This document shows, piece after piece, positions 1 through 64,000 of a stretch of 64,000 bases of DNA (within the stretch, counting starts at the first letter, position 1; each line of letters begins with the position of its first letter). A model generated the notes under the pieces. The model saw only the letters and a list, made by a program, of their open reading frames with translations. It was not told the DNA's origin and did not search any database. This DNA comes from Rhodovulum sp. MB263 (GTDB lineage: Bacteria > Pseudomonadota > Alphaproteobacteria > Rhodobacterales > Rhodobacteraceae), in contig NZ_CP020384.1 of NCBI RefSeq assembly GCF_002073975.1, positions 744,001 through 808,000 of the forward strand. The letters are read 5' to 3'. The translations under genes and the position numbers were made by a program.

Positions 1-232
1 ACCATCGAAGGTTGCTCAGCCCCGAGGATCACAAGTGAGGGAAGCTTGGTGCGTTCAGCCGTAAGAAAAGAATCCTTGCATTGGCAGGCCTTGGCCTTCA
101 TACACGAAGCGCTAACGTTTTTTCTCTTCGAAATGCTGCTGCCGCTGACCCGGTTTCGGTTGATCGACTTGGATCGACTTTTGCCGGGCTGTCGCGATCC
201 TGTGGGCAGCATTACTTTAGGAGAACACGGAT
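1..232 (+). promoter_or_regulatory. Upstream region / long 5' leader of the cold-shock gene
   Basis: No gene is supported here. The stretch is less GC-rich than most of the window. A weak promoter-like pair is visible (TTGCAT near 75, CATACA 17 bases later). A short tandem repeat of GATCGACTT lies near 161-181. The ribosome binding site TTAGGAGAA sits just before the csp start. Long structured leaders are usual for cold-shock mRNAs; whether this is one is an inference. Confidence 0.4.
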
Positions 233-439
233 ATGGCCAATGGCACCGTGAAATGGTTCAACAGCACCAAAGGTTTCGGCTTCATTCAACCGGAACACGG
301 CAGTAAGGATATCTTCCTTCATATTTCGGCCGTCGAGCGTGCAGGCATCAGCCACATCGAAGACGGTCAGAAGGTTACCTTCGACATCGAAACCGGCCGT
401 GACGGCCGCGAGTCCGCCAGCAACCTGGCGCTCGCGTAA
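233..439 (+). CDS. csp: Cold-shock protein, CspA family
   Basis: Encodes a 68-residue single cold-shock domain, the normal length for bacterial Csp proteins. The protein binds single-stranded RNA and DNA in the cytoplasm and acts as an RNA chaperone. The N-terminus MANGTVKWFN, the RNP1 motif KGFGFI (residues 13-18) and the RNP2-like DIFLHIS (about 27-33) are all present. The start is set by the strong Shine-Dalgarno AGGAGAA eight bases upstream. A hairpin follows the stop at 449-474. Which Csp paralogue this is, and whether it is cold-induced, cannot be told from the sequence. Confidence 0.96.
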   Translation: MANGTVKWFNSTKGFGFIQPEHGSKDIFLHISAVERAGISHIEDGQKVTFDIETGRDGRESASNLALA

Positions 440-448
440 AGCCTTCGC

Positions 449-474
449 AGCGACACGCGCTCGCGGGTGTCGCT
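449..474 (+). terminator. Hairpin after csp
   Basis: AGCGACAC (449-456) pairs perfectly with GTGTCGCT (467-474). No clear T-run follows, so this may be a transcript-stabilising hairpin rather than an intrinsic terminator. The rest of 475-843 shows no gene I can support. Confidence 0.45.
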
Positions 475-843
475 GGTTCAGGCGGGAAACATCAGGGCCT
501 ATCCAGCCTTCGCGTTTCCGCCTGCACCGCAATAGCAGCATGAGCTTCAGGATCCTGAAGTGCCCGTTGGAAGAGTGCACCAGGCAAAGGCTGCGCTCTG
601 CCGACGTAACTCAGCGGCATCCGAAGCGCCTGGCATGCCCGGCTCCGCCGATACGGCGGAGCTGATCGCAGCCAGACTTGTCTCCGCTCAGATGTGCCGC
701 GCACCCTATCCGCATGGATGGGTATCGACCGGGACGAGGTCGGCGCGATCCCCTTCTGTTTCCGCGCCGGGCGGCACGGGGTGGCGAAGCAATGCCTGCC
801 CGTATGCGCCGGCCGCGATCACCTGAAAAGAAAGACTTTACGA

Positions 844-1095
844 ATGATGGAAATCCAATGGGGCCACCCCATGGTGCTGATGACCTCGCATGATGGCGAC
901 ACCGAACGCTTTGCAACGATCGAGAAAGCCCGCTACTGGCTGCGTCGCAGATGGCCGGTCTCGGACGGGGCCCGACACACGGCACTTGCCAAGGTTGAAT
1001 CCGCTATGGAATGCATGAGTTCCGTTGAGGATGCGCGCCAGGCCTTCCTCGTCGCGGCCCTGTCCGCCGGGTTCGCACCGGCCTGCGCAGGATAG
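844..1095 (+). CDS. DUF982 family protein
   Basis: A small protein of 83 residues starting MMEIQWGHPM. It fits the DUF982 pattern: an N-terminal tryptophan strand (W-G-H-P-M-V-L), a central ARYWLRRRWP stretch, and a C-terminal helix SVEDARQAFLVAAL. Function is unknown; DUF982 proteins are common and multicopy in Rhizobiales and Rhodobacterales. The open frame extends upstream, but similarity to the family begins at this ATG pair, so I place the start here. The ribosome binding site is weak (AAAAGAAAG). It borders the decayed island that begins just downstream. Confidence 0.8.
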   Translation: MMEIQWGHPMVLMTSHDGDTERFATIEKARYWLRRRWPVSDGARHTALAKVESAMECMSSVEDARQAFLVAALSAGFAPACAG

Positions 1096-1134
1096 TTCCC
1101 CGAAAAATCTGTTCGCTTCAGTGTTGCCGGGCGC

Positions 1135-1374
1135 TCGTCCCTTGCCGCGGGCGCGGACGCGGATCTGGGGCGCGCCGCTGGGGAAGAGATCGCGGTCGTA
1201 ATCGGCCTCGAAGTAGACATGGGCCACGCCGCGCAGCCGATGCGCCTCGGTCCATTCGCGCGCCGCCGCGACATAGCGGGCCTCGGCCGCCTGATCCTCG
1301 CGGCCATTATTGACCTTCAGGCGCACCTTGCCCCGGTAATCGCTTTCGACCTGACCCCAATGGTACGGATCGCC
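1135..1374 (-). pseudogene. Fragment of a phage tail (tip/fibre) protein
   Basis: The minus-strand frame reads an internal piece of a phage central tail protein without its own start or end. Its recognisable core runs DYRGKVRLKVNNGREDQAA, then W-T-E-A-H-R-L-R-G-V-A, then YDRDLFPSGAPQI. The pattern 'W-T-x-x-H-R-L-x-G-(V/I)-A ... D-x-F-P-x-G-x-P-x-I' is typical of host-specificity (gpJ-like) tail proteins. The open frame continues at both ends, but the extra residues do not look like the family. The fragment abuts an HNH-nuclease fragment near 1370. Family recognition is from memory of the motif and would be tested by a protein search. Confidence 0.6.
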
Positions 1375-1600
1375 CGTGCCTTCGGCCGCGTCGCGGCGGT
1401 ATAGGGCGCGAACCAGCGGCCATGGCGCACCGCGCAGCCCGAGGGCGTCAGAGTCGAGCCGCCAGCAGCTCGGCCCGGGTGTCGAGGCAGTCGCCGTCCG
1501 GATCCGTCCAGCCCGAGCCGAAGGCTGCGCGGGTGTAGGGCGCGGCCGGTGCAACGCTCTGCGGCGCCTGCGCGACCGGCGCGCAGGTCAGGAGCGTCAT
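1368..1600 (-). pseudogene. HNH endonuclease family (DUF1524-like) gene, frameshifted and truncated
   Basis: Starting from ATG at 1600 the minus strand reads a short lipoprotein-like N-terminus (MTLLTCAPVAQ) and then YTRAAFGSGWTDPDGDCLDTR, the signature start of the DUF1524/HNH family (W-x-D-x-D-G-D-C-x-x-T-R). Near 1455 the frame is lost. The next conserved block, GCAVRHGRWFAPYT, continues in another frame. The catalytic D-I-D-H-V block that should follow is missing, because the sequence switches near 1370 to a phage-tail fragment. The gene is therefore broken twice. It is part of a mosaic of mobile-element debris beside tRNA-Glu. Confidence 0.6.
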
Positions 1601-1705
1601 GTCCCGCACACGTGCCATGGGATAGCGTGCTTCCGGCTTTTGCAAGTGGATGGGTTGTGGAGCTGAGCCAGGTGAAAGATGCCCAGCAGGTCACATCTGG
1701 CGGGT

Positions 1706-1952
1706 CACCTTCCTGGAGGCAAACGGCAAGGTCCGGTCGGTGAAGGAGCTTGGCAACCTTATCGCAGAATCAGCCCGGACCGCAGGCATCAGAAAGTCTG
1801 CACACGGCCTTCGAAAATCGCGACTGACAGCCATCGCTGAAGCGGGCGGAACTGCGCATGCGATTATGGTATGGCGTGGTCACCAGACCCTTCAAGAGGC
1901 CGAGCGTTACACGCGCGCGGCGCAGCTGAAAAATCTGGTCATGGGTGATTAA
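1706..1952 (+). pseudogene. C-terminal fragment of a tyrosine recombinase (phage-type integrase)
   Basis: Only the catalytic C-terminus remains. The frame shows SAHGLRKSRL (H-x-x-R box), then WRGHQTL (the H/W box GH) and AERYTRAAQ with the nucleophilic tyrosine. This matches the end of site-specific integrases of the phage family. The N-terminal arm- and core-binding domains and the first catalytic Arg are absent; upstream of about 1706 the similarity stops. An IS3-family element is inserted only eight bases after the stop. The fragment lies on the 3' side of tRNA-Glu, a common integrase target, so it probably came in with a prophage or island. Confidence 0.75.
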
Positions 1953-1956
1953 CATG

Positions 1957-1960
1957 CAAG
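1957..1960. repeat. Target-site duplication CAAG (left copy; right copy 3229-3232)
   Basis: The four bases CAAG immediately precede the left terminal repeat and immediately follow the right one. Intact duplication shows simple transposition and no later deletion at either end. Confidence 0.9.
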
Positions 1961-2023
1961 TGCTGTGCCCCCCGATAACTCGTGCATCTGATGCTAGAGT
2001 CCGTTCCAATGAGAGGACCGGAT

Positions 2024-2290
2024 ATGAAGAGATCGAAGTTCACCGAAGAGCAGATCATTTCGATCCTGCGTGAGCAGGAAGCAGGGGCTAAGACGGCAGA
2101 GGTCTGTCGCAGGCATGGGATCAGTAGCGCAACGTTCTATTCCTGGAAGGCGAAGTTTGGCGGCATGGAGCCGTCAGAAGCAAAGCGTCTGAAGGCCCTG
2201 GAAGACGAGAACGCCAAGCTGAAGCGGCTGCTTGCCGAAACGATGCTCGACAACACCGCGCTGAAGGATCTGCTGTCAAAAAAATGGTGA
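2024..2290 (+). CDS. IS3-family transposase OrfA (helix-turn-helix subunit)
   Basis: An 88-residue protein starting [11 protein letters not shown]. It has the helix-turn-helix of IS3 OrfA proteins ([24 protein letters not shown]) followed by a leucine-zipper-like coiled coil ([17 protein letters not shown]). It recognises the IS ends and dimerises with OrfAB. The internal ATG at 2024 matches the family start; the open frame is longer upstream. The end overlaps orfB. A run of seven A (2278-2284) just before the stop is the likely site of -1 frameshifting to make the OrfAB fusion transposase. Confidence 0.93.
2278..2284 (+). promoter_or_regulatory. A7 slippery site for programmed -1 frameshift
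   Basis: Seven consecutive A residues lie eight bases before the orfA stop, at the point where orfB is open in the -1 frame. This is the classical IS3 arrangement. Frameshifting itself is inferred from the family. Confidence 0.75.
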
Positions 2291-3210
2291 CGCCCGCCGC
2301 CAGGCGCGAGGCCGTCGCCCATCTCAAACAGAGCTATGAGATGAGCGAGCGGCGGGCGTGTTCCGTGATCGGGGCAGATCGGTCCTCGGTGCGGTATCAG
2401 CATCGGCGACCAGATGATGCTGCCTTGCGCGATGTGCTGCGTGCCGCCGCAGAGACGCACCGAAGGTTCGGGTATCGACGCCTGCATGTCATCCTGCGCC
2501 GCGATGGCCATGTGCTGAACCGCAAGCGCACGCAGCGGCTCTACAGAGAAGAGGGCCTGGCCGTGCGGCGGCGTCGCAGCCGCAAACGCGCCATCGGCAC
2601 ACGGGCACCGCTGGTGACCGAGGCTGTGGCGAATGCTCGCTGGTCGGTCGATTTTGTCCAAGACCAGTTCGCCGACGGACGGCGTTTCCGCATTCTGAAC
2701 GTGATCGACGATGTCACCAAGGAGAGCCTGGCTGCGGTCGTCGACACCTCGATTTCCGGCCGCCGCGTTGCCCGGGAACTGACAACGCTGATCGCGCGGC
2801 GCGGAAAGCCAGGTGTGATCGTCTCGGACAATGGCACCGAGTTCACCTCGAACGCGATCCTCGAATGGGCCGAGAAGATGCAGGTGAAGTGGCACTATAT
2901 CGCGCCTGGCAAGCCCATGCAAAACGGCAACTGCGAGGCGTTCAACGGCCGGATGCGCGACGAGCTGCTGAACGAGACCCTGTTCTTCGGCATCGACCAT
3001 GCGCGCGCGGCTGTCGCCCGCTGGACCCACATCTACAACACCGAGCGACCGCATTCGGCCCTCGGTTATCAGGCCCCGGCGGCCTTCGCCGCCCAACTCA
3101 ACGCAATGGGCGATCAGCTTCGCGCAACTGAACTGCTGCGCAGATCGCCCATTGCTCCGTCGGCGCAACCGCGCCAAATTCAGCAAAAGACTCTGGTTTC
3201 AGCTGGATGA
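2284..3210 (+). CDS. IS3-family transposase OrfB (DDE integrase domain)
   Basis: A 308-residue protein with the rve/DDE fold. The catalytic residues are visible in [10 protein letters not shown] (first D), [10 protein letters not shown] (second D) and [14 protein letters not shown] (E). The C-terminal block [12 protein letters not shown] is typical of IS3. The frame is -1 relative to orfA and overlaps it at A7-TGG, so the functional enzyme is probably the OrfAB frameshift product. An upstream HTH_21 region ([11 protein letters not shown]) is also present. The frame is intact to its stop 18 bases before the right end. Confidence 0.95.
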
Positions 3211-3309
3211 ACATCGGGGGTCACAGCACAAGGAACAGTGTATCACTTGAAATCTATGATACAAAAACAGAAAAACTAAATGATTTCAGTTCTTTTTTGC
3301 ACCGGATGG

Positions 3310-3381
3310 CAGCCCGTAGGGGAGTCGAACCCCTCTTTCCAGGTTGAAAACCTGGCGTCCTAACCGATAGACGAACGGGCC
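3310..3381 (-). tRNA. tRNA-Glu (anticodon TTC)
   Basis: Read on the minus strand, a 72-base cloverleaf forms with acceptor arms GGCCCGT / ACGGGCT, an anticodon stem CCAGG/CCTGG closing the loop TTTTCAA (anticodon TTC), and a T-arm AGGGG-TTCGACT-CCCCT. The discriminator is G; CCA is not encoded. Its 3' end faces the IS/integrase debris at lower coordinates. The AT-rich 3233-3309 that follows has T-runs on the minus strand that could end transcription. Confidence 0.95.
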
Positions 3382-3482
3382 AGCTCGGTGCGTGGCGCGG
3401 TAAGTAGGCAAAACCGCGGGGGGGCGCAAGAGGTTTTTTCGACCTTCCGCAAAGAAATTTTTGCCACCCCGCGCAGCCGGGC

Positions 3483-5231
3483 TCAGGCGGCCGGGGCCGC
3501 ATCCTCCAGACGCAGCTGGACCGACTGCCGTCCGTTCCAGGAATTGATCTCCAGACGGCCGGCAAGGTGGAAGCGGGCGCCGCCATGGGCCTCGATCAGC
3601 GGGCCGAGCGGGCCGTCGAAGGCACCGAAGGCGATGGCATCGAGACGCGCGCCGAGACCGTCGCCGAAGCTCAGCTTGAGATGGGCGTCGCCGACCCGGC
3701 GGACATGCAGGATGGCGCAGTCGGGAAAGGCGAAGCGGGGGGCGGGGGCGCCCGCGCCGAAGGGGCCCGCGCGCTCGATCTCGTCGATCAACTCGACCGT
3801 GGCCGCGCCCGGCATCAACAGCGCGTCGAGCCGCAGATCGGCCGGCCCCATCCTGCCCGCGCCCTGCCGGGCCAAAAGCTCGCCAAGCCGCGCCATGGCG
3901 GGCTCGAGCCGGTCGCGCGCGACGGTCAGCCCAGCAGCCATGCGGTGGCCGCCGCCCTTCACCAGAAGCCCCTCGGAGGCCAGCCGCTGGATCGCCGCGC
4001 CCAGATCGACGCCCGAGACCGAGCGGCCGGAGCCCTTGCCCTCGTCGCCATCGAAGCCGATCACCAGGGCGGGGCGGTTGGTGGCCTCCTTCAGGCGGCT
4101 CGCGACGATGCCGACGACGCCCGGGTGCCAGCCCTCGCCCGCGGCCCAGACCAGCGGACCGTCGGTGCCTCTCTCCTCGGCCTGCGCAAGGGCTGCGGCA
4201 CGCACGCCGGCCTCGATCTCGCGGCGCTCGGTGTTGAGCTGGTCGAGCCGTTCGGCCAGCGCGGCGGCCTCGTCCGGATCGGCGGTGGCCAGCAGCCGCG
4301 CGCCCAGATCGGCCTGTCCGATCCGACCGCCGGCATTGACACGGGGTCCGAGCAGGAAGCCCAGATGGTAGGGCTTGGGCGCGCTGTCCATCCGCGCCAC
4401 GTCGGACAGCGCCACCAGCCCGGGGCGCTGGCGCCGGGCCATGATCTTCAGCCCCTGGCGCACCAGCGCGCGATTGACCCCGACCAGCGGCGCCACATCG
4501 GCCACGGTCGCCAGCGCCACCAGATCGAGCGATTGCAGCAGGTCGGGGCCGCGCATCCCGGCGTCGCGCATCTGCCGGTTCAGCTCTACCAGCAGCAGGA
4601 ACACGACGCCCGCCGCGCAGAGATGGCCGAGGCTGCCATCCTCGTCCTGCCGGTTGGGGTTCACCACGGCCAGCGCGGGCGGCAGGGTCTCGGCGCCCAG
4701 GTGGTGGTCCAGCACGACCACATCGGCGCCAGCCGCCGCGGCGATGGCGTCATGGCTGAGGGTGCCGCAATCGACGCAGACGATCAGGTCATGGTCGCGG
4801 GCCAGGGCCTGCATCGCGGGCACGTTGGGGCCGTAGCCCTCGTCGATACGGTCGGGGATATAAAGCGTGGCGCGGTGCCCCATGGCCTGCAGCCAGTCCA
4901 GCAGCAGCGCCGCCGAGGCGCCGCCATCGACATCGTAATCGGCAAAGACCGCGATCCGCTGGCGCCCGGTCAGCGCCGCGATGACGCGTTCGGCCGCCCG
5001 CCCCATGTCGCGCAGCGCGCGCGGGTCGGGCAGCAACTCCTTGAGGGTGGGGTCGAGGAAAGCGGCGGCTGTGTCTGCCGTCACCTCCCGGCGGGCCAGC
5101 ACGGCGGCGACGGCGGGGGGCAACAGGGTGGATTGCGCCAGAGCCTCGGCCTGGCGCATCTCTTCCTCCGAGGGGCCGACCCAGCGCCGCCCGGTGGCCG
5201 AAGCCTCGACCCCGAGATATGCGCGTGTCAT
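3483..5231 (-). CDS. recJ: Single-stranded-DNA-specific 5'-3' exonuclease RecJ
   Basis: A 582-residue protein, close to the usual RecJ length. It digests single-stranded DNA 5' to 3' in RecF-pathway recombination and mismatch and base-excision repair. The DHH-family motifs are visible: FADYDVDGGASAALL (about 95-110), CVDCGT (about 150) and VVLDHHLG (about 173-180). The DHHA1 domain carries GGGHRMAAGLTV near residue 440. Near the C-terminus lies the OB-fold region. It starts three bases after the stop of glpX, so the two are probably co-transcribed. Confidence 0.96.
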   Translation of the reverse strand: MTRAYLGVEASATGRRWVGPSEEEMRQAEALAQSTLLPPAVAAVLARREVTADTAAAFLDPTLKELLPDPRALRDMGRAAERVIAALTGRQRIAVFADYDVDGGASAALLLDWLQAMGHRATLYIPDRIDEGYGPNVPAMQALARDHDLIVCVDCGTLSHDAIAAAAGADVVVLDHHLGAETLPPALAVVNPNRQDEDGSLGHLCAAGVVFLLLVELNRQMRDAGMRGPDLLQSLDLVALATVADVAPLVGVNRALVRQGLKIMARRQRPGLVALSDVARMDSAPKPYHLGFLLGPRVNAGGRIGQADLGARLLATADPDEAAALAERLDQLNTERREIEAGVRAAALAQAEERGTDGPLVWAAGEGWHPGVVGIVASRLKEATNRPALVIGFDGDEGKGSGRSVSGVDLGAAIQRLASEGLLVKGGGHRMAAGLTVARDRLEPAMARLGELLARQGAGRMGPADLRLDALLMPGAATVELIDEIERAGPFGAGAPAPRFAFPDCAILHVRRVGDAHLKLSFGDGLGARLDAIAFGAFDGPLGPLIEAHGGARFHLAGRLEINSWNGRQSVQLRLEDAAPAA

Positions 5232-5234
5232 GCC

Positions 5235-6206
5235 TTACTTGGTGGGGTTGCGGTAGAACATCCGCCGCACCGACCCGGTCTTCGAGCGCATCAGCAGCGT
5301 CTCCGAGGTCAGATAGCCCACCTCGCGCTTGATCCCCGGCAGGAGCGAGCCGTCGGTCACGCCGGTCGCGGCGAAGATCACATCGGCCTGCACCAGGTCG
5401 TCGCGGGCATAGACCCGGTTCAGATCGGTGATCCCGGCCTTGGCCGCGCGGCTGCGTTCGTCATCGTTGCGGAACAGAAGCCTGCCCCACATCTGCCCGC
5501 CCATGCATTTCAGCGCGGCGGCGGCCAGGACGCCCTCGGGGGCGCCGCCCGAGCCCATGTACATGTCGATGCCGGTGCGGCCGCGGTCGGCGCAATGCAT
5601 GATGCCCGCAACGTCGCCATCGGTGATCAGCCGGATCGCGGCGCCGGTGGCGCGGACCTCGGCGATCAGGTCCTCATGGCGCGGCCGTTCGAGGATACAG
5701 ACGGTGATGTCATCGGCGCTGCCGCCCTTGGCCTCGGCCAGAACCCTGACCCGTTCCGAGGGCGACATGTCGAGCGTGACCAGGTTCTCGGGATAGCCCG
5801 GCCCGATGGCCAGCTTTTCCATGTAGACGTCGGGGGCATGCAGCATGGTGCCGCGCGGGCCCATCGCGACCACGGCCAGCGCGTTCGGCATGTCCTTGGC
5901 GGTCAGCGTGGTGCCTTCCAGCGGATCGAGCGCGATGTCGACCGCCGGACCCTCGCCGGTGCCCACTTCCTCGCCGATGAACAGCATCGGCGCCTCGTCG
6001 CGCTCGCCCTCGCCGATCACAACGACGCCCTTGATGTCCAGCTGGTTCAGCCGTCGCCGCATCGCGTCCACCGCCGCCTGGTCGGCGGCCTTCTCGTCGC
6101 CATGGCCGATCAGTTTGGCCGAGGCCATTGCGGCAGCTTCCGACACCCGGGCAAGTCCGAGAGAGAGCATCCGGTCGTTGAAATCGACAGGGGGGGTCTT
6201 GTTCAT
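5235..6206 (-). CDS. glpX: Class II fructose-1,6-bisphosphatase
   Basis: A 323-residue GlpX-type phosphatase. It hydrolyses fructose-1,6-bisphosphate in gluconeogenesis and the Calvin cycle; many family members in autotrophs also act on sedoheptulose-1,7-bisphosphate. The metal-binding blocks GEGERDEAPML and DPLEGTTLTAKD, and the substrate-binding GSGGAPEGVLAAAALKC, are intact. The internal ATG (MNKTPPVDFNDRML) matches the family start. The frame is open upstream, but that part has no family similarity. It lies directly ahead of recJ. Its Calvin-cycle use would link it to the cbb operon at 22-27 kb, though it is not in that operon. Confidence 0.96.
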   Translation of the reverse strand: MNKTPPVDFNDRMLSLGLARVSEAAAMASAKLIGHGDEKAADQAAVDAMRRRLNQLDIKGVVVIGEGERDEAPMLFIGEEVGTGEGPAVDIALDPLEGTTLTAKDMPNALAVVAMGPRGTMLHAPDVYMEKLAIGPGYPENLVTLDMSPSERVRVLAEAKGGSADDITVCILERPRHEDLIAEVRATGAAIRLITDGDVAGIMHCADRGRTGIDMYMGSGGAPEGVLAAAALKCMGGQMWGRLLFRNDDERSRAAKAGITDLNRVYARDDLVQADVIFAATGVTDGSLLPGIKREVGYLTSETLLMRSKTGSVRRMFYRNPTK

Positions 6207-6356
6207 GGCAAAGCCTTTTGGGACAGGAAAACGGTCGCGCCCATCTAGCCCCCGGCGCTCTGCAAGGGCAAGGGGGGGGCATGGATGCGGTCGGCTGGGT
6301 TGCGCCGAGCGCGCGGCTCTGTTGACAGTCCCTCCGCGCCGGGCCTTCCATGGCAC

Positions 6357-7016
6357 ATGTGCGGACGGTTCGCGATCACGATGCCGGCAGAGGCGATGGC
6401 GGCGCCTTTCGGGGCGGTGCCCGGCAATGACCTGCCCGCCGGTCCCGACTTCAATATCTGCCCGACCGACACGGTCGGGGCGGTCACGTCGGCCGAGGGG
6501 CTCAGGCGGCTCCGACCGATGCGCTGGGGCTTCCTGCCGGGCTGGTACAAGAGCCCGGGCGACGGGCCGCTCCTGATCAATGCCCGGGCCGACACGCTGG
6601 CGCGGAAGCCCGCCTTCGCCGCCGCCGCGCGCCAGCGGCGCTGTCTGATCCCGGCCTCGGGTTTTTATGAATGGCAGAAAGGGCCGCAAGGGTCACGGCT
6701 GCCCTGGTATGCCAGCCGCAGAGATGGTGCGCCGCTGGCCTTCGCCGCGATCTGGCAGGACTGGGCGCGCGAGGGCCGCAGCCTGACGAGCTGCGCCATC
6801 GTCACCATCGCGGCCAATGCGCGGATGGCCGAGATCCATGACCGGATGCCGGTGATCCTGGAGCCGGCCGACTGGCCGCTCTGGCTGGGCGAGGCGGGGC
6901 ATGGCGCGGCGGCGCTGATGCGCCCGGCCGGTGACGGGGTGCTGCAGCTCCATCGGGTCGGGCCGGCGGTCAACGCGACCCGGGCCGAGGGGCCGGAACT
7001 GATCGAGCCGATCTAG
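6357..7016 (+). CDS. yedK: SRAP domain protein (YedK/HMCES family), abasic-site DNA-protein crosslinker
   Basis: A 219-residue protein beginning MCGRFAITMP. Cys2 becomes the mature N-terminus and forms a thiazolidine crosslink with abasic sites in single-stranded DNA, shielding them. Further SRAP signatures are FNICPTDTV (Asn), MRWGFLPGW, INARADTLA, RRCLIPASGFYEWQ (catalytic Glu) and IHDRMPVIL (His). The start is fixed by the Met-Cys requirement of the family; the upstream part of the frame is not conserved. It is divergent from glpX. Confidence 0.95.
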   Translation: MCGRFAITMPAEAMAAPFGAVPGNDLPAGPDFNICPTDTVGAVTSAEGLRRLRPMRWGFLPGWYKSPGDGPLLINARADTLARKPAFAAAARQRRCLIPASGFYEWQKGPQGSRLPWYASRRDGAPLAFAAIWQDWAREGRSLTSCAIVTIAANARMAEIHDRMPVILEPADWPLWLGEAGHGAAALMRPAGDGVLQLHRVGPAVNATRAEGPELIEPI

Positions 7017-7875
7017 GCCCCGGCCTCCGGCCCGCTGCCCTGCTCGATCCGCTCGGAACGCGCCCCGATCCCCGGCCCCCTTGTGGCGGTCGGCCCGAGT
7101 GCAAGCCGGGCAGTCCGGGCGTCCTCCGGCCAGAACGGCCGGTGCAGGAGACCCGGTCGGACGCTACAGACGCGGGCATCTGGCCGGGGCGAGCAGGCGC
7201 CGGGACCGTCCTCGGTCGGCCTGCGGCCAATGCCCGGCATCTCGACCGAGTGGACGCTCCTCGCCATCTTCTCGGCCGCCGGAAGCGGCAGAGGGGTGCG
7301 GTCGAAGGAAGAGGCCGGCCTTAGCTGGCGGCTGAAGAAGTCTCAGGCTGAGCGGCCCGGGAACTGAATACCGCGCTTTCGGGCTCTCGCATCGCGCTGA
7401 AGTATCTTGATCGCGTCGGGGGCCAACGAAGTCGACGAGGATCCCGGCTTCAAATTGCCTTTTTCAGCAGCCTGGTAGCCGCCGGGAGGAGGACGGCCTG
7501 CGCGCGCGGCGTGTGGCCCTCCGCCCGACGATCCGGGGCACGCAGGCGAAGGGGGAGGGGCCATCCGCGGGGCCCATCCGCAGGGCTGTCCCTCGGGCCT
7601 CGGGCGGCCGCGGATGAGGACGCTCGTATGGCAGCCCGCCGCGCGGCCCGGGCAAAGGGCGATGTGCAGCACGGGGTGGGTCGCGCATGGCAAGCTGTCT
7701 CAGGGGTGCCGCCTGCGACTGGGACCGCGACCGTGCCTTGCACTGCGCCCTGGACTGCACCCAAGGCGCCCCCGAAGGACGGCCCCAAGGCAGCCTCGAA
7801 AATGTCGCACGAGGCCCGGGGCGCGAAGGGGCGCCTCGGGATCGCGGCGGACGGAACCGCGCCGGGCCTTGCGCG
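7017..7875. other. Gene-poor GC-rich stretch
   Basis: About 860 bases between two 3' ends. Overlapping frames exist on both strands but are low-complexity Arg/Pro/Ala sequences without any family pattern, as expected of random frames at this GC content. I see no RNA gene or clear terminator. Confidence 0.5.
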
Positions 7876-10638
7876 CTAAAGCCAGGTCGCCCCGGGGATC
7901 GGCCCGAGCGGGCTCCGGTCGACCTGGCCCAGCGCATGGGCCTTGTTGGCGGTCAGCGGCGCGCCGCTGAAATGCAGCCCCGCCACGGCGGGCGTGGCGG
8001 TGAACTGCACCAGGACCGAGCCGGAATTGCCGCCGAGCGTGGTGCAGTCATGGCTGACAACCCAGCCTTCGCTGTCGCCCGGAAGCCGGCCCGGTCCCTG
8101 CATGACCTGGCCCGGCGCGACATATTTGCGGCCGTAATCGGTGCCGAAGATCTCGCGCAGCCGGGTGCCGATTTCGCGGCTGATCGCCCCTGTCGCCGGA
8201 TCGACGAAGGCCGAGGTCCCGGGCCGTGCCGGATAGCCGATCACCACCATCTCGGCGGCCTCGTCCATCTGCCGTGCCAGCGGCAGCGCGCGGGGCAGGC
8301 CGGGGGCGGAGGCGTCGAGGCTCAGCAGCGCCATGTCGAGATGGCCAAGCCGCTCGACGCCGCCGATCGGGTCGGGCCCGGCCATGACCACGCCGCTCAG
8401 CGCATGGCGCTGGCTGCCATCGGCGGTCTCGGAAAAGTCGATGGTGACGGCGCCCCGGTCGAAGCGCCAGAGCGTTCCGCCCTGCCCCGTCAGCTCGTCG
8501 GCGCAGGCCTCCAGCACATGGCGGTTGGTCATCACCCGGCCGCCCGCGATCAGGAAGCCGCTGCCGATATGGGTGCCGTCGAGGTCGATCCGCCCGACCG
8601 AGCGGGTCCAGTCCGGCAGATCGGCCACCAGCCCCAGAAAGGGTGCCCAGTCGCCCGCCAGCGGATCGTCGATATCGACGCTGCCGCCGGTGACCCGGAA
8701 GGCCGGGCGGTCCTGAACCCGGACCAGCGCCTCGAGCGCGATCCGGCCGGGCAGGTCGAGCTGGTGCAGCCGGTCCTCGGCGGCCATGCGGATCACGCCC
8801 TCGGCGCCCTCCAGCACCCGGGCCTGGGCGTCGCGATCGCCGAGGCCGCAGGCCTGAAGCCGGTCGAAGCAGGTGCGGGTCCGGGCCATCAGCCGCCCGG
8901 CGCCCTCGCCGGAAAGCCGCGCCCGGGCCTCGGTTTCGCTCAGATTTACGCTCGATTCCGCAGTGCCGGGCCGGCCTGCCGCCAGCAACTTCGCATATTG
9001 CGCCGAGGGGCCCGTGGCCGCGATCAGGGGCGGGGTGAAGGCGCCTGCATCCCGCCGCGCGGCCAGTCCGCGCATCACCGGTCCGGGCATCGCCCGCACC
9101 AGCCCCGGGCTCGGGCGCGGGCAGGCGGCGGTCTCGACCGGCACCCCGGCGGCGCGGTTCTCGCGCAGCCAGGCATCGCCCAGCAGATAGATCACCTCGG
9201 CCCCGATCCGGGGCCAGTCGCCCGCGCCGGTCCCGATCTCCTCATAGCTGTCGTCCAGCGCGGCGAGGATCGCGTCTTCCGGCGGCGGCGCAGCGCTTTC
9301 GGGGGCCGAAAGCGGCCCGATCCGCGACAGCTCGAGCCGCAACAGCGCATCGGCATCGACGACGCCGGCACCCATGCCCGCTGGCCAGTCCGCGGGCCGC
9401 CGCGCGGTGGCCTTCAGAGCGGTGCGGAACAGGTCGTTGACGGTGAGGCCGATCCGGGCGGCTTCGTCGCGCAGGGGTTGGCGGCCGTGATGCTCGATCC
9501 AGAGCGCCGCGACGCCTGCGGTCAGCGCGGCGGCGAAAGACGTGCCCTGACCCGGCCCGGTCGTGCCCTGGCCACCATCGCCGGGCCGGCGCCGCGCGAC
9601 CCGCACATTCTCGGCCGGGGCGGCTGCCGCGATCCGGCTGCCGCGACTGGTGCCCTTCCAGGGCTGGTCCAGATGGTCGGTTCCGGCGATCCCGACCACG
9701 TTCGGGTCGCGTGCCGGATAGACCGTGACCGGCTGCACGCAATTGCCCGCCGCAGAGACGATCACGATGCCGGCCGCGGCCGCGCGTTCCAGCGCCGCCG
9801 CCATCGCCCGCGAATACAGCACCCCGCCCAGCGACATCGAGATCACATCGGCGCCGATATGCACCGCATGCAGGATCGCCCGGGCGACCGGGGTCGGGTC
9901 GAGACGCAGCACCACCGCGTCGATGCAGCGGATCGGCACCACCTCGGCGCCCGGCGCGGCGCCGAACACCCGGCCCGGCGCGCGGCTTGCGAGGGTCGAG
10001 GCAGTTGCGGTGCCATGGCCCGGGCTGCTCATGCCTTCCGAGAGCGGATCGGTCGGGTCGGCCGTGGCCGTCAGCGTGTTCCAGGCCTGGCCGAGACTTA
10101 GCAGACCCGCGAGTTCGGGATGATCCGCCACACCGGTATCGGGCTGGGCCACCAGCACGCCCCGCCCGGTGATGCCGCGCGCCCAGACCGGCTTGACGTT
10201 GATCGCCTCGATGGCCCAGTCATCGGCCAGCGTCTCGTCGGGCGCGGCCCAGCAGGTATAAGCGAGAAAGGCATCGGCCACGCTTTCTTTCTGTTCGGGG
10301 TCGTCGGGCGCGACGACGAAGCTGGCGCCGATATCTGGCACCGCCGAGACCAGCCCCATCTCTCCTGCCAGCGCGTCGGCGGCGGCAAAAAGCGTCTCGG
10401 GCGCGATCCGTCGCCGGATGCCCGGAAATTGCAGCACCAGAAAGCAGGGCAGCAGATCGTCGAGTGGCTCGAGGCTGAAACACTCGCCCCCCAGAAGCCT
10501 GGCCATGCGCCCGCGCTCGACCGTGCAATCGGGCGGGACACGGTATTCGAGGGTAAATCTCAGGCGATCGGGCGGCAGGCCGGGCTCGGGCTCGGCCGCC
10601 GCGATGCCCTGTGCCGCGACGAGCAGATCCAGTGACAT
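7876..10638 (-). CDS. Subtilisin-trypsin fusion: double serine protease
   Basis: A 920-residue protein with two complete serine-protease domains. Residues about 1-140 are unassigned and may be a propeptide-like domain. The subtilisin (S8) domain has Asp167 (QPDTG), His208 (GHGTA), the oxyanion Asn299 (SAAGN) and Ser367 (GTSFAA). Residues about 450-650 form a linker domain I do not recognise. The trypsin-like (S1) domain has His707 (TNRHVLE), Asp768 (GHLDMALL) and Ser872 (GGNSGS). No signal peptide is visible, so it is probably cytoplasmic. The start has a good binding site (GGGAGG). It diverges from an Hsp70-like gene 165 bases away. Substrate and role are unknown; both active sites look intact. 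Confidence 0.85.
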   Translation of the reverse strand: MSLDLLVAAQGIAAAEPEPGLPPDRLRFTLEYRVPPDCTVERGRMARLLGGECFSLEPLDDLLPCFLVLQFPGIRRRIAPETLFAAADALAGEMGLVSAVPDIGASFVVAPDDPEQKESVADAFLAYTCWAAPDETLADDWAIEAINVKPVWARGITGRGVLVAQPDTGVADHPELAGLLSLGQAWNTLTATADPTDPLSEGMSSPGHGTATASTLASRAPGRVFGAAPGAEVVPIRCIDAVVLRLDPTPVARAILHAVHIGADVISMSLGGVLYSRAMAAALERAAAAGIVIVSAAGNCVQPVTVYPARDPNVVGIAGTDHLDQPWKGTSRGSRIAAAAPAENVRVARRRPGDGGQGTTGPGQGTSFAAALTAGVAALWIEHHGRQPLRDEAARIGLTVNDLFRTALKATARRPADWPAGMGAGVVDADALLRLELSRIGPLSAPESAAPPPEDAILAALDDSYEEIGTGAGDWPRIGAEVIYLLGDAWLRENRAAGVPVETAACPRPSPGLVRAMPGPVMRGLAARRDAGAFTPPLIAATGPSAQYAKLLAAGRPGTAESSVNLSETEARARLSGEGAGRLMARTRTCFDRLQACGLGDRDAQARVLEGAEGVIRMAAEDRLHQLDLPGRIALEALVRVQDRPAFRVTGGSVDIDDPLAGDWAPFLGLVADLPDWTRSVGRIDLDGTHIGSGFLIAGGRVMTNRHVLEACADELTGQGGTLWRFDRGAVTIDFSETADGSQRHALSGVVMAGPDPIGGVERLGHLDMALLSLDASAPGLPRALPLARQMDEAAEMVVIGYPARPGTSAFVDPATGAISREIGTRLREIFGTDYGRKYVAPGQVMQGPGRLPGDSEGWVVSHDCTTLGGNSGSVLVQFTATPAVAGLHFSGAPLTANKAHALGQVDRSPLGPIPGATWL

Positions 10639-10803
10639 GAAAATGCCTCCCTGAAATATCTTCGCCTGGGGAAATCATGCCTGCGGAGGGCGCGAAAACC
10701 AAGCCTTGCCTCAAGCCTTGTCTCTAGGCGGGCGCGGCGCCTCTTGCGGGGAGGCGGGGTTTTTGATAGCGCGCCGGGCTCCGCCCCCGGAAGGATCCCC
10801 GCC
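10639..10803. promoter_or_regulatory. Shared divergent promoter region, protease / Hsp70
   Basis: The 165 bases between the two divergent starts must hold both promoters. A ribosome site (GGGAGG on the minus strand) serves the protease and GGAAGGA (plus strand) serves the Hsp70. I see no convincing operator. Confidence 0.4.
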
Positions 10804-12054
10804 ATGCCCGCCAGCTCTGCCATGCTTGCCGTCGATTTCGGAACCTCGAATTCGGCCGCAGCGGTTCTGGAGGCGGGCCGGGTGCGCCGGCTGGCCATCG
10901 AGCCCGGCGCCGAGACCCTGCCCACCGCCGTGTTCTTTCCCGACGAGCGGGCGCCGATGCGGATCGGATCGGCCGCCGCCGAGGCTCTGATCGCGGGCGA
11001 TGAGGGGCGTTACATGCGGGCGCTGAAAAGCGTGCTGGGCACGCCGCTTTTCCACGAGGCGCGCCCGATCGGCGGCAGGCGGCGGACGCTGGCCGGGATC
11101 GTCACCGCCTTTCTGGCCGAGCTGAAGGCCCGGGCCGAGGCCGCTGCGGGCACCCGCTTCGAGCGGGTCCTGTCGGGCCGCCCGGTGCATTTCCACAGCG
11201 CCGATCCGGTCCGCGACGCCGCCGCCGAGGCCGATCTGCGCGGCTGCTACGAGGCCGCGGGCTTTCGCGAGGTGGACTTCCGGTTCGAACCCGAGGCGGC
11301 GGCGCTGGCCGCGCGCGCCGATGCCCGGCCCGACGAGCTGGGGCTGATCGTCGATATCGGCGGCGGCACCTCGGATTTCTCGGTGTTCCGCGCCGGTCCG
11401 GACGGTATCGAGATCCTGGCCAGTCACGGCATCAGGCTTGGCGGCACCGATTTCGACCATGCGGTCTCGATGGCCCATGCGATGCCGCTGCTGGGGCTGG
11501 GCGGCGCGCTGCGCCGGAGCTTCGGCGATGGTCTGTTGCCGGTGCCGAAGGCGATCTATGTCGATCTGTCGACCTGGGCGATGATCCCCTTCCTTTATAA
11601 CCGCGAGACCGAACGCGCGGTCGAGGACATGGAGCGCCATGCGGTCGACCGGGCGACGATGGCGCGGCTCGGCCATGTGATCGACGTGCGGCTCGGCCAT
11701 GAGCTGGCCTTCGCGGTCGAGGCGGGCAAGATCGCCGCCAACCTGGGCGGGGCGCCCGCCTGGATCGGGATGGGGCAGATCGAACCCGGGCTCGGGGCGC
11801 CGGTCACTGCGGGCTCGCTGAACGCGGCGCTCGCGCCCTATCGCGAGCCGCTGCGCCTGGCGATCTACGAGACGCTGATGCTGGCCCGGGCCCGTCCCGA
11901 CCGGATCGGCGCGGTGGTTCTGGTCGGCGGCTCGAGCCTGATGGGGCTGGTCGAGACCGAGGCCCGCGCCGCCTGTCCGGGGGCCGAGATCCGCCGCTCG
12001 GAGGCCTTCACCGCAGTGGTCGACGGGCTGGCGCTGGCCACTGCCCGCGCCTGA
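10804..12054 (+). CDS. Hsp70-family ATPase, YegD-like
   Basis: A 416-residue actin/Hsp70 ATPase. The phosphate-1 loop DFGTSNSA (about 11-18), the phosphate-2 block LIVDIGGGTSDFSVF (about 181-195) and the adenosine motif VVLVGGSSLMG near residue 380 are present. It is far shorter than DnaK and lacks a full substrate-binding domain, which fits the YegD subfamily of Hsp70 proteins with unknown clients. ATG at 10804 has GGAAGGA upstream; a longer frame exists but its extra residues are not conserved. It is divergent from the double protease, so a chaperone-protease partnership is possible but unproven. Confidence 0.9.
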   Translation: MPASSAMLAVDFGTSNSAAAVLEAGRVRRLAIEPGAETLPTAVFFPDERAPMRIGSAAAEALIAGDEGRYMRALKSVLGTPLFHEARPIGGRRRTLAGIVTAFLAELKARAEAAAGTRFERVLSGRPVHFHSADPVRDAAAEADLRGCYEAAGFREVDFRFEPEAAALAARADARPDELGLIVDIGGGTSDFSVFRAGPDGIEILASHGIRLGGTDFDHAVSMAHAMPLLGLGGALRRSFGDGLLPVPKAIYVDLSTWAMIPFLYNRETERAVEDMERHAVDRATMARLGHVIDVRLGHELAFAVEAGKIAANLGGAPAWIGMGQIEPGLGAPVTAGSLNAALAPYREPLRLAIYETLMLARARPDRIGAVVLVGGSSLMGLVETEARAACPGAEIRRSEAFTAVVDGLALATARA

Positions 12055-12084
12055 CCGGGATCCGACGCGGCACCGTTCCGGAAC

Positions 12085-13452
12085 CTAGCGCGGCCGGGGC
12101 AGGGTGAACCGGGCCTCGAACCCGTCGGCCCGGCCCGGGCGCGGCGAGATCAGCTCGATCCGGCCGGAACTCCGTTCGGCGATGGTGCGCACGATGGCCA
12201 GCCCCAGCCCGGCCCCCTCGGCGCCGCCATTCGAGCGGGCAAAGCGCGCGGTCAGCCGGGCCAGGTCTTCGGATGGCACCGGATCGCCGCCATTGCCGAC
12301 CGACAGCACGCCTTCGGCAGTAAGGGCGACCTCGACCGGCCCGGAGCCATGTCTCAGCGCGTTCTCGATCAGGTTGCGGCAGAGGATGCCGAAGGCATCG
12401 GGGTCGAGATCGGACAGGACCGGCGCCTTGGGCAGCGACAGCGCGATGCGCCCGGCCCGGCCCAGCCGTTCGAGATCGCCTGCCACGATGTCCAGCACCT
12501 GGCGCAGGTCGGAGGGTTCGGATGCCGTCAGCCGCGCGCCCTCGGCGCGGGCCAGCTGCATCAGCTTTTCCGACAGGCTGTTCAGCCGTTTCAGCGTGGT
12601 CTCGATCTCGCTTGCCCGGGCGGCGGCGGCGCTGTCGGAGGTTTCGGCGCGCAGGCGCTGGGCCTGGGCGATGGCGCCCGCGACCGGGGTGCGCAGCTCA
12701 TGCGCGGCATTGGCGGCAAAGCTGCGTTCGGCCTCGAAGGCGGCGCGCAGCCGGGTCAGAAGCTCGTTGATGCTGCCGACAATCGGGCGCAGCTCGCTCG
12801 GCAGGGTGCCCTCGCCAAGCGCCGAGAGATTGCGCGCGCCGCGTTCGGCCAGCGACTGGCGCAGCGCCCGCACCGGCCGCAGGCTGGTGCCGACCGCGAT
12901 CACGATGGCCAGCAGGCTGAGCGGGATCACCACCACCAGCGGCAGCGCCAGATTGGCGGCGATCTCGCGCGCGACCTCGGCCCGGCGCGACAGGGGCTCG
13001 GCCACGGCAATGGTCACATCCTCGTCGCGCGCCCTGTCGTAATACAGCCGGTGGGTCGCGGTCCGGCGGAAGCCTTTCTTGTGGTAGGGCGGAAAACCCT
13101 CCGGATCGGCATCCTCCGAGATCAGCAGGACCGTGCCGTCATGGTCGCGCACGACATAGCTCAGATCCTCGACCTCGCCGTCGAACTGGCGGATGCGTTC
13201 GGACCAGTCGCGCGCATGCCGGTTGCGGCGGCTGTCATGGCGGTCGTCCTCGTCACGGTGCCGGCCCTCATGGGCGCGGACCGCCAGCGGCAGCAGCCGG
13301 TGGGCGGCGTCGCGCAGCGCGCTGTCGAAGACCTCGTCCATCTCGTGGCGCAGCTCGCGCAGCGTCGCGCCGGCGGCGGCGATCCAGAGCACGGTCACTG
13401 CCAGCCCCACGGCCAGCGCCAGCCGGCCCTGCAGCGAGCGCGGCCCCCTCAC
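12085..13452 (-). CDS. Membrane sensor histidine kinase (QseC/TctE type)
   Basis: A 455-residue kinase. There are two membrane segments (about 10-30 and 168-190) flanking a periplasmic sensor of about 135 residues. The HisKA box is FAANAAHELRTPVAG with the phospho-accepting His near 248. The ATPase N-box is NLIENALRHG and the G-box is GAGLGLAIV. The sensor begins with a strikingly His/Asp/Arg-rich stretch (residues about 62-82: HEGRHRDEDDRHD...), which suggests metal-cation sensing. Its start overlaps the stop of the response regulator by four bases, so the two are translationally coupled. Confidence 0.93.
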   Translation of the reverse strand: MRGPRSLQGRLALAVGLAVTVLWIAAAGATLRELRHEMDEVFDSALRDAAHRLLPLAVRAHEGRHRDEDDRHDSRRNRHARDWSERIRQFDGEVEDLSYVVRDHDGTVLLISEDADPEGFPPYHKKGFRRTATHRLYYDRARDEDVTIAVAEPLSRRAEVAREIAANLALPLVVVIPLSLLAIVIAVGTSLRPVRALRQSLAERGARNLSALGEGTLPSELRPIVGSINELLTRLRAAFEAERSFAANAAHELRTPVAGAIAQAQRLRAETSDSAAAARASEIETTLKRLNSLSEKLMQLARAEGARLTASEPSDLRQVLDIVAGDLERLGRAGRIALSLPKAPVLSDLDPDAFGILCRNLIENALRHGSGPVEVALTAEGVLSVGNGGDPVPSEDLARLTARFARSNGGAEGAGLGLAIVRTIAERSSGRIELISPRPGRADGFEARFTLPRPR

Positions 13453-14108
13453 GGGCTGCCCAGCCGGTAGCCGAGCCCGCGTTCGGTGTCGATCACGGCC
13501 CGGCCGAGCTTCTTGCGCAGGCGGCTGACATGCACCTCGATGGTGTTGCTCTCGATGCTGTCATCGAAGGAATAGAGCCGCTCCTCGAGCTGCGCCTTGG
13601 ACAGCAGCCGCCCCGGCGCTTGCACGAAGGCCTCGAACAGCGCCCATTCGCGATGGGTCAGCGCCACCGGCCGGCCGTCGCGCCGCACCGCCTTGGCGGC
13701 CAGGTCGATCTCGAGCGGCCCCAGATGGATCAGCGGGTTCGGATTGCCCGCGTAGCGCCGGGCCACCGATCCGATCCGGGCCGAGAGCTCGTCGAGATCG
13801 AAGGGTTTCACCATATAGTCGTCGGCGCCCGCATTCAGCCCCTCGATCCGGTCCGAGACCTGATCGAGCGCGGTCAGGATGATCACGGGGGTGGCATCGC
13901 CCCGCGCCCGCATCGCCCTGAGGAAGGGAATCCCGCGCCCGTCGGGCAGCATCAGGTCGAGCAGCACCAGATCGAAGGCGCCCACCGCCAGCGTGTCGGC
14001 GGCCTCGTCAAGCCGCGTCGCCCAGTCGGCGCCATGGCCATCGGCGCGCAGCTGGTCGGCCACCGCCGCCCCCAGCACGCCATCGTCCTCGATCAGCAGG
14101 ATACGCAT
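13449..14108 (-). CDS. OmpR-family response regulator
   Basis: A 219-residue two-domain regulator. The receiver domain has the acidic pair (EDD, 7-9), the phospho-acceptor Asp51 (LLDLMLPDG) and the conserved Lys in MVKPFD near 103. The C-terminal winged helix (about 125-219) shows THREWALFEAF and VSRLRKKLG. It is cognate to the overlapping kinase gene. It diverges from the His-rich protein and redox genes at 14.3-18.3 kb, which are the natural target of this system. Confidence 0.95.
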   Translation of the reverse strand: MRILLIEDDGVLGAAVADQLRADGHGADWATRLDEAADTLAVGAFDLVLLDLMLPDGRGIPFLRAMRARGDATPVIILTALDQVSDRIEGLNAGADDYMVKPFDLDELSARIGSVARRYAGNPNPLIHLGPLEIDLAAKAVRRDGRPVALTHREWALFEAFVQAPGRLLSKAQLEERLYSFDDSIESNTIEVHVSRLRKKLGRAVIDTERGLGYRLGSP

Positions 14109-14256
14109 CGTGTCGTCCTTGTTTCGGCCCGAGCTTATAGCGCGCCCCGCCTGACGGGAAGCTGAAGCAGTTTTTGCCGCTCCGTCAGGCGACGATCAGG
14201 CGCGGGGGCGAAAACCGGACCATCGACCGACACCATCCTTCGAAAAGGAGACCGAC
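14109..14256. promoter_or_regulatory. Divergent promoter region of the two-component system and redox locus
   Basis: About 150 bases between divergent starts. The right-hand gene has a strong binding site (AAAAGGAGA). No operator repeat is clear enough to call. If the response regulator is autoregulatory, its site should lie here. Confidence 0.4.
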
Positions 14257-14676
14257 ATGACCCGCATCTCGCTTCCCATCATTGCCGCCTGCCTGGCCCT
14301 CGGGCTGTCCGGCGCGGCCGTCGCGCAATCCGCCGCTCCCACTGGCCTCACCGTCCCCACTGGCCCCGACCTGTCCCGGCCCATGGCCCGGCAGGCCGGA
14401 TCGGGCGTCTGTCTGGCGGGCGGCGCCCGGCATGAGAGCCATCGCGGCCTGTGGCACCGGGGCGACGACCATCACGGCCGGGTCGGCCGGGATCGCGACG
14501 ACGACCGGCGCCCGGACCGGAGCCAGGACCGCAATCAGGGCCGCTGTTCCACCCCCGGCTTCGATTGCGACCGGCGCAGCGGCGGCGGTCAGGCGATGCG
14601 GGCACCTGCGCCCGGCACCCCGCCTGCCAACGGGCTTTTCGACAATGGCGCCGCTCCGCGCGCCCGGACCAACTGA
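14257..14676 (+). CDS. Small secreted His/Asp-rich protein of unknown function
   Basis: A 139-residue protein with a clear cleavable signal peptide (MTRISLPIIAACLALGLSG, cleavage near AVA-QS). The mature part has a histidine- and aspartate-rich stretch, residues about 58-90 (HESHRGLWHRGDDHHG then RDDDRRPDR), three cysteines and a Pro/Ala/Gly-rich tail. I do not recognise a family. The composition suggests divalent metal binding in the periplasm. It leads the redox gene group; the next gene starts 25 bases later. Confidence 0.7.
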   Translation: MTRISLPIIAACLALGLSGAAVAQSAAPTGLTVPTGPDLSRPMARQAGSGVCLAGGARHESHRGLWHRGDDHHGRVGRDRDDDRRPDRSQDRNQGRCSTPGFDCDRRSGGGQAMRAPAPGTPPANGLFDNGAAPRARTN

Positions 14677-14701
14677 ACGCGACCTGACAGGAGGACAAGA
14701 G

Positions 14702-15172
14702 ATGAAGACCCTGCCGACCGCCCTCGCCGTCAGCACCGCCCTGACCGCTCCGGGCCTGGCCCTTGGCGACGAGGTGACCTTCACCACGACACTGGCCGAT
14801 TACGGCGGTGACGGCGCCTATCTGGCCTATTACGTCACCGATGCCTCGGGCGCCTATGTCGGCTCGCTCTGGATGGCCGGGGCCAAGGCCAAGTACTACA
14901 AGCACCTGTCCGACTGGTCCGCGGCCACCGGCGGCGACAGCGCCGAGGTCGAGGGCATCACCGGCGCCAGCGTCGGCGCGGGTCGGACCCTGACCGTCAG
15001 CCTCGATCTGGCCGGGGCGCTGTTCGATGCGGGCTATGCGCTGCATATCGACGCCGCCGTCGAGGACATGCGCGACAGCCCCTCCGAGATCGTGCTGCCG
15101 CTCACGACCGAGGGCGCGGGCCGTCCGGTCGCGGGGCGCGGCTATATCGCCAGTTTCGCCTACGACATGTGA
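14702..15172 (+). CDS. DUF2271 periplasmic protein with a flavinylation-like motif
   Basis: A 156-residue protein with an N-terminal signal peptide (MKTLPTALAVSTALTAPGLALG). The body matches DUF2271 (YVTDASGAYVGSLWMAGAKAK; HLSDWSAATG). Residues 84-92 read E-G-I-T-G-A-S-V-G. This resembles the FMN attachment motif of flavinylated domains (x-(S/T)-G-A-(T/S)), with Ser90 as the candidate residue. It sits between a His-rich secreted protein and a PepSY flavoprotein reductase, with ApbE at the end, so it may be an FMN-carrying periplasmic electron carrier. A GGAGG site precedes the ATG. Flavinylation is an inference. Confidence 0.8.
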   Translation: MKTLPTALAVSTALTAPGLALGDEVTFTTTLADYGGDGAYLAYYVTDASGAYVGSLWMAGAKAKYYKHLSDWSAATGGDSAEVEGITGASVGAGRTLTVSLDLAGALFDAGYALHIDAAVEDMRDSPSEIVLPLTTEGAGRPVAGRGYIASFAYDM

Positions 15173-15182
15173 GGAGGCTCCG

Positions 15183-17354
15183 ATGATCCGTCCGCTGCAT
15201 CGCTGGGCCGGGCTTGCCGCCGCCCTTTTTCTGTCGGTGACCGCCCTGAGCGGGGCGGCGCTGTCGCTTTATCCTGCGGCCGAGGCGCTGGGCACCCCGC
15301 CGCTGCCCGCGATCTCGGTGGCCGATCTGGCCGAGCGGCTCGGGTCGACGGTGCCCGGGCTCGAAGAGATCCGGGTCTCGGCCTCGGGCCGGATCACCGC
15401 CTATGCCTTCGACGCGGGCAGTGCCGCGCGCTGGTACGTCGACGGGGCGAGCGGCGAGATCCTCGGCCCGGCGCTGCGTTCTCCGCTTCAGCTCTGGCTG
15501 ACCAATCTGCACCGGGCGCTGTTTCTGGGCGATGCCGGGCGGCTGGTCGTCGCGACGGCGAGCCTCGCGATGCTGATCCTGACGATGTCGGGGCTGGCGC
15601 TGGCGGTGCCGCGGCTGGGCGGCATCCGGGCCTTCTTCGTTCCGGCGCGGGGGCTCTGGCGGCAGCGGCTCCATCTCGATCTGGGGCGCGTCGCGGCGGC
15701 GGGGCTGGCGGTTTCGGCGCTGACCGGGCTCTGGCTGGCGGCGGACAGTTTCGATCTGCTGCCCCGAACCCACGCGCCTGCGGCCTCGGTCACGCTCTCG
15801 CTGGCGGATCTGCCCGCGGCCGAGCTTCGCCAGCTTGCGCTGCCGCGCCCGGGGGTTCCGGGCGATCTTTTCACGCTGCGGACGGTCGCGGGCAGCGGCC
15901 ATGCCGACCCGCTCAGCGGCGTGCTGCTCGACTGGACGCCCGCCAGCGCGGCCGAGCGGCTGAGCGCGCTGGCGATCCGGCTTCACAGCGGGCGCGGCGC
16001 GGCGGCGCTCGGGCTGATGCTCGGGCTGTCGGCGCTCTGCGTTCCGCTTCTGGGCCTGACCGGGCTTGTGCAGCAGGCGGGGCGTCGGCTGGGTCCCGGG
16101 GCACTGCGCCGCGTCCGGGCGGTGGCGCCCGGGGCGGCCGACACGATCCTGCTGGTCGGCTCCGAGGGCGGCACCACCTGGGGCTTTGCCGAGACCTTGC
16201 GCGCGGGGCTCGTCCGGGCCGGTTGCCGGGTGCATGTGGCGCCGATGGCCGAGTTTGCGCCCGCGCGCTATCTCTCTGCCCGCCAGGTGCTGATCCTGGC
16301 CGCGACCTCGGGAGCAGGCGATGCGCCGGGTTCGGCGCGGGGCTTTCTCGACCGGCTCGCGGCGCTGCCCGCTCCGCCCGCCGCACCCTTCGCGCTGCTC
16401 GGTTTCGGCGACAGCAGCTTTCCCGCCTTCTGCGGCTATGCCGACAAGGTTGCTGCTGCCGCGCGCGCGGCGGGCTGGGCCGAACTGATGCCGCCCGCCC
16501 GCGTCGACCGCCAGTCGGCAGCAGATTTCGCGCGCTGGGGCCATGCGCTGGCCGAGCGGCTCGGACTGGCGCTCGAGTTGGCGCCGCCCGTCGCCCCGCC
16601 CGTGCCGCTGCGCCTGCGGCTGGTCTCGCGCCGCGACTATGGCGCCGAGGTGCAGGCCCCGGCCGCGATCCTGCGCTTCGCCCTGCCGCGGAGAAGCCTC
16701 TGGCAGCGGCTGACCGGGCAGGGCTTCGGCGCGTTCCGCGCGGGCGATCTGCTGGCGGTGCTGCCGGAGGGCGACACCCGCCCGCGCTATTATTCGCTGG
16801 CCTCGGGCAGTGAGGACGGCTTTGCCGAGATCTGCGTGCGCAAGCATCCGGGCGGGCTCTGCTCGGGGCAGCTTTTCGAGCTTTCCCCGGGCCAGACGGT
16901 GACGGCCTTCCTGCGGCCCAATCCCGGCTTTCATGCCGGGCCCGGCCGGGCGCCGCTGATCCTGATCGGCGCGGGGACCGGCATCGGCCCTCTGGCGGGC
17001 TTCGTGCGGGCCAATCGCTCCGGGCGGCCGATCCGGCTTTATTTCGGTGCCCGCACGGCCGAAAGCGATCTGCTTTATGGCGACGAACTGGCGCGCTGGA
17101 TGCGCGACGGACGGCTGGCCGGTCTCGCCACCGCTTTCTCGCGCAGTGCCGAGCGGGCCTATGTTCAGGATCTTCTGCGCCGCGATGCCGAGCGGGTGGC
17201 GGGTCTGATCGGGCAGGGCGCGCAGGTCATGGTCTGCGGCGGGCGGGCGATGGCGGCGGGGGTGGCCGAGGCCTTCGACGAGATCCTGTCGGGCCGCGAG
17301 GCGAGCCTGTCCGGGCTGAAGGCGGAGGGGCGCTATGTCGAGGATGTCTACTGA
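15183..17354 (+). CDS. PepSY membrane flavoprotein reductase (flavodoxin plus FAD/NAD(P) domains)
   Basis: A 723-residue fusion. Residues about 1-305 are a PepSY-associated membrane region with at least four helices and membrane-flanking histidines (LHRWAG, NLHRAL, RLHLDLG, RLHSGRG). Next comes a flavodoxin-like domain (ILLVGSEGGTTWG near 320; FGDSSFPAFCGYADK). The C-terminal half is a cytochrome-P450-reductase-like FAD/NAD(P)H module (RYYSLAS, GGLCSGQL, ILIGAGTGIGPLAGF). It should pass electrons from cytosolic NAD(P)H across the membrane, probably to flavinylated periplasmic proteins. It starts 10 bases after the DUF2271 gene and overlaps apbE by 20 bases. Confidence 0.9.
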   Translation: MIRPLHRWAGLAAALFLSVTALSGAALSLYPAAEALGTPPLPAISVADLAERLGSTVPGLEEIRVSASGRITAYAFDAGSAARWYVDGASGEILGPALRSPLQLWLTNLHRALFLGDAGRLVVATASLAMLILTMSGLALAVPRLGGIRAFFVPARGLWRQRLHLDLGRVAAAGLAVSALTGLWLAADSFDLLPRTHAPAASVTLSLADLPAAELRQLALPRPGVPGDLFTLRTVAGSGHADPLSGVLLDWTPASAAERLSALAIRLHSGRGAAALGLMLGLSALCVPLLGLTGLVQQAGRRLGPGALRRVRAVAPGAADTILLVGSEGGTTWGFAETLRAGLVRAGCRVHVAPMAEFAPARYLSARQVLILAATSGAGDAPGSARGFLDRLAALPAPPAAPFALLGFGDSSFPAFCGYADKVAAAARAAGWAELMPPARVDRQSAADFARWGHALAERLGLALELAPPVAPPVPLRLRLVSRRDYGAEVQAPAAILRFALPRRSLWQRLTGQGFGAFRAGDLLAVLPEGDTRPRYYSLASGSEDGFAEICVRKHPGGLCSGQLFELSPGQTVTAFLRPNPGFHAGPGRAPLILIGAGTGIGPLAGFVRANRSGRPIRLYFGARTAESDLLYGDELARWMRDGRLAGLATAFSRSAERAYVQDLLRRDAERVAGLIGQGAQVMVCGGRAMAAGVAEAFDEILSGREASLSGLKAEGRYVEDVY

Positions 17355-18300
17355 GCTCTCCGCCTCGACGCGGCGGCTGGCGCTGAACGGCCCGGCGATG
17401 GGGGCGCGCTGGTCCGCGCTCCTGCATGCCGCGCCCGGGGTCGACCCTGCGCCGCTCCGGGCCGCCCTGTCGGCGGCGGTCGAGGCGGTCGAGGCCGAGA
17501 TGTCGGTCCGCCGCCCCGACAGCGATTTGATGCGCCTGAACCGGGCGCCGGCCGGTCTCTGGGTCGATCTGCCCGAGGGGCTGGTGACGGTCCTGACGAT
17601 GGGGCTGGCCATCGGGCGGGCCTCGGGCGGGGCCTTCGAGATCGGGCTGGGCGATGCGACCGCGGCCTGGGGGTTTTCCGGCACCCCCGCCGATCCGGCC
17701 CGGATCGGTGCGGCGCTCGCCCTGCGGCGGCGTCCGGCGCATGAGCTTCTGGACCTCGACGTCGCCAACCGGCGGGTGCGCAAGCATGGACCGCTTGCGC
17801 TCGATCTTTGCGGTATCGCCAAGGGCCATGGCGTTGACCGTCTGGCCGAGGTGGCGCAGGGCTTCGGGGTCGAAAGTGCGCTTCTGGCCATCGATGGCGA
17901 TCTGCGCGCGCTCGGGCCCCGGCCCGACGGGCAGCCCTGGGCAGTGGCGCTCGAGCGACCCGATCCGGGGTGCCGAGCGCTGCATGGTCTGCTGGCACTC
18001 GAGGCCGGAGCTGTGGCGAGCTCGGGCGATTACCGGCACTGGGTTGATCTGGGCGGACGGCGGCTGTCGCATACCATGGATCCGGCGCGGGGCGCGCCGC
18101 TGGCCGACAGCCCGGCATCGGTCACGGTTTTGGCGCCGCGTTGCATCGAGGCCGATGCCTGGGCGACGGCGCTGATGGTGCTGGGAAGCGCGGCCGGAGC
18201 GGCGCTGGCGCGGCGGCTGGGGCTGTCGGCGCTCTTTCTCGACCGCGAGGGCGGCGAGATCCGCGAAACCCCGGTCGGGCCGGGCTTTGCCTGTGCCTGA
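17335..18300 (+). CDS. apbE: FAD:protein FMN transferase
   Basis: A 321-residue ApbE protein. It transfers FMN from FAD to a Ser/Thr of target proteins such as FMN-binding domains. Landmarks are GPAMGARWSA near the start, the Mg/FAD-binding DLCGIAKGHGVDRLAE (about 157-172), VASSGDYRHW and the C-terminal LSHTMDPARGAPL with VLAPRCIEADAWATALMVLG. No strong signal peptide is visible, although family members usually act outside the cytoplasm. The first ATG overlaps the reductase gene; a second ATG three codons on is also possible. A likely client is the DUF2271 protein two genes upstream. Confidence 0.95.
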   Translation: MSRMSTELSASTRRLALNGPAMGARWSALLHAAPGVDPAPLRAALSAAVEAVEAEMSVRRPDSDLMRLNRAPAGLWVDLPEGLVTVLTMGLAIGRASGGAFEIGLGDATAAWGFSGTPADPARIGAALALRRRPAHELLDLDVANRRVRKHGPLALDLCGIAKGHGVDRLAEVAQGFGVESALLAIDGDLRALGPRPDGQPWAVALERPDPGCRALHGLLALEAGAVASSGDYRHWVDLGGRRLSHTMDPARGAPLADSPASVTVLAPRCIEADAWATALMVLGSAAGAALARRLGLSALFLDREGGEIRETPVGPGFACA

Positions 18301-18318
18301 GCTGCCGGGCCAGCGAAA

Positions 18319-18338
18319 CGCCCGTCGCTTGGCGGGCG
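18319..18338. terminator. Possible bidirectional terminator hairpin
   Basis: CGCCCG (18319-18324) pairs with CGGGCG (18333-18338), and CTTTT follows soon after on the plus strand. It lies between the convergent apbE and DUF4405 genes. The stem is short, so the call is tentative. Confidence 0.35.
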
Positions 18339-18358
18339 CTGCGCAGCTTTTGCGGGAC

Positions 18359-18859
18359 TCAGCGCGGCCGGTCGGCCAGAACCCGTGCCAGCTCCATTGG
18401 AGACCTGCCCGAGGCGCGCGCGATCTCGCTCAGCGGCCGGGCCGGATCGCTCATCGCAAAGCCCGCTGCGTCAAGCCGGGCGGTCAGCTCCTCGACGGTG
18501 GTTCCGAGCGCCGGGGCTACCGTGGCGGGGGGCTGGGCCATCACCTGCATCGCCAGCCCGAAGACCGGAGGCCGCCCGCCGCCGCTGCCGCCAGTCGGCA
18601 GGAAGAAGGCGGCCGAGGCCAGAAGCGTGACGGCCAGCGACAGGGCCAGCGGGCGCCCCGTCAGGTAGCGCAGCATCGGTCGCCAGTTGCGCCAGACATG
18701 CAGCCCGAAGCCCAGGATCAGCGCCATGCTGAGCCATTCGTGGATGCCGTGAAAGGCCCGGGGGCCGAGATGGAAGAAAAGCGCGATCCCGGTGATCAGC
18801 GAGACCAGGAAAAGCGCGATGGTCGAGGGGGTGGCATATCGCATGAGAAGGCTGCGCAT
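18359..18859 (-). CDS. DUF4405 membrane protein (cytochrome b-like)
   Basis: A 166-residue protein. An N-terminal DUF4405-type core has two or three membrane helices (about 10-30, 38-58, 73-90) carrying histidines in helix positions (FHLGPRAFHGIHEW; GFGLHVWRNW), a pattern for haem b or electron transfer in the membrane. The C-terminal third is soluble (TTVEELTARLDAAGFAM). The ATG at 18859 has AAAGGACG upstream; the frame extends further but the extra residues are not conserved. It converges on the apbE group and probably belongs to the same redox system. Confidence 0.75.
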   Translation of the reverse strand: MRSLLMRYATPSTIALFLVSLITGIALFFHLGPRAFHGIHEWLSMALILGFGLHVWRNWRPMLRYLTGRPLALSLAVTLLASAAFFLPTGGSGGGRPPVFGLAMQVMAQPPATVAPALGTTVEELTARLDAAGFAMSDPARPLSEIARASGRSPMELARVLADRPR

Positions 18860-19372
18860 GGGCGTTCGTCCTTTGGGTCGTTGCGCCGGCCGCATCATCG
18901 GGCCGGTCGGCGCAGGAAACGCCCTCAGCCTGACGGCAGACTGAAGTCCGCGCAGAACAGGTATTCAATTTGTCTGTTTTCGCGGAACTTCCTGCCGGGG
19001 AATCGTGTTGAAGCCACGGGTCGATTCGGGGCCGGAATGCTGCGTTCCGCGCGGTCCGATCAGGCGCGAACCCGCCGAAATCCGGCGCAAACCCTGCCGG
19101 TTGCGCGGTCGTTGGCTGCCGATACGGTCTGACAAGGGGCAAGCCCCGCGTAGCAGAGTCGCAGGCGGCGACAAAAGGCTGCCATCATGCGCTCTGTTGG
19201 GTATGGTCCCGCATGGCGGCCAAAGGGCGCCGGGCTGTGCTTTGGCGCTCCGGCGGTTCGTCTGGCCGATTGCGGGAGGCATCAGGGGCTCCCGCCGGAA
19301 CCCGCAGGAGGACGTCCTGCCGCGGACGGGGTGGTCCTGGCCGTCGGCAGCGGAACGAAAAAAGGATGAACC

Positions 19373-20926
19373 ATGTCCAATAATTCGCATAACCTGATCC
19401 GGCTGATCGTCGCCGCGCCGGCGATTGGCATCGCGATCGCGGCTGTCGGCTTCAGTGGCGGCAAGGAAACCAAGAGCGAGCCCGTGATCGAGACGCCGGT
19501 CGCCGAGGCTCCCGCCGCCGAAGCGGCCGCGCCGGCCGACGAGGCTGCTACCGACGAGGCTGTTACCGACGAGGCTGTTTCGGAAGAAGCTGTGACCGAG
19601 GCGCCTGCTGCCTCCGCTGCTGAAACCGCCACCGAAGCTGCCGAAGCCCCGGTCGCCGAGGAAGCCGCTGCCGAGGAACCTGCTGCCGAGGAAGCCGTTG
19701 CCGAGGAAGCCGTTGCCGAGGCTCCGGCCGCCGAAGAAGGTGCTGACGCTCCCGCCGCAGAGGATGCCGCCGCGACCCAGGACGCTGTCGCCGCCGCGCC
19801 CGCAGCCGAGGAAGCCACCGCCGAGGAACCGGCTGCCGAAGCCGCCGACGCGCCTGCTGCCGAGGAAGCCGCCGCCCCCGCCGCCGAGGCGACTGCTGCC
19901 CAGGACGAGGCTGCCGGGGAATCTGCCGCCGAGGAGACTGCTGCTGCGGATGACGCCGCCGAAGCGCCTGCGGCTGCCGCTCCCGTCGCCACGCCCGATG
20001 CCGCGGCCTCGGCGATGACCCTGGCCGAGCAGGCCTCCGCGCTTGCCGCCGAATATGCCGATCTCGCAGAGCGCGCCGCTGCTCTGGCCGGCAAGTCCTC
20101 GGCCCTGACCGCCGCGACCGAAAAGGCTGCCGCCGCCCCTGAAAGCGTCGAAGAGCTGTTCGGCAATATCGCGGCCGCCGCGAGCGAGGAACCGGCTGCC
20201 GAGGAACCGGCCGCTGAAGAGCCCGCTGCAGCAGAACCGGCTGCCGAGGAGCCTGCCGCCGAAGAACCCGCTTCCGAAGAGCCGACCGTTGCCGAGAAGG
20301 CGGTTGATGCCGCGACGGCTGCCGTCGAGACGGCCGAAGATGCGGCCGACAGCGCGGGCGAGGCCGTGACCGAGGCGGTGCAGGACACCCGCGAGGCGCT
20401 CACCGGCAGCGAAGAGCCCGTGATCGGTGGCGATGCGACCGAGGAAGCTGCTGCCGAACCGGCCGCCGAGCCTGCCGCCGAAGAACCCGCTGCCGAGGAA
20501 CCGGCCGCCGAAGAGCCTGCCGCTGCCGAGGAACCCGCCGCCGCCCCGGCCGCCGTGGTGACCGGCGATCCCGCCAAGGGCGAAAAGGCTTTCATCCAGT
20601 GCGCCACCTGCCACAGCGTCGTCAGCCCCTCTGGCGAGACGCTGGCCGGTCGCGGTCTCAAGGTCGGTCCGAACCTCTATGGCATGCCGGGCCGCACCGC
20701 CGGGACGGTCGAAGGCTTCCGCTACTCCAAGTCGATGAAGGCCGCCGGAGAAGCCGGTCTGGTCTGGGACGAGGAAAAGGTCTCGATCTATGCCGAAGAC
20801 CCGACCGCCTACCTGCGCGACTATCTCGACGATCCCCGGGCGCGCGGTCTGATGACCTACAACGCCCGCGACCCGCAAGAGGTCAAGGACGTCTACGCCT
20901 ATATCTCGAAGCTGTCCGAAGAGTAA
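19373..20926 (+). CDS. Membrane-anchored class I cytochrome c with an exceptionally long Ala/Glu/Pro linker
   Basis: A 517-residue protein in three parts. Residues about 8-26 are an uncleaved-looking membrane anchor (LIRLIVAAPAIGIAIAAVG). Residues about 30-395 are a low-complexity acidic linker built from repeats such as PAAEE, AAEEP and EEAV, interrupted at about 217-265 by an Ala/Leu-rich helix (MTLAEQASALAAEYADL). Residues 398-517 are a c-type cytochrome with CATCH at 410-414 and the likely Met ligand Met494 (GLMTYN). The architecture is that of cytochrome c-y of Rhodobacter, an electron shuttle between bc1 complex and oxidase or reaction centre, but with a far longer tether. A hairpin terminator follows. 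Confidence 0.85.
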   Translation: MSNNSHNLIRLIVAAPAIGIAIAAVGFSGGKETKSEPVIETPVAEAPAAEAAAPADEAATDEAVTDEAVSEEAVTEAPAASAAETATEAAEAPVAEEAAAEEPAAEEAVAEEAVAEAPAAEEGADAPAAEDAAATQDAVAAAPAAEEATAEEPAAEAADAPAAEEAAAPAAEATAAQDEAAGESAAEETAAADDAAEAPAAAAPVATPDAAASAMTLAEQASALAAEYADLAERAAALAGKSSALTAATEKAAAAPESVEELFGNIAAAASEEPAAEEPAAEEPAAAEPAAEEPAAEEPASEEPTVAEKAVDAATAAVETAEDAADSAGEAVTEAVQDTREALTGSEEPVIGGDATEEAAAEPAAEPAAEEPAAEEPAAEEPAAAEEPAAAPAAVVTGDPAKGEKAFIQCATCHSVVSPSGETLAGRGLKVGPNLYGMPGRTAGTVEGFRYSKSMKAAGEAGLVWDEEKVSIYAEDPTAYLRDYLDDPRARGLMTYNARDPQEVKDVYAYISKLSEE

Positions 20927-20960
20927 TCGCTCGGAGGCCAGTTTCCCCGCGACACGCATC

Positions 20961-20998
20961 AAAGCCCCGTCCCGGCCGCGCTGCCGGGGCGGGGTTTT
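20961..20998 (+). terminator. Intrinsic terminator after the cytochrome gene
   Basis: GCCCCGTCCCGG pairs with CCGGGGCGGGG (one mismatch/bulge) around the loop CCGCGCTG, and TTTT follows at 20995-20998. The position 35 bases after the stop fits Rho-independent termination. Confidence 0.8.
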
Positions 20999-21164
20999 CC
21001 GTTTCGCTCGGGGGCTTCAGGCCCGAAACAGCGGGGCGAGCGCCTCCGTCCGGCAGCGGCCCGGGCGAAACCGGCCTGACGCCCTCTTTCAACTCGCCTG
21101 GAATTCGGCGATCCCGAGCCCCGGAAGGCCCCGGAAGGCGGTACCCGGCCATGACCCGGGCTCA

Positions 21165-21640
21165 GACGTTCAGCGCGTCAGGCGACAGCTCGTGCCAGAG
21201 GGTATATCCCGACGGCATATTCGGTCGGGGCGATGCCGGGGCGCGACGCTCGATAAGGGCCTGTTCGACCGGATCGAGATCGCGGGTGCCGGCAAGGACG
21301 ATCTGCCGGGGTGCGGCGCCGGGGCCCGTCTTCCAAAGCCCCGCCGGACCGCTCGGCGCGATCCCGCCCGGAACGCCCGAGGCGCCGGTTTCGGGGGTGT
21401 TGAGATCGCGATTGGCGTCGAGGCGCAGGATGGAGGCCCCCGAGGATGCCGCGCGACGACAAGCAAGGGGGCCGGGCAGGGTGGCGGGGCATCGTTGCCG
21501 AGACCGAGACGCCGCCGCCTGCCAGAACGGCGCCGCCCCGGGCCTGAAGCGGCCCGAGGGCCGGCCGAGCGGCCGCGAGCTCCGTCCTCCAGTCGGCCGT
21601 CCGCGCGGGATGGACCTTGCCGATCGGGACCGGGGCCGTG
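21165..21640 (-). pseudogene. Degraded arginase/agmatinase-family gene
   Basis: The minus strand carries pieces of an arginase-like protein in two frames. One frame (to about 21437) reads ILRLDANRDLNTPETGASG then IVLAGTRDLDPVEQALIERR. These recall the arginase metal-site region (normally D-A-H-x-D-x-x-T-P-E) and the later G-x-R-D-L-D-P-x-E block. The metal ligand His is replaced by Asn (DANRD). An upstream piece in another frame reads AVLAGGGVSVSA, in place of the G-G-D-H-S block. Frameshifts and lost ligands mark it as dead. No regular start or stop context remains. Confidence 0.5.
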
Positions 21641-22050
21641 CCGCTTCGGCGGGGCAGGACCGCACCGATGCGGCCATGCCGAGCGCGTTGCGGTCGCCTG
21701 CATGCCGCTGAATTACGGTATATGCTCTTGGGAAGGGGCAATCTCTCGCCTTGGTTCCGTCCGGCCGTATAGCGGCCTTGCCGGGTTGTGGATAAAGGCG
21801 GAGGTGATGGAAGGACGGGGGCTATCGCTTCCCCCTGATTTTCGATGCCACCGAAGGGCTCTGCCGGTTCGGAAGGCACTCTCTGATCCGCGGCCCATTG
21901 CGCCTCGCCAAAGGGGGCGCCTGGTCAAATTCGTCTCGGTTTTCGATCTTCACCCGAACATCCGCCGATCTGGAGGCCCCTGACCGCCGACAGGCCGTTG
22001 CAGCCTGCTAGGGCAGAGGCGCGCAGTGCGGGCAGGACTCCGGGCAGGGC
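21641..22050. other. No gene seen
   Basis: About 400 bases between the arginase remnant and the end of cbbO. Short frames on both strands show no family pattern. The part at 21710-21990 is less GC-rich than its surroundings, but I cannot assign it. Confidence 0.4.
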
Positions 22051-24342
22051 CTAGCGGGTCAGGCCCGCGTAAAGCTGGGGCAGGCGTTCGGGCAGGCGGG
22101 CGATGTTTTCCAGCACCAGGAAGTTCCGCTGCCCGAAGATCTGCGCGACATATTGATCGGCGCGCGGGTCGAGAGTCAGGCAGAACGGGATGACGCCGGT
22201 CTTGGCGACCTCCTGCACGGCGGCGCGGGCGTCCTGGCGCAGATATTGCGGATCGCGCTCGTCGATATCCGAGGGCGCGCCGTCGGTGATGACCAGCATC
22301 AGCTTCTTTGCGGCGGCGACGCGGCCCAGATGCGCCCCCGCATGGCGGATCGCGGCGCCCATGCGGGTCGAGAGATGCCCCTCCATCCCCGCCAGCCGCG
22401 CCTTCGGGATCTCGCCCCAGGGCTGGTCGAAATCCTTGTAGCGGGCATAGAAGACGTTGTGCCGCCCGTCCGAGCAGAAACCATGCAGCGCGAAGGCATC
22501 GCCCACCTTGGCGATGGCCTCGGCCAGAAGCACGGTCGCCGTCCGGGTCAGGTCCAGCACCGTCTGATCCTGCCCCGTCACCGGGTCGTTCGTCGATTCC
22601 GACAGGTCCAGAAGCGCCATCACCGCGATGTCGCGGGTCTTGCGAACCGACCGCATCATCACCCGCGGGTCGGGTTGCCGCCCCATGCGGATATCGATCA
22701 TCGCCTGGGTCGCGGCGTTCAGGTCGATCTCGTCGCCATCCTCGAGCCTGCGGATGCGCTGGACGCCCTGCGGCTGCATCGCGTCCAGCAGGTGCCGCAT
22801 CCGCTGGGTCAGCTTGCGGTTTTCGGTCAGGATCGCGTCGATATCGGCCGGATCGCCGAGGCGCGGGCGCTTTTCCTGCACCATGGCCCAGGCCGGACGG
22901 TGCATCTGGATGCGGTAGTCGAACTCGTCATAGGGCACGGGCGGCGCGACGGGCGCCTTGCCCTCCTTCTCGTTGAACGAGACGCCGTCATCGTCGAACA
23001 GCTCGGTCTCGGCAACCCAGATCTCCTGGGCGTCGTCACCCGCGGTCTCGACCTCGACCTCGTTCACCATCTCCGAGACCGAGACATATTTGCGGACCTG
23101 CTGTTCGGGCGCGACGCCCTTTTCCCAGTCGACCGTTGCCTCGAATTCCCAGATATAACGGTTGTCGTCGCGATAGGGCGCGGCCTGCCCGTCGCGCCAG
23201 GCGGAATAGGGCTCGTTGCGCAGACGATGCGCCAGTTGCAGGCCCAGATCGAAGGATGTCTCTGCGGTGCCCGGATCGGCCCCGGCGAAAGCCGCCCGCA
23301 CCCAGTCCGCGGTCTCGTCCTCCAGCGGCGTGTCGGGGTCCAGCAGCGCCAGCGCGATCCGGCCGAAGCGCGCGGTCATCGACCCGTCAGCGGCGGGGCG
23401 GTGGAATTGCAGCCAGAGATCGCGCAGGCGCGGGAAGCGGGCGATGGCCAGAGCCTCGACGCGCGCGTCCTCGATCAGGCCAATACAGGCGCGTTGCAGC
23501 GCGTTCAGTTCGTCGCCCTTCAGCGGCGCAGTGGTGACCATGACATGGGCGGCGGCATGGGCGGCGGCGGCGCGGTAGAGGTCGAGCCCCGGCACGCCCT
23601 CCCAGTCGTCATAGGCGTCTGGCAGATGCAGGAAATACTCGGCGATATGGGGGCGGATTCCCTCGCGGGCCTCGAAATCGCCCGCCGTCGGGCGCATCAG
23701 GAAATCGCGGCCCCAGAGCGCACGCAGATACATCCCGATCCGCCGGTGGATGTCGACGAACAGCGTGCCCTTGCGCTCACGTTGCAGGATCGCCTGCGAT
23801 TCCGCGCTTTCGAGGCCGAAATAGCGGCTCAGCTCTTCGTAATCGGTGCGATGCGCCTCGGCGCCCCAGCTGGCCCAGCGGCGCAGGCCACCGAGCGTCA
23901 GCACGCTCAGCAGCTCTTCGAGATGCTCCAGCATCGGTCGCAGGCCGCGCGGCGCCTGCGCCAGCAACTGGTTCAGGAGTTGCAGATAGGCGCGGAAGAG
24001 CTCGGGGTCCGACAGGCGGCGCGAGGCCACGGGGGCGGTCGCCAGAACCCGTTCGATCACCGCGCCCGAGGTGCGCGAGGCAAAGCCCAGACAGGCCTGC
24101 GCCAGATCGGGAATGATGTCCTCGCCCAGATCGCGGGCGACGGTCGGCACGGTCTCGATCCAGCTGCGCACGATGTGATCGCCGCGCCCCATATGCGACA
24201 GCGCCGCCGTGCCCTTCAGCCAGTTGTCGAGCCCGCGCGGGCTGAGCAGGCGCACCGCCTCGGGCCAGAGCTCTTCCAGCGTCTCGCGCTGCGGCGCGTC
24301 GAGATCGGCCAGCAGCTCTGCGTAGTCCTCGAGCCTCGCCAT
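22051..24342 (-). CDS. cbbO: RuBisCO activase subunit CbbO
   Basis: A 763-residue protein, the adaptor of the CbbQ AAA+ ring that strips inhibitory sugar phosphates from RuBisCO. The C-terminal von Willebrand A domain has its MIDAS motif DLSES at 579-583, T-R at about 659-660 and the VITDGAPSD block near 684-692. The N-terminal 400 residues are the helical CbbO region that docks on CbbQ. An acidic linker joins the two (EVEVETAGDD...). It is the last gene of the cbb operon; cbbQ ends five bases before its start. Confidence 0.96.
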   Translation of the reverse strand: MARLEDYAELLADLDAPQRETLEELWPEAVRLLSPRGLDNWLKGTAALSHMGRGDHIVRSWIETVPTVARDLGEDIIPDLAQACLGFASRTSGAVIERVLATAPVASRRLSDPELFRAYLQLLNQLLAQAPRGLRPMLEHLEELLSVLTLGGLRRWASWGAEAHRTDYEELSRYFGLESAESQAILQRERKGTLFVDIHRRIGMYLRALWGRDFLMRPTAGDFEAREGIRPHIAEYFLHLPDAYDDWEGVPGLDLYRAAAAHAAAHVMVTTAPLKGDELNALQRACIGLIEDARVEALAIARFPRLRDLWLQFHRPAADGSMTARFGRIALALLDPDTPLEDETADWVRAAFAGADPGTAETSFDLGLQLAHRLRNEPYSAWRDGQAAPYRDDNRYIWEFEATVDWEKGVAPEQQVRKYVSVSEMVNEVEVETAGDDAQEIWVAETELFDDDGVSFNEKEGKAPVAPPVPYDEFDYRIQMHRPAWAMVQEKRPRLGDPADIDAILTENRKLTQRMRHLLDAMQPQGVQRIRRLEDGDEIDLNAATQAMIDIRMGRQPDPRVMMRSVRKTRDIAVMALLDLSESTNDPVTGQDQTVLDLTRTATVLLAEAIAKVGDAFALHGFCSDGRHNVFYARYKDFDQPWGEIPKARLAGMEGHLSTRMGAAIRHAGAHLGRVAAAKKLMLVITDGAPSDIDERDPQYLRQDARAAVQEVAKTGVIPFCLTLDPRADQYVAQIFGQRNFLVLENIARLPERLPQLYAGLTR

Positions 24343-24347
24343 GGCGA

Positions 24348-25151
24348 TCAGAAATAGGTGGCGACGGCGGCGTCGAGCGCGTCGCGCATGTCGGGATCGT
24401 CGGTGATCGGGCGCACCAGCGCCATGCGGCAGGCGGCGGGCGCCTCGATCCCGCGCGCCATCAGCGAGCCGGCATGGATCAGCATCCGGGTGGAAATTCC
24501 TTCGTCGAGCCCGTGGCCCTTGAGGTTGCGGGCGCGTTCGGCGATCGAGACCAGCTTGCCCGCCTCCGTCGCATCGATGCCCGCCTCATGGGTGACGATC
24601 TCGACCTCGGTCGCATGCTCGGGATAGCTGAAATCGAGCGCGCCGAAGCGTTGCTTGGTGGACTGTTTCAGGTCCTTCATCAGGCTCTGATAGCCGGGGT
24701 TATACGAGATCACGAGGTGGAAATCCTCATGCGCGCGCAAGATTTCCCCTTTCTTTTCAAGGGGCAGGACGCGGCGGTTGTCGGTCAGCGGGTGGATGAC
24801 GACGGTGGTGTCCTGCCGTGCCTCGACGATCTCGTCGAGATAGCAGATCGCGCCATGGCGCGCGGCGAAGGCCAGCGGGCCGTCCTGCCAGCGCGTGCCC
24901 TCGGGCTCGAGCAGGAAGCGGCCGACGATGTCCGAGGCGGTCATGTCCTCGTTGCAGGCGACCGTGACCAGCGGCTTGCCCAGCCGCCAGGCCATGTGCT
25001 CGACGAAGCGGGTCTTGCCGCAGCCCGTCGGGCCTTTCAGCATCACCGGCATCTTCGCCGCATAGGCGGCCTCGTAAAGCGCGACCTCGTCGGCGACGGG
25101 CCGGTAATAGGGCTCGTCCGCAACGCGGTACTGGTCGAGCATGTCGGTCAT
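24348..25151 (-). CDS. cbbQ: RuBisCO activase AAA+ ATPase CbbQ
   Basis: A 267-residue MoxR-type AAA+ ATPase. Walker A is GPTGCGKT (40-47) and Walker B is AICYLDEIVEA near residue 105; the sensor-1 region VISYNPGYQ and an arginine-finger region follow. With CbbO it forms a motor that remodels inhibited RuBisCO. ATG at 25151 (MTDMLDQYRV) has GAGGAC upstream. A stable hairpin at 25190-25212 separates it from cbbS and may set the lower level of this part of the transcript. Confidence 0.96.
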   Translation of the reverse strand: MTDMLDQYRVADEPYYRPVADEVALYEAAYAAKMPVMLKGPTGCGKTRFVEHMAWRLGKPLVTVACNEDMTASDIVGRFLLEPEGTRWQDGPLAFAARHGAICYLDEIVEARQDTTVVIHPLTDNRRVLPLEKKGEILRAHEDFHLVISYNPGYQSLMKDLKQSTKQRFGALDFSYPEHATEVEIVTHEAGIDATEAGKLVSIAERARNLKGHGLDEGISTRMLIHAGSLMARGIEAPAACRMALVRPITDDPDMRDALDAAVATYF

Positions 25152-25189
25152 GGTCCGTCCTCCCCGGGGATGATGCGGCACTGGTCGGG

Positions 25190-25212
25190 ACCGCGCCCGG
25201 TCAGGGCGCGGT
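25190..25212 (-). promoter_or_regulatory. Strong intergenic hairpin between cbbS and cbbQ
   Basis: ACCGCGCCC (25190-25198) and GGGCGCGGT (25204-25212) form a perfect 9-bp GC stem with a 5-base loop. No T-run follows on the minus strand, so it is not a simple terminator. It is well placed to protect the 3' end of cbbLS mRNA or cause partial termination, giving far more RuBisCO than activase. A second short palindrome, GCCGGTCTGACCGGC, overlaps the cbbS stop. Confidence 0.6.
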
Positions 25213-25234
25213 GCGCTGTTTCAAGGGCGGCCGG

Positions 25235-25591
25235 TCAGACCGGCGTGCCGCGATAGACGACCATGTTGGCGCCCTGGCTCTGGCTGTAATTGTTGTAGCC
25301 GATCAGGCGGACATGGTTGTCGGGGTTCGCGTCATGGCAGGCCTTCAGTTCTGCCAGGATCGCGTCGACATCGGTTTCCCCGAACATCGGCAGCTTCCAC
25401 ATGTACCAGTAGTTGGACTTGGCGAATTGCGGCTCGGTATGTTCGATGGCCGGGTTCCAGCCATGTTTCACGATCCATTCCACCTGCTTGCGGATCTGCG
25501 CGTCATCCATCTCGGGCAGGTAGGAAAAGGTGCCCATCCGGCGGCTCGCGGGGTCCGACAGCCGCGAGGTGTAGTCCTGAACCTTGCTCAT
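25235..25591 (-). CDS. cbbS: RuBisCO small subunit (form I)
   Basis: A 118-residue small subunit. Typical strands are visible: [25 protein letters not shown] at the N-terminus, [10 protein letters not shown] in the middle, [18 protein letters not shown] near the C-terminus. It caps the L8 core to give L8S8 RuBisCO. It begins 21 bases after the stop of cbbL, behind the strong site GGAGGGAGAG. Confidence 0.98.
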
Positions 25592-25612
25592 TCTCTCTCT
25601 CCCTCCGGGCGC

Positions 25613-27031
25613 TCAGCGGTGCTGGGTGTCGAGCTTGTCGACGGTGTCGAATTCGAACTTGATCTCTTTCCAGGTCTCCATGGCGACCTTCAGCTCGGGG
25701 CTGTGTTTCGCCGCCTCGGTCAGGATCTCCTTGCCCTCCTTTTCCAGCTCGCGGCCCTCGTTGCGGGCCTGCACGCAGGCCTCGAGCGCGACCCGGTTCG
25801 CCGCGGCCCCGGCCGCGTTGCCCCAGGGGTGGCCGAGTGTGCCGCCCCCGAATTGCAGGACCGAGTCATTGCCGAAGATCGAGACCAGCGCCGGCATGTG
25901 CCAGACATGGATGCCGCCCGAGGCGACCGGGAAGACCCCCGGCATCGCGCCCCAGTCCTGATCGAAGAAGATCCCGCGCGAGCGGTCCTCCTTGATATGG
26001 CGGTCGCGCAGAAGGTCGATCCAGCCCAGCGTCGCCGCCCGGTCGCCTTCGAGCTTGCCGACCACGGTGCCCGAATGCAGGTGATCGCCGCCGAGCAACC
26101 GCAGCATCTTGGCCAGCACCCGGAAGTTGATGCCGTGATTGGGGTTGCGGTCCAGCACCGCGTGCATCGCGCGGTGGACATGCAGAAGCAGCCCGTTGTC
26201 CCGGCACCATTTCGACAGCGAGTTATGCGCCGCCCAGCCCAGCGTCAGGTAATCCGACATGATGATCGGCGTGCCCAGCTCCTTGGCGAATTCGGCGCGC
26301 TTGTAGACCTCTTCCATGGTGGGCGCGGTCACGTTCATGTAGTGCCCCTTGCGCTCGCCGGTCTCGGCCTCGGCCTTGTCGATGGCCTCCTGGCAGAACA
26401 GGAACCGGTCGCGCCAGCGCATGAAGGGCTGGGAATTGACGTTCTCGTCATCCTTGGTGAAGTCCAGCCCGCCCCGCAGGCATTCATAGACCGCGCGGCC
26501 ATAATTCTTGGCCGACAGCCCCAGCTTGGGCTTGATGGTGCAGCCCAGAAGGGGGCGGCCATACTTGTCCATCTTGTCGCGCTCGACCTGGATGCCATGG
26601 GGCGGGCCGAAGCAGGTGGCGACGAACCACAGCGGAAAGCGTACGTCTTCGAGCCGCAGCGAGCGCACCGCCTTGAAGCCGAAGACATTGCCCACGATCG
26701 AGGTGAAGACGTTGACGACCGAGCCTTCCTCGAACAGGTCCATCGGATAGGCGATGAAGGCATAGAAGGCCTCGTCGCTGCCCGGCACGTCCTCGATGGC
26801 GTAGGCGCGGCCCTTGTAATAGTCGAGATCGGTCAGCAGGTCGGTCCAGACCGTGGTCCAGGTCCCGGTCGAGCTTTCGGCGGCGACGGCGGCCGCGGCT
26901 TCCTCGCGCGAGACGCCGGGCTGCGGGATCACCTTGAAGACAGCGAGGATGTCGCTGTCCTTCAGCGTGTAATCGGGCTCCCAATAGGTCGACCGGTATT
27001 CCTTGACACCGGCGTCATAGGTCTTGGCCAT
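25613..27031 (-). CDS. cbbL: RuBisCO large subunit (form I, probably IA)
   Basis: A 472-residue large subunit that carboxylates ribulose-1,5-bisphosphate. Active-site residues are present: TIKPK with Lys167, the carbamylated Lys193 in [17 protein letters not shown] with the metal ligands Asp195 and Glu196, HVHRAMH, loop 6 [10 protein letters not shown], and SGGIHVWHM. Length, the N-terminus [13 protein letters not shown] and association with CbbQ/CbbO fit form IA. It is the first gene of the operon cbbLSQO and diverges from cbbR, with a palindromic operator candidate about 60-75 bases upstream. Confidence 0.98.
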
Positions 27032-27092
27032 CTGTGCTCCTCCGACGGGATGTTGTCGTTGGGCGGCACTATGGGCGCTTGAATGCCTTTGT

Positions 27093-27108
27093 AAAACTGA
27101 ATAGTTTT
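27093..27108. promoter_or_regulatory. Candidate CbbR operator (LysR-type palindrome)
   Basis: AAAACT-GAAT-AGTTTT is a perfect 6-bp inverted repeat with a 4-base centre, inside an AT-rich island in otherwise GC-rich DNA. It fits the T-N11-A / TNA-based boxes known for CbbR. It lies in the 104-base gap between cbbL and cbbR, about 28 bases before the cbbR ATG, where an autorepressing activator is expected to bind. Confidence 0.7.
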
Positions 27109-27135
27109 TAGGTTAAAGATAGGGAATTGCATATT

Positions 27136-28065
27136 ATGCGGATCAGCCTGCGGCAATTGTCGGTGTTCCTGTCGGTGGCCCGGCATCAAAGCTATACCCG
27201 CGCCGCCGAAGAGCTGAACCTGACCCAGCCCGCCGTCTTCACCCAGGTCAAGCAGCTGGAGGACAGTCTGGGCGTCACGCTTCTGGACCGGATCGGCAAG
27301 CGGATGCAGCCGACGGATGCGGGCCGCGTGGTGGTCGACGGCGCGCGCGAGACGCTGGATGCGGTCGGGCGGATGGAGATGCGGCTGGCCGATATGCGGG
27401 GCCTGCGTGCGGGGCGGCTGACGCTGGCCATCGTCTCGACCGCGCAATATTTCCTGCCGCGCCTCCTGGGCCAGTTCTGCGACGCCAATCCCGGCATCGA
27501 AGTGGCACTGACGGTCACCAATCGCCAGGCGGTGCTGGCCCGGCTCGCCGCCCGCGAGGACGATCTGTGCATTCTCGGCACCCCGCCCGAGGGGCTCGAC
27601 GTGGTGGCGACGGCCATTGCCGACAATCCGTTGGTCCTGATCGCGCGGCCCGACCATCCGCTGGCGGCCGAGCGCGGCATTCCGCCCGAGCGGGTCGCGC
27701 GCGAGCCGTTTCTTCTGCGCGAGCGCGGCTCGGGCACGCGGCTGGCGGTCGAACGCTTCTTCCGGGCGCGGGGGCTCACGCTGCCGATGCGGATGGAGCT
27801 GGGCTCGAACGAGGCGATCAAGCAGGCGGTGATCGGCGGGCTGGGGCTGGGGGCGCTGTCGCGCGACACGCTGGCGCTGGAAGGGGTGACGGGCGCGTTG
27901 ACGGTGCTGGACGTGGCGGGCTTTCCGCTGCTGCGGCAATGGCAGGTGGCCTATCCGCGCGGCAAGCATCTCTCGGTCGTGGCCGAGGCCTTTCTCGACC
28001 ATCTGGTCGCCCATGCCCGCCAGGCGGTCGAGACCGGGGCCGCGGGGCCGGCCGCTACCGCCTGA
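27136..28065 (+). CDS. cbbR: LysR-type regulator of the cbb operon
   Basis: A 309-residue LysR protein divergent from cbbL, the standard place for CbbR. The N-terminal helix-turn-helix reads LRQLSVFLSVARHQSYTRAAEELNLTQPAVFTQVKQLE. The effector domain follows from about residue 90 (GRLTLAIVSTAQYFLP), where RuBP or other metabolites are sensed in the family. The ATG at 27136 gives the family-typical start MRISLRQL; an in-frame TTG nine bases upstream is an alternative. It probably activates cbbLSQO and represses itself from the shared gap. Confidence 0.94.
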   Translation: MRISLRQLSVFLSVARHQSYTRAAEELNLTQPAVFTQVKQLEDSLGVTLLDRIGKRMQPTDAGRVVVDGARETLDAVGRMEMRLADMRGLRAGRLTLAIVSTAQYFLPRLLGQFCDANPGIEVALTVTNRQAVLARLAAREDDLCILGTPPEGLDVVATAIADNPLVLIARPDHPLAAERGIPPERVAREPFLLRERGSGTRLAVERFFRARGLTLPMRMELGSNEAIKQAVIGGLGLGALSRDTLALEGVTGALTVLDVAGFPLLRQWQVAYPRGKHLSVVAEAFLDHLVAHARQAVETGAAGPAATA

Positions 28066-28078
28066 GGCTCCGGGCTGT

Positions 28079-28223
28079 CGCAGCCGGCTGGGTCGGGGCG
28101 GCTGGGTCGTGCCCGGCCGGGTCGGGGCCGGTTGCCTGGCGACTGCGCACAGCGCGTCATTGCGAAATGCGTGCGACGGAGGTAACGCTTGCGGAACGGG
28201 CGGCCCCGACCCAACCGGCTGCG
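28079..28223. repeat. 21-bp inverted repeat with 103-base spacer
   Basis: CGCAGCCGGCTGGGTCGGGGC (written here as CGCAGCCGG then CTGGGTCGGGGC, 28079-28099) matches the reverse complement of 28203-28223 at 20 of 21 positions. Partial further copies of GGGTCGGGGC occur inside the spacer. It lies between cbbR and the next small gene. It could be a small inverted-repeat element (MITE-like) or a structured transcript end; no transposase or target duplication is visible. Confidence 0.7.
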
Positions 28224-28245
28224 GCCGCAGAGAGCAGAAAGAAGG

Positions 28246-28560
28246 ATGTCAGGGATGATGCAGGTCTTCGCCTTGTATCTCGGCTTCTCGCTGGTTGTGC
28301 TGCTGGGCGCGGCCGAGCTCGAGCGCCGCGCCATCGTCGCCCGCAGGCTGGGGCCCAACGGCCGCGCGATGCTGGTGGCGCTGGCGGCATCGGCGCTGGG
28401 CGCGCTTGTCGTCGTGGTGATCTCGACCTTTGCCGAGGGCTGGATCTACATGCTGCACGTACTGGGCGGCGCGATCCTCTATCACGGCCTGATGGGCATC
28501 TTCCTGGTGCATGGCCTGCAGGAAGTCTCGGCCCGGGCCGCGGGCCACGACATCGGCTGA
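28246..28560 (+). CDS. Small membrane protein of unknown function
   Basis: A protein of 104 residues with three predicted membrane helices (about 4-22, 40-62 and 70-92) and a short cytoplasmic tail. I do not recognise a family. The start is either ATG 28246 or the ATG pair at 28255/28258; GAAAGAAGGA lies upstream and suits the later ones slightly better. Its neighbours (cbbR upstream, an ABC-F gene downstream) give no functional clue. Strong codon bias at third positions (GC) and hydrophobic periodicity support that it is real. Confidence 0.65.
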   Translation: MSGMMQVFALYLGFSLVVLLGAAELERRAIVARRLGPNGRAMLVALAASALGALVVVVISTFAEGWIYMLHVLGGAILYHGLMGIFLVHGLQEVSARAAGHDIG

Positions 28561-28821
28561 GCCTTCCCCGCGAGGACGGTCACGGCGGTCGGTCGGGGCG
28601 CCTGCCCATTGCGATCACGATTTCCCTGTCGGGCGCCTCGGCGCCGCGGCCCGGTTTTGCCGCCGCCACTCGTCAGTCACCCTGACCGCACCCGCTGCGC
28701 GGGTGGGAGGCGCTTCTTGACGGTCGAGACCCGGCCCCGAGCCCTCTCGGCGCAGTCCCCCCCCCGGAACCTTGCCAGAGCGCATCGGCTTTGGTAAATA
28801 CCTGCCATCCCATCGCAGGAG
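28561..28821. other. No gene seen
   Basis: About 260 bases before the ABC-F leader region. A run of nine C lies near 28758. Frames on either strand show no recognisable pattern. Confidence 0.4.
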
Positions 28822-28938
28822 ATGCACCCGCCCATGGACATGACGCTCGCAGCCCGCTCCCTTTCGGTTTCCTTGCGAGAAGTCCTGTCCCATGCCTGCA
28901 TCCGTTTCGCTCTCCGGCCTGTCCTGGTCGCGTCCTGA
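28822..28938 (+). CDS. Possible 38-codon leader ORF overlapping the ABC-F start
   Basis: ATG at 28822 follows GCAGGAG directly and opens a 38-codon frame ([18 protein letters not shown]...) that ends at 28938, 47 bases inside the ABC-F gene in another frame. The ABC-F gene itself has no good ribosome site at its ATG. Translational coupling or ribosome stalling in this leader could control it, as for some antibiotic-resistance ABC-F genes. No stalling motif is recognisable, so this is a hypothesis. Confidence 0.35.
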
Positions 28939-30475
28939 CGGCACACCGCTCTTCACCGGTCTCGATCTCACCTTCGGCTGCGAGCGCTCTGGTCTCGTCG
29001 GCCTCAACGGTGCCGGGAAAAGCACTCTTCTGCGCGTGATCGCTGGGGCTGCGGCTCCGGCAGGCGGCCAGGTCGGCATCACCGGCTCGGTTGCCATGAT
29101 GCGCCAGGAGGCTCTGCAGCATCCCGACGAGACCATCGCCGATCTTCTGGGCGCGCGTCAGGCCCTGAATGTGATCGACCGGGCCGAGCAGGGGCGGGCG
29201 AGCGCCGATGAGCTGGCCGCGGCGGACTGGACCTTGCCCGCCCGGATCGAGGCGGCGCTGGCCAAGGTCGGTCTCGCGGCCGGTCCGCGGACCCGGCTTG
29301 CCACGCTGTCGGGCGGGCAGCGCAGTCGGGCGGCGCTGGCCGCGCTGATCCTGGCAGAGCCCGATTTCCTGCTCATGGACGAGCCGACGAACAATCTCGA
29401 CCGCACGGGGCGTCGTGCGGTGATCGAGCTGCTGCGCGGCTGGACCGGCGGAGCGATCGTCGCGAGTCACGATCGCGAGTTGCTGGAGGAGATGGATGCC
29501 ATCGTCGAGCTGACCTCCCTCGGCGCGGCAAGATACGGGGGCAATTACATGGCCTTCCGCGAGCAGAAGGCCCGCGAGCGCGCCGCAGCGGCGCAGGACG
29601 CAGCCCATGCGGAGAAGACCCGGGCAGAGGTCGCGCGCCGCGCGCAGCAGGCCACCGAGCGCAAGGCCCGGAAGGACAGCGGCGGCCGCAAGTCACGGGC
29701 GAAGGGGGATCAGCCAAAGATCATGATGGATGCTGCCAGGGGCCGCGCGGAAGCCTCCGGCGGCGCGGGGGCGCGCCTCCGCGAGGCCCGGATGGATGCG
29801 GCCCAGGAGGCCCTCTCCGCCGCCCGCGAGAAGACCGAGCTGTTGACCCCGCTCCATATGGAGATCGCACCGAGCGGCCTGCCGGCCGGCAGGACCGTCC
29901 TGGTCATGGACCGCGTGACCGGCGGTCATGATGCGGCGGCTCCGGCGATCCGGGACTTTTCGCTTACCATCACCGGTCCCGAGCGCGTCGTGATCGCGGG
30001 ACCGAATGGCAGCGGCAAGACCACCCTTCTCAAGCTCATCACCGGCGCGCTCACGCCGGTGGCGGGGCAGGCGCGTGTCTGTGTCCCCTGGGAACTTCTG
30101 GACCAGCATGTCGGGATGCTCGATCCGGACCGGACGCTGCTTGAGACCTTTCTCGATCTGAACCCTCAGGCCACGACGCAAACGGCCCACACCGCGCTGG
30201 CCCGGTTCGGGTTCCGCGCCAGGGATGCGCTGCGCCGCGCCGGGGGGCTGAGCGGCGGCGAAAAGCTGCGCGCGGGTCTTGCCTGCGTTCTCGGCGCGAC
30301 GCCGCCGCCACAGCTTCTGCTTCTTGACGAGCCGACAAACCATCTCGATCTCGAGGGGATCGAGGCGCTGGAAGCGGCACTGGCCCGCTATGACGGCGCG
30401 GTGGTCGTGGTCAGCCACGACCGGGCCTTCCTGGGGTCGCTCCGAACGGACAGGGTCGTTTCGTTGAAAGGGTGA
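28892..30475 (+). CDS. ABC-F family ATPase (ribosome-associated type)
   Basis: A 527-residue protein with two ABC ATPase domains in one chain and no membrane segment, the ABC-F design. The first has Walker [10 protein letters not shown], signature LSGGQRSR and Walker [13 protein letters not shown]. The second has [17 protein letters not shown] and [12 protein letters not shown]. Between them is a long basic linker rich in Lys/Arg/Ala (about 215-325), which in this family reaches into the ribosome. It may be a translation factor or a ribosome-protection protein; the subfamily cannot be settled by eye. ATG 28892 lacks a clear binding site. Confidence 0.92.
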
Positions 30476-30643
30476 TCGTTCCGTTCCGAAGGGGGCCCCT
30501 CCGGCTGCGGATCATGCCAGCCGGACATGACCCGTGAAGAAGGGGGCGTTTTCGGTGCCGCTCCGAAATCGGCCCGCGCCTTGGCAGTGCCGAAGGCCGG
30601 AAAGGGCAGAACCGCCGGCGCCCGGGCAGGGCGTCAGGCCGGC

Positions 30644-31453
30644 TCAGGCCACCGCTTCGACCTCGGGCAGTTTCAGCGCTGCCATCAGGTCGCGCAGCTC
30701 CTGGCGCGCGGCCACGTTCGAGATGTTGAGGCTGGTCACGCCGGTATCCTTCAGGTCCAGAAGGGTCAGGCCGTTCGGGAACAGCTCGCGGAAGATCACC
30801 CGTTCGGAAAAACCGGGCGCGACCCGGAACCCGATCCGGCGCGAGAGGTTTTCAAGCGCCTTGCCCATCTTGCGCTTGTTGTGCATCTGCTGCGCCCCCA
30901 GCCGGTTGCGAAGCACCACCCAGTCGATGGGTTTCAGCCCGGCCTGCGCCCGCATCTGCCGCGCGTTCCAGACCATTTCCGAATAGATCGAGGGGCCGAG
31001 GATCTTGCCGGTGCCGCCGTCATGCCGCGCCAGCAGGTCGAAATCGATGAAGCTGTCATTGAGCGGCGTGATCAGCGTATCGGCCAGCGTATGCGCCACC
31101 TGGCTGAGCCGCGTATGCGAGCCGGGGCAGTCGATCAGGATGAAGTCCTTCTCGCGTTCGAGCTCGGCGATGGCGGTGGACAGGCGTCGGTCATGCAGGT
31201 TCTCGCCCTCGTCGAGCTCGGCGGGGTCGATCTCGGGCAATTCGCGGAATTCGGCCGAGGGCAGGTCGACGCCGCTCTGGGCGATATAGGCCGAACGGTT
31301 GTCGAAGAAGCGGCCCAGCGAACGCTGCCGCACGTCGAGATCGAGCGCACCGACCCGGAACCCCTGACGGGCCAGCGCCGTGGCCACATGCATCGACACG
31401 GTGGATTTTCCCGCGCCGCCCTTTTCGTTGCCGACGACGATGATATGCGCCAC
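30644..31453 (-). CDS. mipZ: Division-plane positioning ATPase MipZ
   Basis: A ParA/MinD-type ATPase of 269 residues. The deviant Walker A is GNEKGGAGKST at the extreme N-terminus, and DLDVRQRSLGR and FILIDCPGS follow. This arrangement and the conserved FIDFDLLARHD, WVVLRNRLGAQQMHNKRKM and GFRVAPGFSERVIFRELFPNGLTLLDL blocks identify MipZ, which forms a polar gradient and inhibits FtsZ in alphaproteobacteria. The start is taken as GTG at 31453, giving (M)AHIIVVGNEKGG as in relatives; an in-frame TTG two codons upstream is possible. Confidence 0.93.
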   Translation of the reverse strand: MAHIIVVGNEKGGAGKSTVSMHVATALARQGFRVGALDLDVRQRSLGRFFDNRSAYIAQSGVDLPSAEFRELPEIDPAELDEGENLHDRRLSTAIAELEREKDFILIDCPGSHTRLSQVAHTLADTLITPLNDSFIDFDLLARHDGGTGKILGPSIYSEMVWNARQMRAQAGLKPIDWVVLRNRLGAQQMHNKRKMGKALENLSRRIGFRVAPGFSERVIFRELFPNGLTLLDLKDTGVTSLNISNVAARQELRDLMAALKLPEVEAVA

Positions 31454-32136
31454 TGCCAACCTCGCTTCCTGACCGGCCCCTCGCCGGAGAGACCCACGCT
31501 CACTTTAAGGTGAGGGGGGAGGGATTGGAAGCCGCTGCGGGGCCTTGAGGGAATGTCTTCAGGCAGCCTTCCAGCGATGCCCGGGGCCGAGATCGCGTCC
31601 TGTCGGGCCGGGATCGCGGCGGTCGTCCGATCGACAGTTCCGGGGTGGCTCGAAGCCAGGCATCCACGCGGTCGCGCCGCCCCGGCGGTCCCTGCGCTGC
31701 GGGCTGCGCGAAACGCGGAAAGAGGGGCGATCCCGGTCTCGCGCATGCGGGGGGCATGACCGGCGCGCGCGCGGATCGGGCGCCATTCGGAGTTTCTGCC
31801 GGGGGTTTGGCCTGTCCGGAGCGCTGTCGGTCTCGGAGACAGTTTCAGCAGCGATCTTTTGCGACGGGTTCTGGCCCGGCGGGGCAAACCTGCCTGGCGC
31901 GGCTGCAGCCTGAGCAAAATGGCGAAGCGAAGGGCCGTGTCGAGGATGGCGCGCCGCATAAGCGACGCGGGCGCGGCCGGTCTCTCCCAAGGCTCCGCAG
32001 CGGGACCGGTCCGCGCAGCAAGCTGCAGACGCTCTGCGGCAAAAGCCGGGACGGTGCGCCCGGTATCGCGCCGATGGGCCGATCCGGACGGATCACGGGG
32101 AGGGGTTCGAGGCTGGGGCGGGGCGGAGGTCCTGAA
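31454..32136. other. Gene-free stretch
   Basis: About 680 bases upstream of mipZ and downstream of rpmE. It must contain the mipZ promoter. The frames present are random-looking and I find no RNA gene or family pattern. Confidence 0.45.
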
Positions 32137-32167
32137 ACGAAAACGCCGCCCCCGAGGGACGGCGTTC
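32137..32167 (-). terminator. Intrinsic terminator of the ribosomal operon
   Basis: On the minus strand AACGCCGTCCCTCGGGGGCGGCGTT folds into a strong hairpin followed by TTCGTTT. It lies 23 bases after the rpmE stop and ends the long operon that begins with ffh. Confidence 0.8.
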
Positions 32168-32190
32168 CGCGATGCGTTTCGCAGGGTGGC

Positions 32191-32412
32191 TCAGAAGCCG
32201 AGACCCTCGTATTTCTTCTTGAACTTCGACACGCGGCCGCCGGTATCCATCAGGCGCGAGCTGCCGCCGGTCCAGGCCGGGTGCACGCTGGGGTCGATGT
32301 CGAGCGACAGAGTGTCGCCTTCCTTGCCGTAGGTCGATTTCATGGTGATCATGGTGCCGTCGGTCAGCTTGACCTCGATGGCGTGGTAATCGGGGTGGAT
32401 GTCCTTGCGCAT
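32191..32412 (-). CDS. rpmE: 50S ribosomal protein L31
   Basis: A 73-residue L31 ([20 protein letters not shown]...). The N-terminus and the central V-H-P-A-W-T-G block match the family. It lacks the zinc-binding cysteine set of the C+ type, so it is a zinc-independent form. It follows rplS by 11 bases in the operon. Confidence 0.97.
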
Positions 32413-32423
32413 AAGACCGCTCC

Positions 32424-32795
32424 TTACGCCTTGGGTTTGTAGTTGCTGTCTTCGGCAATCCGGGCCGATTTGCCCCGGCGCGAGCGCAGGTAGTAGAGCT
32501 TGGCCCGGCGGACGCGGCCGCGACGGACGACCTCGATCGTGTCGATATTGGTCGAGAACAGCGGGAACACCCGTTCCACACCCTCGCCGAAGGAGATCTT
32601 GCGCACGGTGAACGAGCCGGCGATGCCATGGCCGTTCTTGCGCGAGATGCACACGCCTTCGTAATTCTGCACCCGGGTGCGGGTGCCCTCGGTCACCTTG
32701 TAGCCCACCCGGACGGTGTCGCCCGGCTTGAAGTCGGGAATGGTCTTGCCGAGCGCGGCGATCTGCTCGGCCTCCAGTTGCGCGATCAGGTTCAT
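32424..32795 (-). CDS. rplS: 50S ribosomal protein L19
   Basis: A 123-residue L19 starting [13 protein letters not shown]. The conserved [35 protein letters not shown] and [10 protein letters not shown] blocks are complete; L19 sits at the 30S-50S interface. Its normal partner trmD lies upstream in the operon, separated by a 285-base gap that holds no gene I can see. Confidence 0.98.
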
Positions 32796-33080
32796 CGCAT
32801 GTCTCCGGTTTCGCTCGCGGTTTGGATCCGCGAAGTTTTCTTGCCGCCTCAGAGCTCTGTGCCTTCGTCCGGGTCCGCCTTCGTCCCATCCGGGGGCGCC
32901 CGCCAGAGATCAGGTTGCGTTTCCTGTTCGGTGATCCTTCCCCCGGCCCGGGCCGCGTCGAAGAAACGCGAGGCCAAAAAGAAAGGGTCCGGCCGACTCG
33001 CGAAAGCCCCGGACGGGCGGTGTATAGTCAAGGCAGGGGCGGCGATCAAGCTGTTTGCGGCCTGCGCTGCGCGGGACGAT

Positions 33081-33884
33081 CTAGTCGGTCCTGCGCCGAT
33101 AGGCGGCCCAGAGATCGGGGCGGCGGGCCTCGGTCAGGCGCTCGGCCATGTCGCGGCGCCAGCGCTCGATGGCACCGTGATTGCCCGACAGCAGCACCTC
33201 GGGAATGGCCCGGCCGCGCCAGTCGGCGGGGCGGGTATAGTGGGGATGCTCCAGCAGCCCGGCGGAATGGCTTTCCTCCTCGGTCGAGGCGGCATTGCCC
33301 AGCACCCCCGGCAACAGCCGCACGGTGGCGTCGATCATCGCCTCGGCCGCGATCTCGCCGCCGGTCAGGACGAAATCGCCCAAGGACACTTCCTCGACCG
33401 CGTATTCCTCGAGTACGCGCTCGTCGACCCCTTCGAACCGGCCGCAGAGCACGGTCAGGCCCTCGGCCGCGGCGAAGCGGCGGGCGGTGGCCTGGGTGAA
33501 GGGGGCCCCGCGCGGCGAGACATAGATCACCGGCCAGCGGCCGCGATCCCCGGGCGTGCCGAGCGCGGCCCGGTCGAAGGCCTTCGCCACCACATCGGCC
33601 CGCAGCACCATGCCGGCGCCGCCGCCCGCGGGGGTGTCATCGACATTGCGGTGCCGGCCCTCGCCGAAGGGGCGCAGGTCGATGGTTTCGAGCGCCCAGA
33701 GCCCCTGATCGAGCGCCTTGCCGGTCAGGGACAGACCGAGGATGCCGGGGAAGGCGTCGGGGAAAAGCGTGATGACCCGCGCGCTCCAGGCGCCCTTTAG
33801 GCGCGGCCGGTCGGACATCAGGTCGCCGGGGCGAAGGCTGGCCGAGATCGAAAGCCGCCCATGGGATTTGGGTCTGTCCGTCAT
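33081..33884 (-). CDS. trmD: tRNA (guanine-37-N1)-methyltransferase
   Basis: A 267-residue TrmD that methylates G37 next to the anticodon and so prevents frameshifting. The trefoil-knot SPOUT core is visible: LFPDAFPGILGLSLTGKAL, DDTPAGGGAGMVLRADV, LCGRFEGVDERV and SLGDFVLTGGE. An N-terminal extension of about 25 residues precedes the usual start; an internal ATG (MSDRPRLKGAW) is an alternative. It lies in the ribosome-maturation operon after a small membrane protein gene. Confidence 0.97.
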   Translation of the reverse strand: MTDRPKSHGRLSISASLRPGDLMSDRPRLKGAWSARVITLFPDAFPGILGLSLTGKALDQGLWALETIDLRPFGEGRHRNVDDTPAGGGAGMVLRADVVAKAFDRAALGTPGDRGRWPVIYVSPRGAPFTQATARRFAAAEGLTVLCGRFEGVDERVLEEYAVEEVSLGDFVLTGGEIAAEAMIDATVRLLPGVLGNAASTEEESHSAGLLEHPHYTRPADWRGRAIPEVLLSGNHGAIERWRRDMAERLTEARRPDLWAAYRRRTD

Positions 33885-33922
33885 GGGCGGTCTCTCTCGG
33901 GTTTTCCGGGGTGGCGGAGGGG

Positions 33923-34282
33923 TCAGGCCTTCGGGCCGGGCTTCATGCCAGCGGCGAGCGCCCCGGCACAGCCGATGGCCGAGACGATCAGCGGCACCAG
34001 AACCGGCAGGGCGACGATGCTGCCGCCGAAGGGCCAGGCGACGCCCAGGCCGATCAGGAAGGCGAGGTTGGTCCAGATCACCTGGTTGACGACGATCATC
34101 GGCAGGGCCTTGGTCAGGGTCTTGCCGTCCTCGGCGCGCTTCTGCCTGGCGGTGGGGTCGAACACGTTGGCGACGACCGCAAGGGCTGCGATCACGACGA
34201 TGACCCAGGCATCGATTCCGGTGGCGCCGCCGAGGACGGCACCGAACAGGATCACGGCGTAAAAGATCTGGGGCAGGTTCAT
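33923..34282 (-). CDS. Small membrane protein of unknown function
   Basis: A 119-residue protein with four likely membrane helices, roughly residues 4-18, 20-37, 55-80 and 88-108, and a short cytoplasmic loop (DPTARQKRAEDGKT). I do not recognise the family. ATG 34282 (MNLPQIFYAV) fits the hydrophobic pattern; the frame is open further upstream but overlaps rimM. It sits between rimM and trmD, genes usually adjacent in other bacteria, and is transcribed with them. Confidence 0.7.
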   Translation of the reverse strand: MNLPQIFYAVILFGAVLGGATGIDAWVIVVIAALAVVANVFDPTARQKRAEDGKTLTKALPMIVVNQVIWTNLAFLIGLGVAWPFGGSIVALPVLVPLIVSAIGCAGALAAGMKPGPKA

Positions 34283-34319
34283 GGGCTTGACGCTCCTGGT
34301 CAGCGGATTGGGGTGAGGC

Positions 34320-34826
34320 TCAGGGGAACACCCCTTCGGGCGGATCCGCAATGAGACGCCCCGCCGCAAGATCGACGGTCGGTACGCAGGCATTGGTGAA
34401 GGGCAGAAGCACGGTCGAGGTCAGTCCCGGCCCCTGGATCTCGAGCAGATCGCCCGCGCCATGGTCATGGACGGCGCGCACCGTGCCCAGCACCTTGCCG
34501 CCCGGGTCGACCACGGTCAGCCCGATCAGGTCGGCGTGGTAGAATTCGTCATCGGGCAGCGAGGGCAGCCGGTCGCGGTCGGCATAAAGCCGAACGCCCT
34601 TCAGCGCATCGGCCTCTTCCTTGGTCTCGATCCCGGACATCCGTGCGGCAAAGCCCTCCTTGACCGCGCGGGTGATCCGCAGCCCGAAGCTGCGGCTGCC
34701 ATCCTCGGTGTAAAGCGGCGCGTAATCGGCAATGGCCCCGGGATCGGCGCAGAAGCTTTTCAGCCGCACCTCGCCCCGGACCCCGAAAGCCCCGGAAATC
34801 GCGCCGACGCAGACCCTGTCGGTCAT
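34320..34826 (-). CDS. rimM: 16S rRNA processing protein RimM
   Basis: A 168-residue RimM, the 30S maturation factor that binds ribosomal protein S19. The N-terminal RimM barrel ([20 protein letters not shown]) and the C-terminal PRC domain ([24 protein letters not shown]) are both present. Its start lies three bases after the stop of bluB, so the genes are co-translated within the operon. Confidence 0.97.
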
Positions 34827-34829
34827 GTC

Positions 34830-35483
34830 CTATCGCTCCTCGACGATCAGGCCGGCGGCGCGGGTTTCCCAGCCGACCTCTTCCAGTTCGGGGTTGTCGC
34901 GTTCGACCTCGGGCCAGCCGAGGCAGAGATAGGCGACGAGGCTCCAGCCCTCGGGCGCGCCCAGATCGCGGGCAAGCCGGTCGGGGTCGAGCACCGAGAC
35001 CCAGCCGAGCCCCAGCCCCTCGGCCCGCGCGGCAAGCCAGAACATCGAGATCGCGGCCACCACCGAATAGCGCCGCATCTCGGGCATGGTGGCGGCGCCG
35101 AGCCCCGCGCCCTGCGCCGTGGTCTCGTCGCAGAAGACGGCAAGCTGGACCGGGGCGCGATCCATGCCCGACAGCTTGAGCCGTGGGTAAAGCGCGGCCT
35201 TCTCGCCCTCATAGCCCTTGAGGGCCGCGGCATTGGCGGCCTCGAAATTGGCACGCGCGGCAGCGCGGGCGGCCGGGCTTTCGACCCGGATCAGCCGCCA
35301 GGGTTCCGACAGGCCCACGGACGGGGCCAGCCGGAACGCCGAAAGGCAGCGGTCGAGCAGCTCGGGCGCGACCGGATCGGTGCGGAAATGGCGCACGTCG
35401 CGCCGCCACCGCATCAGCTCGAAGAGCTCGTCGCGGAAGGCGGGCGCGAACCGGTCGGCCCGGGCTGCTGTCCCGGTGGCCAT
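34830..35483 (-). CDS. bluB: 5,6-dimethylbenzimidazole synthase
   Basis: A 217-residue flavin-destroying nitroreductase-fold enzyme. It converts reduced FMN and oxygen into 5,6-dimethylbenzimidazole, the lower ligand of cobalamin. The BluB signatures RRDVRHFRTDPV, APSVGLSEPWR and the late GLGWVSVLDP are present. It lies between rpsP and rimM, an unexpected place for a B12 gene; other cobalamin genes (bluE, cobD, cobC) close the window at 62-64 kb. Confidence 0.95.
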   Translation of the reverse strand: MATGTAARADRFAPAFRDELFELMRWRRDVRHFRTDPVAPELLDRCLSAFRLAPSVGLSEPWRLIRVESPAARAAARANFEAANAAALKGYEGEKAALYPRLKLSGMDRAPVQLAVFCDETTAQGAGLGAATMPEMRRYSVVAAISMFWLAARAEGLGLGWVSVLDPDRLARDLGAPEGWSLVAYLCLGWPEVERDNPELEEVGWETRAAGLIVEER

Positions 35484-35486
35484 GGC

Positions 35487-35843
35487 TTATTCGGCCTCGT
35501 TGGCTTCAGCGGCCTTGGCGGCCTTTTCCTCGGCACGTTTCTTGGCCTTGTCGCCGGGCTCGCCCTTCTTGGGGTTGCTGCGCTCGGTCTTGGTCAGAAC
35601 GCCGGCGGCTTCCAGCATCCGGGCAACGCGGTCGGTCGGCTGGGCGCCCTGGCTGATCCAGTGCTGCGCACGCTCGACATCCATCTTCACGCGCTCTTCG
35701 CTGTCCTTGGCCAGGAGCGGGTTGTAGACGCCCAGCTTCTCGATGAAGCGGCCGTCGCGGGGCATGCGGCTGTCGGTGACGACGATCCGGTAGAAGGGAC
35801 GCTTTTTCGAGCCGCCGCGGGCGAGACGAAGTTTCAGAGCCAT
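35487..35843 (-). CDS. rpsP: 30S ribosomal protein S16
   Basis: A 118-residue S16 with the family core [22 protein letters not shown] and the later [16 protein letters not shown]. The C-terminal tail (about 85-118) is a Lys/Ala/Glu-rich extension typical of alphaproteobacterial S16. It follows the chorismate mutase gene by about 40 bases. Confidence 0.98.
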
Positions 35844-35885
35844 GTCAGTTTCTCCTGTTCGTTGGCTTGATCGGCAGGGGTCTGC

Positions 35886-36182
35886 CTATTTCTGGTGTTC
35901 GATATGGTGACGGATCACTTCCTGAATGATGAAGTTCAGGAATTTCTTGGCGAATTCCGGATCGAGATCGGCCTGGCGGGCCAGCTCCTCGAGCCGTGCG
36001 ATCTGCTGGTCCTCGCGTGCCGGGTCCGAGGGCGGCAGGCCGTGGGTGGCCTTCAGCCGGCCCACCGACTGGGTGTGCTTGAAGCGCTCGCCCAGGGTGT
36101 AGACGAGGATGGCGTCGAGCCGGTCGATGCTGGCCCGGTGCTCCTTGAGAAGCTCGGCGGCACGGCTTGCGTCGTCAGTCAA
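35886..36182 (-). CDS. Chorismate mutase, AroQ type
   Basis: A 98-residue all-helical chorismate mutase that makes prephenate for Phe and Tyr synthesis. The pattern R-x-x-I-D-x-x-D near the N-terminus (HRASIDRLDAILVYTLGERF), VGRLKA and the C-terminal FLNFIIQEVIRHH fit the AroQ fold. The start is TTG at 36182, with AAAGGAG six bases upstream; no ATG fits the family start. The start overlaps the end of the preceding acetyltransferase gene by eight bases. Confidence 0.9.
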   Translation of the reverse strand: MTDDASRAAELLKEHRASIDRLDAILVYTLGERFKHTQSVGRLKATHGLPPSDPAREDQQIARLEELARQADLDPEFAKKFLNFIIQEVIRHHIEHQK

Positions 36183-36780
36183 GGGGCGCTCCTTTCGGCT
36201 GGCACGAGGGGTCGATATGGCCGGCCAGCTCGGCCTCGATCCGGGCGGAAAGAGGCGTTGCCCGAAGCTCGGCAGGCGGGGGATGGCGATAGACGATGTC
36301 ATGGCTGTCGATGCTGGGGGCGCTGTCGTCGCGTCGCGCGCCCAGCCGGTCGCAGAGCCGGACCGAGCTGACATTCTTCGGGTCGATATAGCTTACGGCG
36401 GTGGTCCAGCCGAGCCGGTCATAGCACCAGCTGCGCGCGGCATGGACGGCCTCGAGCGCGATGCCCCGGCCCTCGATGCCGGGCCAGATCACCCAGGCGA
36501 TCTCGCGTTCGGGCCAGCCCTTGGGATGCCAGCCGCCCGCCATGCCCAGCGTCGCGCCGGTCTCGCGGTCATGGATCATCCACATGCCGAAGCCGTGGAT
36601 CTGCCAATGCCCGATCTCGGCGGCATAGAGCATCCAGGATTCGTATTCGCTGAGCGGCCCGCCCATGAACCGCGCGCGGAAGCTGGTGAAGGTCGCCTCG
36701 AAATTCGGATAATCCCCGGGGGCGGGGCCCTTGAGGACCAGCCGCCGGGTTTCCAGAACGGGGATCGCGGAATGGGCCAT
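36175..36780 (-). CDS. GNAT acetyltransferase, RimJ/RimL type (fourth of four tandem copies)
   Basis: A 201-residue GNAT protein. It shares with its three upstream neighbours the blocks ETRRLVLKGP, FMGGPLS, AEIGHWQIHGFGMW and the acetyl-CoA-binding G-I-E-G-R-G-I-A-L-E-A. Likely role: transfer of an acetyl group to a protein N-terminus or small amine. The C-terminus is about 25 residues longer than in the other copies. It overlaps the previous copy by ATGA and the chorismate mutase start by eight bases. Substrate unknown. Confidence 0.9.
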   Translation of the reverse strand: MAHSAIPVLETRRLVLKGPAPGDYPNFEATFTSFRARFMGGPLSEYESWMLYAAEIGHWQIHGFGMWMIHDRETGATLGMAGGWHPKGWPEREIAWVIWPGIEGRGIALEAVHAARSWCYDRLGWTTAVSYIDPKNVSSVRLCDRLGARRDDSAPSIDSHDIVYRHPPPAELRATPLSARIEAELAGHIDPSCQPKGAPLD

Positions 36781-37307
36781 CAGCGGCAGGCCTCCGGCGC
36801 CGGGTGGCGGTAGACGCCGATGGCGCCATAGGTCTCGTGGCGGACCTCGCCCTCATGGACCGCGCCCAGCCTCTCGGCGACCCGGGCAGAGGCGGTGTTG
36901 GCGCGGTTGACCAGGCTGATCGCCGTGGGCCAGCCGAGCGTTTCATAGGCATAGCTGCGGGCGGCGCGGGCGGCCTCGGTGGCATAGCCCTTGCCCTCGA
37001 AGCCCTCGAACAGGTCCCAGGCGATCTCGGGTTCGGGCCAGCCCTCGGGGTTCCAGAGCCCGACCATGCCGACGGTCCGGTCGCTGGCCTTTTCGGTGAC
37101 CATCCAGCGCCCGTAGCCGCGCAGCGCCCAATGGCCGATCTCGGCCGCAAGCTGGCGCCAGGTGCCCTCGGGGCTTTTCGGCCCGCCGACGAAGGCCGAG
37201 CGCTCCGAGGCATAGAAGGCGCGCAGCACCTCGAAGTCGCGCGGTTCGGGGCCGCGCAGGGTGAGGCGCGCCGTGCTCAGCGCGGGGATGACGGGCATCA
37301 CGCTCAT
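36780..37307 (-). CDS. GNAT acetyltransferase, RimJ/RimL type (third copy)
   Basis: A 175-residue GNAT paralogue. Shared blocks are STARLTLRGP, FVGGPKS, AAEIGHWALRGYGRWMV, and the acetyl-CoA pyrophosphate loop G-F-E-G-K-G-Y-A-T-E-A. The C-terminus ends in the common Y-R-H-P. Its ATG overlaps the stop of the second copy (ATGA), so it is translationally coupled. Substrate unknown. Confidence 0.9.
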   Translation of the reverse strand: MSVMPVIPALSTARLTLRGPEPRDFEVLRAFYASERSAFVGGPKSPEGTWRQLAAEIGHWALRGYGRWMVTEKASDRTVGMVGLWNPEGWPEPEIAWDLFEGFEGKGYATEAARAARSYAYETLGWPTAISLVNRANTASARVAERLGAVHEGEVRHETYGAIGVYRHPAPEACR

Positions 37308-37831
37308 GCCGCGGCCTCGGGTCCCGGATGGCGGTAGACCACGCAGTCTTCCTCGAACGGGTGGGGGACAGAGGCATCGAGGCTGCAGCCCAGCCGTTCG
37401 GCCAGCGCGCGCGAGCGCTCATTGTCGCTGTCGATATAGCTGATCGCGGTGGTCCAGCCGAGCGTTTCATAGGCGAAGCGGCGGCAGGCCAGCGCGGCCT
37501 CGCGCGCCACGCCCTGACCCTCGGCTTCTGGATAGAGGATCCAGCCCAGTTCCGGTTCCGCCCAGCCTTCGGGGAAATGCGGCCCGATCACGCCGATGGC
37601 CGCGTCCGAGCCCTTCCGGGTGACGGTGAACATGCCATAGCCATTGAGCGCCCAATGGCCCCAGCGCGCGGCGAATTTCGTCCAGGCGTCGCGCCGCGAG
37701 AACGGCCCGCCGATATAGCGTGCCCGCGAGGATGTGGCGAAGGCGGCATGGGCGTCCCAGTCGGCCGCCCTGGGGCCGCGCAGGATCAGCCGCTCGGTCT
37801 CAATCTCTGGGCAGACGATCTCGATCTTCAT
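37304..37831 (-). CDS. GNAT acetyltransferase, RimJ/RimL type (second copy)
   Basis: A 175-residue GNAT paralogue starting [20 protein letters not shown]. Other shared blocks are [23 protein letters not shown] and [11 protein letters not shown]. Note that the first Gly of the acetyl-CoA loop is Glu here. The start at 37831 overlaps the stop of the first copy (ATGA); the frame is open six codons further but that part is not conserved. Substrate unknown. Confidence 0.9.
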
Positions 37832-38343
37832 GCCGGGGCCTCCGGGCACCGGTGGCGATAGACGAGATCGCCCGGATCGGGCCGGGGCGCGACCGGGTCA
37901 GGCATCGCACCAAGCCGTTCGGCCAGCGCGACAGAGCGGCGGTTTTCGGGCGAGACATAGCTGACCAGCGTGTCGAAGCCGAGCGCGCCGAAGGCGTGGT
38001 CGCGGGCCGCCTCGGCGGCCTCTGTGGCATAGCCTTGGCCCTCATGGCCGTCGAAGACCAGCCAGCCCAGCTCGCGTTCGGGGAAATGGTCGGGCCTGTT
38101 CAGCGCCACCTGTCCCACCGCCACGCCATCCTCGCGGCGCTCGACGCCCCAGGCGCCGAAGCCCAGCAGCCCCCATTGCCCGACATCGGCGGCAAAGAGC
38201 TGCCAGGCCTGCCGGCGCGACAGCGGCCCGCCCATGAAGCGCGCCCGCTCCGAGGCGAACAGCGCCGCATAGGGGCCGAAATCCTCGGTCCGGTGCGGGC
38301 GCAGCCTAAGCCGCGCGGTGTCTATGATCGGCGCCGCGGTCAC
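37828..38343 (-). CDS. GNAT acetyltransferase, RimJ/RimL type (first copy)
   Basis: A 171-residue GNAT paralogue with [43 protein letters not shown] and the acetyl-CoA loop [11 protein letters not shown]. The start is taken as GTG at 38343, one base after the stop of ffh; there is no suitable ATG. The four copies are diverged and run head to tail with ATGA junctions. They probably arose by tandem duplication. Confidence 0.88.
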
Positions 38344-38344
38344 G

Positions 38345-39856
38345 TCACTTCTTCTTGCCGAACCCGCCAAGCCCGCCGAGCCCCGGGGGCAGGCTCATGC
38401 CGCCGCCCATGCCGCCGGGCATCCCGCCCGGCAGGCCTGCGCCCATCTTGCGCGCGGCCTCTTCCATCTGGGCCTGGTCCATATTGGCCATGTCGGGCAT
38501 GCCGCCCTTGCCGAACATGCCGCCCAGAGCCTTTTTCAGCATGGCGCGGCCGCCTTTCTGGCCCAGCTTCTTCATCATGTCCGACATCTGCCGGTGCATC
38601 TTGAGAAGCTTGTTCAGTTCCGGCACCTCGAGCCCCGCGCCCGCCGCGATCCGCTTCTTGCGGCTGGCCTGCAAAAGCTGCGGATTGGCGCGTTCCCTCT
38701 TGGTCATCGAGTTGATCAGCGCGATCTGGCGGCGCAGCACGGAATCGTCGAAACCGGCCTCGGCGGCCTGTTTCTGCATCTTGCCCATGCCGGGCATCAT
38801 CCCCATGATGCTTTCCATCCCGCCCATCCTGAGCATCTGTTCCAGCTGCATCTTCAGGTCGTTCATGTTGAACTGACCCTTCTGCATGCGCTTCATCATC
38901 CGCTCGGCCTGCTCGGCCTCGATGGTGGCCTGCGCCTTCTCGACGAGGCTGACGATGTCGCCCATGCCGAGGATGCGGCCCGCGATCCGTTCCGGGTGGA
39001 ATTCCTCGATCGCGTCGAGCTTCTCGCCCAGACCGACATATTTGATCGGCTTGCCGGTGACCGCGCGCATCGACAGCGCCGCGCCGCCGCGGCCGTCGCC
39101 ATCCATCCGGGTCAGCACGACGCCGGTGATGCCGATCCGCTCGTCGAAATTCTCGGCGGTGTGGACGGCGTCCTGACCGGTCAGGCCGTCGACCACCAGC
39201 AGCGTCTCGCGCGGCGTGGCGACATCGCGGACGGCCTCGACCTCGGCCATCAGTTCTTCGTCGATGGACAGGCGCCCGGCGGTGTCCAGCATGTAGACGT
39301 CATAGCCGCCCATCGCCGCCTGCTGCTTGGCGCGCTTGGCGATGTCGACGGGTTTCTGCCCCTTGACGATGGGCAGGGTGTCGACGCCGATCTGGACGCC
39401 GAGAACGGCTAGCTGTTCCATCGCGGCCGGACGGTTCACGTCGAGCGAGGCCATCAGCACGCGCTTGCCGTTGATCTCTTTCAGGCGCTTCGCGAGCTTG
39501 GCGGTGGTGGTGGTCTTGCCGCCGCCCTGCAGGCCGACCATCAGGATCGGCGCGGGCGGGTTGTCTATCTTCATGTAGCCGGGCTCGCCCTCGCCGGTCA
39601 GCACATCGACCAGCGCGTCATGGACGATCTTGACGACCTGCTGGCCCGGGGTGACCGACTTGGTCACCTCCTGGCCGGTGGCCTTCTCCTGCACCGACTT
39701 GACGAAATCGCGCGCCACCGGCAGCGACACGTCGGCCTCCAGAAGCGCGACGCGGACCTCGCGGAGCGCGGTCGCGACATCCTCTTCGCTCAGCGCCCCT
39801 TGCCGGGTCAGCCGGTCGAATACGCCGGAAAGGCGGTCGGAAAGACTTTCGAACAT
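38345..39856 (-). CDS. ffh: Signal recognition particle protein Ffh
   Basis: A 503-residue SRP54 GTPase that delivers nascent membrane proteins to FtsY. The N-domain is followed by the G-domain with [32 protein letters not shown] and [13 protein letters not shown]. The M-domain contains methionine-rich helices ([22 protein letters not shown]) and ends in a Gly/Met/Pro tail. It heads the long minus-strand operon down to rpmE. The 330 bases upstream contain no gene and presumably its promoter. Confidence 0.98.
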
Positions 39857-40186
39857 GGCCCTGGCCCTCCTTCGACCGTTCTGCCTGTCCCGACAGTCTG
39901 GCCGGGATGGCGCGATTTGTCAGCGCGTCGCAATGCGCCAAACGCGATTTGCCCCCGTGGGCGAAACCTCGCTGACGGGGGGCGATCCCGGCGACACGCC
40001 GGGACCGGACGGAGTTGCACCGACCGGAATTGCGCCCGCTTAAGCCATGAAAGGCGTCCGGAGTCAAGTCGGGGCCGGGCCGGTCGCCGGTGTCGGGCAT
40101 TTCGACAAGTTGGGCCTTGCTTCGGCTCTGGCAATTGCCCAGCATCCGCGGGAGTTGTGAATTTTTGCACAGGTGAAGCCTTCGTC
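39857..40186. other. Intergenic region between ffh and a LysR gene
   Basis: Both genes read outward, so their promoters lie here. An 8-bp perfect hairpin (TCCCGGCG-ACA-CGCCGGGA, 39986-40004) is present without a T-run. No gene is seen. Confidence 0.4.
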
Positions 40187-41062
40187 ATGGACGTCGACAA
40201 CTGGGATGAGATCCGCACCGCCTATCACGTGGCGCGTCGGGGCACGGTGAGCGGTGCGGCCGAGGCGCTCGGGGTGCATCATGCGACCGTGATCCGCCAT
40301 GTCGATGCGCTGGAGGACAGGCTGGGGGTCAAGCTCTTCCAGCGCCATGCCCGCGGCTATACCCCGACCGAGGCGGGCGAGGAGCTGTTGCGGGTGGCCC
40401 AGGTCACGGCCGATCAGTTCAGCCAGCTTGCCGGACGGCTGCGCGGCCGCGGCGCGGCTATGACCGGCGAGCTGACGGTGACCACGGTCGACAGCCTGAC
40501 GCCGCTGCTGGTGCCGGTTCTGTCGGGCTTTCAGGCCGAACATCCCGAGCTGACCCTGCGCCTTATGGCCGATTCCCGGCTTTATCGTCTGGAATATGGC
40601 GAGGCCCATGTCGCGGTCCGGGCCGGATCGCAGCCCGACGAGCCCGACAATATCGTGCAGAGGCTCTATACCCTTCGCTACGCCCTTTACGCCAATGCCG
40701 CCTATGTCGCCGCGCATGGCCGGCTGGGCGAGGATGTCGGTGCGCATTTCTATGTCGGCCCGTCCGACGAGGATCACCGGGCGCCTTTCAACCGCTGGCT
40801 CAAGGCCAATGTCCCGGCCCGGCGGGTGGGCTTTCGCGCCTCCGACGCGCGGGCGCAGGTCGAGGCGGTGGCGGCGGGGGCCGGGATCGGCTTCGTGCCG
40901 GTCTGGTGGGCCGAGCGGCTGCCCGGGCTCGAGCAGATGCATCCGCCCCTGGCCGAATGGGACGTGCCGCTCTGGCTGGTGACCCATGTCGACCTGCACC
41001 GCACCGCCAAGGTCCAGTCGCTGACCACGCGGCTGAAGGAGGCGGCGAAGGAATGGCCCTGA
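40187..41062 (+). CDS. LysR-family transcriptional regulator
   Basis: A 291-residue LysR protein. The helix-turn-helix is IRTAYHVARRGTVSGAAEALGVHHATVIRHVDALE, and the effector-binding domain begins near residue 88 (GELTVTTVDSLTPLLVPVL). It acts as a DNA-binding dimer or tetramer in the cytoplasm. The next gene, now broken, encoded an EamA-type exporter, which is a common LysR target; regulator and exporter likely worked together. No operator is evident. Confidence 0.92.
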   Translation: MDVDNWDEIRTAYHVARRGTVSGAAEALGVHHATVIRHVDALEDRLGVKLFQRHARGYTPTEAGEELLRVAQVTADQFSQLAGRLRGRGAAMTGELTVTTVDSLTPLLVPVLSGFQAEHPELTLRLMADSRLYRLEYGEAHVAVRAGSQPDEPDNIVQRLYTLRYALYANAAYVAAHGRLGEDVGAHFYVGPSDEDHRAPFNRWLKANVPARRVGFRASDARAQVEAVAAGAGIGFVPVWWAERLPGLEQMHPPLAEWDVPLWLVTHVDLHRTAKVQSLTTRLKEAAKEWP

Positions 41063-41375
41063 GATGGCCCTGGGTCTGGGCGCGGTCCCGCGCGGCGAGG
41101 CGCTCGGGGCCATCTGGCGATGCTGGGCTTTTCGGTGCTGGTGGCAGGCGCGTTCAGCTTCGGCAGCCTGATTGTCAATGATATCGATCCGGTGGCGCTG
41201 ACGGCGCTGCGTTTCCTTCTGGCCGGGGCGGTGATCGGGGCTGCGGCTGCAGCAGTTCCGCGCGGCCTGACGCTTTCTGGTGCAGGGCGGGATCTTCGCG
41301 CTCTATTTCCTGTTGATGTTCGAGGGGCTGAAGACCGCGGCGCCGGTCTCGACGGCGGTGGTGACCTTGCCCCCG
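41063..41375 (+). pseudogene. EamA/DMT-family transporter, broken
   Basis: The frame beginning near 41111 reads GHLAMLGFSVLVAGAFSFGSLIVNDIDPVALTALRFLLAGAVIG, the first two helices of a drug/metabolite transporter. Near 41265 the frame is lost and a stop intervenes. A second frame then gives GGIFALYFLLMFEGLKTAAPVSTAVV, a later helix of the same family. After about 41375 similarity ends. So the gene has an internal deletion or frameshift and has lost its C-terminal half. No proper start codon is left in frame. Confidence 0.75.
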
Positions 41376-41514
41376 GACCCCGGACTGGGAGTTACATTCG
41401 TCGGTCCTGAATATCACGCTGGGAGCGCGCGCTGGGTCTCTGACGGTCGTCCCGTCGGTATGAGCGCGGCAATGGCGTTGAGGATAGCGCACAGGATCCC
41501 GGCCACGAGCTCTC

Positions 41515-42082
41515 TCAGGTGAGCGGCATGAATTCCGCGAGGCTGAACAGGCCTTCATCGGTCAGGCCAGATCCCGCCAATAGCTTGGTCATGGCATTTC
41601 GGAGGGTGGGGCCATCGGTTTCGGGCGTCATGGCCAAAATCTCGACAGGACGCAGTCGCCGCGTCAGGGTGGGATCGTGGTTGATGAACTCGCGTCCTTC
41701 CAAGGTCCCGGTCAGGATAAAGTCCGCTGGCCACGCAGTCGATGCTGACCATCCAGGCCAGCGGGCCATCGGTAAGCCGACTGTCCCGGGTTTCTTCGCC
41801 GCTTTCCAGCACATCCCCCTGCTGCGACAGCACCATGAGCCCCGCCGCTCCGGCCGCTCCGGCGCCTTGCCATCGCGCGACGCCCACGCCGAACCACGTG
41901 CGATGGGCAATCTCCTGCCACGCGCCCGTGCGCAGATCGAATTCCACGACATGGGTGCTCGAGGAAAACGGCCGGTTCGGGCTGTAGCTTCCGTCTGAAT
42001 TCGCCAGAGCCGCGAACCTGTGCCGGTCCAGCGCCGCACCCCGATAGAAGGTTTTGTGGTCCATGTCTGCGTATTTAGCCAT
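41515..42082 (-). pseudogene. Hypothetical protein with an apparent frameshift
   Basis: From ATG 42082 the frame reads MAKYADMDHKTFYRGAALDR and remains convincing (FDLRTGAWQEIAHRTWFGVGVARW; PLAWMVSIDCV) to about 41735. The good reading then moves to another frame, ADFILTGTLEGREFINHDP ... LLAGSGLTDEGLFSLAEFM, ending at 41515. Either the gene is frameshifted or the two parts are separate. I do not recognise a family. It lies among IS fragments and an EamA pseudogene, and its base composition is less GC-rich than the core genes. Confidence 0.5.
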
Positions 42083-42391
42083 CACGTTAATCAGATGGAG
42101 AGCAGGAGCGATTTCGTTCAAGTGGCAAGATCAAGACGCACGTGACTTTTCAGGTCCTCAGGCGGCGTCCGCTGCTTTCTCTGCCAACCGATCGTTTTCT
42201 GTCCGGCCTCTTCCGTTCCTTCCCGCGTTGCACGGAACCCGCCACCCGGCATCAGCAGCAGGCATTCGAACGCCGTGACTTCGATGTTCGAGAAATAGCA
42301 GTCGGGGCCCTTCACGAAAGGGGGCTCTCCATTGAGCTGCTGTAACTGCCGCAGGGCAGGCAGCGGATCAACTCCGAAAAAAGGCTTGCCG

Positions 42392-42550
42392 CCGATGCGC
42401 GAGACCTTCTACGAGACTGTCGAGGCCCTCCAGGCCGATCTCAACGCCTGGCTCGTCCACTACAACACCGAGCGCCCGCATCTGGGTTACCGAAACATGG
42501 GGCGACGTCCCATCGAAACCGTAATGTCATTCGTTAGCCAAGAAGGTTAA
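42392..42550 (+). pseudogene. C-terminal fragment of an IS481-family transposase
   Basis: Starting at MRETFYETVEALQADLNAW and continuing through YNTERPHLGYRNMGRRPIETV, this is the end of an rve-type transposase of IS481 kind. The catalytic DDE part is missing; upstream of 42392 the sequence is unrelated. A terminal-repeat-like sequence (AAGTGTACAATTTGTCC) follows the stop. Confidence 0.75.
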
Positions 42551-43190
42551 GTGTACAATTTGTCCACATAACCTTCCTTCCATGCTGTTTTGGGAAAGGA
42601 GGACCCTGCCATGGATGGAACACCGAAAGCGACGAAACCCAAGGCTCGTGACGCGAAGACCAAGGTCGCGCAAACCCGCATGAGCGTTCTGGAACTGCCC
42701 GCTTTGCCATTTCCTCAATCTGGATCGGTCGAAAATCCCACTGGTCGACGCCGACATTTATGCTGTTTCGCGAGCCTGCCCATTGGTCGTGGACGTGGCC
42801 GAACAGCTGCAGGGCGCCTCTGCGTGCGCCGTTCCAAGTGATCATCGGATAGTGGCAAAGGACGAGGCTATGATCTCCGTCCTGGATCTCGGCCATGTAC
42901 TCGGTGCTCGCCCATGGGAGAGAGATGACCGCTTCATCGTCGTGGTTGCCGATGATCAGATGCTTACGGCCGGGGAGGCTGTGAAACCAGCTCTCGAACT
43001 GTGCCGTATCATCAGCGCGGCCAAAGGCGAAATCTCCTAAAATCCAGAGGTCATCATCGTGCGCGACGCAGGCCTGGAAGTTGGCGATCAGGGCTGCGTT
43101 CATCTCCGCGGTTGAGGCGAAGGGGCGCTTGCAGAAGTCGATGATGCGGTGGTGGCCGAAGTGCAGGTCGGCCGAATACCAGTTGGCCAT
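42534..43190 (-). CDS. Calcineurin-like metallophosphoesterase with an IS-derived C-terminus
   Basis: A 218-residue protein. The catalytic domain is complete: SADLHFGH (metal-binding D-x-H), LGDFAFG (G-D), IGNHD (G-N-H-D), LCHYPM and FGHVH. After about residue 168 (EEMAKRA) the coding strand runs into sequence that is antisense to the IS481 fragments, adding about 50 foreign residues before the stop at 42534. ATG 43190 has GGAGG eight bases upstream; ATG 43196 is an alternative. Activity is likely kept, since the motifs are upstream of the junction. Confidence 0.8.
   Translation of the reverse strand: MANWYSADLHFGHHRIIDFCKRPFASTAEMNAALIANFQACVAHDDDLWILGDFAFGRADDTAQFESWFHSLPGRKHLIIGNHDDEAVISLPWASTEYMAEIQDGDHSLVLCHYPMITWNGARRGALQLFGHVHDQWAGSRNSINVGVDQWDFRPIQIEEMAKRAVPERSCGFARPWSSRHEPWVSSLSVFHPWQGPPFPKQHGRKVMWTNCTLNLLG
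42611..42697 (+). pseudogene. N-terminal fragment of an IS481-family transposase
   Basis: ATG at 42611 follows a strong GGAAAGGAGG site and reads MDGTPKATKPKARDAKTKVA then MSVLEL, which resembles the N-terminus of IS481-type transposases (normally continuing into a helix-turn-helix). Similarity stops near 42697, where the phosphoesterase gene on the other strand begins. This fragment lies downstream of the C-terminal one, the reverse of a normal element. Confidence 0.5.
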
Positions 43191-43282
43191 ACCCATGCCC
43201 TCCGTGTTCGTCAGACCTCAGTTTAGGGACGAGATCATACGCGCGCAAATGTCTGTCAGTTCAGAGGGATTCTGGACGGTGA

Positions 43283-43297
43283 GACATTCGGAATGTC
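43283..43297. promoter_or_regulatory. Perfect palindrome GACATTC-G-GAATGTC
   Basis: A 7-bp inverted repeat with a single central base lies about 95 bases upstream of the phosphoesterase start. It looks like an operator for a dimeric repressor. No regulator gene is adjacent, so the binding protein is unknown. Confidence 0.4.
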
Positions 43298-43382
43298 AGC
43301 AGATGCCAGTCTTGCCCGAGCAAGATGCCAAGTAGAACCGGATAGGTTCCAATCTTCGGCGAACGTCACAAATAGACGAAAT

Positions 43383-43457
43383 TGGCTGGGGCGGTAGGAT
43401 TCGAACCTACGGTGCGCGGTACCAAAAACCGGTGCCTTACCACTTGGCTACGCCCCA
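43383..43457 (-). tRNA. tRNA-Gln (anticodon TTG)
   Basis: The minus strand gives a 75-base tRNA including an encoded CCA. The acceptor stem is TGGGGCG / CGCCCCA, the anticodon loop is TTTTGGT with TTG, and the T-arm is GTAGG-TTCGAAT-CCTAC. One pair in the anticodon stem (C27-C43) appears mismatched. Its 3' end faces the junk region at 41.1-43.3 kb. Confidence 0.93.
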
Positions 43458-43536
43458 ACGTGGAGGCGTAGATACGGGATGCCCGGACCGGCTTCAAGCC
43501 CAATTTGACGAAAAAATGCGTCCGGGCATCCTTTGC

Positions 43537-44370
43537 TCAGATCGACAGAGGATGGGCCTTGGCGAGCCGGTCGAAAGCCATCAGGGTCGCGATCAGATCC
43601 GGCATCTGGTCGAGCGGAATCATGTTCGGTCCGTCGGAGGGCGCACTGTCGGGGGCCTCGTGAGTCTCGATGAAGACCGCCGCCACGCCAAGGGACACGG
43701 CCGCGCGGGCCAGCACCGGGGCGAATTCGCGCTGCCCGCCGCTCGAGCCGCCTTGGCCGCCCGGCTGCTGCACCGCATGGGTCGCATCCATCACCACCGG
43801 ATAACCGAGTCGCGTCATGATCGGCAGGCTGCGCATGTCGGTGACGAGGGTGTTGTAGCCGAAGGACACGCCGCGCTCGGTCAGAAGGATCCGCCGGTTG
43901 CCGGTCGATTCGATCTTGGCCACGGCATTGGCCATGTCCCAGGGGGCAAGGAACTGGCCCTTCTTCACATTGACCGCAGCGCCGGTCTCGCCCGCGGCCA
44001 GCAGAAGATCGGTCTGGCGGCACAGAAAGGCCGGGATCTGCAACACGTCGACGGCCTCTGCGGCGGGGGCGCATTGCTCGGGGCTGTGAACATCGGTCAG
44101 GACCGGCACGTCGAGCTGGCGGCGCAGCTCGGCCAGCACCTCGAGCCCCTTGTCGATGCCGAGGCCGCGTCGTCCCGACAGTGAGGTGCGGTTGGCCTTG
44201 TCGAAGCTGGCCTTGAAGACGTAGCCCGCCCCGGCTGCGGCGCAGGCGTCCTTCATGGCGCGGCCGATCATCAGGGCGTGGTCCAGGCTTTCCAGCTGGC
44301 AGGGGCCCGCGATCACCGTCAGGGGCCGGGTATTTCCGACGGGCAGGCCGCCGATCTCGATATGTTTCAT
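43537..44370 (-). CDS. kdsA: 3-deoxy-8-phosphooctulonate (KDO-8-P) synthase
   Basis: A 277-residue enzyme that condenses phosphoenolpyruvate with arabinose-5-phosphate to make KDO-8-P for lipopolysaccharide. Family blocks are IAGPCQLES, FKASFDKANRTS, GLEVLAELRRQ, VLTDVHSPEQ, LQIPAFLCRQTDLL, NVKKGQFLAPWDM and VMDATHAVQQPGG. It ends just before tRNA-Gln and is the only LPS gene in the window. Confidence 0.97.
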   Translation of the reverse strand: MKHIEIGGLPVGNTRPLTVIAGPCQLESLDHALMIGRAMKDACAAAGAGYVFKASFDKANRTSLSGRRGLGIDKGLEVLAELRRQLDVPVLTDVHSPEQCAPAAEAVDVLQIPAFLCRQTDLLLAAGETGAAVNVKKGQFLAPWDMANAVAKIESTGNRRILLTERGVSFGYNTLVTDMRSLPIMTRLGYPVVMDATHAVQQPGGQGGSSGGQREFAPVLARAAVSLGVAAVFIETHEAPDSAPSDGPNMIPLDQMPDLIATLMAFDRLAKAHPLSI

Positions 44371-44858
44371 GTCAGGCCGATACTCGTTCGCAAAGGATGG
44401 AAGCGGTTTGCTGGATCATGGGGGAAATGCCGCCGAAGATCAAAAGGGCAAGCGCGGTATTTTCGATGCCGTGCGGATCGGCCGCCTCCCGGGGGGCGGC
44501 CGGCGGTTGTCGGGCCAGCTCTGGCGATCTTCGGACTGTCGATCCGTGGCGGGGCAGGGGGGCTGCCGCCTGTCATCGTCTCTTTCGCGGGGGTGGAGCC
44601 CCCGGGCCCGGAGGTCATGCGCAGCCTTCGGCTGCTCTTCCCGTCCTCGCCTGCCTGTCCCGCAGTCCGCGCGGGAGGGTGAGATCTCTGCGCGTTCCGG
44701 TGCTGCCGAAAGGCCCGCCCCTGTCGGGCCGGCTCAGGGGCGGACAAGGGCGCCGCCGCGCTGTCCTGCCGATAACGTCAGCCAATGCCGTATGACCGGC
44801 TCTGGGGCCATGCATCCGGGCGGTGTCCTGCTGTCCGATCCATCGGCCGCAGGCAGGT
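44371..44858. other. Gene-free stretch
   Basis: About 490 bases between kdsA (its promoter should be here) and the end of nhaA. The frames are of random type and no RNA gene or clear terminator is visible. Confidence 0.45.
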
Positions 44859-46133
44859 TCAGCTCTGCTTGCGAACCCGCATCAGCTTGCCCGCGCCGAT
44901 GGCGATCAGGGCCGCGACAAAGCTGAACAGCGCGCCCATCTTGGCGGCTTCCTGCACGTCGATCCCGTCGAGGGTGACGCCCGAACTGAACGCGACCGAG
45001 GCGATGAAGAGCGACACGGTGAAGCCGATGGCCGCGACGCAGCCCACGACCAGCAGATCGGCGGTGCGCATGCCCTGCGGCAGGCCAAGCCTGAACGGCC
45101 GCGCCGCCAGCCAGCCGAACAGCAACACGCCCACCGGCTTGCCGATCAGCAGCCCGGCCAGCACCAGCCAGGTCGGCACGCCGATCGACGAGAACTCGAC
45201 CCCGGCATTGCAGAGCCCGAAAAAGAACAGGACGATCTCGACCGGCACCTTCAGATTGTGCTCGATATGGTTCAGCAGGTCAGTGAGATACTGCTCGGCC
45301 TCCGAGAAGATGCCGAAGGCGCGGTCGGCATGCGGGATCGCGGGCACCACCGGCAACAGCCCCAGCGCCGGGTGCAGACCCGCCTCCTGAAAGCCGAACC
45401 AGCTTGCGGCGCCCGCCAGAGCATAGGGCCAGAAGCCCAGATAGCGGCGGGTCCAGCTTGAACAGGGCCGCATCTGACGGCCGCGATCCATCCGACGCGG
45501 CAGCCAGTTGAACAGCACGAAGACCGCAAGCGCCGCCCCGCCCGACAGCAGCAGCCACAGGGGCTGCAGATCGCCCGAAGGGTAGAATATCGCCAGGATG
45601 ATCAGCCCGGCCGCATCGTCGGCAATGGCCAGAAGCAGCAGGAAACGTACAGCGGGATGCCCGGCGCCGAAGACGATCCGCCCGACCAGATAGGAAAAGG
45701 CGATATCGGTCGCGGTCGGGATCGCCCAGCCGCGATGGACCGCGTCGAATGTCGAGGAACCGAGGATCGCCGCAAGCCCGAGATAGACGGCGATCGGGCC
45801 GAGCATGCCGCCCAGCGTGGCGAAAAGCGGCGTCGCCGCCTTGCGCCCGCGAAGCGAGCCGTTGCGCAGGATGATCGCTTCCCAGACCTCCTTGGCCGCG
45901 ATGGCGAAGAAGAAGGCCATCAGCAGGTCATTGACGAGGTAATGCACGGTCAGCGTCCGGCTGACATGGCCGTCGACCTCATGCGCATGACCGATGAAGA
46001 AGTCGTCGATCAGGACGTATTCGACAAAATCATGGTAGGAATTCGGATGAAGGTTGACCCAGAACAGCGCCGTGACGGCACCCCCGATCAGCAACAGCGA
46101 ATAGGCAGTCACGAAATTCCAGACTCGGTACAT
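44859..46133 (-). CDS. nhaA: Na+/H+ antiporter NhaA
   Basis: A 424-residue inner-membrane antiporter with about twelve helices. Signatures are VNDLLMAFFFAIAAKEV, GWAIPTATDIAFSYLVG, and LLLLAIADDAAGLIILAIFY, which holds the paired aspartates used for ion binding. The last helices contain GFTVSLFIASVAF. It exchanges sodium for protons in pH and salt homeostasis, and would suit a marine or halotolerant host. ATG 46133 gives the family start; a longer start at 46214 is possible. Confidence 0.95.
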   Translation of the reverse strand: MYRVWNFVTAYSLLLIGGAVTALFWVNLHPNSYHDFVEYVLIDDFFIGHAHEVDGHVSRTLTVHYLVNDLLMAFFFAIAAKEVWEAIILRNGSLRGRKAATPLFATLGGMLGPIAVYLGLAAILGSSTFDAVHRGWAIPTATDIAFSYLVGRIVFGAGHPAVRFLLLLAIADDAAGLIILAIFYPSGDLQPLWLLLSGGAALAVFVLFNWLPRRMDRGRQMRPCSSWTRRYLGFWPYALAGAASWFGFQEAGLHPALGLLPVVPAIPHADRAFGIFSEAEQYLTDLLNHIEHNLKVPVEIVLFFFGLCNAGVEFSSIGVPTWLVLAGLLIGKPVGVLLFGWLAARPFRLGLPQGMRTADLLVVGCVAAIGFTVSLFIASVAFSSGVTLDGIDVQEAAKMGALFSFVAALIAIGAGKLMRVRKQS

Positions 46134-46355
46134 TCCCCCGCCGTTCCCCTCTCTCGCTCCGTTGAAGGTGGCATAATCGAAGCCGGAGACAGGGGCAACC
46201 GGGCCGGCGGTCATTTGGCCGCCCCGAAATACGCCGACCCGGTCTGTGCTCGCCCGCGGGAGGCGGGATGCCCGATCCGCAGGCCCTCGCCTGAGGCAGC
46301 GAATTGCCCGAGACCGCGAATTGCCGGGCCGCCGGTTATGCCCTAGGTCGGTGCC

Positions 46356-46958
46356 ATGACCACCGCCCCCGACCTTCTGCGCAGCCGCATCGCGGCCTGT
46401 CGGCTCTGTGCCGGGCGCTTCGCCGCAACGGCAACGGGCCACGCGCCGCGCCCGGTTCCCTGGTTCGGCCCGGCGCCGCGCATCCTTGTCTGCGGTCAGG
46501 CGCCGGGATTGCGCGTGCACAAGGCCGGGCGGCCGTTCTGCGATCCGTCGGGCGACCGGCTCCGGGGCTGGATGGAGATCGGCGACGAGACCTTCTACGA
46601 CCTCTCCCGGGTCTCGGTGCTGCCGATGGCCTTCTGTTTTCCGGGCTATGACGACGCGGGGGCCGATCTGCCGCCGCCGGCGCTCTGCGCCGAAACCTGG
46701 CACCGGGCGGTTCTCGCGGCACTCGGCCCGGTGCCGCTGACCCTGCTGATCGGCGGCTATGCCCAGCGCTGGCATCTCGGCGCCGCGGCCCGGCCGGGCG
46801 TGACTGCCACCGTTCGGGACTGGCGCGCCCATGCGCCGCAAGTCTTCCCCTTGCCACATCCGTCCTGGCGCAATAGCGCCTGGCTCAAACGCAATCCCTG
46901 GTTCGAGGCCGAGCTCCTGCCCGTCCTCCGCCAGCGCGTCGCAGAGGTTCTCGCATGA
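46356..46958 (+). CDS. Uracil-DNA glycosylase superfamily protein
   Basis: A 200-residue protein of the UDG fold. The N-terminus has IAACRLCAGRF, then the motif-1 region VCGQAPGLRVHKAGRPFCDPSGDRLRGWM, typical of a UDG-like family, and a late HPSWRN block (H-P-S, the second active-site motif). It probably removes damaged bases or is a non-catalytic relative; the exact subfamily is uncertain. Its stop overlaps the start of the SseB gene (ATGA), so the two are coupled. Confidence 0.85.
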   Translation: MTTAPDLLRSRIAACRLCAGRFAATATGHAPRPVPWFGPAPRILVCGQAPGLRVHKAGRPFCDPSGDRLRGWMEIGDETFYDLSRVSVLPMAFCFPGYDDAGADLPPPALCAETWHRAVLAALGPVPLTLLIGGYAQRWHLGAAARPGVTATVRDWRAHAPQVFPLPHPSWRNSAWLKRNPWFEAELLPVLRQRVAEVLA

Positions 46959-47758
46959 CCGCCGAAATGTCCCCCGCGGCTCCGCAGCCCCTTTCCCCGC
47001 TCGACCGCGCCCATGCTGCAATGACTGCTGCGCCCGACGATCCGGCGCTGCGGCTGGCCTATTACGGCCGTCTCGCCGCCACCGAACTGGTGCTGCTGCT
47101 CGAGTGCGAGGCCGGCGACGACCGGATCGCACCCTCGGTCTTCGATCTCGATGAGGGCCGCGTCGTTCTGGCCTTCGCCGACGAAGGTCGGCTGACCGAT
47201 TTCACCGGTGCGCCCTCACCCTATGCCGCGATGCCGGGCCGGAAGCTGGCGGCGATGCTGAGCGCCGAGGGCCTGGGGCTCGGCATCGATCTTGGCGGCG
47301 AGACGGCCGAACTCCTGCCGCCCCAAGCCGTTGCCTGGTGGGCCGATATGCTGACCGCGACGCCCGAGACGCTTGATCTCGCCCCCGAGGCGCTGACACC
47401 GCCGGGCGATCTGCCCGCCCCGCTCCTCGCCGCGCTCGATAACTGCCTTGCGGGCATGGGCGGGCTGGCCGCCTGCGCCTGGCTCGCGGGGCTCCGGCAT
47501 CCGGACGGGGCCAGCTCTCTGCTGCTCGCCTTCCTCGATCCGGCCAAGGGGGCCGAACCCGCGCTGGCGCGCGCGGTCTCCGAGGCGGTCCGCTTCAGCG
47601 GGCTCGAGACCGGTGCGCTGGATCTGGCTTTCTTCCCCGTCAGCGCGCCGATGGCCACGCGTCTCGCCCGGCTGGGCCTCCGGATCGAGCTGCCCGCGCC
47701 AGAGCCCGCAACCGAAATCCCGCTGACCGATCCCGACGCGCCGCCGCGGCTGCGCTAA
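46955..47758 (+). CDS. SseB family protein
   Basis: A 267-residue protein with the SseB N-terminal domain pattern (LDRAHAAM ... RLAYYGRLAATELVLLL; FDLDEGRVVLAFADEGRLTDF; YAAMPGRKLAAML; LGLGIDLGGETAELLPP). SseB-type domains are of unclear biochemical role. No signal peptide or membrane segment is seen. It overlaps the UDG-like gene by four bases and likely shares its transcript. Confidence 0.85.
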   Translation: MTAEMSPAAPQPLSPLDRAHAAMTAAPDDPALRLAYYGRLAATELVLLLECEAGDDRIAPSVFDLDEGRVVLAFADEGRLTDFTGAPSPYAAMPGRKLAAMLSAEGLGLGIDLGGETAELLPPQAVAWWADMLTATPETLDLAPEALTPPGDLPAPLLAALDNCLAGMGGLAACAWLAGLRHPDGASSLLLAFLDPAKGAEPALARAVSEAVRFSGLETGALDLAFFPVSAPMATRLARLGLRIELPAPEPATEIPLTDPDAPPRLR

Positions 47759-47913
47759 AGCACCCGTCCTTTAACCTGCTACATGTCCGGCAGCCTTGAA
47801 GTCGTTCCAGCACTCTTGCGGTGAGAAGAGGTCACAGATGGACGCCTCCGGAAACCTTGGATGCGCGCGTGCTCTCGTGATTCACTGATCTCGTAGCTGG
47901 GAGTTGAGCATGG

Positions 47914-48177
47914 CTTGCCGACAACGGCATGGTGAGCGAGATCCATCGCAAGAAACCCCGCGCTCGACCGATGTCGAAGAGGACGTCGCGGGCCAACGGT
48001 CGAAAGCCTGTTGTTCGCTCGAAGGTGGAGCACGTCTTCGGCCACCAGAAGGACCGAATGGGACTGTTCATCCGAACGATCGGGTTCGAGCGGGCAAAGG
48101 CAGCAATCACCTTGGCGAACATGGTCTACAACATGGGCCGATTGCGCTGGCTGCTCGGCCGAGCAGCGACCTCCTGA
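47914..48177 (+). pseudogene. C-terminal fragment of an IS5-family transposase
   Basis: The frame reads IHRKKPRARPM, then RSKVEHVFGHQKDRMGLFIRTIGFERAKAAITLANMVYNMGRL, the end of a DDE transposase of the IS5 type (glutamate in V-E-H-V-F). The N-terminal two-thirds is missing. It lies just downstream of the SseB gene and before an IS630 remnant, marking a transposon graveyard. Confidence 0.75.
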
Positions 48178-48269
48178 CCCGGAAGTCCAGCGGAGACAAT
48201 CCACGTCAAACGGTAGCTCCGCCCTGACGAGTCCCAAATGCCCGTCTCAGCATTCCAGATCACCGTTCG

Positions 48270-49170
48270 GAGAGGTTATCGGAGGTGTCCAGATTTCTGT
48301 AAGTGCTTGAAACATATCAGTGACGTTTCGTGCGCCCATCCTGCGCAGCTGTGCTTGAATTTGGAGAATGCCATCTCGGTAGGGTTCAGCTCGGGGCTGG
48401 AAGGCGGCAGGAACCAGCATCCGGCTTTGGCGGCGGCGACATTCTTGTGCGTGGCAAGGTTGTCCGGGATGACAACGGTGTCTGGTTCCAGTTCCGGGAC
48501 CGGAACCTGCTCGACGCAGGCTGCAAGGGCTTCGCCATCCATCGCCCCCTTGATGACCGAAGGTGCAATCGGCGCGTCGGTGCTGAGGCCCGCGATGAAG
48601 ATCTGCGTCCCCATGATCCGAAGGGCGCATCCATCACCAGCCGCTCGCCCCGCTGTGACCGGCCACGCTGCCGGGTCAGGTTTGTCTTGACGGAGGTTTC
48701 ATCAATGAAGACAACACGATCAGGTTGGGCCGAGACGGCTGGCAGGCGGTGCTCGATCCAATCGTTGCGCTGATTTCTTACCCTTGCGTGGCGTCGCTCG
48801 GTCGCGACCAACGTATTTCTTTGTACGTGACGCCAAGCTTGCGCAGGAACCGGCCAATCGTATCCGGGTGAGCCTGAACGCCGGTGGCATCCGCCAGCGC
48901 AGCAGCCAGTTCGGGCATGGTCATGTCGCCATCCTGATCGATCAGAAAGGTGCGATACGGATCAAGCTTGCCCTTGCCGCGGGGACGGCCCTGCGGCGCA
49001 ATTCTGGCCTGTCCAGTTTGCCGGATCGCCAGGCCCCACCGCGCCCCTGTGGCGGACGAAAGCTTCAAACGCAACGCCGCAGCGCGCCCGCTTAACCCTT
49101 CTTCAATCAATCTCTGAAACTGCGCCCGCAGCGCATTCGGCAAAGGTGATGACATGAGCCATCCTCCCAA
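48270..49170 (-). pseudogene. IS630-family transposase, frameshifted
   Basis: Three minus-strand frames together give one IS630 transposase. The first part (49170 to about 48800) holds the helix-turn-helix region (LIEEGLSGRAAALRLKLS). The second (about 48811 to 48612) has the first catalytic Asp in VVFIDETSVKTN. The third (48614-48276) has VIPDNLATHK (second Asp) and SPELNPTEM (Glu). The first junction is where many IS630 elements use a natural two-frame layout. The second, at G-S-W-G / T-Q near 48612, looks like a single lost G. No convincing terminal repeats or TA duplications were found. Confidence 0.75.
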
Positions 49171-49280
49171 GCAGGATGAATCACAGATCAGCGCTCATGG
49201 GAATCCCCGGCGTTTCAGGCTTTGGGTCGGCCGCTCTAGCCCGCCCGTTCTTCTTGGTTCAAATACCCCCGCCGGAGGCG

Positions 49281-49303
49281 CCGCGCGCGCTTCGCGCGCG
49301 GCT
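49281..49303 (-). terminator. 10-bp GC hairpin downstream of ghrA
   Basis: GCCGCGCGCG-CTT-CGCGCGCGGC is a perfect stem-loop about 80 bases after the ghrA stop. Followed on the minus strand by GCCTCCGGCGGGGGTATTTG, this is a sequence context I recall at many Rhodobacteraceae gene ends. There is no long T-run. Confidence 0.5.
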
Positions 49304-49384
49304 CGGCCCAAGGCCGGACAAGCGGGGCGCGCAAGCCCCCGCGCAAGGCCGGGGGCGGGAGCGCCCGGGCCAGATCGCGTGGCC

Positions 49385-50317
49385 TCAATACCCGCGCGCG
49401 CGGTCGACCCGGAACAGAAGCGCCTCGCCCGCTTCCGCGCGGCGCACATTCTCGGCGATCACCCGCGATGCCGAGGCGGGGCGGGTCTCCGACGCGACAT
49501 GCGGCGTGACCGTCACCCGCGGATGCTGCCAGAAGGGATGATCGGGCGGCAGCGGCTCGGTCTGGAACACGTCGAGCGTGGCATGGCCAAGCCGGCCGGC
49601 ATCGAGCGCTGCCAGCACCGCCGCCTCGTCGATCAGCGCCCCCCGGCCCGGATTGAGCAGAACCGCGCCTTCGGGCAGCCAGGACAGCCGCTCGGCATCG
49701 AGCAGCCCCTCGGTTTCCGGCGTCCGGGGCAAGAGCAGCACGAGGATCTCGGCCGCCTCCAACACCGGGCGCAGCCCGTCCGTACCGTGACGGCACTCGA
49801 TCCCGGGCAGTGCGCGGGGCGTCCGGCTCCAGCCCAGCACCCGGAACCGGAGCGCGGCCAGCGCCCGGGCCGAGACCCAGCCCAGCTCGCCCAGCCCCAG
49901 CACCGCGACCGTCCGGTCGCGCGCCAGGGGCGGCACGCGCTGGTCCCAATGCGGCCCGGTCGCGCAAATGTAGCGATCAAGCCCCAGATGATGGCGCAGA
50001 ACCTGCCCCGTCACCCATTCGACCATGCCTTCCTCGAGGCCCGCATCGACCATCCGGCAAAGCGGCTGGGTCAGGGTCGGGTTTCCGGTCACGGTCTCGA
50101 CACCGGCCCAGAGGCTCAGCACCGCCTTTGCCCGGGTGAAGGGGCTGAAATCCGACAGTCCGCCCCGGGGCGCGAAGACCACATAGTCTATCTCGTCCGG
50201 CGCCTCGGTCGCGGTCGTGATCTCGGCCGCAATGCCCGCTTCCGCGAGGGCCTGCCTCAGCGGAGTGCGATACTCCTCCCAGAGTGCGGTCGGTGCCGAG
50301 AACAGGATCCTGAGCAT
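49385..50317 (-). CDS. ghrA: D-2-hydroxyacid dehydrogenase, glyoxylate/hydroxypyruvate reductase A type
   Basis: A 310-residue NAD(P)-dependent reductase. The nucleotide-binding loop is VAVLGLGELG (about 135-144), and the catalytic Arg, Glu and His lie in NPGRGALID, LDVFQTEPLP and TPHVASETRP. It reduces glyoxylate or hydroxypyruvate, which ties in with photorespiratory glycolate from RuBisCO oxygenation. It starts within the stop of rodA (ATGA), so it is the last gene of the cell-wall operon. Confidence 0.9.
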   Translation of the reverse strand: MLRILFSAPTALWEEYRTPLRQALAEAGIAAEITTATEAPDEIDYVVFAPRGGLSDFSPFTRAKAVLSLWAGVETVTGNPTLTQPLCRMVDAGLEEGMVEWVTGQVLRHHLGLDRYICATGPHWDQRVPPLARDRTVAVLGLGELGWVSARALAALRFRVLGWSRTPRALPGIECRHGTDGLRPVLEAAEILVLLLPRTPETEGLLDAERLSWLPEGAVLLNPGRGALIDEAAVLAALDAGRLGHATLDVFQTEPLPPDHPFWQHPRVTVTPHVASETRPASASRVIAENVRRAEAGEALLFRVDRARGY

Positions 50318-51462
50318 CAGCGCCCCCGCGGCCGGTGGATATGCGCGCTCTGCACCAGCCCGAAGGCCGCCAGCAGCACCAGCATCGCCGAGCCGCCATA
50401 GGAGACCAGCGGCAAGGGCACCCCCACGACCGGAGCGAGCCCCATCACCATCGACATGTTGACGGCGAAGAACAGGAAGAAGGTCGCCGCGATCCCCAGC
50501 GTCAGCAGCGACGAGAAGCGGTCCTTGTTCTGCATCGCCGACGAGATGCAGAAGACGATGATCAGCACGTAAAGCGCCAGCAGGGACATCCCGCCGATGA
50601 AGCCGAACTCCTCGGCGAGGGTGGTGAAGATGAAGTCGGTATGCTTCTCGGGCAGGAAGTTCAGCCGCGACTGGGTCCCCTGCATGAAGCCCCGGCCCGC
50701 CCAGCCGCCCGAGCCGAGCGCGATCTTCGACTGGGTGATGTGATAGCCCGCGCCCAGCGGGTCGGTCGAGGGATCGAGGAAGGTGTCGATGCGGCGGAAC
50801 TGGTAATCCTTCAGCAATTGCCAGGGCGTGCCGCGGCTGGCGAAGACTGCAGTGACAAGCCCGGCGCCCGCGGCGATCACCGCCGCGAAATAGGCCCAGT
50901 GCACGCCCGCGAGAAACATGATGATGCCGCCCCCCGCGGTCAGCAGCAATGCCGTGCCGAGATCGGGCTGCTTGAGCACCAGCGCCGTCGGCAGCAGGAT
51001 CAGCAGAACCGGCAGCAGGACGAATTGCGGCTTCGAGACATGGCGGATGTCGAGCCAGTCGTAATAGGCCGCCAGCATCATCACCAATGTGATCTTCGAC
51101 AGTTCCGAGGGTTGCAGCCGGACCACGCCGAGATCGATCCAGCGTTGCGCGCCCATCCCCACGGAGCCGAAGAAATCGACGGCGATGAGCAGCATGACCG
51201 AGATCCCGTAGGCCAGCGCCGCCATGTTGCGCCAGAACCAGATCGGCACGAAGGCGACGGCGAACATCACCGCCATCCCGAGCGCAAAGCGCTTCATCTG
51301 CGGGTCGGCCCAGGGTTCGAGCCGGCCGCCCGCCACCGAATAGAGCATCATGAAGCCGATCCCGGCCACGGCAGTCAGAAGCAGGACCAGCGCCCAGTTG
51401 ACGTAAAGCACCTTCGACAGGCCGGTCGGCACGCGTTTGACGTTATATTCGAGATAGCTCAT
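50317..51462 (-). CDS. rodA: Peptidoglycan glycosyltransferase RodA
   Basis: A 381-residue SEDS-family polymerase with about ten membrane helices. It works with PBP2 in cell elongation. Family blocks are FVPIWFWRNMAALAY, GSVGMGAQRWIDLG, QPSELSKITLVMMLAAYYDW, KQPDLGTAL, AGRGFMQGTQSRLNFLPEKHTDFIFTTLAEEFGF and GVPLPLVSYGGSAM. Its start overlaps the mrdA stop by ATGA. Confidence 0.97.
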   Translation of the reverse strand: MSYLEYNVKRVPTGLSKVLYVNWALVLLLTAVAGIGFMMLYSVAGGRLEPWADPQMKRFALGMAVMFAVAFVPIWFWRNMAALAYGISVMLLIAVDFFGSVGMGAQRWIDLGVVRLQPSELSKITLVMMLAAYYDWLDIRHVSKPQFVLLPVLLILLPTALVLKQPDLGTALLLTAGGGIIMFLAGVHWAYFAAVIAAGAGLVTAVFASRGTPWQLLKDYQFRRIDTFLDPSTDPLGAGYHITQSKIALGSGGWAGRGFMQGTQSRLNFLPEKHTDFIFTTLAEEFGFIGGMSLLALYVLIIVFCISSAMQNKDRFSSLLTLGIAATFFLFFAVNMSMVMGLAPVVGVPLPLVSYGGSAMLVLLAAFGLVQSAHIHRPRGR

Positions 51463-53405
51463 GCCCGTCCCTTTCCGCCCGAGGACCGCGACCCGGGATC
51501 GTGCAGCGGCAGATCGCGCAGCCGTCGCTCGGCCTCCCAGCGGTCGCTTTCGGGATAGGCATCGCCCGGCGGCACCCTGCCATAAAGCGCGCGCAGCGTG
51601 ATGTCGCGGGCGATGGGCGCGGCGGCGGTCGAGCCGCCGCCACCATGCTCGACCACGACCGCGACCGCGACCCTGGGCGCCTCCACCGGCGCGAAGGCCA
51701 CGAACAGCGCATGGTCGCGCCGCTCCCAGGGCAGGTCCTCGTTGCGAAAGACCCCCGCGGCGCGTTCGGCGGCAGTGATGTTGCGTACCTGGCTGGTGCC
51801 GGTCTTGCCCGCAATCGCCATGCCTTCGGCCACCACCCGCGACCGCCGGCCGGTGCCGCGGCGCGAATTGACCACCGCGTCCATGCCGTTGCGGATCCGG
51901 GCTAGGTTGACCGGCTTGATGTCGAGCGGCGCCCCCGCGCCCGAGGGCTGTTCGACCCCGTCGACCGAGCGCAGAAGCCGCGGCGTGACCGCGCGTCCGG
52001 TGGCGACCCGCGCGGACATCACCGCAAGCTGCAGCGGCGTCGCCAGCACGTAGCCCTGGCCGATCGAGGCGTTCAGCGTGTCGCCGACCTGCCAGTCCTG
52101 ACCGTAGCGGGCGCGTTTCCAGGCGCGGTCCGGCGCCAGGCCTTCGCCCACGGCCGAGAGCGGCAGATCGTGATGCACGCCAAGCCCCAGCTTGCGGGCC
52201 ATCGCCGCGATATTGTCGATCCCGACGCGCTGGCCGATGTCATAGTAATAGACGTCGCAGGATTGCTGCAGGCTTTCCATGAGGTTGACATGACCATGCC
52301 CGCCCCGGCGCCAGCAATGGAACCGTCTGCCGCCGAGTTTCAGGAAGCCCGGGCACCAGACGGTTTCCTCGGGGGTGATGACCCCGGCTTCCAGCGCCGC
52401 CAGCGCAGTCACCAGCTTGAAGGTCGAGCCCGGCGGGTAGGCGCCCTGCACTGCCTTGTTCGAGAGCGGCCGGAACGGGGTTTCGGTCAGTGCCCTGTAA
52501 TCGGCGACCGAGATGCCCCGGACGAACTTGTTGGGATCGAAGCTGGGCGAAGAGGCGATGCCCAGCAGGTCGCCATGCTGCAGGTCGAGGACCACGGCCG
52601 CCGCACTTTCCTCGCCAAGCCGCGCCTGCATGAAGTTCTGGAGACCGGCATCGATGGTCAGTTGCAGGTCCGATCCGGGCTGGCCGTCGATCCGGTCGAG
52701 CTCGCGGATCACCCGGCCCGCGGCATTGACCTCTATCCGGCGGGTGCCGGCCTTGCCGCGCAACAGCTCCTCTTCTCTGGCCTCGACCCCGGTCTTGCCG
52801 ATCTGGAAGCGCGGGATCTGCAGCAGCGGGTCGGGATCCTCGAGCTTCGACAGGTCATAGTCCGATACCGGGCCCACATAGCCCACGATATGGGCGAAAT
52901 CCGGCCCCATCGGATAATGCCGCGACTGCCCGACCTCGGGGGAGATGCCGGGCAGCACGGGCGCGTTCACCGCGACGCTTGCCACCTCTTCCCAGCGCAT
53001 CCGGTCGGCGATGGTCACCGGCACGAAGGGGCTGTGGCGGAGTATCTCCTTCATCGCGCGTTCGACCGTTTCCTCGTCGAGCTGCACCAGCCGGGTCAGC
53101 CGCGCCAGCGCCTGTTCCGGGTCGCCCGCATCCTCGCGCACGATGACGATCCGGTAATTCTGCTCGTTCTCGGCGATCACATGGCCCTGGCGGTCATAGA
53201 GGATGCCGCGCGCGGGCGGGATCAGGCGGATGTTGATCCGGTTCTCTTCGGCCAGCATGCGGAATTCGGCCGCCTGGGTCACCTGAAGCTGCCGCATCCG
53301 GAGCGCCAGAACCCCGGCAAAGAGCGCCTGCGCGCCGCCCAGGATCAGCGCGCGGCGGCCGATCCGGCGGCTGCTTTCCTCGGCTTCCCGTTGCGATCGC
53401 TTCAT
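51459..53405 (-). CDS. mrdA: Penicillin-binding protein 2 (elongation transpeptidase)
   Basis: A 648-residue class B PBP. One membrane anchor (about 18-38) is followed by the pedestal domain and the transpeptidase domain. Catalytic motifs are Ser327-Thr-Phe-Lys330 (PPGSTFKLV), the S-C-D motif (LQQSCDVYYYDIG) and KTGTS (AGKTGTSQVR). It crosslinks peptidoglycan made by RodA along the side wall. ATGA overlap with mreD. Confidence 0.97.
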   Translation of the reverse strand: MKRSQREAEESSRRIGRRALILGGAQALFAGVLALRMRQLQVTQAAEFRMLAEENRINIRLIPPARGILYDRQGHVIAENEQNYRIVIVREDAGDPEQALARLTRLVQLDEETVERAMKEILRHSPFVPVTIADRMRWEEVASVAVNAPVLPGISPEVGQSRHYPMGPDFAHIVGYVGPVSDYDLSKLEDPDPLLQIPRFQIGKTGVEAREEELLRGKAGTRRIEVNAAGRVIRELDRIDGQPGSDLQLTIDAGLQNFMQARLGEESAAAVVLDLQHGDLLGIASSPSFDPNKFVRGISVADYRALTETPFRPLSNKAVQGAYPPGSTFKLVTALAALEAGVITPEETVWCPGFLKLGGRRFHCWRRGGHGHVNLMESLQQSCDVYYYDIGQRVGIDNIAAMARKLGLGVHHDLPLSAVGEGLAPDRAWKRARYGQDWQVGDTLNASIGQGYVLATPLQLAVMSARVATGRAVTPRLLRSVDGVEQPSGAGAPLDIKPVNLARIRNGMDAVVNSRRGTGRRSRVVAEGMAIAGKTGTSQVRNITAAERAAGVFRNEDLPWERRDHALFVAFAPVEAPRVAVAVVVEHGGGGSTAAAPIARDITLRALYGRVPPGDAYPESDRWEAERRLRDLPLHDPGSRSSGGKGRA

Positions 53406-53941
53406 CTTCCGAGCCCCCTCGGGTCAAGATCGCCCGGCGTCACCCGGCGGACCCCCAATGCATAGCGTGATACCAGGGCGACCAGCGGATAGGCCAGCGC
53501 CGTGGCCAGCGCCAGGAACATCAGCCGTCCGAAATCGGCCTCGGGCACCGAGAACAGGGCCAGCACCACCCCTTCGGTCAGAAAGATCGCGAAGATCGTG
53601 CCCGCGGTCACCAGCCATTCCGGTCCGAAGGCGGTTTCGACCGAGACCTGCTGGCGCCCGCGCAGGAATTCCGAGCCGACCAGCACTAGGGCCGTCATCA
53701 GCCCGGGCGGCCGCATCAGCAGCATGTCGAGCATCAGGAAGACGCCCGCGATCAGCCACGGGGGCAGGTAATCGGGCCGGCGCTGCAGCCAGGCCAGCGT
53801 CAGGCACAGCATCCAGTCGGGGGCGGGCAGGCGGCCAGGCCGGGCTTCGAGCGGCAGGATCAGCACGAACACCGTCATGACCGCAATTCCGAGAAAGACC
53901 AGCCGGTAGACCCAGCGGTCGAGGGTGGTCGGGTCAACCAT
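53402..53941 (-). CDS. mreD: Rod-shape-determining protein MreD
   Basis: A 179-residue inner-membrane protein with about five helices. Sequence conservation in MreD is low; the call rests on length, the hydrophobic pattern (LVFLGIAVMTVFVLILPLEA; PDWMLCLTLAWLQRRPDYLP) and position between mreC and mrdA. It overlaps mreC by eight bases. Confidence 0.9.
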   Translation of the reverse strand: MVDPTTLDRWVYRLVFLGIAVMTVFVLILPLEARPGRLPAPDWMLCLTLAWLQRRPDYLPPWLIAGVFLMLDMLLMRPPGLMTALVLVGSEFLRGRQQVSVETAFGPEWLVTAGTIFAIFLTEGVVLALFSVPEADFGRLMFLALATALAYPLVALVSRYALGVRRVTPGDLDPRGLGR

Positions 53942-54848
53942 TGCCGGGATCTCCGCCGGGATCGGTCGCCGTGGTGGGGCCGGGGTCGGGGGCGGGGATC
54001 ACCAGCGCGCCAGGGTCGCTGATCCTCTCATTGGCATGGCTTCTGAGCACCCGCAGGAATTCGAGCCGGTCATATTCGGCCGCAAGCCGCACCCGGAGCC
54101 GCTGGTCGCGGCCGAGCGCGAGATGGCCGACCAGAAGACCGGCCGGAAACACGCCGCCATCGCCCGAGGAGACCACCCGGTCGCCAGGGCGCACCAAGGC
54201 GGGGTCCTCGACAAAATCAAGGACGGGGGCCGCGGAATTGTCGCCCGACAGCACCGCGCGCTGACCCGAGGGCTGGATCGTCACCGGCAGCCGGCTGTTG
54301 GAATCGGTCAGCAGGATCACACGCGCCGTGGTCTTGCCCACGCCCGAGACCCGGCCGACCAGGCCAAGCCCGTCGGTGGTGGCCCAGCCGTCGATGATGC
54401 CGTCGCGGGCGCCCACGTTCAGCAGGACCGATTGCCGGAACGGCGAGCCGCTATCGGCCATCACAACACCCGTCACATAGGTCAGGCTGGGGTCGAGCCG
54501 CACATTGTTCAGATCCAGAAGCTTGGCGTTTTCCTGCTCGAGCTGCAGGGCGGCCTCTTTCCAGGCCTTCATCTGGCGCAGCTCCCGGCGCAGCTCCTGG
54601 TTCTGTTCGGCGAGGCGGGCATAGGACTGGAACCCCTCGACCAGCTCGGCGCCCCTTGTGATCGGCGCCATCGCCCATTCGAAGCCGGGCACGACCCGGT
54701 CGATCAGCGCGGCGCGCATCCGTTCGACCCTGGGGCTGTCAATGCGCCAGAGCACGAACAATGCGACCAGCACGAAGACCGTCCCGCCGATCAGGATGCG
54801 GCGGATCGGTCGGGCATAGTCGATCTGGGCGTTGCGATCTGCGGCCAA
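53934..54848 (-). CDS. mreC: Rod-shape-determining protein MreC
   Basis: A 304-residue protein. There is a cytoplasmic N-terminus, one membrane helix (about 17-36), a coiled coil (about 65-95: ELVEGFQSYARLAEQNQELRRELRQM) and a periplasmic beta domain (YVTGVVMADSG; GLVGRVSGVGKTTARVILLTD). It links MreB to PBP2. The start appears to be TTG at 54848, preceded by GAGG; there is no nearby ATG that keeps the membrane helix. Confidence 0.94.
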   Translation of the reverse strand: MAADRNAQIDYARPIRRILIGGTVFVLVALFVLWRIDSPRVERMRAALIDRVVPGFEWAMAPITRGAELVEGFQSYARLAEQNQELRRELRQMKAWKEAALQLEQENAKLLDLNNVRLDPSLTYVTGVVMADSGSPFRQSVLLNVGARDGIIDGWATTDGLGLVGRVSGVGKTTARVILLTDSNSRLPVTIQPSGQRAVLSGDNSAAPVLDFVEDPALVRPGDRVVSSGDGGVFPAGLLVGHLALGRDQRLRVRLAAEYDRLEFLRVLRSHANERISDPGALVIPAPDPGPTTATDPGGDPGNG

Positions 54849-54895
54849 GTCTGCCTCGCTTGCGGCGCGCGGGGCCTGCCCGGGTCAGGCCGGGC

Positions 54896-55993
<1,098 letters not shown>

Positions 55994-56134
55994 TTATAGG
56001 CGGTCGGCGGCGGCGCGGTAAAGGGCGCATTCTTCTGGCTGGAAGCGTATTTCCGCCGCTTTCACTAATCGAACATTTGATACCCGCAGCTTGGCGATAT
56101 CATCGATTCCGAATTGCATTTTTACGATATCGTC

Positions 56135-56172
56135 CTGTCCGGGCGGCGGCCAGTGGCCAACCGCCCGGACAG
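56135..56172. terminator. 12-bp perfect hairpin between leuA and mreB
   Basis: CTGTCCGGGCGG (56135-56146) and CCGCCCGGACAG (56161-56172) pair perfectly, and a small inner stem GGCC-AGT-GGCC fills the loop. It lies 13 bases after the leuA stop, so it most likely ends or stabilises leuA mRNA. No T-run follows on the minus strand. Confidence 0.6.
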
Positions 56173-56184
56173 TCGGGCCGCAGA

Positions 56185-57744
56185 TCAGATCGCGGCCAGG
56201 TTCTCTTCGGGCCTGGTCTTCTCGCGCCGGACCATCAGCCGATTCAGGGCGTTCACATAGGCCTTGGCGCTGGCCACCACGGTATCGGTGTCCGAGGCCT
56301 GGCCGGTCGCGATCTTGCCGTCTTCCGACAGCCGCACGCTGACCGTGGCCTGGGCATCGGTGCCGCCGGTGACGGCATGGACCTGGTACAGCTCCAGATG
56401 CGCGTCATGCTCGACCAGCTTCTTCACCGCGGCGAAGGTGGCGTCGACGGGCCCGTCGCCCTGCGCCGTCACCCGGTGCTCGACCCCGTCGAGGGCGAGG
56501 ATCAGGTCGGCCGATTGCGGCGCCTCGGTGCCGCAGATCACCCGCAGGAACTTGACCTGGATGCGGTCATGCTCTGCATCGAGATCGCTGTCGCGCATCA
56601 GTGCCAGCAGGTCGTCGTCATAGACTTCCTTCTTGCGGTCGGCGAGCGCCTTGAACCGCACGAAGACGTCCTTCAGCTGGTTGTCGCCCAGATCGAAGCC
56701 CAGCTCCTTCATCTTCGAGCGCAGCGCGGCGCGGCCCGAATGCTTGCCCATCACCAGGTTCGTGGCATTGAGCCCGATATCAGCGGGGCGCATGATCTCG
56801 AAGGTCTCGGCATTCTTCAAAACGCCATCCTGGTGGATGCCGGATTCATGCGCGAAGGCGTTCTTGCCGACGATGGCCTTGTTGAACTGCACCGGAAAGC
56901 CCGAGACGGTGGCGACCTTGCGGCTCAGCCCCATGATCCGGGTGGTGTCGATGCCGGTCCGGAAGGGCATGATGTCGTTGCGCACCTTCAGCGCCATCAC
57001 CACCTCTTCGAGCGCAGTATTGCCAGCGCGTTCGCCAAGCCCGTTGATGGTGCATTCGATCTGCCTCGCACCGGCCTCGACTGCCGCCAGCGCGTTCGCC
57101 GTCGCCATGCCCAGATCGTTGTGGCAATGCGTCGCGAAGACGATCTCGTCGGCGCCGGGCACGCGTTCCAGCAGCATCTCGATCAGCTTGGCGCTTTCGC
57201 GGGGCGCGGTATAGCCCACCGTGTCGGGAATGTTGATGGTTGTGGCGCCCGCCCTGATCGCGGTCTCGACCACGCGGCAGAGGTAGTCATGCTCGGTCCG
57301 GGTCGCATCCATCGGCGACCATTGCACGTCGTCGCAGAGATTGCGGGCATGGGCCACGGTCGCCTCGATCCGCTCGACCATCTCGTCCTGCGTCAGCGCG
57401 GTGATGTCGCGATGCAGGGGCGATGTGCCGATGAAGGTGTGGATGCGCGGCCGGGCGGCATGCCGGACGGCGTCCCAGGCGCGGTCGATATCGGGGAACT
57501 GGGCGCGGGCCAGCCCGCAGATCACCGCGTTCTTCGACAGTTTGGCGATGTCGCTGACCGCCTCGAAATCGCCTTCCGAGGCGATCGGGAAGCCGGCCTC
57601 GATGATGTCGACGCCCATCTCGTCGAGCATCGCCGCGATTTCCAGTTTCTCGTCATGGGTCATGGTGGCGCCGGGGCTTTGCTCGCCGTCGCGCAGGGTG
57701 GTGTCGAATATCAGGACGCGGTCCTGGTGCGAATTCTCGCTCAT
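56185..57744 (-). CDS. leuA: 2-isopropylmalate synthase
   Basis: A 519-residue enzyme for the first committed step of leucine synthesis, acetyl-CoA plus 2-ketoisovalerate. The N-terminal HMGL-like barrel has IFDTTLRDGEQSPGA, EAGFPIAS, HCHNDLGMATAN and GERAGNTALEEV. The C-terminal regulatory LeuA dimer domain (about 390-510), which binds leucine for feedback inhibition, is complete. The start at 57744 is 42 bases downstream of a hairpin terminator, itself preceded by a leucine-rich leader peptide. Confidence 0.97.
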   Translation of the reverse strand: MSENSHQDRVLIFDTTLRDGEQSPGATMTHDEKLEIAAMLDEMGVDIIEAGFPIASEGDFEAVSDIAKLSKNAVICGLARAQFPDIDRAWDAVRHAARPRIHTFIGTSPLHRDITALTQDEMVERIEATVAHARNLCDDVQWSPMDATRTEHDYLCRVVETAIRAGATTINIPDTVGYTAPRESAKLIEMLLERVPGADEIVFATHCHNDLGMATANALAAVEAGARQIECTINGLGERAGNTALEEVVMALKVRNDIMPFRTGIDTTRIMGLSRKVATVSGFPVQFNKAIVGKNAFAHESGIHQDGVLKNAETFEIMRPADIGLNATNLVMGKHSGRAALRSKMKELGFDLGDNQLKDVFVRFKALADRKKEVYDDDLLALMRDSDLDAEHDRIQVKFLRVICGTEAPQSADLILALDGVEHRVTAQGDGPVDATFAAVKKLVEHDAHLELYQVHAVTGGTDAQATVSVRLSEDGKIATGQASDTDTVVASAKAYVNALNRLMVRREKTRPEENLAAI

Positions 57745-57785
57745 GACAGATTCTCTCTCTTCTTTAGCCTTGGGGAATGCGGCGC

Positions 57786-57831
57786 GAAAAATACCCTCTG
57801 AGCGGTCGCGCCTTCTCGGCACGCTCAGAGG
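57786..57831 (-). terminator. Attenuator hairpin upstream of leuA
   Basis: On the minus strand CCTCTGAGCG (57831-57822) pairs perfectly with CGCTCAGAGG (57804-57795), with a small inner stem GCC/GGC in the loop, and TATTTTT follows directly. It is a good Rho-independent terminator placed between the leader peptide and leuA. The TGA stop of the leader lies inside its 5' arm. Confidence 0.85.
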
Positions 57832-57914
57832 CGGCTAAGGAGAAGAAGAAGGCCGAGGGACAGCGCGCGCGCAGGCTGCGCGGCAAAGGATGTGATATGT
57901 CCGTGGCGTTCCAT
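57825..57914 (-). CDS. leuL: Leucine-rich leader peptide of leuA (attenuation)
   Basis: A 29-codon frame from ATG 57914 ends ALSLGLLLLLSRL-stop. It has five leucine codons in a row (CTT CTT CTT CTC CTT) and three more close by. The stop overlaps the 5' arm of the terminator hairpin. Ribosomes slowed at these codons when leucyl-tRNA is scarce would cover that arm and let RNA polymerase run on into leuA. There is no ribosome binding site; instead TATACT lies seven bases before the ATG, so the transcript may begin at or next to the AUG (leaderless). Confidence 0.85.
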   Translation of the reverse strand: MERHGHITSFAAQPARALSLGLLLLLSRL

Positions 57915-57922
57915 GGCACAGA

Positions 57923-57928
57923 GTATAA
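57923..57928 (-). promoter_or_regulatory. -10-like element TATACT of the leuA transcript
   Basis: TATACT on the minus strand ends seven bases before the leader ATG. No clear -35 is seen (TTTTCC lies about 19 bases upstream). The spacing implies that the start codon is at the 5' end of the mRNA. Confidence 0.45.
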
Positions 57929-58246
57929 GCGGCGCGGCCGGGCAGGAAAAGAGGCTTTCGCATTTCGCTCTGCGCGATGTGGCTGCCGCCCGGGGCGGGG
58001 CGCCGTTCGCGAAGGATCGCAGCGGGACCCGGTCGCAGGCGCCTCAGCTGATGCCGCGGACCCTGTCTGACAGGCGGGCATCTTGTGGGGGCTCGGCCAT
58101 GCCCAGGCTTTGGCGCGCCTTTGCAACCTCTCTCCGAAGCGATGCAGCGCGCGACGCTTCCCGAAGGGGGGCACTTTGCGGCCTGGCCCCTTGCGGCTTT
58201 CCTCGGGCGGCCCGGCAAAGGCCCCCGCACAATCCCGGTGCCTGTC
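57929..58246. other. No gene seen
   Basis: About 320 bases between the leuA promoter and the end of the gamma-glutamyltransferase gene. Frames here are shadow-like, and there is no distinct RNA feature. Confidence 0.45.
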
Positions 58247-60040
58247 TCAGCGGCCGAGCGCGATGCCCTCGCGGCGCGGATCGGCGCCGCCCTGCAGCCC
58301 GTCCCTGACCGAGATCGCATGCAGCCCCGAATTGAGCTCGCGCGCCCCGACCTCGAAGCCGAGGGCTGTCAGCGGCTCGGCAAGACCCTCGGCCGATGTG
58401 CCCGCTTCCAGATCGTAGGCGCCGAAGCGGTTCACGAGATGCGGCATCGCCACCGCCTGCTGCACATCCATCCCCCAGTCCAGATGCGCCAGGATGGCCT
58501 GCGCGACATAGCCGATGATCCGGCTGCCGCCCGGGCTGCCGATCACCAGCGAGGGCTTGCCCTCGGTCAGCACGATGGTCGGCGCCATAGACGAGCGCGG
58601 CCGCTTGCCGGGTTCGACCCGGTTGGCGATGGGCCGGCCGTCCTCATGGGTCTGGAACGAGAAATCGGTCAGTTCGTTGTTAAGCAGAAAGCCGCGCACG
58701 AAGAGCCGAGAGCCGAATCCGTTCTCGATGGTCGTGGTCATCGACAGCGCATTGCCCTCGGCATCGACGATCGAGATATGCGAGGTCGAGGGGAACTCGA
58801 TCGAGCGGTCATCGGCCCAAAGCCCGGCATGATCCCATTCGGGCCTGCCGGGGGCGGTCTCGGGCAGCGCGTCGTCGCCTTCCAGAAGTTTGGCGCGTTC
58901 GGCCAGATAGGCGGGGTCGAGCAGCCCTTTCGCGGGCACCGGTACGAAATCCGCATCGGCCATGTAGCGGCCCCGGTCGGCAAAGGCGAGCCGCGAGGCG
59001 TCGCCGATCAGCCGCCAGCTTTCGGGCGCTTCGGGACCGAGCGCCGCCAGATTGTAGGGTTCGAGCAGGCCCATGATCTGGCCCAGGGTCAGCCCGCCCG
59101 AAGAGGGCGGCCCCATCCCGCAGATCTCGTGCCCGCGATAGGGGGCGCAGACCGGGGCGCGTTCCTTCACCCGGTAAAGCGCCAGATCGATGCTCGACAG
59201 CAGCCCCGGATTGTCCTGGGCGCCGCGCACGGCCGCGACGACATCCTCGGCGATGGCGCCGGTATAGAAGGCGCGGCTGCCGTCCCGCGCGATCTGGCGC
59301 AGCGTGTCGGCATAGGCCGGGTTGACGAGCGTCGCGCCCGCGGCGATGGGTGCGCCGCCGGGGAAGAAATAGGCCTCGGTCGCGGGGTGGCGGCGCAGGC
59401 GCGCCTCATCGCCGGCGACCAGCTCTGCCAGCCGGGGCGAGACCTGAAAGCCCTTTTCGGCCAGCCGGGTGGCATCTTCGAAGAGATCGGGCCAGGCGAT
59501 CCGGCCCCAGCGCCGATGCGCCTCTTCCAGCAGCATCGGCGTGCCCGGCGTTCCGACCGAGCGCCCGCCCACGACCGCGTCATAGAAGGCCAGCGGTTCG
59601 CCCTCGGGGGTCTGGAACAATTGCGGCGTCGCGGCCAGGGGCGCGGTCTCGCGCCCGTCAAGCGTGGTCAGCTCGCCGGTTTCGGCATCGTACCACAGCA
59701 AGAAGGCGCCGCCGCCAAGCCCCGAGGATTGCGGCTCGACCAGCCCCAGCACCGTCTGCACCGCGACCATGGCATCGGCGGCACTGCCGCCCCGGGCAAG
59801 GATCGCTGCGCCCGCTTCGACCGCCAGCGGATTGGCGGCGGCGACCATCCAGTCCCGGGCTTCGGTCGGGCGGCCCGCCTCGCGGCTGTCCCAGGCGGCG
59901 CGGGCCTCGGGCGAGATCCCGGCAAAGGCCTCGGCCGCGGTCGTGGAAGCGGCTTCGGGCGCGACGGCATCGGCCGCCTCCTGTGCGATGGCTGCCCCGG
60001 CAAAAGCGCAGAGCAGCAGGGCAATCGGCCAGTTCGGCAT
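58247..60040 (-). CDS. ggt: Gamma-glutamyltransferase
   Basis: A 597-residue enzyme with a signal peptide (MPNWPIALLLCAFAGAAIAQ), so periplasmic. It cleaves glutathione and transfers the gamma-glutamyl group. The proenzyme cuts itself before the catalytic Thr in the block PSTSHISIVDAEGNALSMTTTIE (about residue 400). Other signatures are GGSAADAMVAVQTVLGLVEPQSSGLGGGAF, SSGGLTLGQ and SSMAPTIV ... GSPGGSRI. The frame is open upstream of the ATG, but the signal peptide fixes the start. A site GGAGG lies just upstream. Confidence 0.96.
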   Translation of the reverse strand: MPNWPIALLLCAFAGAAIAQEAADAVAPEAASTTAAEAFAGISPEARAAWDSREAGRPTEARDWMVAAANPLAVEAGAAILARGGSAADAMVAVQTVLGLVEPQSSGLGGGAFLLWYDAETGELTTLDGRETAPLAATPQLFQTPEGEPLAFYDAVVGGRSVGTPGTPMLLEEAHRRWGRIAWPDLFEDATRLAEKGFQVSPRLAELVAGDEARLRRHPATEAYFFPGGAPIAAGATLVNPAYADTLRQIARDGSRAFYTGAIAEDVVAAVRGAQDNPGLLSSIDLALYRVKERAPVCAPYRGHEICGMGPPSSGGLTLGQIMGLLEPYNLAALGPEAPESWRLIGDASRLAFADRGRYMADADFVPVPAKGLLDPAYLAERAKLLEGDDALPETAPGRPEWDHAGLWADDRSIEFPSTSHISIVDAEGNALSMTTTIENGFGSRLFVRGFLLNNELTDFSFQTHEDGRPIANRVEPGKRPRSSMAPTIVLTEGKPSLVIGSPGGSRIIGYVAQAILAHLDWGMDVQQAVAMPHLVNRFGAYDLEAGTSAEGLAEPLTALGFEVGARELNSGLHAISVRDGLQGGADPRREGIALGR

Positions 60041-61034
60041 CTCGGTCTCCTCCCTCTTCGGCATATGTTCGTCCAGCCTACACGTCATGGGCGAGATGCC
60101 GAAGCGCCGGGAACCGTGACCTGACGGAAGCCTGCGGCCTTTCGCCGGTTGGCCGGGGCGCGATGCAGGACCATGCGTTTTGGGCCGCTGCCCCGACGCG
60201 TCATCGTCCGTCCTCTGCCGTTGCGGGCCGGGTCTGTCTTGTCGCCGCGGAAGGCCCCGGCCCTGAGGGGGACGCCCGCCTTGACCCGGAACAAGACCCA
60301 TGCCCGTCGCCAATCGCATCGCCGCGGCGGCTTTCCCGGGCGCGCGCCGTGGGGACCGGTGACGGCTGCCTCATCCCGAAGACGCGGCCGGAGCCTTCGA
60401 AATCGCGGTTTTCGCGGCGGCGTCCGATCCTTTGCCTGCCTTTGCCGAGCGGCGCCCCCCTGCGCGACCGCGCGTCACCAACCGGGACGGCACAGGCGTG
60501 AAACGGTCGACCGGCGCTGCCTTGCGGGCGGGGGCGACGCTGGCGCACCGGGAGGGTGCTGGCGCGGGCCCGAAGGCACGCAGCGCGTGTCGTTTGCGGT
60601 GACCGGGCCCAAAGCGCGCCTCCGGGCGGCCCGTGGCCTATCCATGTCGGGCCCAGGGCATTCAGGCCGGGGCCTGCCCGGAGCGGTGCCGACCCGGTCC
60701 ATGGGCATGCTGCCGGTGCGGACCCGTCGCTCTCGCTCTCCTGCCCGACCATGACGATTTCCGGCGTCACGCCCTTCTTCGGGCGAGGGGCGTCGCGGAC
60801 CTGCCCGGGCCGACCTTTGCCGTCCGGAGGCGCTGACAGCCTCCGGCCCGCCCCGGAGCGGCATGCTTGTCATTGCAGGCTTCTCCCGGCGCCCGGCGGT
60901 GTCCTAACCGGGCCGCAGCAACAGCCGCACCGCGAAGAATCCGCCCGGCCGGAATGACGCGGCTCGCGGCCCGGATTTCCTTCGAATTTTCTCTTGACGC
61001 CCCCGGCCGCCTCCCTTACTCAGCGCGCACTCTT
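60041..61034. other. Long gene-free GC-rich stretch
   Basis: Almost 1 kb upstream of ggt and ahead of tRNA-Met. Frames on both strands are random in look (Arg, Pro, Gly rich, no family pattern). I looked for a cobalamin riboswitch box because B12 genes follow, and found none. Degraded genes may lie here but are not recognisable. Confidence 0.45.
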
Positions 61035-61111
61035 GGCGGAGTAGCTCAGTTGGTTAGAGCAGAGGAATCATAATCCTTGTGTCGGGGGTTCAAATCCCTC
61101 CTCCGCTACCA
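61035..61111 (+). tRNA. tRNA-Met (anticodon CAT, elongator type)
   Basis: A 77-base tRNA with encoded CCA. The acceptor stem is GGCGGAG / CTCCGCT, the anticodon loop is ATCATAA with CAT, and the T-loop is TTCAAAT. The perfect first acceptor pair excludes the initiator form. A CAT anticodon could also be tRNA-Ile2 (lysidine-modified), but the sequence resembles the elongator tRNA-Met. Confidence 0.93.
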
Positions 61112-61134
61112 TTTCCAACGCATCGTTTCTAGCG

Positions 61135-61152
61135 CGCCGGTTTCCGGCGTTT
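61135..61152 (+). terminator. Short terminator after tRNA-Met
   Basis: CGCCGG-TTT-CCGGCG followed by TTT, 24 bases downstream of the tRNA. The stem is only six pairs, but position and T-run fit termination. Confidence 0.5.
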
Positions 61153-61861
61153 ACACCGCCTTGCGGGGTATCGTTCCGACGTCGCGCGGCGCCCGGACAG
61201 GGTCATATCCGGAGCGGCTCTTCGCATTTTCGATGTCAGAAAGCGTCTTTCGGTCAGAGCGCTTGAGGTCGATTCCCTCCGTTCCTGTCTGTTCAATGCG
61301 CAGCGAAGGTGAGGGCCGCCTGATCCCGTCCTGGTCATAGTCGCCATGCCCGGATGCAACCTCAGGGCGACAAATCCGGGGTTTCCGACCGCGTCTTGAT
61401 ATAGTGTCGCCTGTCTTTCGCCTCTTCTCCCGGGCGACCCGACTTGATCGCTTCGCAAAGGGGGTGTCGTCGAACCGGGCCGTCATGCCGATGGCGCAAG
61501 GGGGCGACAGGCGGTCGATCCGATCTGTCGGTGTCTCAACCGAAATGCCTCTGACCGATGACGACAAAAACCCATCCGCGCTCGGAACTCGGCGCCCCGG
61601 TCGGTGAGGTCACAGGGTGGGTGCGCCGGGGCCCGGAGCCTGTTCGGACAGACCGCGCGGAGGAATGCGCGCGCTCGGACATTCGGGGGCAATCGCGAAG
61701 GCCGATTAGTCCGACGGGCAGGCCGATGGCAGATCCGGGCGATGCTCCGGTCTTCCGGGCCGGTTTCGCGGCCGCGACAGGGGTGACGGTGACGTCCTGC
61801 CGTTGCATCCCCTCTCAGGGAATGCCATTGCGAGGGTCGGTCCTGCCTCGCGGATGTTTCG
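61153..61861. other. No gene seen
   Basis: About 700 bases before bluE. Several frames exist but none shows a family pattern or a convincing ribosome site. The bluE promoter must lie here. Confidence 0.45.
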
Positions 61862-62725
61862 ATGCCCGTTTGCCTGTCCTCTGCCTCTGTCCGGCGTCCC
61901 GCCGCCAACATTCGCCGCAGCGCCCGTGTTGCCGGGCATTTCGGTGAATTCCTGCAGGGGCGGCTGGGGGCCGGGGGGCCGCTGGCCTTGGTGACGGTGC
62001 CCTGTCCGGCGCTGGAGTTGCGCGCGGTCCGGCTGCCCGGGCGCATGCCGGGGCTCTGGCAGGGGGGGCGCCCCGTCCTGAGCCGGGCGCAGCTCATGAC
62101 ACTTGCAGCCCGTCTCGGGACCGGGCCCGGCAGGCTTCGCCTTCGCGCGGGCATGCCGCCCGGCGGCGGGGCCGGGGCCTCGACCGCAGCGTTGCTGGCA
62201 ACGATCCGCTGCCTCGCCCCGCATGCGCTTTCGGCCGGAGAGGAAGCCGCTCTGTGCCTCGCGCTGGAAGGCGCGACAGATCCGCTGATGTATCCCGCGC
62301 CCGGGCGCCTGCTCTGGGCGCCGCGCGCGGCACGGGTGCTGGGTCGGCTGCCGCCGGAACCCGCTTTCGAGGTGGTGGGCGGGTTTTGCGGCGGGGGCCG
62401 GCGGACCGATCCGGCCGATACCGCCTTTGCCGACATCACGGATCTGGTCGAGGCCTGGCGGGTCACGCCCGATCCGGCCGGGCGGGCGCGGCTGGCCTCT
62501 GAAAGTGCGCGTCGCTGCCATGCCCTGCGCGGTGGTCCCGACCCGGCACCGCTGCTGGATCTGGGCCGGCGCCTCGGCGCGCTGGGAGTGGTCGCGGCCC
62601 ATACCGGCACCGCGCAGGGGCTTCTGTTCGCGCCGGGCACGGCCCCGTCCGGATCCGAGGCGGCGCTGCGCGCGGCCGGGCTCGGGCAGGTGCTTCGGTT
62701 CCGGACCGGCGGAGGCAGGCGATGA
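61862..62725 (+). CDS. bluE: L-threonine kinase BluE (PduX-like), GHMP family
   Basis: A 287-residue GHMP kinase. The family's ATP loop P-x-x-x-G-x-G-x-S is seen as PPGGGAGASTAALLA (about residues 98-112). The N-terminus ARVAGHFGEFLQGRLG matches PduX/BluE kinases. It phosphorylates L-threonine to feed CobC, making the aminopropanol linker of cobalamin. Its place directly before cobD and cobC supports this. The first 20 residues are not conserved, so the start may be slightly later. ATGA overlap with cobD. Confidence 0.88.
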   Translation: MPVCLSSASVRRPAANIRRSARVAGHFGEFLQGRLGAGGPLALVTVPCPALELRAVRLPGRMPGLWQGGRPVLSRAQLMTLAARLGTGPGRLRLRAGMPPGGGAGASTAALLATIRCLAPHALSAGEEAALCLALEGATDPLMYPAPGRLLWAPRAARVLGRLPPEPAFEVVGGFCGGGRRTDPADTAFADITDLVEAWRVTPDPAGRARLASESARRCHALRGGPDPAPLLDLGRRLGALGVVAAHTGTAQGLLFAPGTAPSGSEAALRAAGLGQVLRFRTGGGRR

Positions 62726-63669
62726 GCGCGGCGGCCATGCTGGTGGCGCTGGCCATCGAGGCGGCGATGGGCTGGCCCGACCGGCTTCATGCCCGGATCG
62801 GCCATCCGGTGACCTGGATCGGGGCGCTGATCGCTGCGCTCGAGGTGCGGATGAACCGGCCCGGCGACGCGCCCGCGACCCGCAGGCGGAGGGGCGCGCT
62901 TGCGGTCGCGCTCACGCTGCTGGCGGCGGTGCTGCCGGCCTGCGCGCTGGCCTTTATCCTGCCGGGCGGCTGGGCGGGTGCCGTGCTGACCGGCATCCTG
63001 GCCGCGCCGCTGGTGGCCTCGCGCAGCCTTTTCGACCATGTGGCCCGGGTCGCAAGGCCGCTGGCGGCGGGCGATATCGCGAGCGCGCGCGCGGCGGTCT
63101 CGATGATCGTCGGGCGCGATCCGGCGCAGCTCGACCGGGCCGGGCTGGCGCGGGCGGCGCTTGAAAGCCTGGCCGAGAATGCCTCGGACGGGGTCGTGGC
63201 GCCGGTCTTCTGGGGCGTTCTGCTGGGGCTGCCGGGGATCGCGGGCTACAAGGCGGTGAACACGCTCGACAGCATGATCGGGCATCGCAACGCGCGCTAC
63301 GAGGATTTCGGCCGGGTGGCGGCGCGGCTTGACGATCTGGTCAATCTTCTGCCCGCGCGGCTGACAGGTGGGCTGTTCTGCCTCGCGGCCGGGCATCCGG
63401 TCCGGGCGGCGAAGACGATGATGCGGGATGCGGGCGCGCATCGTTCGCCCAATGCCGGCTGGCCCGAGGCTGCGATGGCGGGCGGGCTCGGCCTGCGGCT
63501 GTCGGGGCCGCGGGTCTATGGCGATCGGGTCAGCGACGAGCCCTGGCTGAACGCGGATGCGCCCGACCCGGGGCCGGGCGATCTGTGGCGGGGGCTCTGG
63601 CTCTATGTCAGGGCGATGGCGGGGCTGGCGCTGGGGCTGGCGGCGCTGGTCTGGAGTTTCGGAGGGTAA
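62722..63669 (+). CDS. cobD: Adenosylcobinamide-phosphate synthase
   Basis: A 315-residue CobD/CbiB membrane protein that attaches (R)-1-amino-2-propanol phosphate to adenosylcobyric acid. Signatures are HPVTWIGALIAALE, SRSLFDHV, MIVGRDPAQLD, ESLAENASDGVVAPVFWGVLLGLPG and YKAVNTLDSMIGHRNARYEDFG. About four or five membrane helices are seen. It overlaps bluE by ATGA and ends three bases before cobC. Confidence 0.96.
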   Translation: MSAAAMLVALAIEAAMGWPDRLHARIGHPVTWIGALIAALEVRMNRPGDAPATRRRRGALAVALTLLAAVLPACALAFILPGGWAGAVLTGILAAPLVASRSLFDHVARVARPLAAGDIASARAAVSMIVGRDPAQLDRAGLARAALESLAENASDGVVAPVFWGVLLGLPGIAGYKAVNTLDSMIGHRNARYEDFGRVAARLDDLVNLLPARLTGGLFCLAAGHPVRAAKTMMRDAGAHRSPNAGWPEAAMAGGLGLRLSGPRVYGDRVSDEPWLNADAPDPGPGDLWRGLWLYVRAMAGLALGLAALVWSFGG

Positions 63670-63672
63670 GGC

Positions 63673-64000
63673 ATGGTGAACGGGCGCGATCATGGGGGCG
63701 ATCTTTCCGGGGCGATGGCACGTTTCGGCGGCTCGCCCGGCGACTGGATCGACCTCTCGACCGGGATCAACCGGGTGCCCTATCCCGCGCCGCCCGCCTC
63801 GGCTGCGGCGCTGTGCGAGTTGCCGGGCCGGGCCGCGATCGAGCGCCTCTGTGCCGCGGCGCAGAGCGCCTATGGCACGGTCTGGCCCTTGTTGCCGCTG
63901 GCGGGGGCGCAGGCGGCGATCCAGCTGCTGCCGGTGCTGGCGCCCAGGGGCGCGGTGCGGGTGCTGGGGCCGACCTATAACGAATATGGCGGCGCTTTCG
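63673..64000 (+). CDS. cobC: L-threonine-O-3-phosphate decarboxylase (N-terminal part, runs off the window)
   Basis: The first 109 residues of a PLP-dependent aminotransferase-fold enzyme. They read DHGGDLSGAMARFGGSPGDWIDLSTGINRVPYP, the usual CobC/CobD-type N-terminus, then AYGTVWPLLPLAGAQAAIQLLP and VLGPTYNEYGGAF, the start of the large domain. It makes aminopropanol phosphate from threonine phosphate produced by BluE. The stop and the PLP lysine lie beyond the window. Confidence 0.9.
   Translation, partial: MVNGRDHGGDLSGAMARFGGSPGDWIDLSTGINRVPYPAPPASAAALCELPGRAAIERLCAAAQSAYGTVWPLLPLAGAQAAIQLLPVLAPRGAVRVLGPTYNEYGGAF

Follow-up and report, generated by a model that had tools for sequence, protein, structure and literature searches.

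The leuA locus

The window analysed here is the whole stretch of 64,000 nucleotides from the genome of Rhodovulum sp. MB263, and its leuA gene was identified with two libraries; the product matches the NCBIfam equivalog for 2-isopropylmalate synthase with an E value of 4e-254. Rhodovulum robiginosum has the closest LeuA (87% identity) among the 80 loci of named genomes, and identity rises to 97% in other genomes of the window's genus. A gamma-glutamyltransferase gene (58247-60319, minus strand) comes before leuA and mreB (54896-55978, minus strand) comes after it. The window also has three tRNA genes and an ffh-type small RNA (Rfam RF01793, 59.7 bits; 39944-39996, minus strand). The region upstream of leuA contains the following features, given in the direction of transcription:

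57945-57951, minus strand: -35-like box CTTTTCC, which differs from TTGACA and precedes the -10 box by 17-18 bases
57922-57927, minus strand: -10 box TATACT of the leader promoter, recognised by its sequence
57825-57914, minus strand: leader peptide reading frame of 29 codons, probably leaderless
57837-57851, minus strand: five consecutive Leu codons, CTT CTT CTT CTC CTT, four of them within the base-helix stretch
57833-57846, minus strand: 5' strand of the base helix, made up of 57846-57841 and 57838-57833 with a two-base bulge between them
57822-57831, minus strand: 5' arm of hairpin P1, CCTCTGAGCG, which holds the stop codon of the leader
57818-57821, minus strand: strand A, TGCC, able to pair with strand B inside P1 as an alternative to the B-C pairing
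57807-57812, minus strand: strand B, GGCGCG, in the P1 loop
57795-57804, minus strand: 3' arm of P1, CGCTCAGAGG
57787-57793, minus strand: TATTTTT after P1, not conserved
57781-57786, minus strand: strand C, CGCGCC, which pairs with B across the 3' arm and so forms a pseudoknot
57758-57769, minus strand: 3' strand of the base helix, GGCTAAAGAAGA, which lies 14-25 bases before the ATG of leuA
56185-57744, minus strand: leuA, 2-isopropylmalate synthase, 519 amino acids

The leader with its five Leu codons, the 10-bp hairpin, the TATTTTT and the TATACT had all been described in an earlier note on this DNA, and each was found on the minus strand where that note had placed it. The leader reads MERHGHITSFAAQPARALSLGLLLLLSRL*, its TGA (57827-57825) falling inside the 5' arm of P1, and 42 bases separate the TATTTTT from the leuA ATG at 57744. 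Within the window's own genome this region has a single match.

Loci and alignments

Family and class refer here to those of the window's genome, the Rhodobacteraceae and the Alphaproteobacteria. The first set combined 80 leuA loci of named genomes with 30 from relatives of the window's own; L072, in which no leuA start was found, was dropped. L010 and L067, which are false anchors, and L076-L081 were removed before the base-helix and pseudoknot counts, and L034 and L060 have no hairpin nearby. The second set held 93 loci, reduced to 84 by the removal of nine duplicates; eight far loci among them stand outside the base-helix test, and L162 and L173 have no in-frame ATG. The outside-family set started from 101 loci, 12 of which were not anchored and five of which had no leuA start, and comprises 74 distinct loci within 330 bases, six of them from the named-genome set. 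The second set and most of the outside-family loci were picked by model match, so that the hairpin is present in them by construction. Alignment A1 includes 88 of 96 distinct loci, those with an odd B-C or P1 having been left out (L003, L016, L026, L050, L059, L066, L102 and L110); alignment A2 combines 15 of 24 picked family sequences with 14 others. MAFFT misaligned the 3' partner strand when run over the whole leader-to-leuA stretch, and covariation was counted by segments. Accessibility was modelled for 167 of the 182 family loci and duplex energies were calculated for 172 of them.

Distribution of the element

An upstream reading frame with at least three consecutive Leu codons is present in 95 of the 109 first-set loci that have a leuA start, the window included (L077 is counted here, although its Leu-run frame is not the element's own). 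Ten of the remaining 14 have the hairpin near leuA, usually behind an interrupted run (Leu-Ile-Leu, for example); L010 and L034 carry it beyond a cupin gene, and in L060 and L067 no hairpin was found, nor was the element found farther upstream in L060.

A covariance model of 88 elements gives one match each in 286 of the 295 family genomes, a once-per-genome recurrence which argues that leader and hairpin are more than a chance combination. Every one of the 42 matches that were fetched, the window's own among them, has leuA downstream; in the relatives compared, the Leu-codon leader and the hairpin are thus conserved together before leuA, as the earlier note's reading implies. In a draw of 385 genomes from the class this model matches 13, five of them in the family, and a broader model that includes distant members matches 95 of 385, once each. 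The broader model also matches 34 of 249 genomes drawn from the phylum, all 34 labelled as belonging to the class, and leuA lies downstream in 37 of the 38 loci fetched with it (L235 has none). Rfam 15 at its curated threshold has no match at the leader, and the sole match at a relaxed threshold, on the opposite strand, is no better than chance (E 3.9).

The leader reading frame and its promoter

Since the leader ATG was picked by a strict -10 box alone (ties going to the gap nearest 7), the statements that follow concern the 106 of 182 leaders with such a box, the other 76 being without one. All 106 have their ATG in frame with the TGA of the hairpin and an open frame, over lengths of 15-38 codons. 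The gap between the -10 box and the ATG is 6-9 bases (seven in the window), the base before the ATG is C in 92 of the 106, and AGGA, GGAG, GAGG or AAGG stands at the usual Shine-Dalgarno distance in none. Judged by this promoter spacing, the 5' end of the leader mRNA probably coincides with the AUG or lies a few bases from it, and the leaderless start that had been suggested for the window is likewise probable, given the spacing and the lack of Shine-Dalgarno-like sites in these 106 of 182 leaders. A leaderless leader reading frame has been reported for trpL of Sinorhizobium (PMC10117765, PMC7298713).

The leader promoters share a CTTTTC/CTTTCC-like box some 17-18 bases before the -10 box, in place of TTGACA; the consensus of the 106 leaders is cTTtcCtTt, 17 bases 5' of the -10 box, and the CTTTTCC-like box presumably acts as the -35 element.

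The leaders favour Leu codons that are rare in the gene they precede. CTT and CTA make up 38.6% and 12.1% of the leader Leu codons (51% together), against 7.3% and 1.0% (8% together) in leuA itself at these loci, and the last leader Leu codon is CTT or CTA in 95 of 99 cases. Such a choice could both slow decoding and supply the bases for pairing. Leu codons predominate in the leader tails of the family loci, the typical tail being LLLLSRL with the terminal codons CTT AGC CGC CTC TGA. Outside the family, an in-frame ATG occurs within 60 codons in 62 of the 74 loci, and the tails are LRL in 43 of 74 and LLL in 29 of 74. These Leu-Arg-Leu tails, found in L146, L147, L150, L153, L229, L232, L237, L243 and others, often use the Arg codon CGA (CTTCGACTTA).

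The hairpin and its loop

The P1 stem is a perfect 10 bp in the window. Across the family 98.8% of its cells are paired and three of its ten pairs are doubly changed, and in the class set 97.2% of cells are paired, in both cases among loci selected for having the stem. The loop offers two further pairings, neither of which uses the P1 arms and which are mutually exclusive: A-B, with 95.3% of cells paired and a double change in one of four pairs, and the B-C pseudoknot. In the 96 family loci the longest perfect B-C run averages 6.51 bp when each locus keeps its own partner, against 5.71 for swapped partners (own value reached in 0/1000) and 4.29 for shuffled ones; in the second family set the figures are 6.49 for own versus 6.21 for swapped partners (1/1000). 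The two strands change together, GGTGCG for instance occurring with CGCACC. On the MAFFT alignment A1 89.8% of B-C cells pair and one of six pairs is doubly changed, a count that probably understates the pairing, strand C being misaligned in some rows. For the A1 structure as a whole, the number of double-changed pairs was reached by 46 of 500 shuffles, and the number of double-changed cells and the covariation score by 0 of 500. Outside the family the pseudoknot was not detected (own 4.66 versus swapped 4.57, 203/1000), apart from a few Bradyrhizobium-like loci in which it is visible (L077, L080, L225). As a description of the structure, the hairpin of the earlier note stands as far as P1 goes; the loop pseudoknot and the base helix considered below were missing from it.

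The run of T residues

The earlier note had read the arrangement in the window as a transcription attenuator. In favour of this are the perfect 10-bp stem followed by a G and then by TATTTTT, the overlap of the leader frame with the 5' arm of P1, and the terminator-bearing leader that Rhodobacterales have before cysS (PMC8632094). P1 and the TATTTTT would on this reading form an intrinsic terminator, prevented by a ribosome stalled at the Leu codons. In the relatives, however, the T-run is not kept although the stem is, which argues that a terminator is not the conserved design. TTTTT follows P1 in only two of the 182 family loci, the window and its sister L083, and at least four T among the first eight bases are found in ten of the 182 (by set, 6/107 in the first, two of these being false anchors, and 4/84 in the second) and in 8 of the 74 loci outside the family. 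An intrinsic terminator would moreover leave unexplained the covarying pairing of Leu codons and pre-start region, and we regard the terminator reading as unlikely. The earlier note's companion proposal, that the stalled ribosome would itself mask the 5' arm of the terminator with no need of an antiterminator, does not survive as a conserved design either, for the same lack of a conserved T-run. In the window species itself the TATTTTT could nevertheless add some termination. With TTTTT in 2/182 loci, the case is a warning that a single sequence is insufficient to call a leader plus hairpin a terminator.

An intrinsic terminator was accordingly rejected as the conserved design, the T-run being absent in nearly all family loci. 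A terminator scan found none, but its loop limit of 3-8 bases puts P1 out of its reach.

The base helix and its covariation

The minimum-free-energy fold of the window pairs the Leu codons with the stretch preceding leuA, and the duplex of this base helix amounts to -18.0 kcal/mol. As a single sequence the fold is unremarkable (z -0.95, equalled by 40 of 200 shuffles), and the case for the base helix rests for this reason on comparison. In the first set, the hexamer CTTAGC, which is formed by the last Leu codon and the bases next to it, is accompanied by a downstream GCTAAG in 33 of 53 loci, versus one of the 43 loci without CTTAGC; in the second, mostly separate set the corresponding figures are 28 of 52 and 0 of 24. 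Variant leaders have the exact complement of their own sequence in 10 of 43 cases in the first set and in four of 24 in the second. The compensated variants are CTTACG/CGTAAG (four), CTAAGC/GCTTAG (three), CTAATC/GATTAG, CTTATT/AATAAG and CTTGGT/ACCAAG, the last of these, one of the ten exact complements, involving a hexamer that is common elsewhere.

Duplex energies point in the same direction. Between the leader and the pre-start region they average -15.6 kcal/mol in the family (n=172) when each locus keeps its own partner and -13.2 after swapping; outside it (n=74) the values are -17.3 and -13.0 kcal/mol, with 0 of 2000 permutations in each case, counts that are not clean probabilities since partner swapping leaves shared ancestry in. 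An exact six-base partner is present in only 75 of 167 loci; in these 75 it ends a median of 20 bases before the start codon (interquartile range 17-22), and in the family the partner strand usually lies upstream of the Shine-Dalgarno position, not on it. For leaders with CTTCGACTTA outside the family a UCGAAG-like stretch before the start was found in 11 of 24 loci, versus 10 of 50, and a pairing between the two is suggestive only. That the Leu codons covary with the pre-start region suggests that it is translation which is controlled.

Loci with an intervening cupin gene

In eight of the 84 second-set loci (L128, L138, L141, L142, L145, L174, L177 and L197) the leader is separated from leuA by a gene of about 118 codons, and the one that was tested, in L128, encodes a cupin (Pfam Cupin_2); L010 and L034 also carry the element farther upstream, beyond a cupin gene. 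In these eight loci the base-helix partner stands just before the cupin start, where it is exact in L128 (GCTAAGGAG), L142, L145 (GATTAGGA, with a leader reading CTCCTAATC) and L177, and near-exact in L138, L141, L174 and L197. The position of the partner strand thus goes with the operon's first gene. From the stop codon of the intervening gene to the conserved LeuA core there are 42-49 bases, so that leuA may be translationally coupled to that gene.

The position of the partner bears on another explanation, namely that control is exerted on transcription with no intrinsic terminator, translation of the leader governing Rho access or RNA stability and the structure serving as a pause or protection element. 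There are precedents for it, in that leader peptides lacking obvious terminators have been described and that the authors of that work suggested Rho for cys leaders (PMC1262725). Such a mechanism does not predict a base-helix partner near the first start codon, the cupin loci included, and we consider it rather improbable, if somewhat less so than a terminator.

A proposed mechanism

We favour a translational attenuator that responds to leucine and is built like the LEU element of Actinobacteria, a reading to which, on sequence comparison, we would give a probability of about 0.6. When leucine is plentiful, the ribosome would translate the leader, stop at the UGA inside the hairpin and leave; the hairpin would then form, with the pseudoknot in the family, and the stretch of Leu codons would pair with the bases that immediately precede the leuA start and hinder ribosome entry. 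When leucyl-tRNA is short, the ribosome would stall on the rare CUU/CUC Leu codons and occupy the 5' strand of the base helix, so that the leuA start would stay open. The leader, the hairpin, the base helix and, within the family, the pseudoknot pairing are supported by the comparison of loci; the order of events and their effect on leuA translation we infer.

Modelling of accessibility is consistent with a stalling effect, which is predicted to be modest. With a ribosome stalled on the Leu codons, the mean accessibility of the pre-start region goes from 0.54 to 0.62 and rises in 110 of 167 loci (P about 1e-7), in a model that leaves the pseudoknot out and chooses start codons by their best Shine-Dalgarno-like match. 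A modelled ribosome farther upstream gives a mean of 0.53, and one on the stop codon, which also opens the pre-start region, a mean of 0.61. In the window the value is 0.30 for the free RNA and about 0.55 with either an upstream or a stalled ribosome (0.549 versus 0.551), so that there an upstream ribosome opens the site just as much, which counts against the reading.

A wider statement, that the leuA leader RNA of many Alphaproteobacteria, lacking any Rfam match, is a ribosome-gated translational switch whose Leu codons are antisense to the start region of the first gene, we hold more tentatively, at a little under even odds.

Comparison with known systems

The enteric leuABCD operon has a leucine attenuator whose leader peptide, upstream of leuA, contains Leu codons in a row. 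The alphaproteobacterial element shares this leader, but differs in having neither a conserved terminator nor an Rfam match; of what defines a classical attenuator, it shows the leader rich in codons for the product of the pathway and lacks a conserved intrinsic terminator. A 2004 study by Vitreschak et al. is reported to treat attenuation in alpha-proteobacteria, and leuA could already be among its cases. In the parts of the literature examined, with most subscription journals lying outside the search, no description of the element in Alphaproteobacteria was found.

The closest likeness is to the LEU element of Actinobacteria, described as a leader with a Leu run before leuA, a base stem between the Leu run and the Shine-Dalgarno box, a pseudoknot and an alternative hairpin (PMC1262725). 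The two have in common the Leu-run leader before leuA, the base stem, the pseudoknot and, as far as the available parts of that paper go, the absence of any described terminator; the alternative pairing inside the hairpin has its counterpart here in A-B. They differ in that the LEU element is actinobacterial, while the window-type element belongs to Alphaproteobacteria, has a probably leaderless leader and places its stop codon in a hairpin arm. The alphaproteobacterial pseudoknot, furthermore, is detectable only inside the family, and the likeness is one of architecture. Some of the Streptomyces data count against reading the element as a translational attenuator: the effects of codon mutations in the leuA leader are said not to be consistent with classical attenuation, and elsewhere in the same paper mutations of the Leu codons are said not to influence regulation (PMC1262725).

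The authors of that 2005 study did not settle how the element acts and favoured a binding protein (PMC1262725). Transferred to the present element, this would mean an RNA that binds a protein or a small molecule and a leader peptide of secondary importance, a possibility that the near-invariant CTTA and TGAG stretches might seem to favour. The most conserved bases, however, fall in paired arms or codons, the frame is kept in every one of the 106 testable leaders for all their range of 15-38 codons, and Leu codons dominate the family tails, so that a binding RNA appears about as unlikely as the terminator. It is the open mode of action of the LEU element (PMC1262725) that gives a second, widespread set its interest. 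If the wider reading given above is true, the design shared with another phylum would mean that leucine attenuation free of a terminator either goes back to a single ancient invention or arose twice by convergence. The alphaproteobacterial set, with its covariation and its cupin rearrangement, makes the translational model directly testable.

Two other leaders resemble the element in part. The uORFC-8-2 motif before cysS in Rhodobacterales shows the same order and a leader peptide with regulatory codons, but these are Cys codons, the gene is cysS and a U-run is present in all cases (PMC8632094); leuA is not mentioned in the main text of that paper. Like the leuA leader, trpL of Sinorhizobium meliloti is a leaderless alphaproteobacterial reading frame with regulatory codons before a biosynthetic gene, but it has a terminator at its end, and a small RNA is made from it, whereas the leuA element has no conserved terminator (PMC7298713, PMC10117765). 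By analogy with peTrpL and rnTrpL (PMC7298713), the leader RNA or the leader peptide might also act in trans, and the conservation of His-Ile near the start of the leader could be taken in its favour; lacking a terminator, however, most relatives would not be expected to make a separate small RNA, and we think action in trans very improbable.

His-Ile itself occupies codons 6-7 or 7-8 in 69 of the 106 leaders (CAT ATC at codons 6-7 in the window). The His codon is CAT in 63 of these 69, while the leuA genes use CAT and CAC about equally, and the conserved CAT may be a signal at the nucleotide level.
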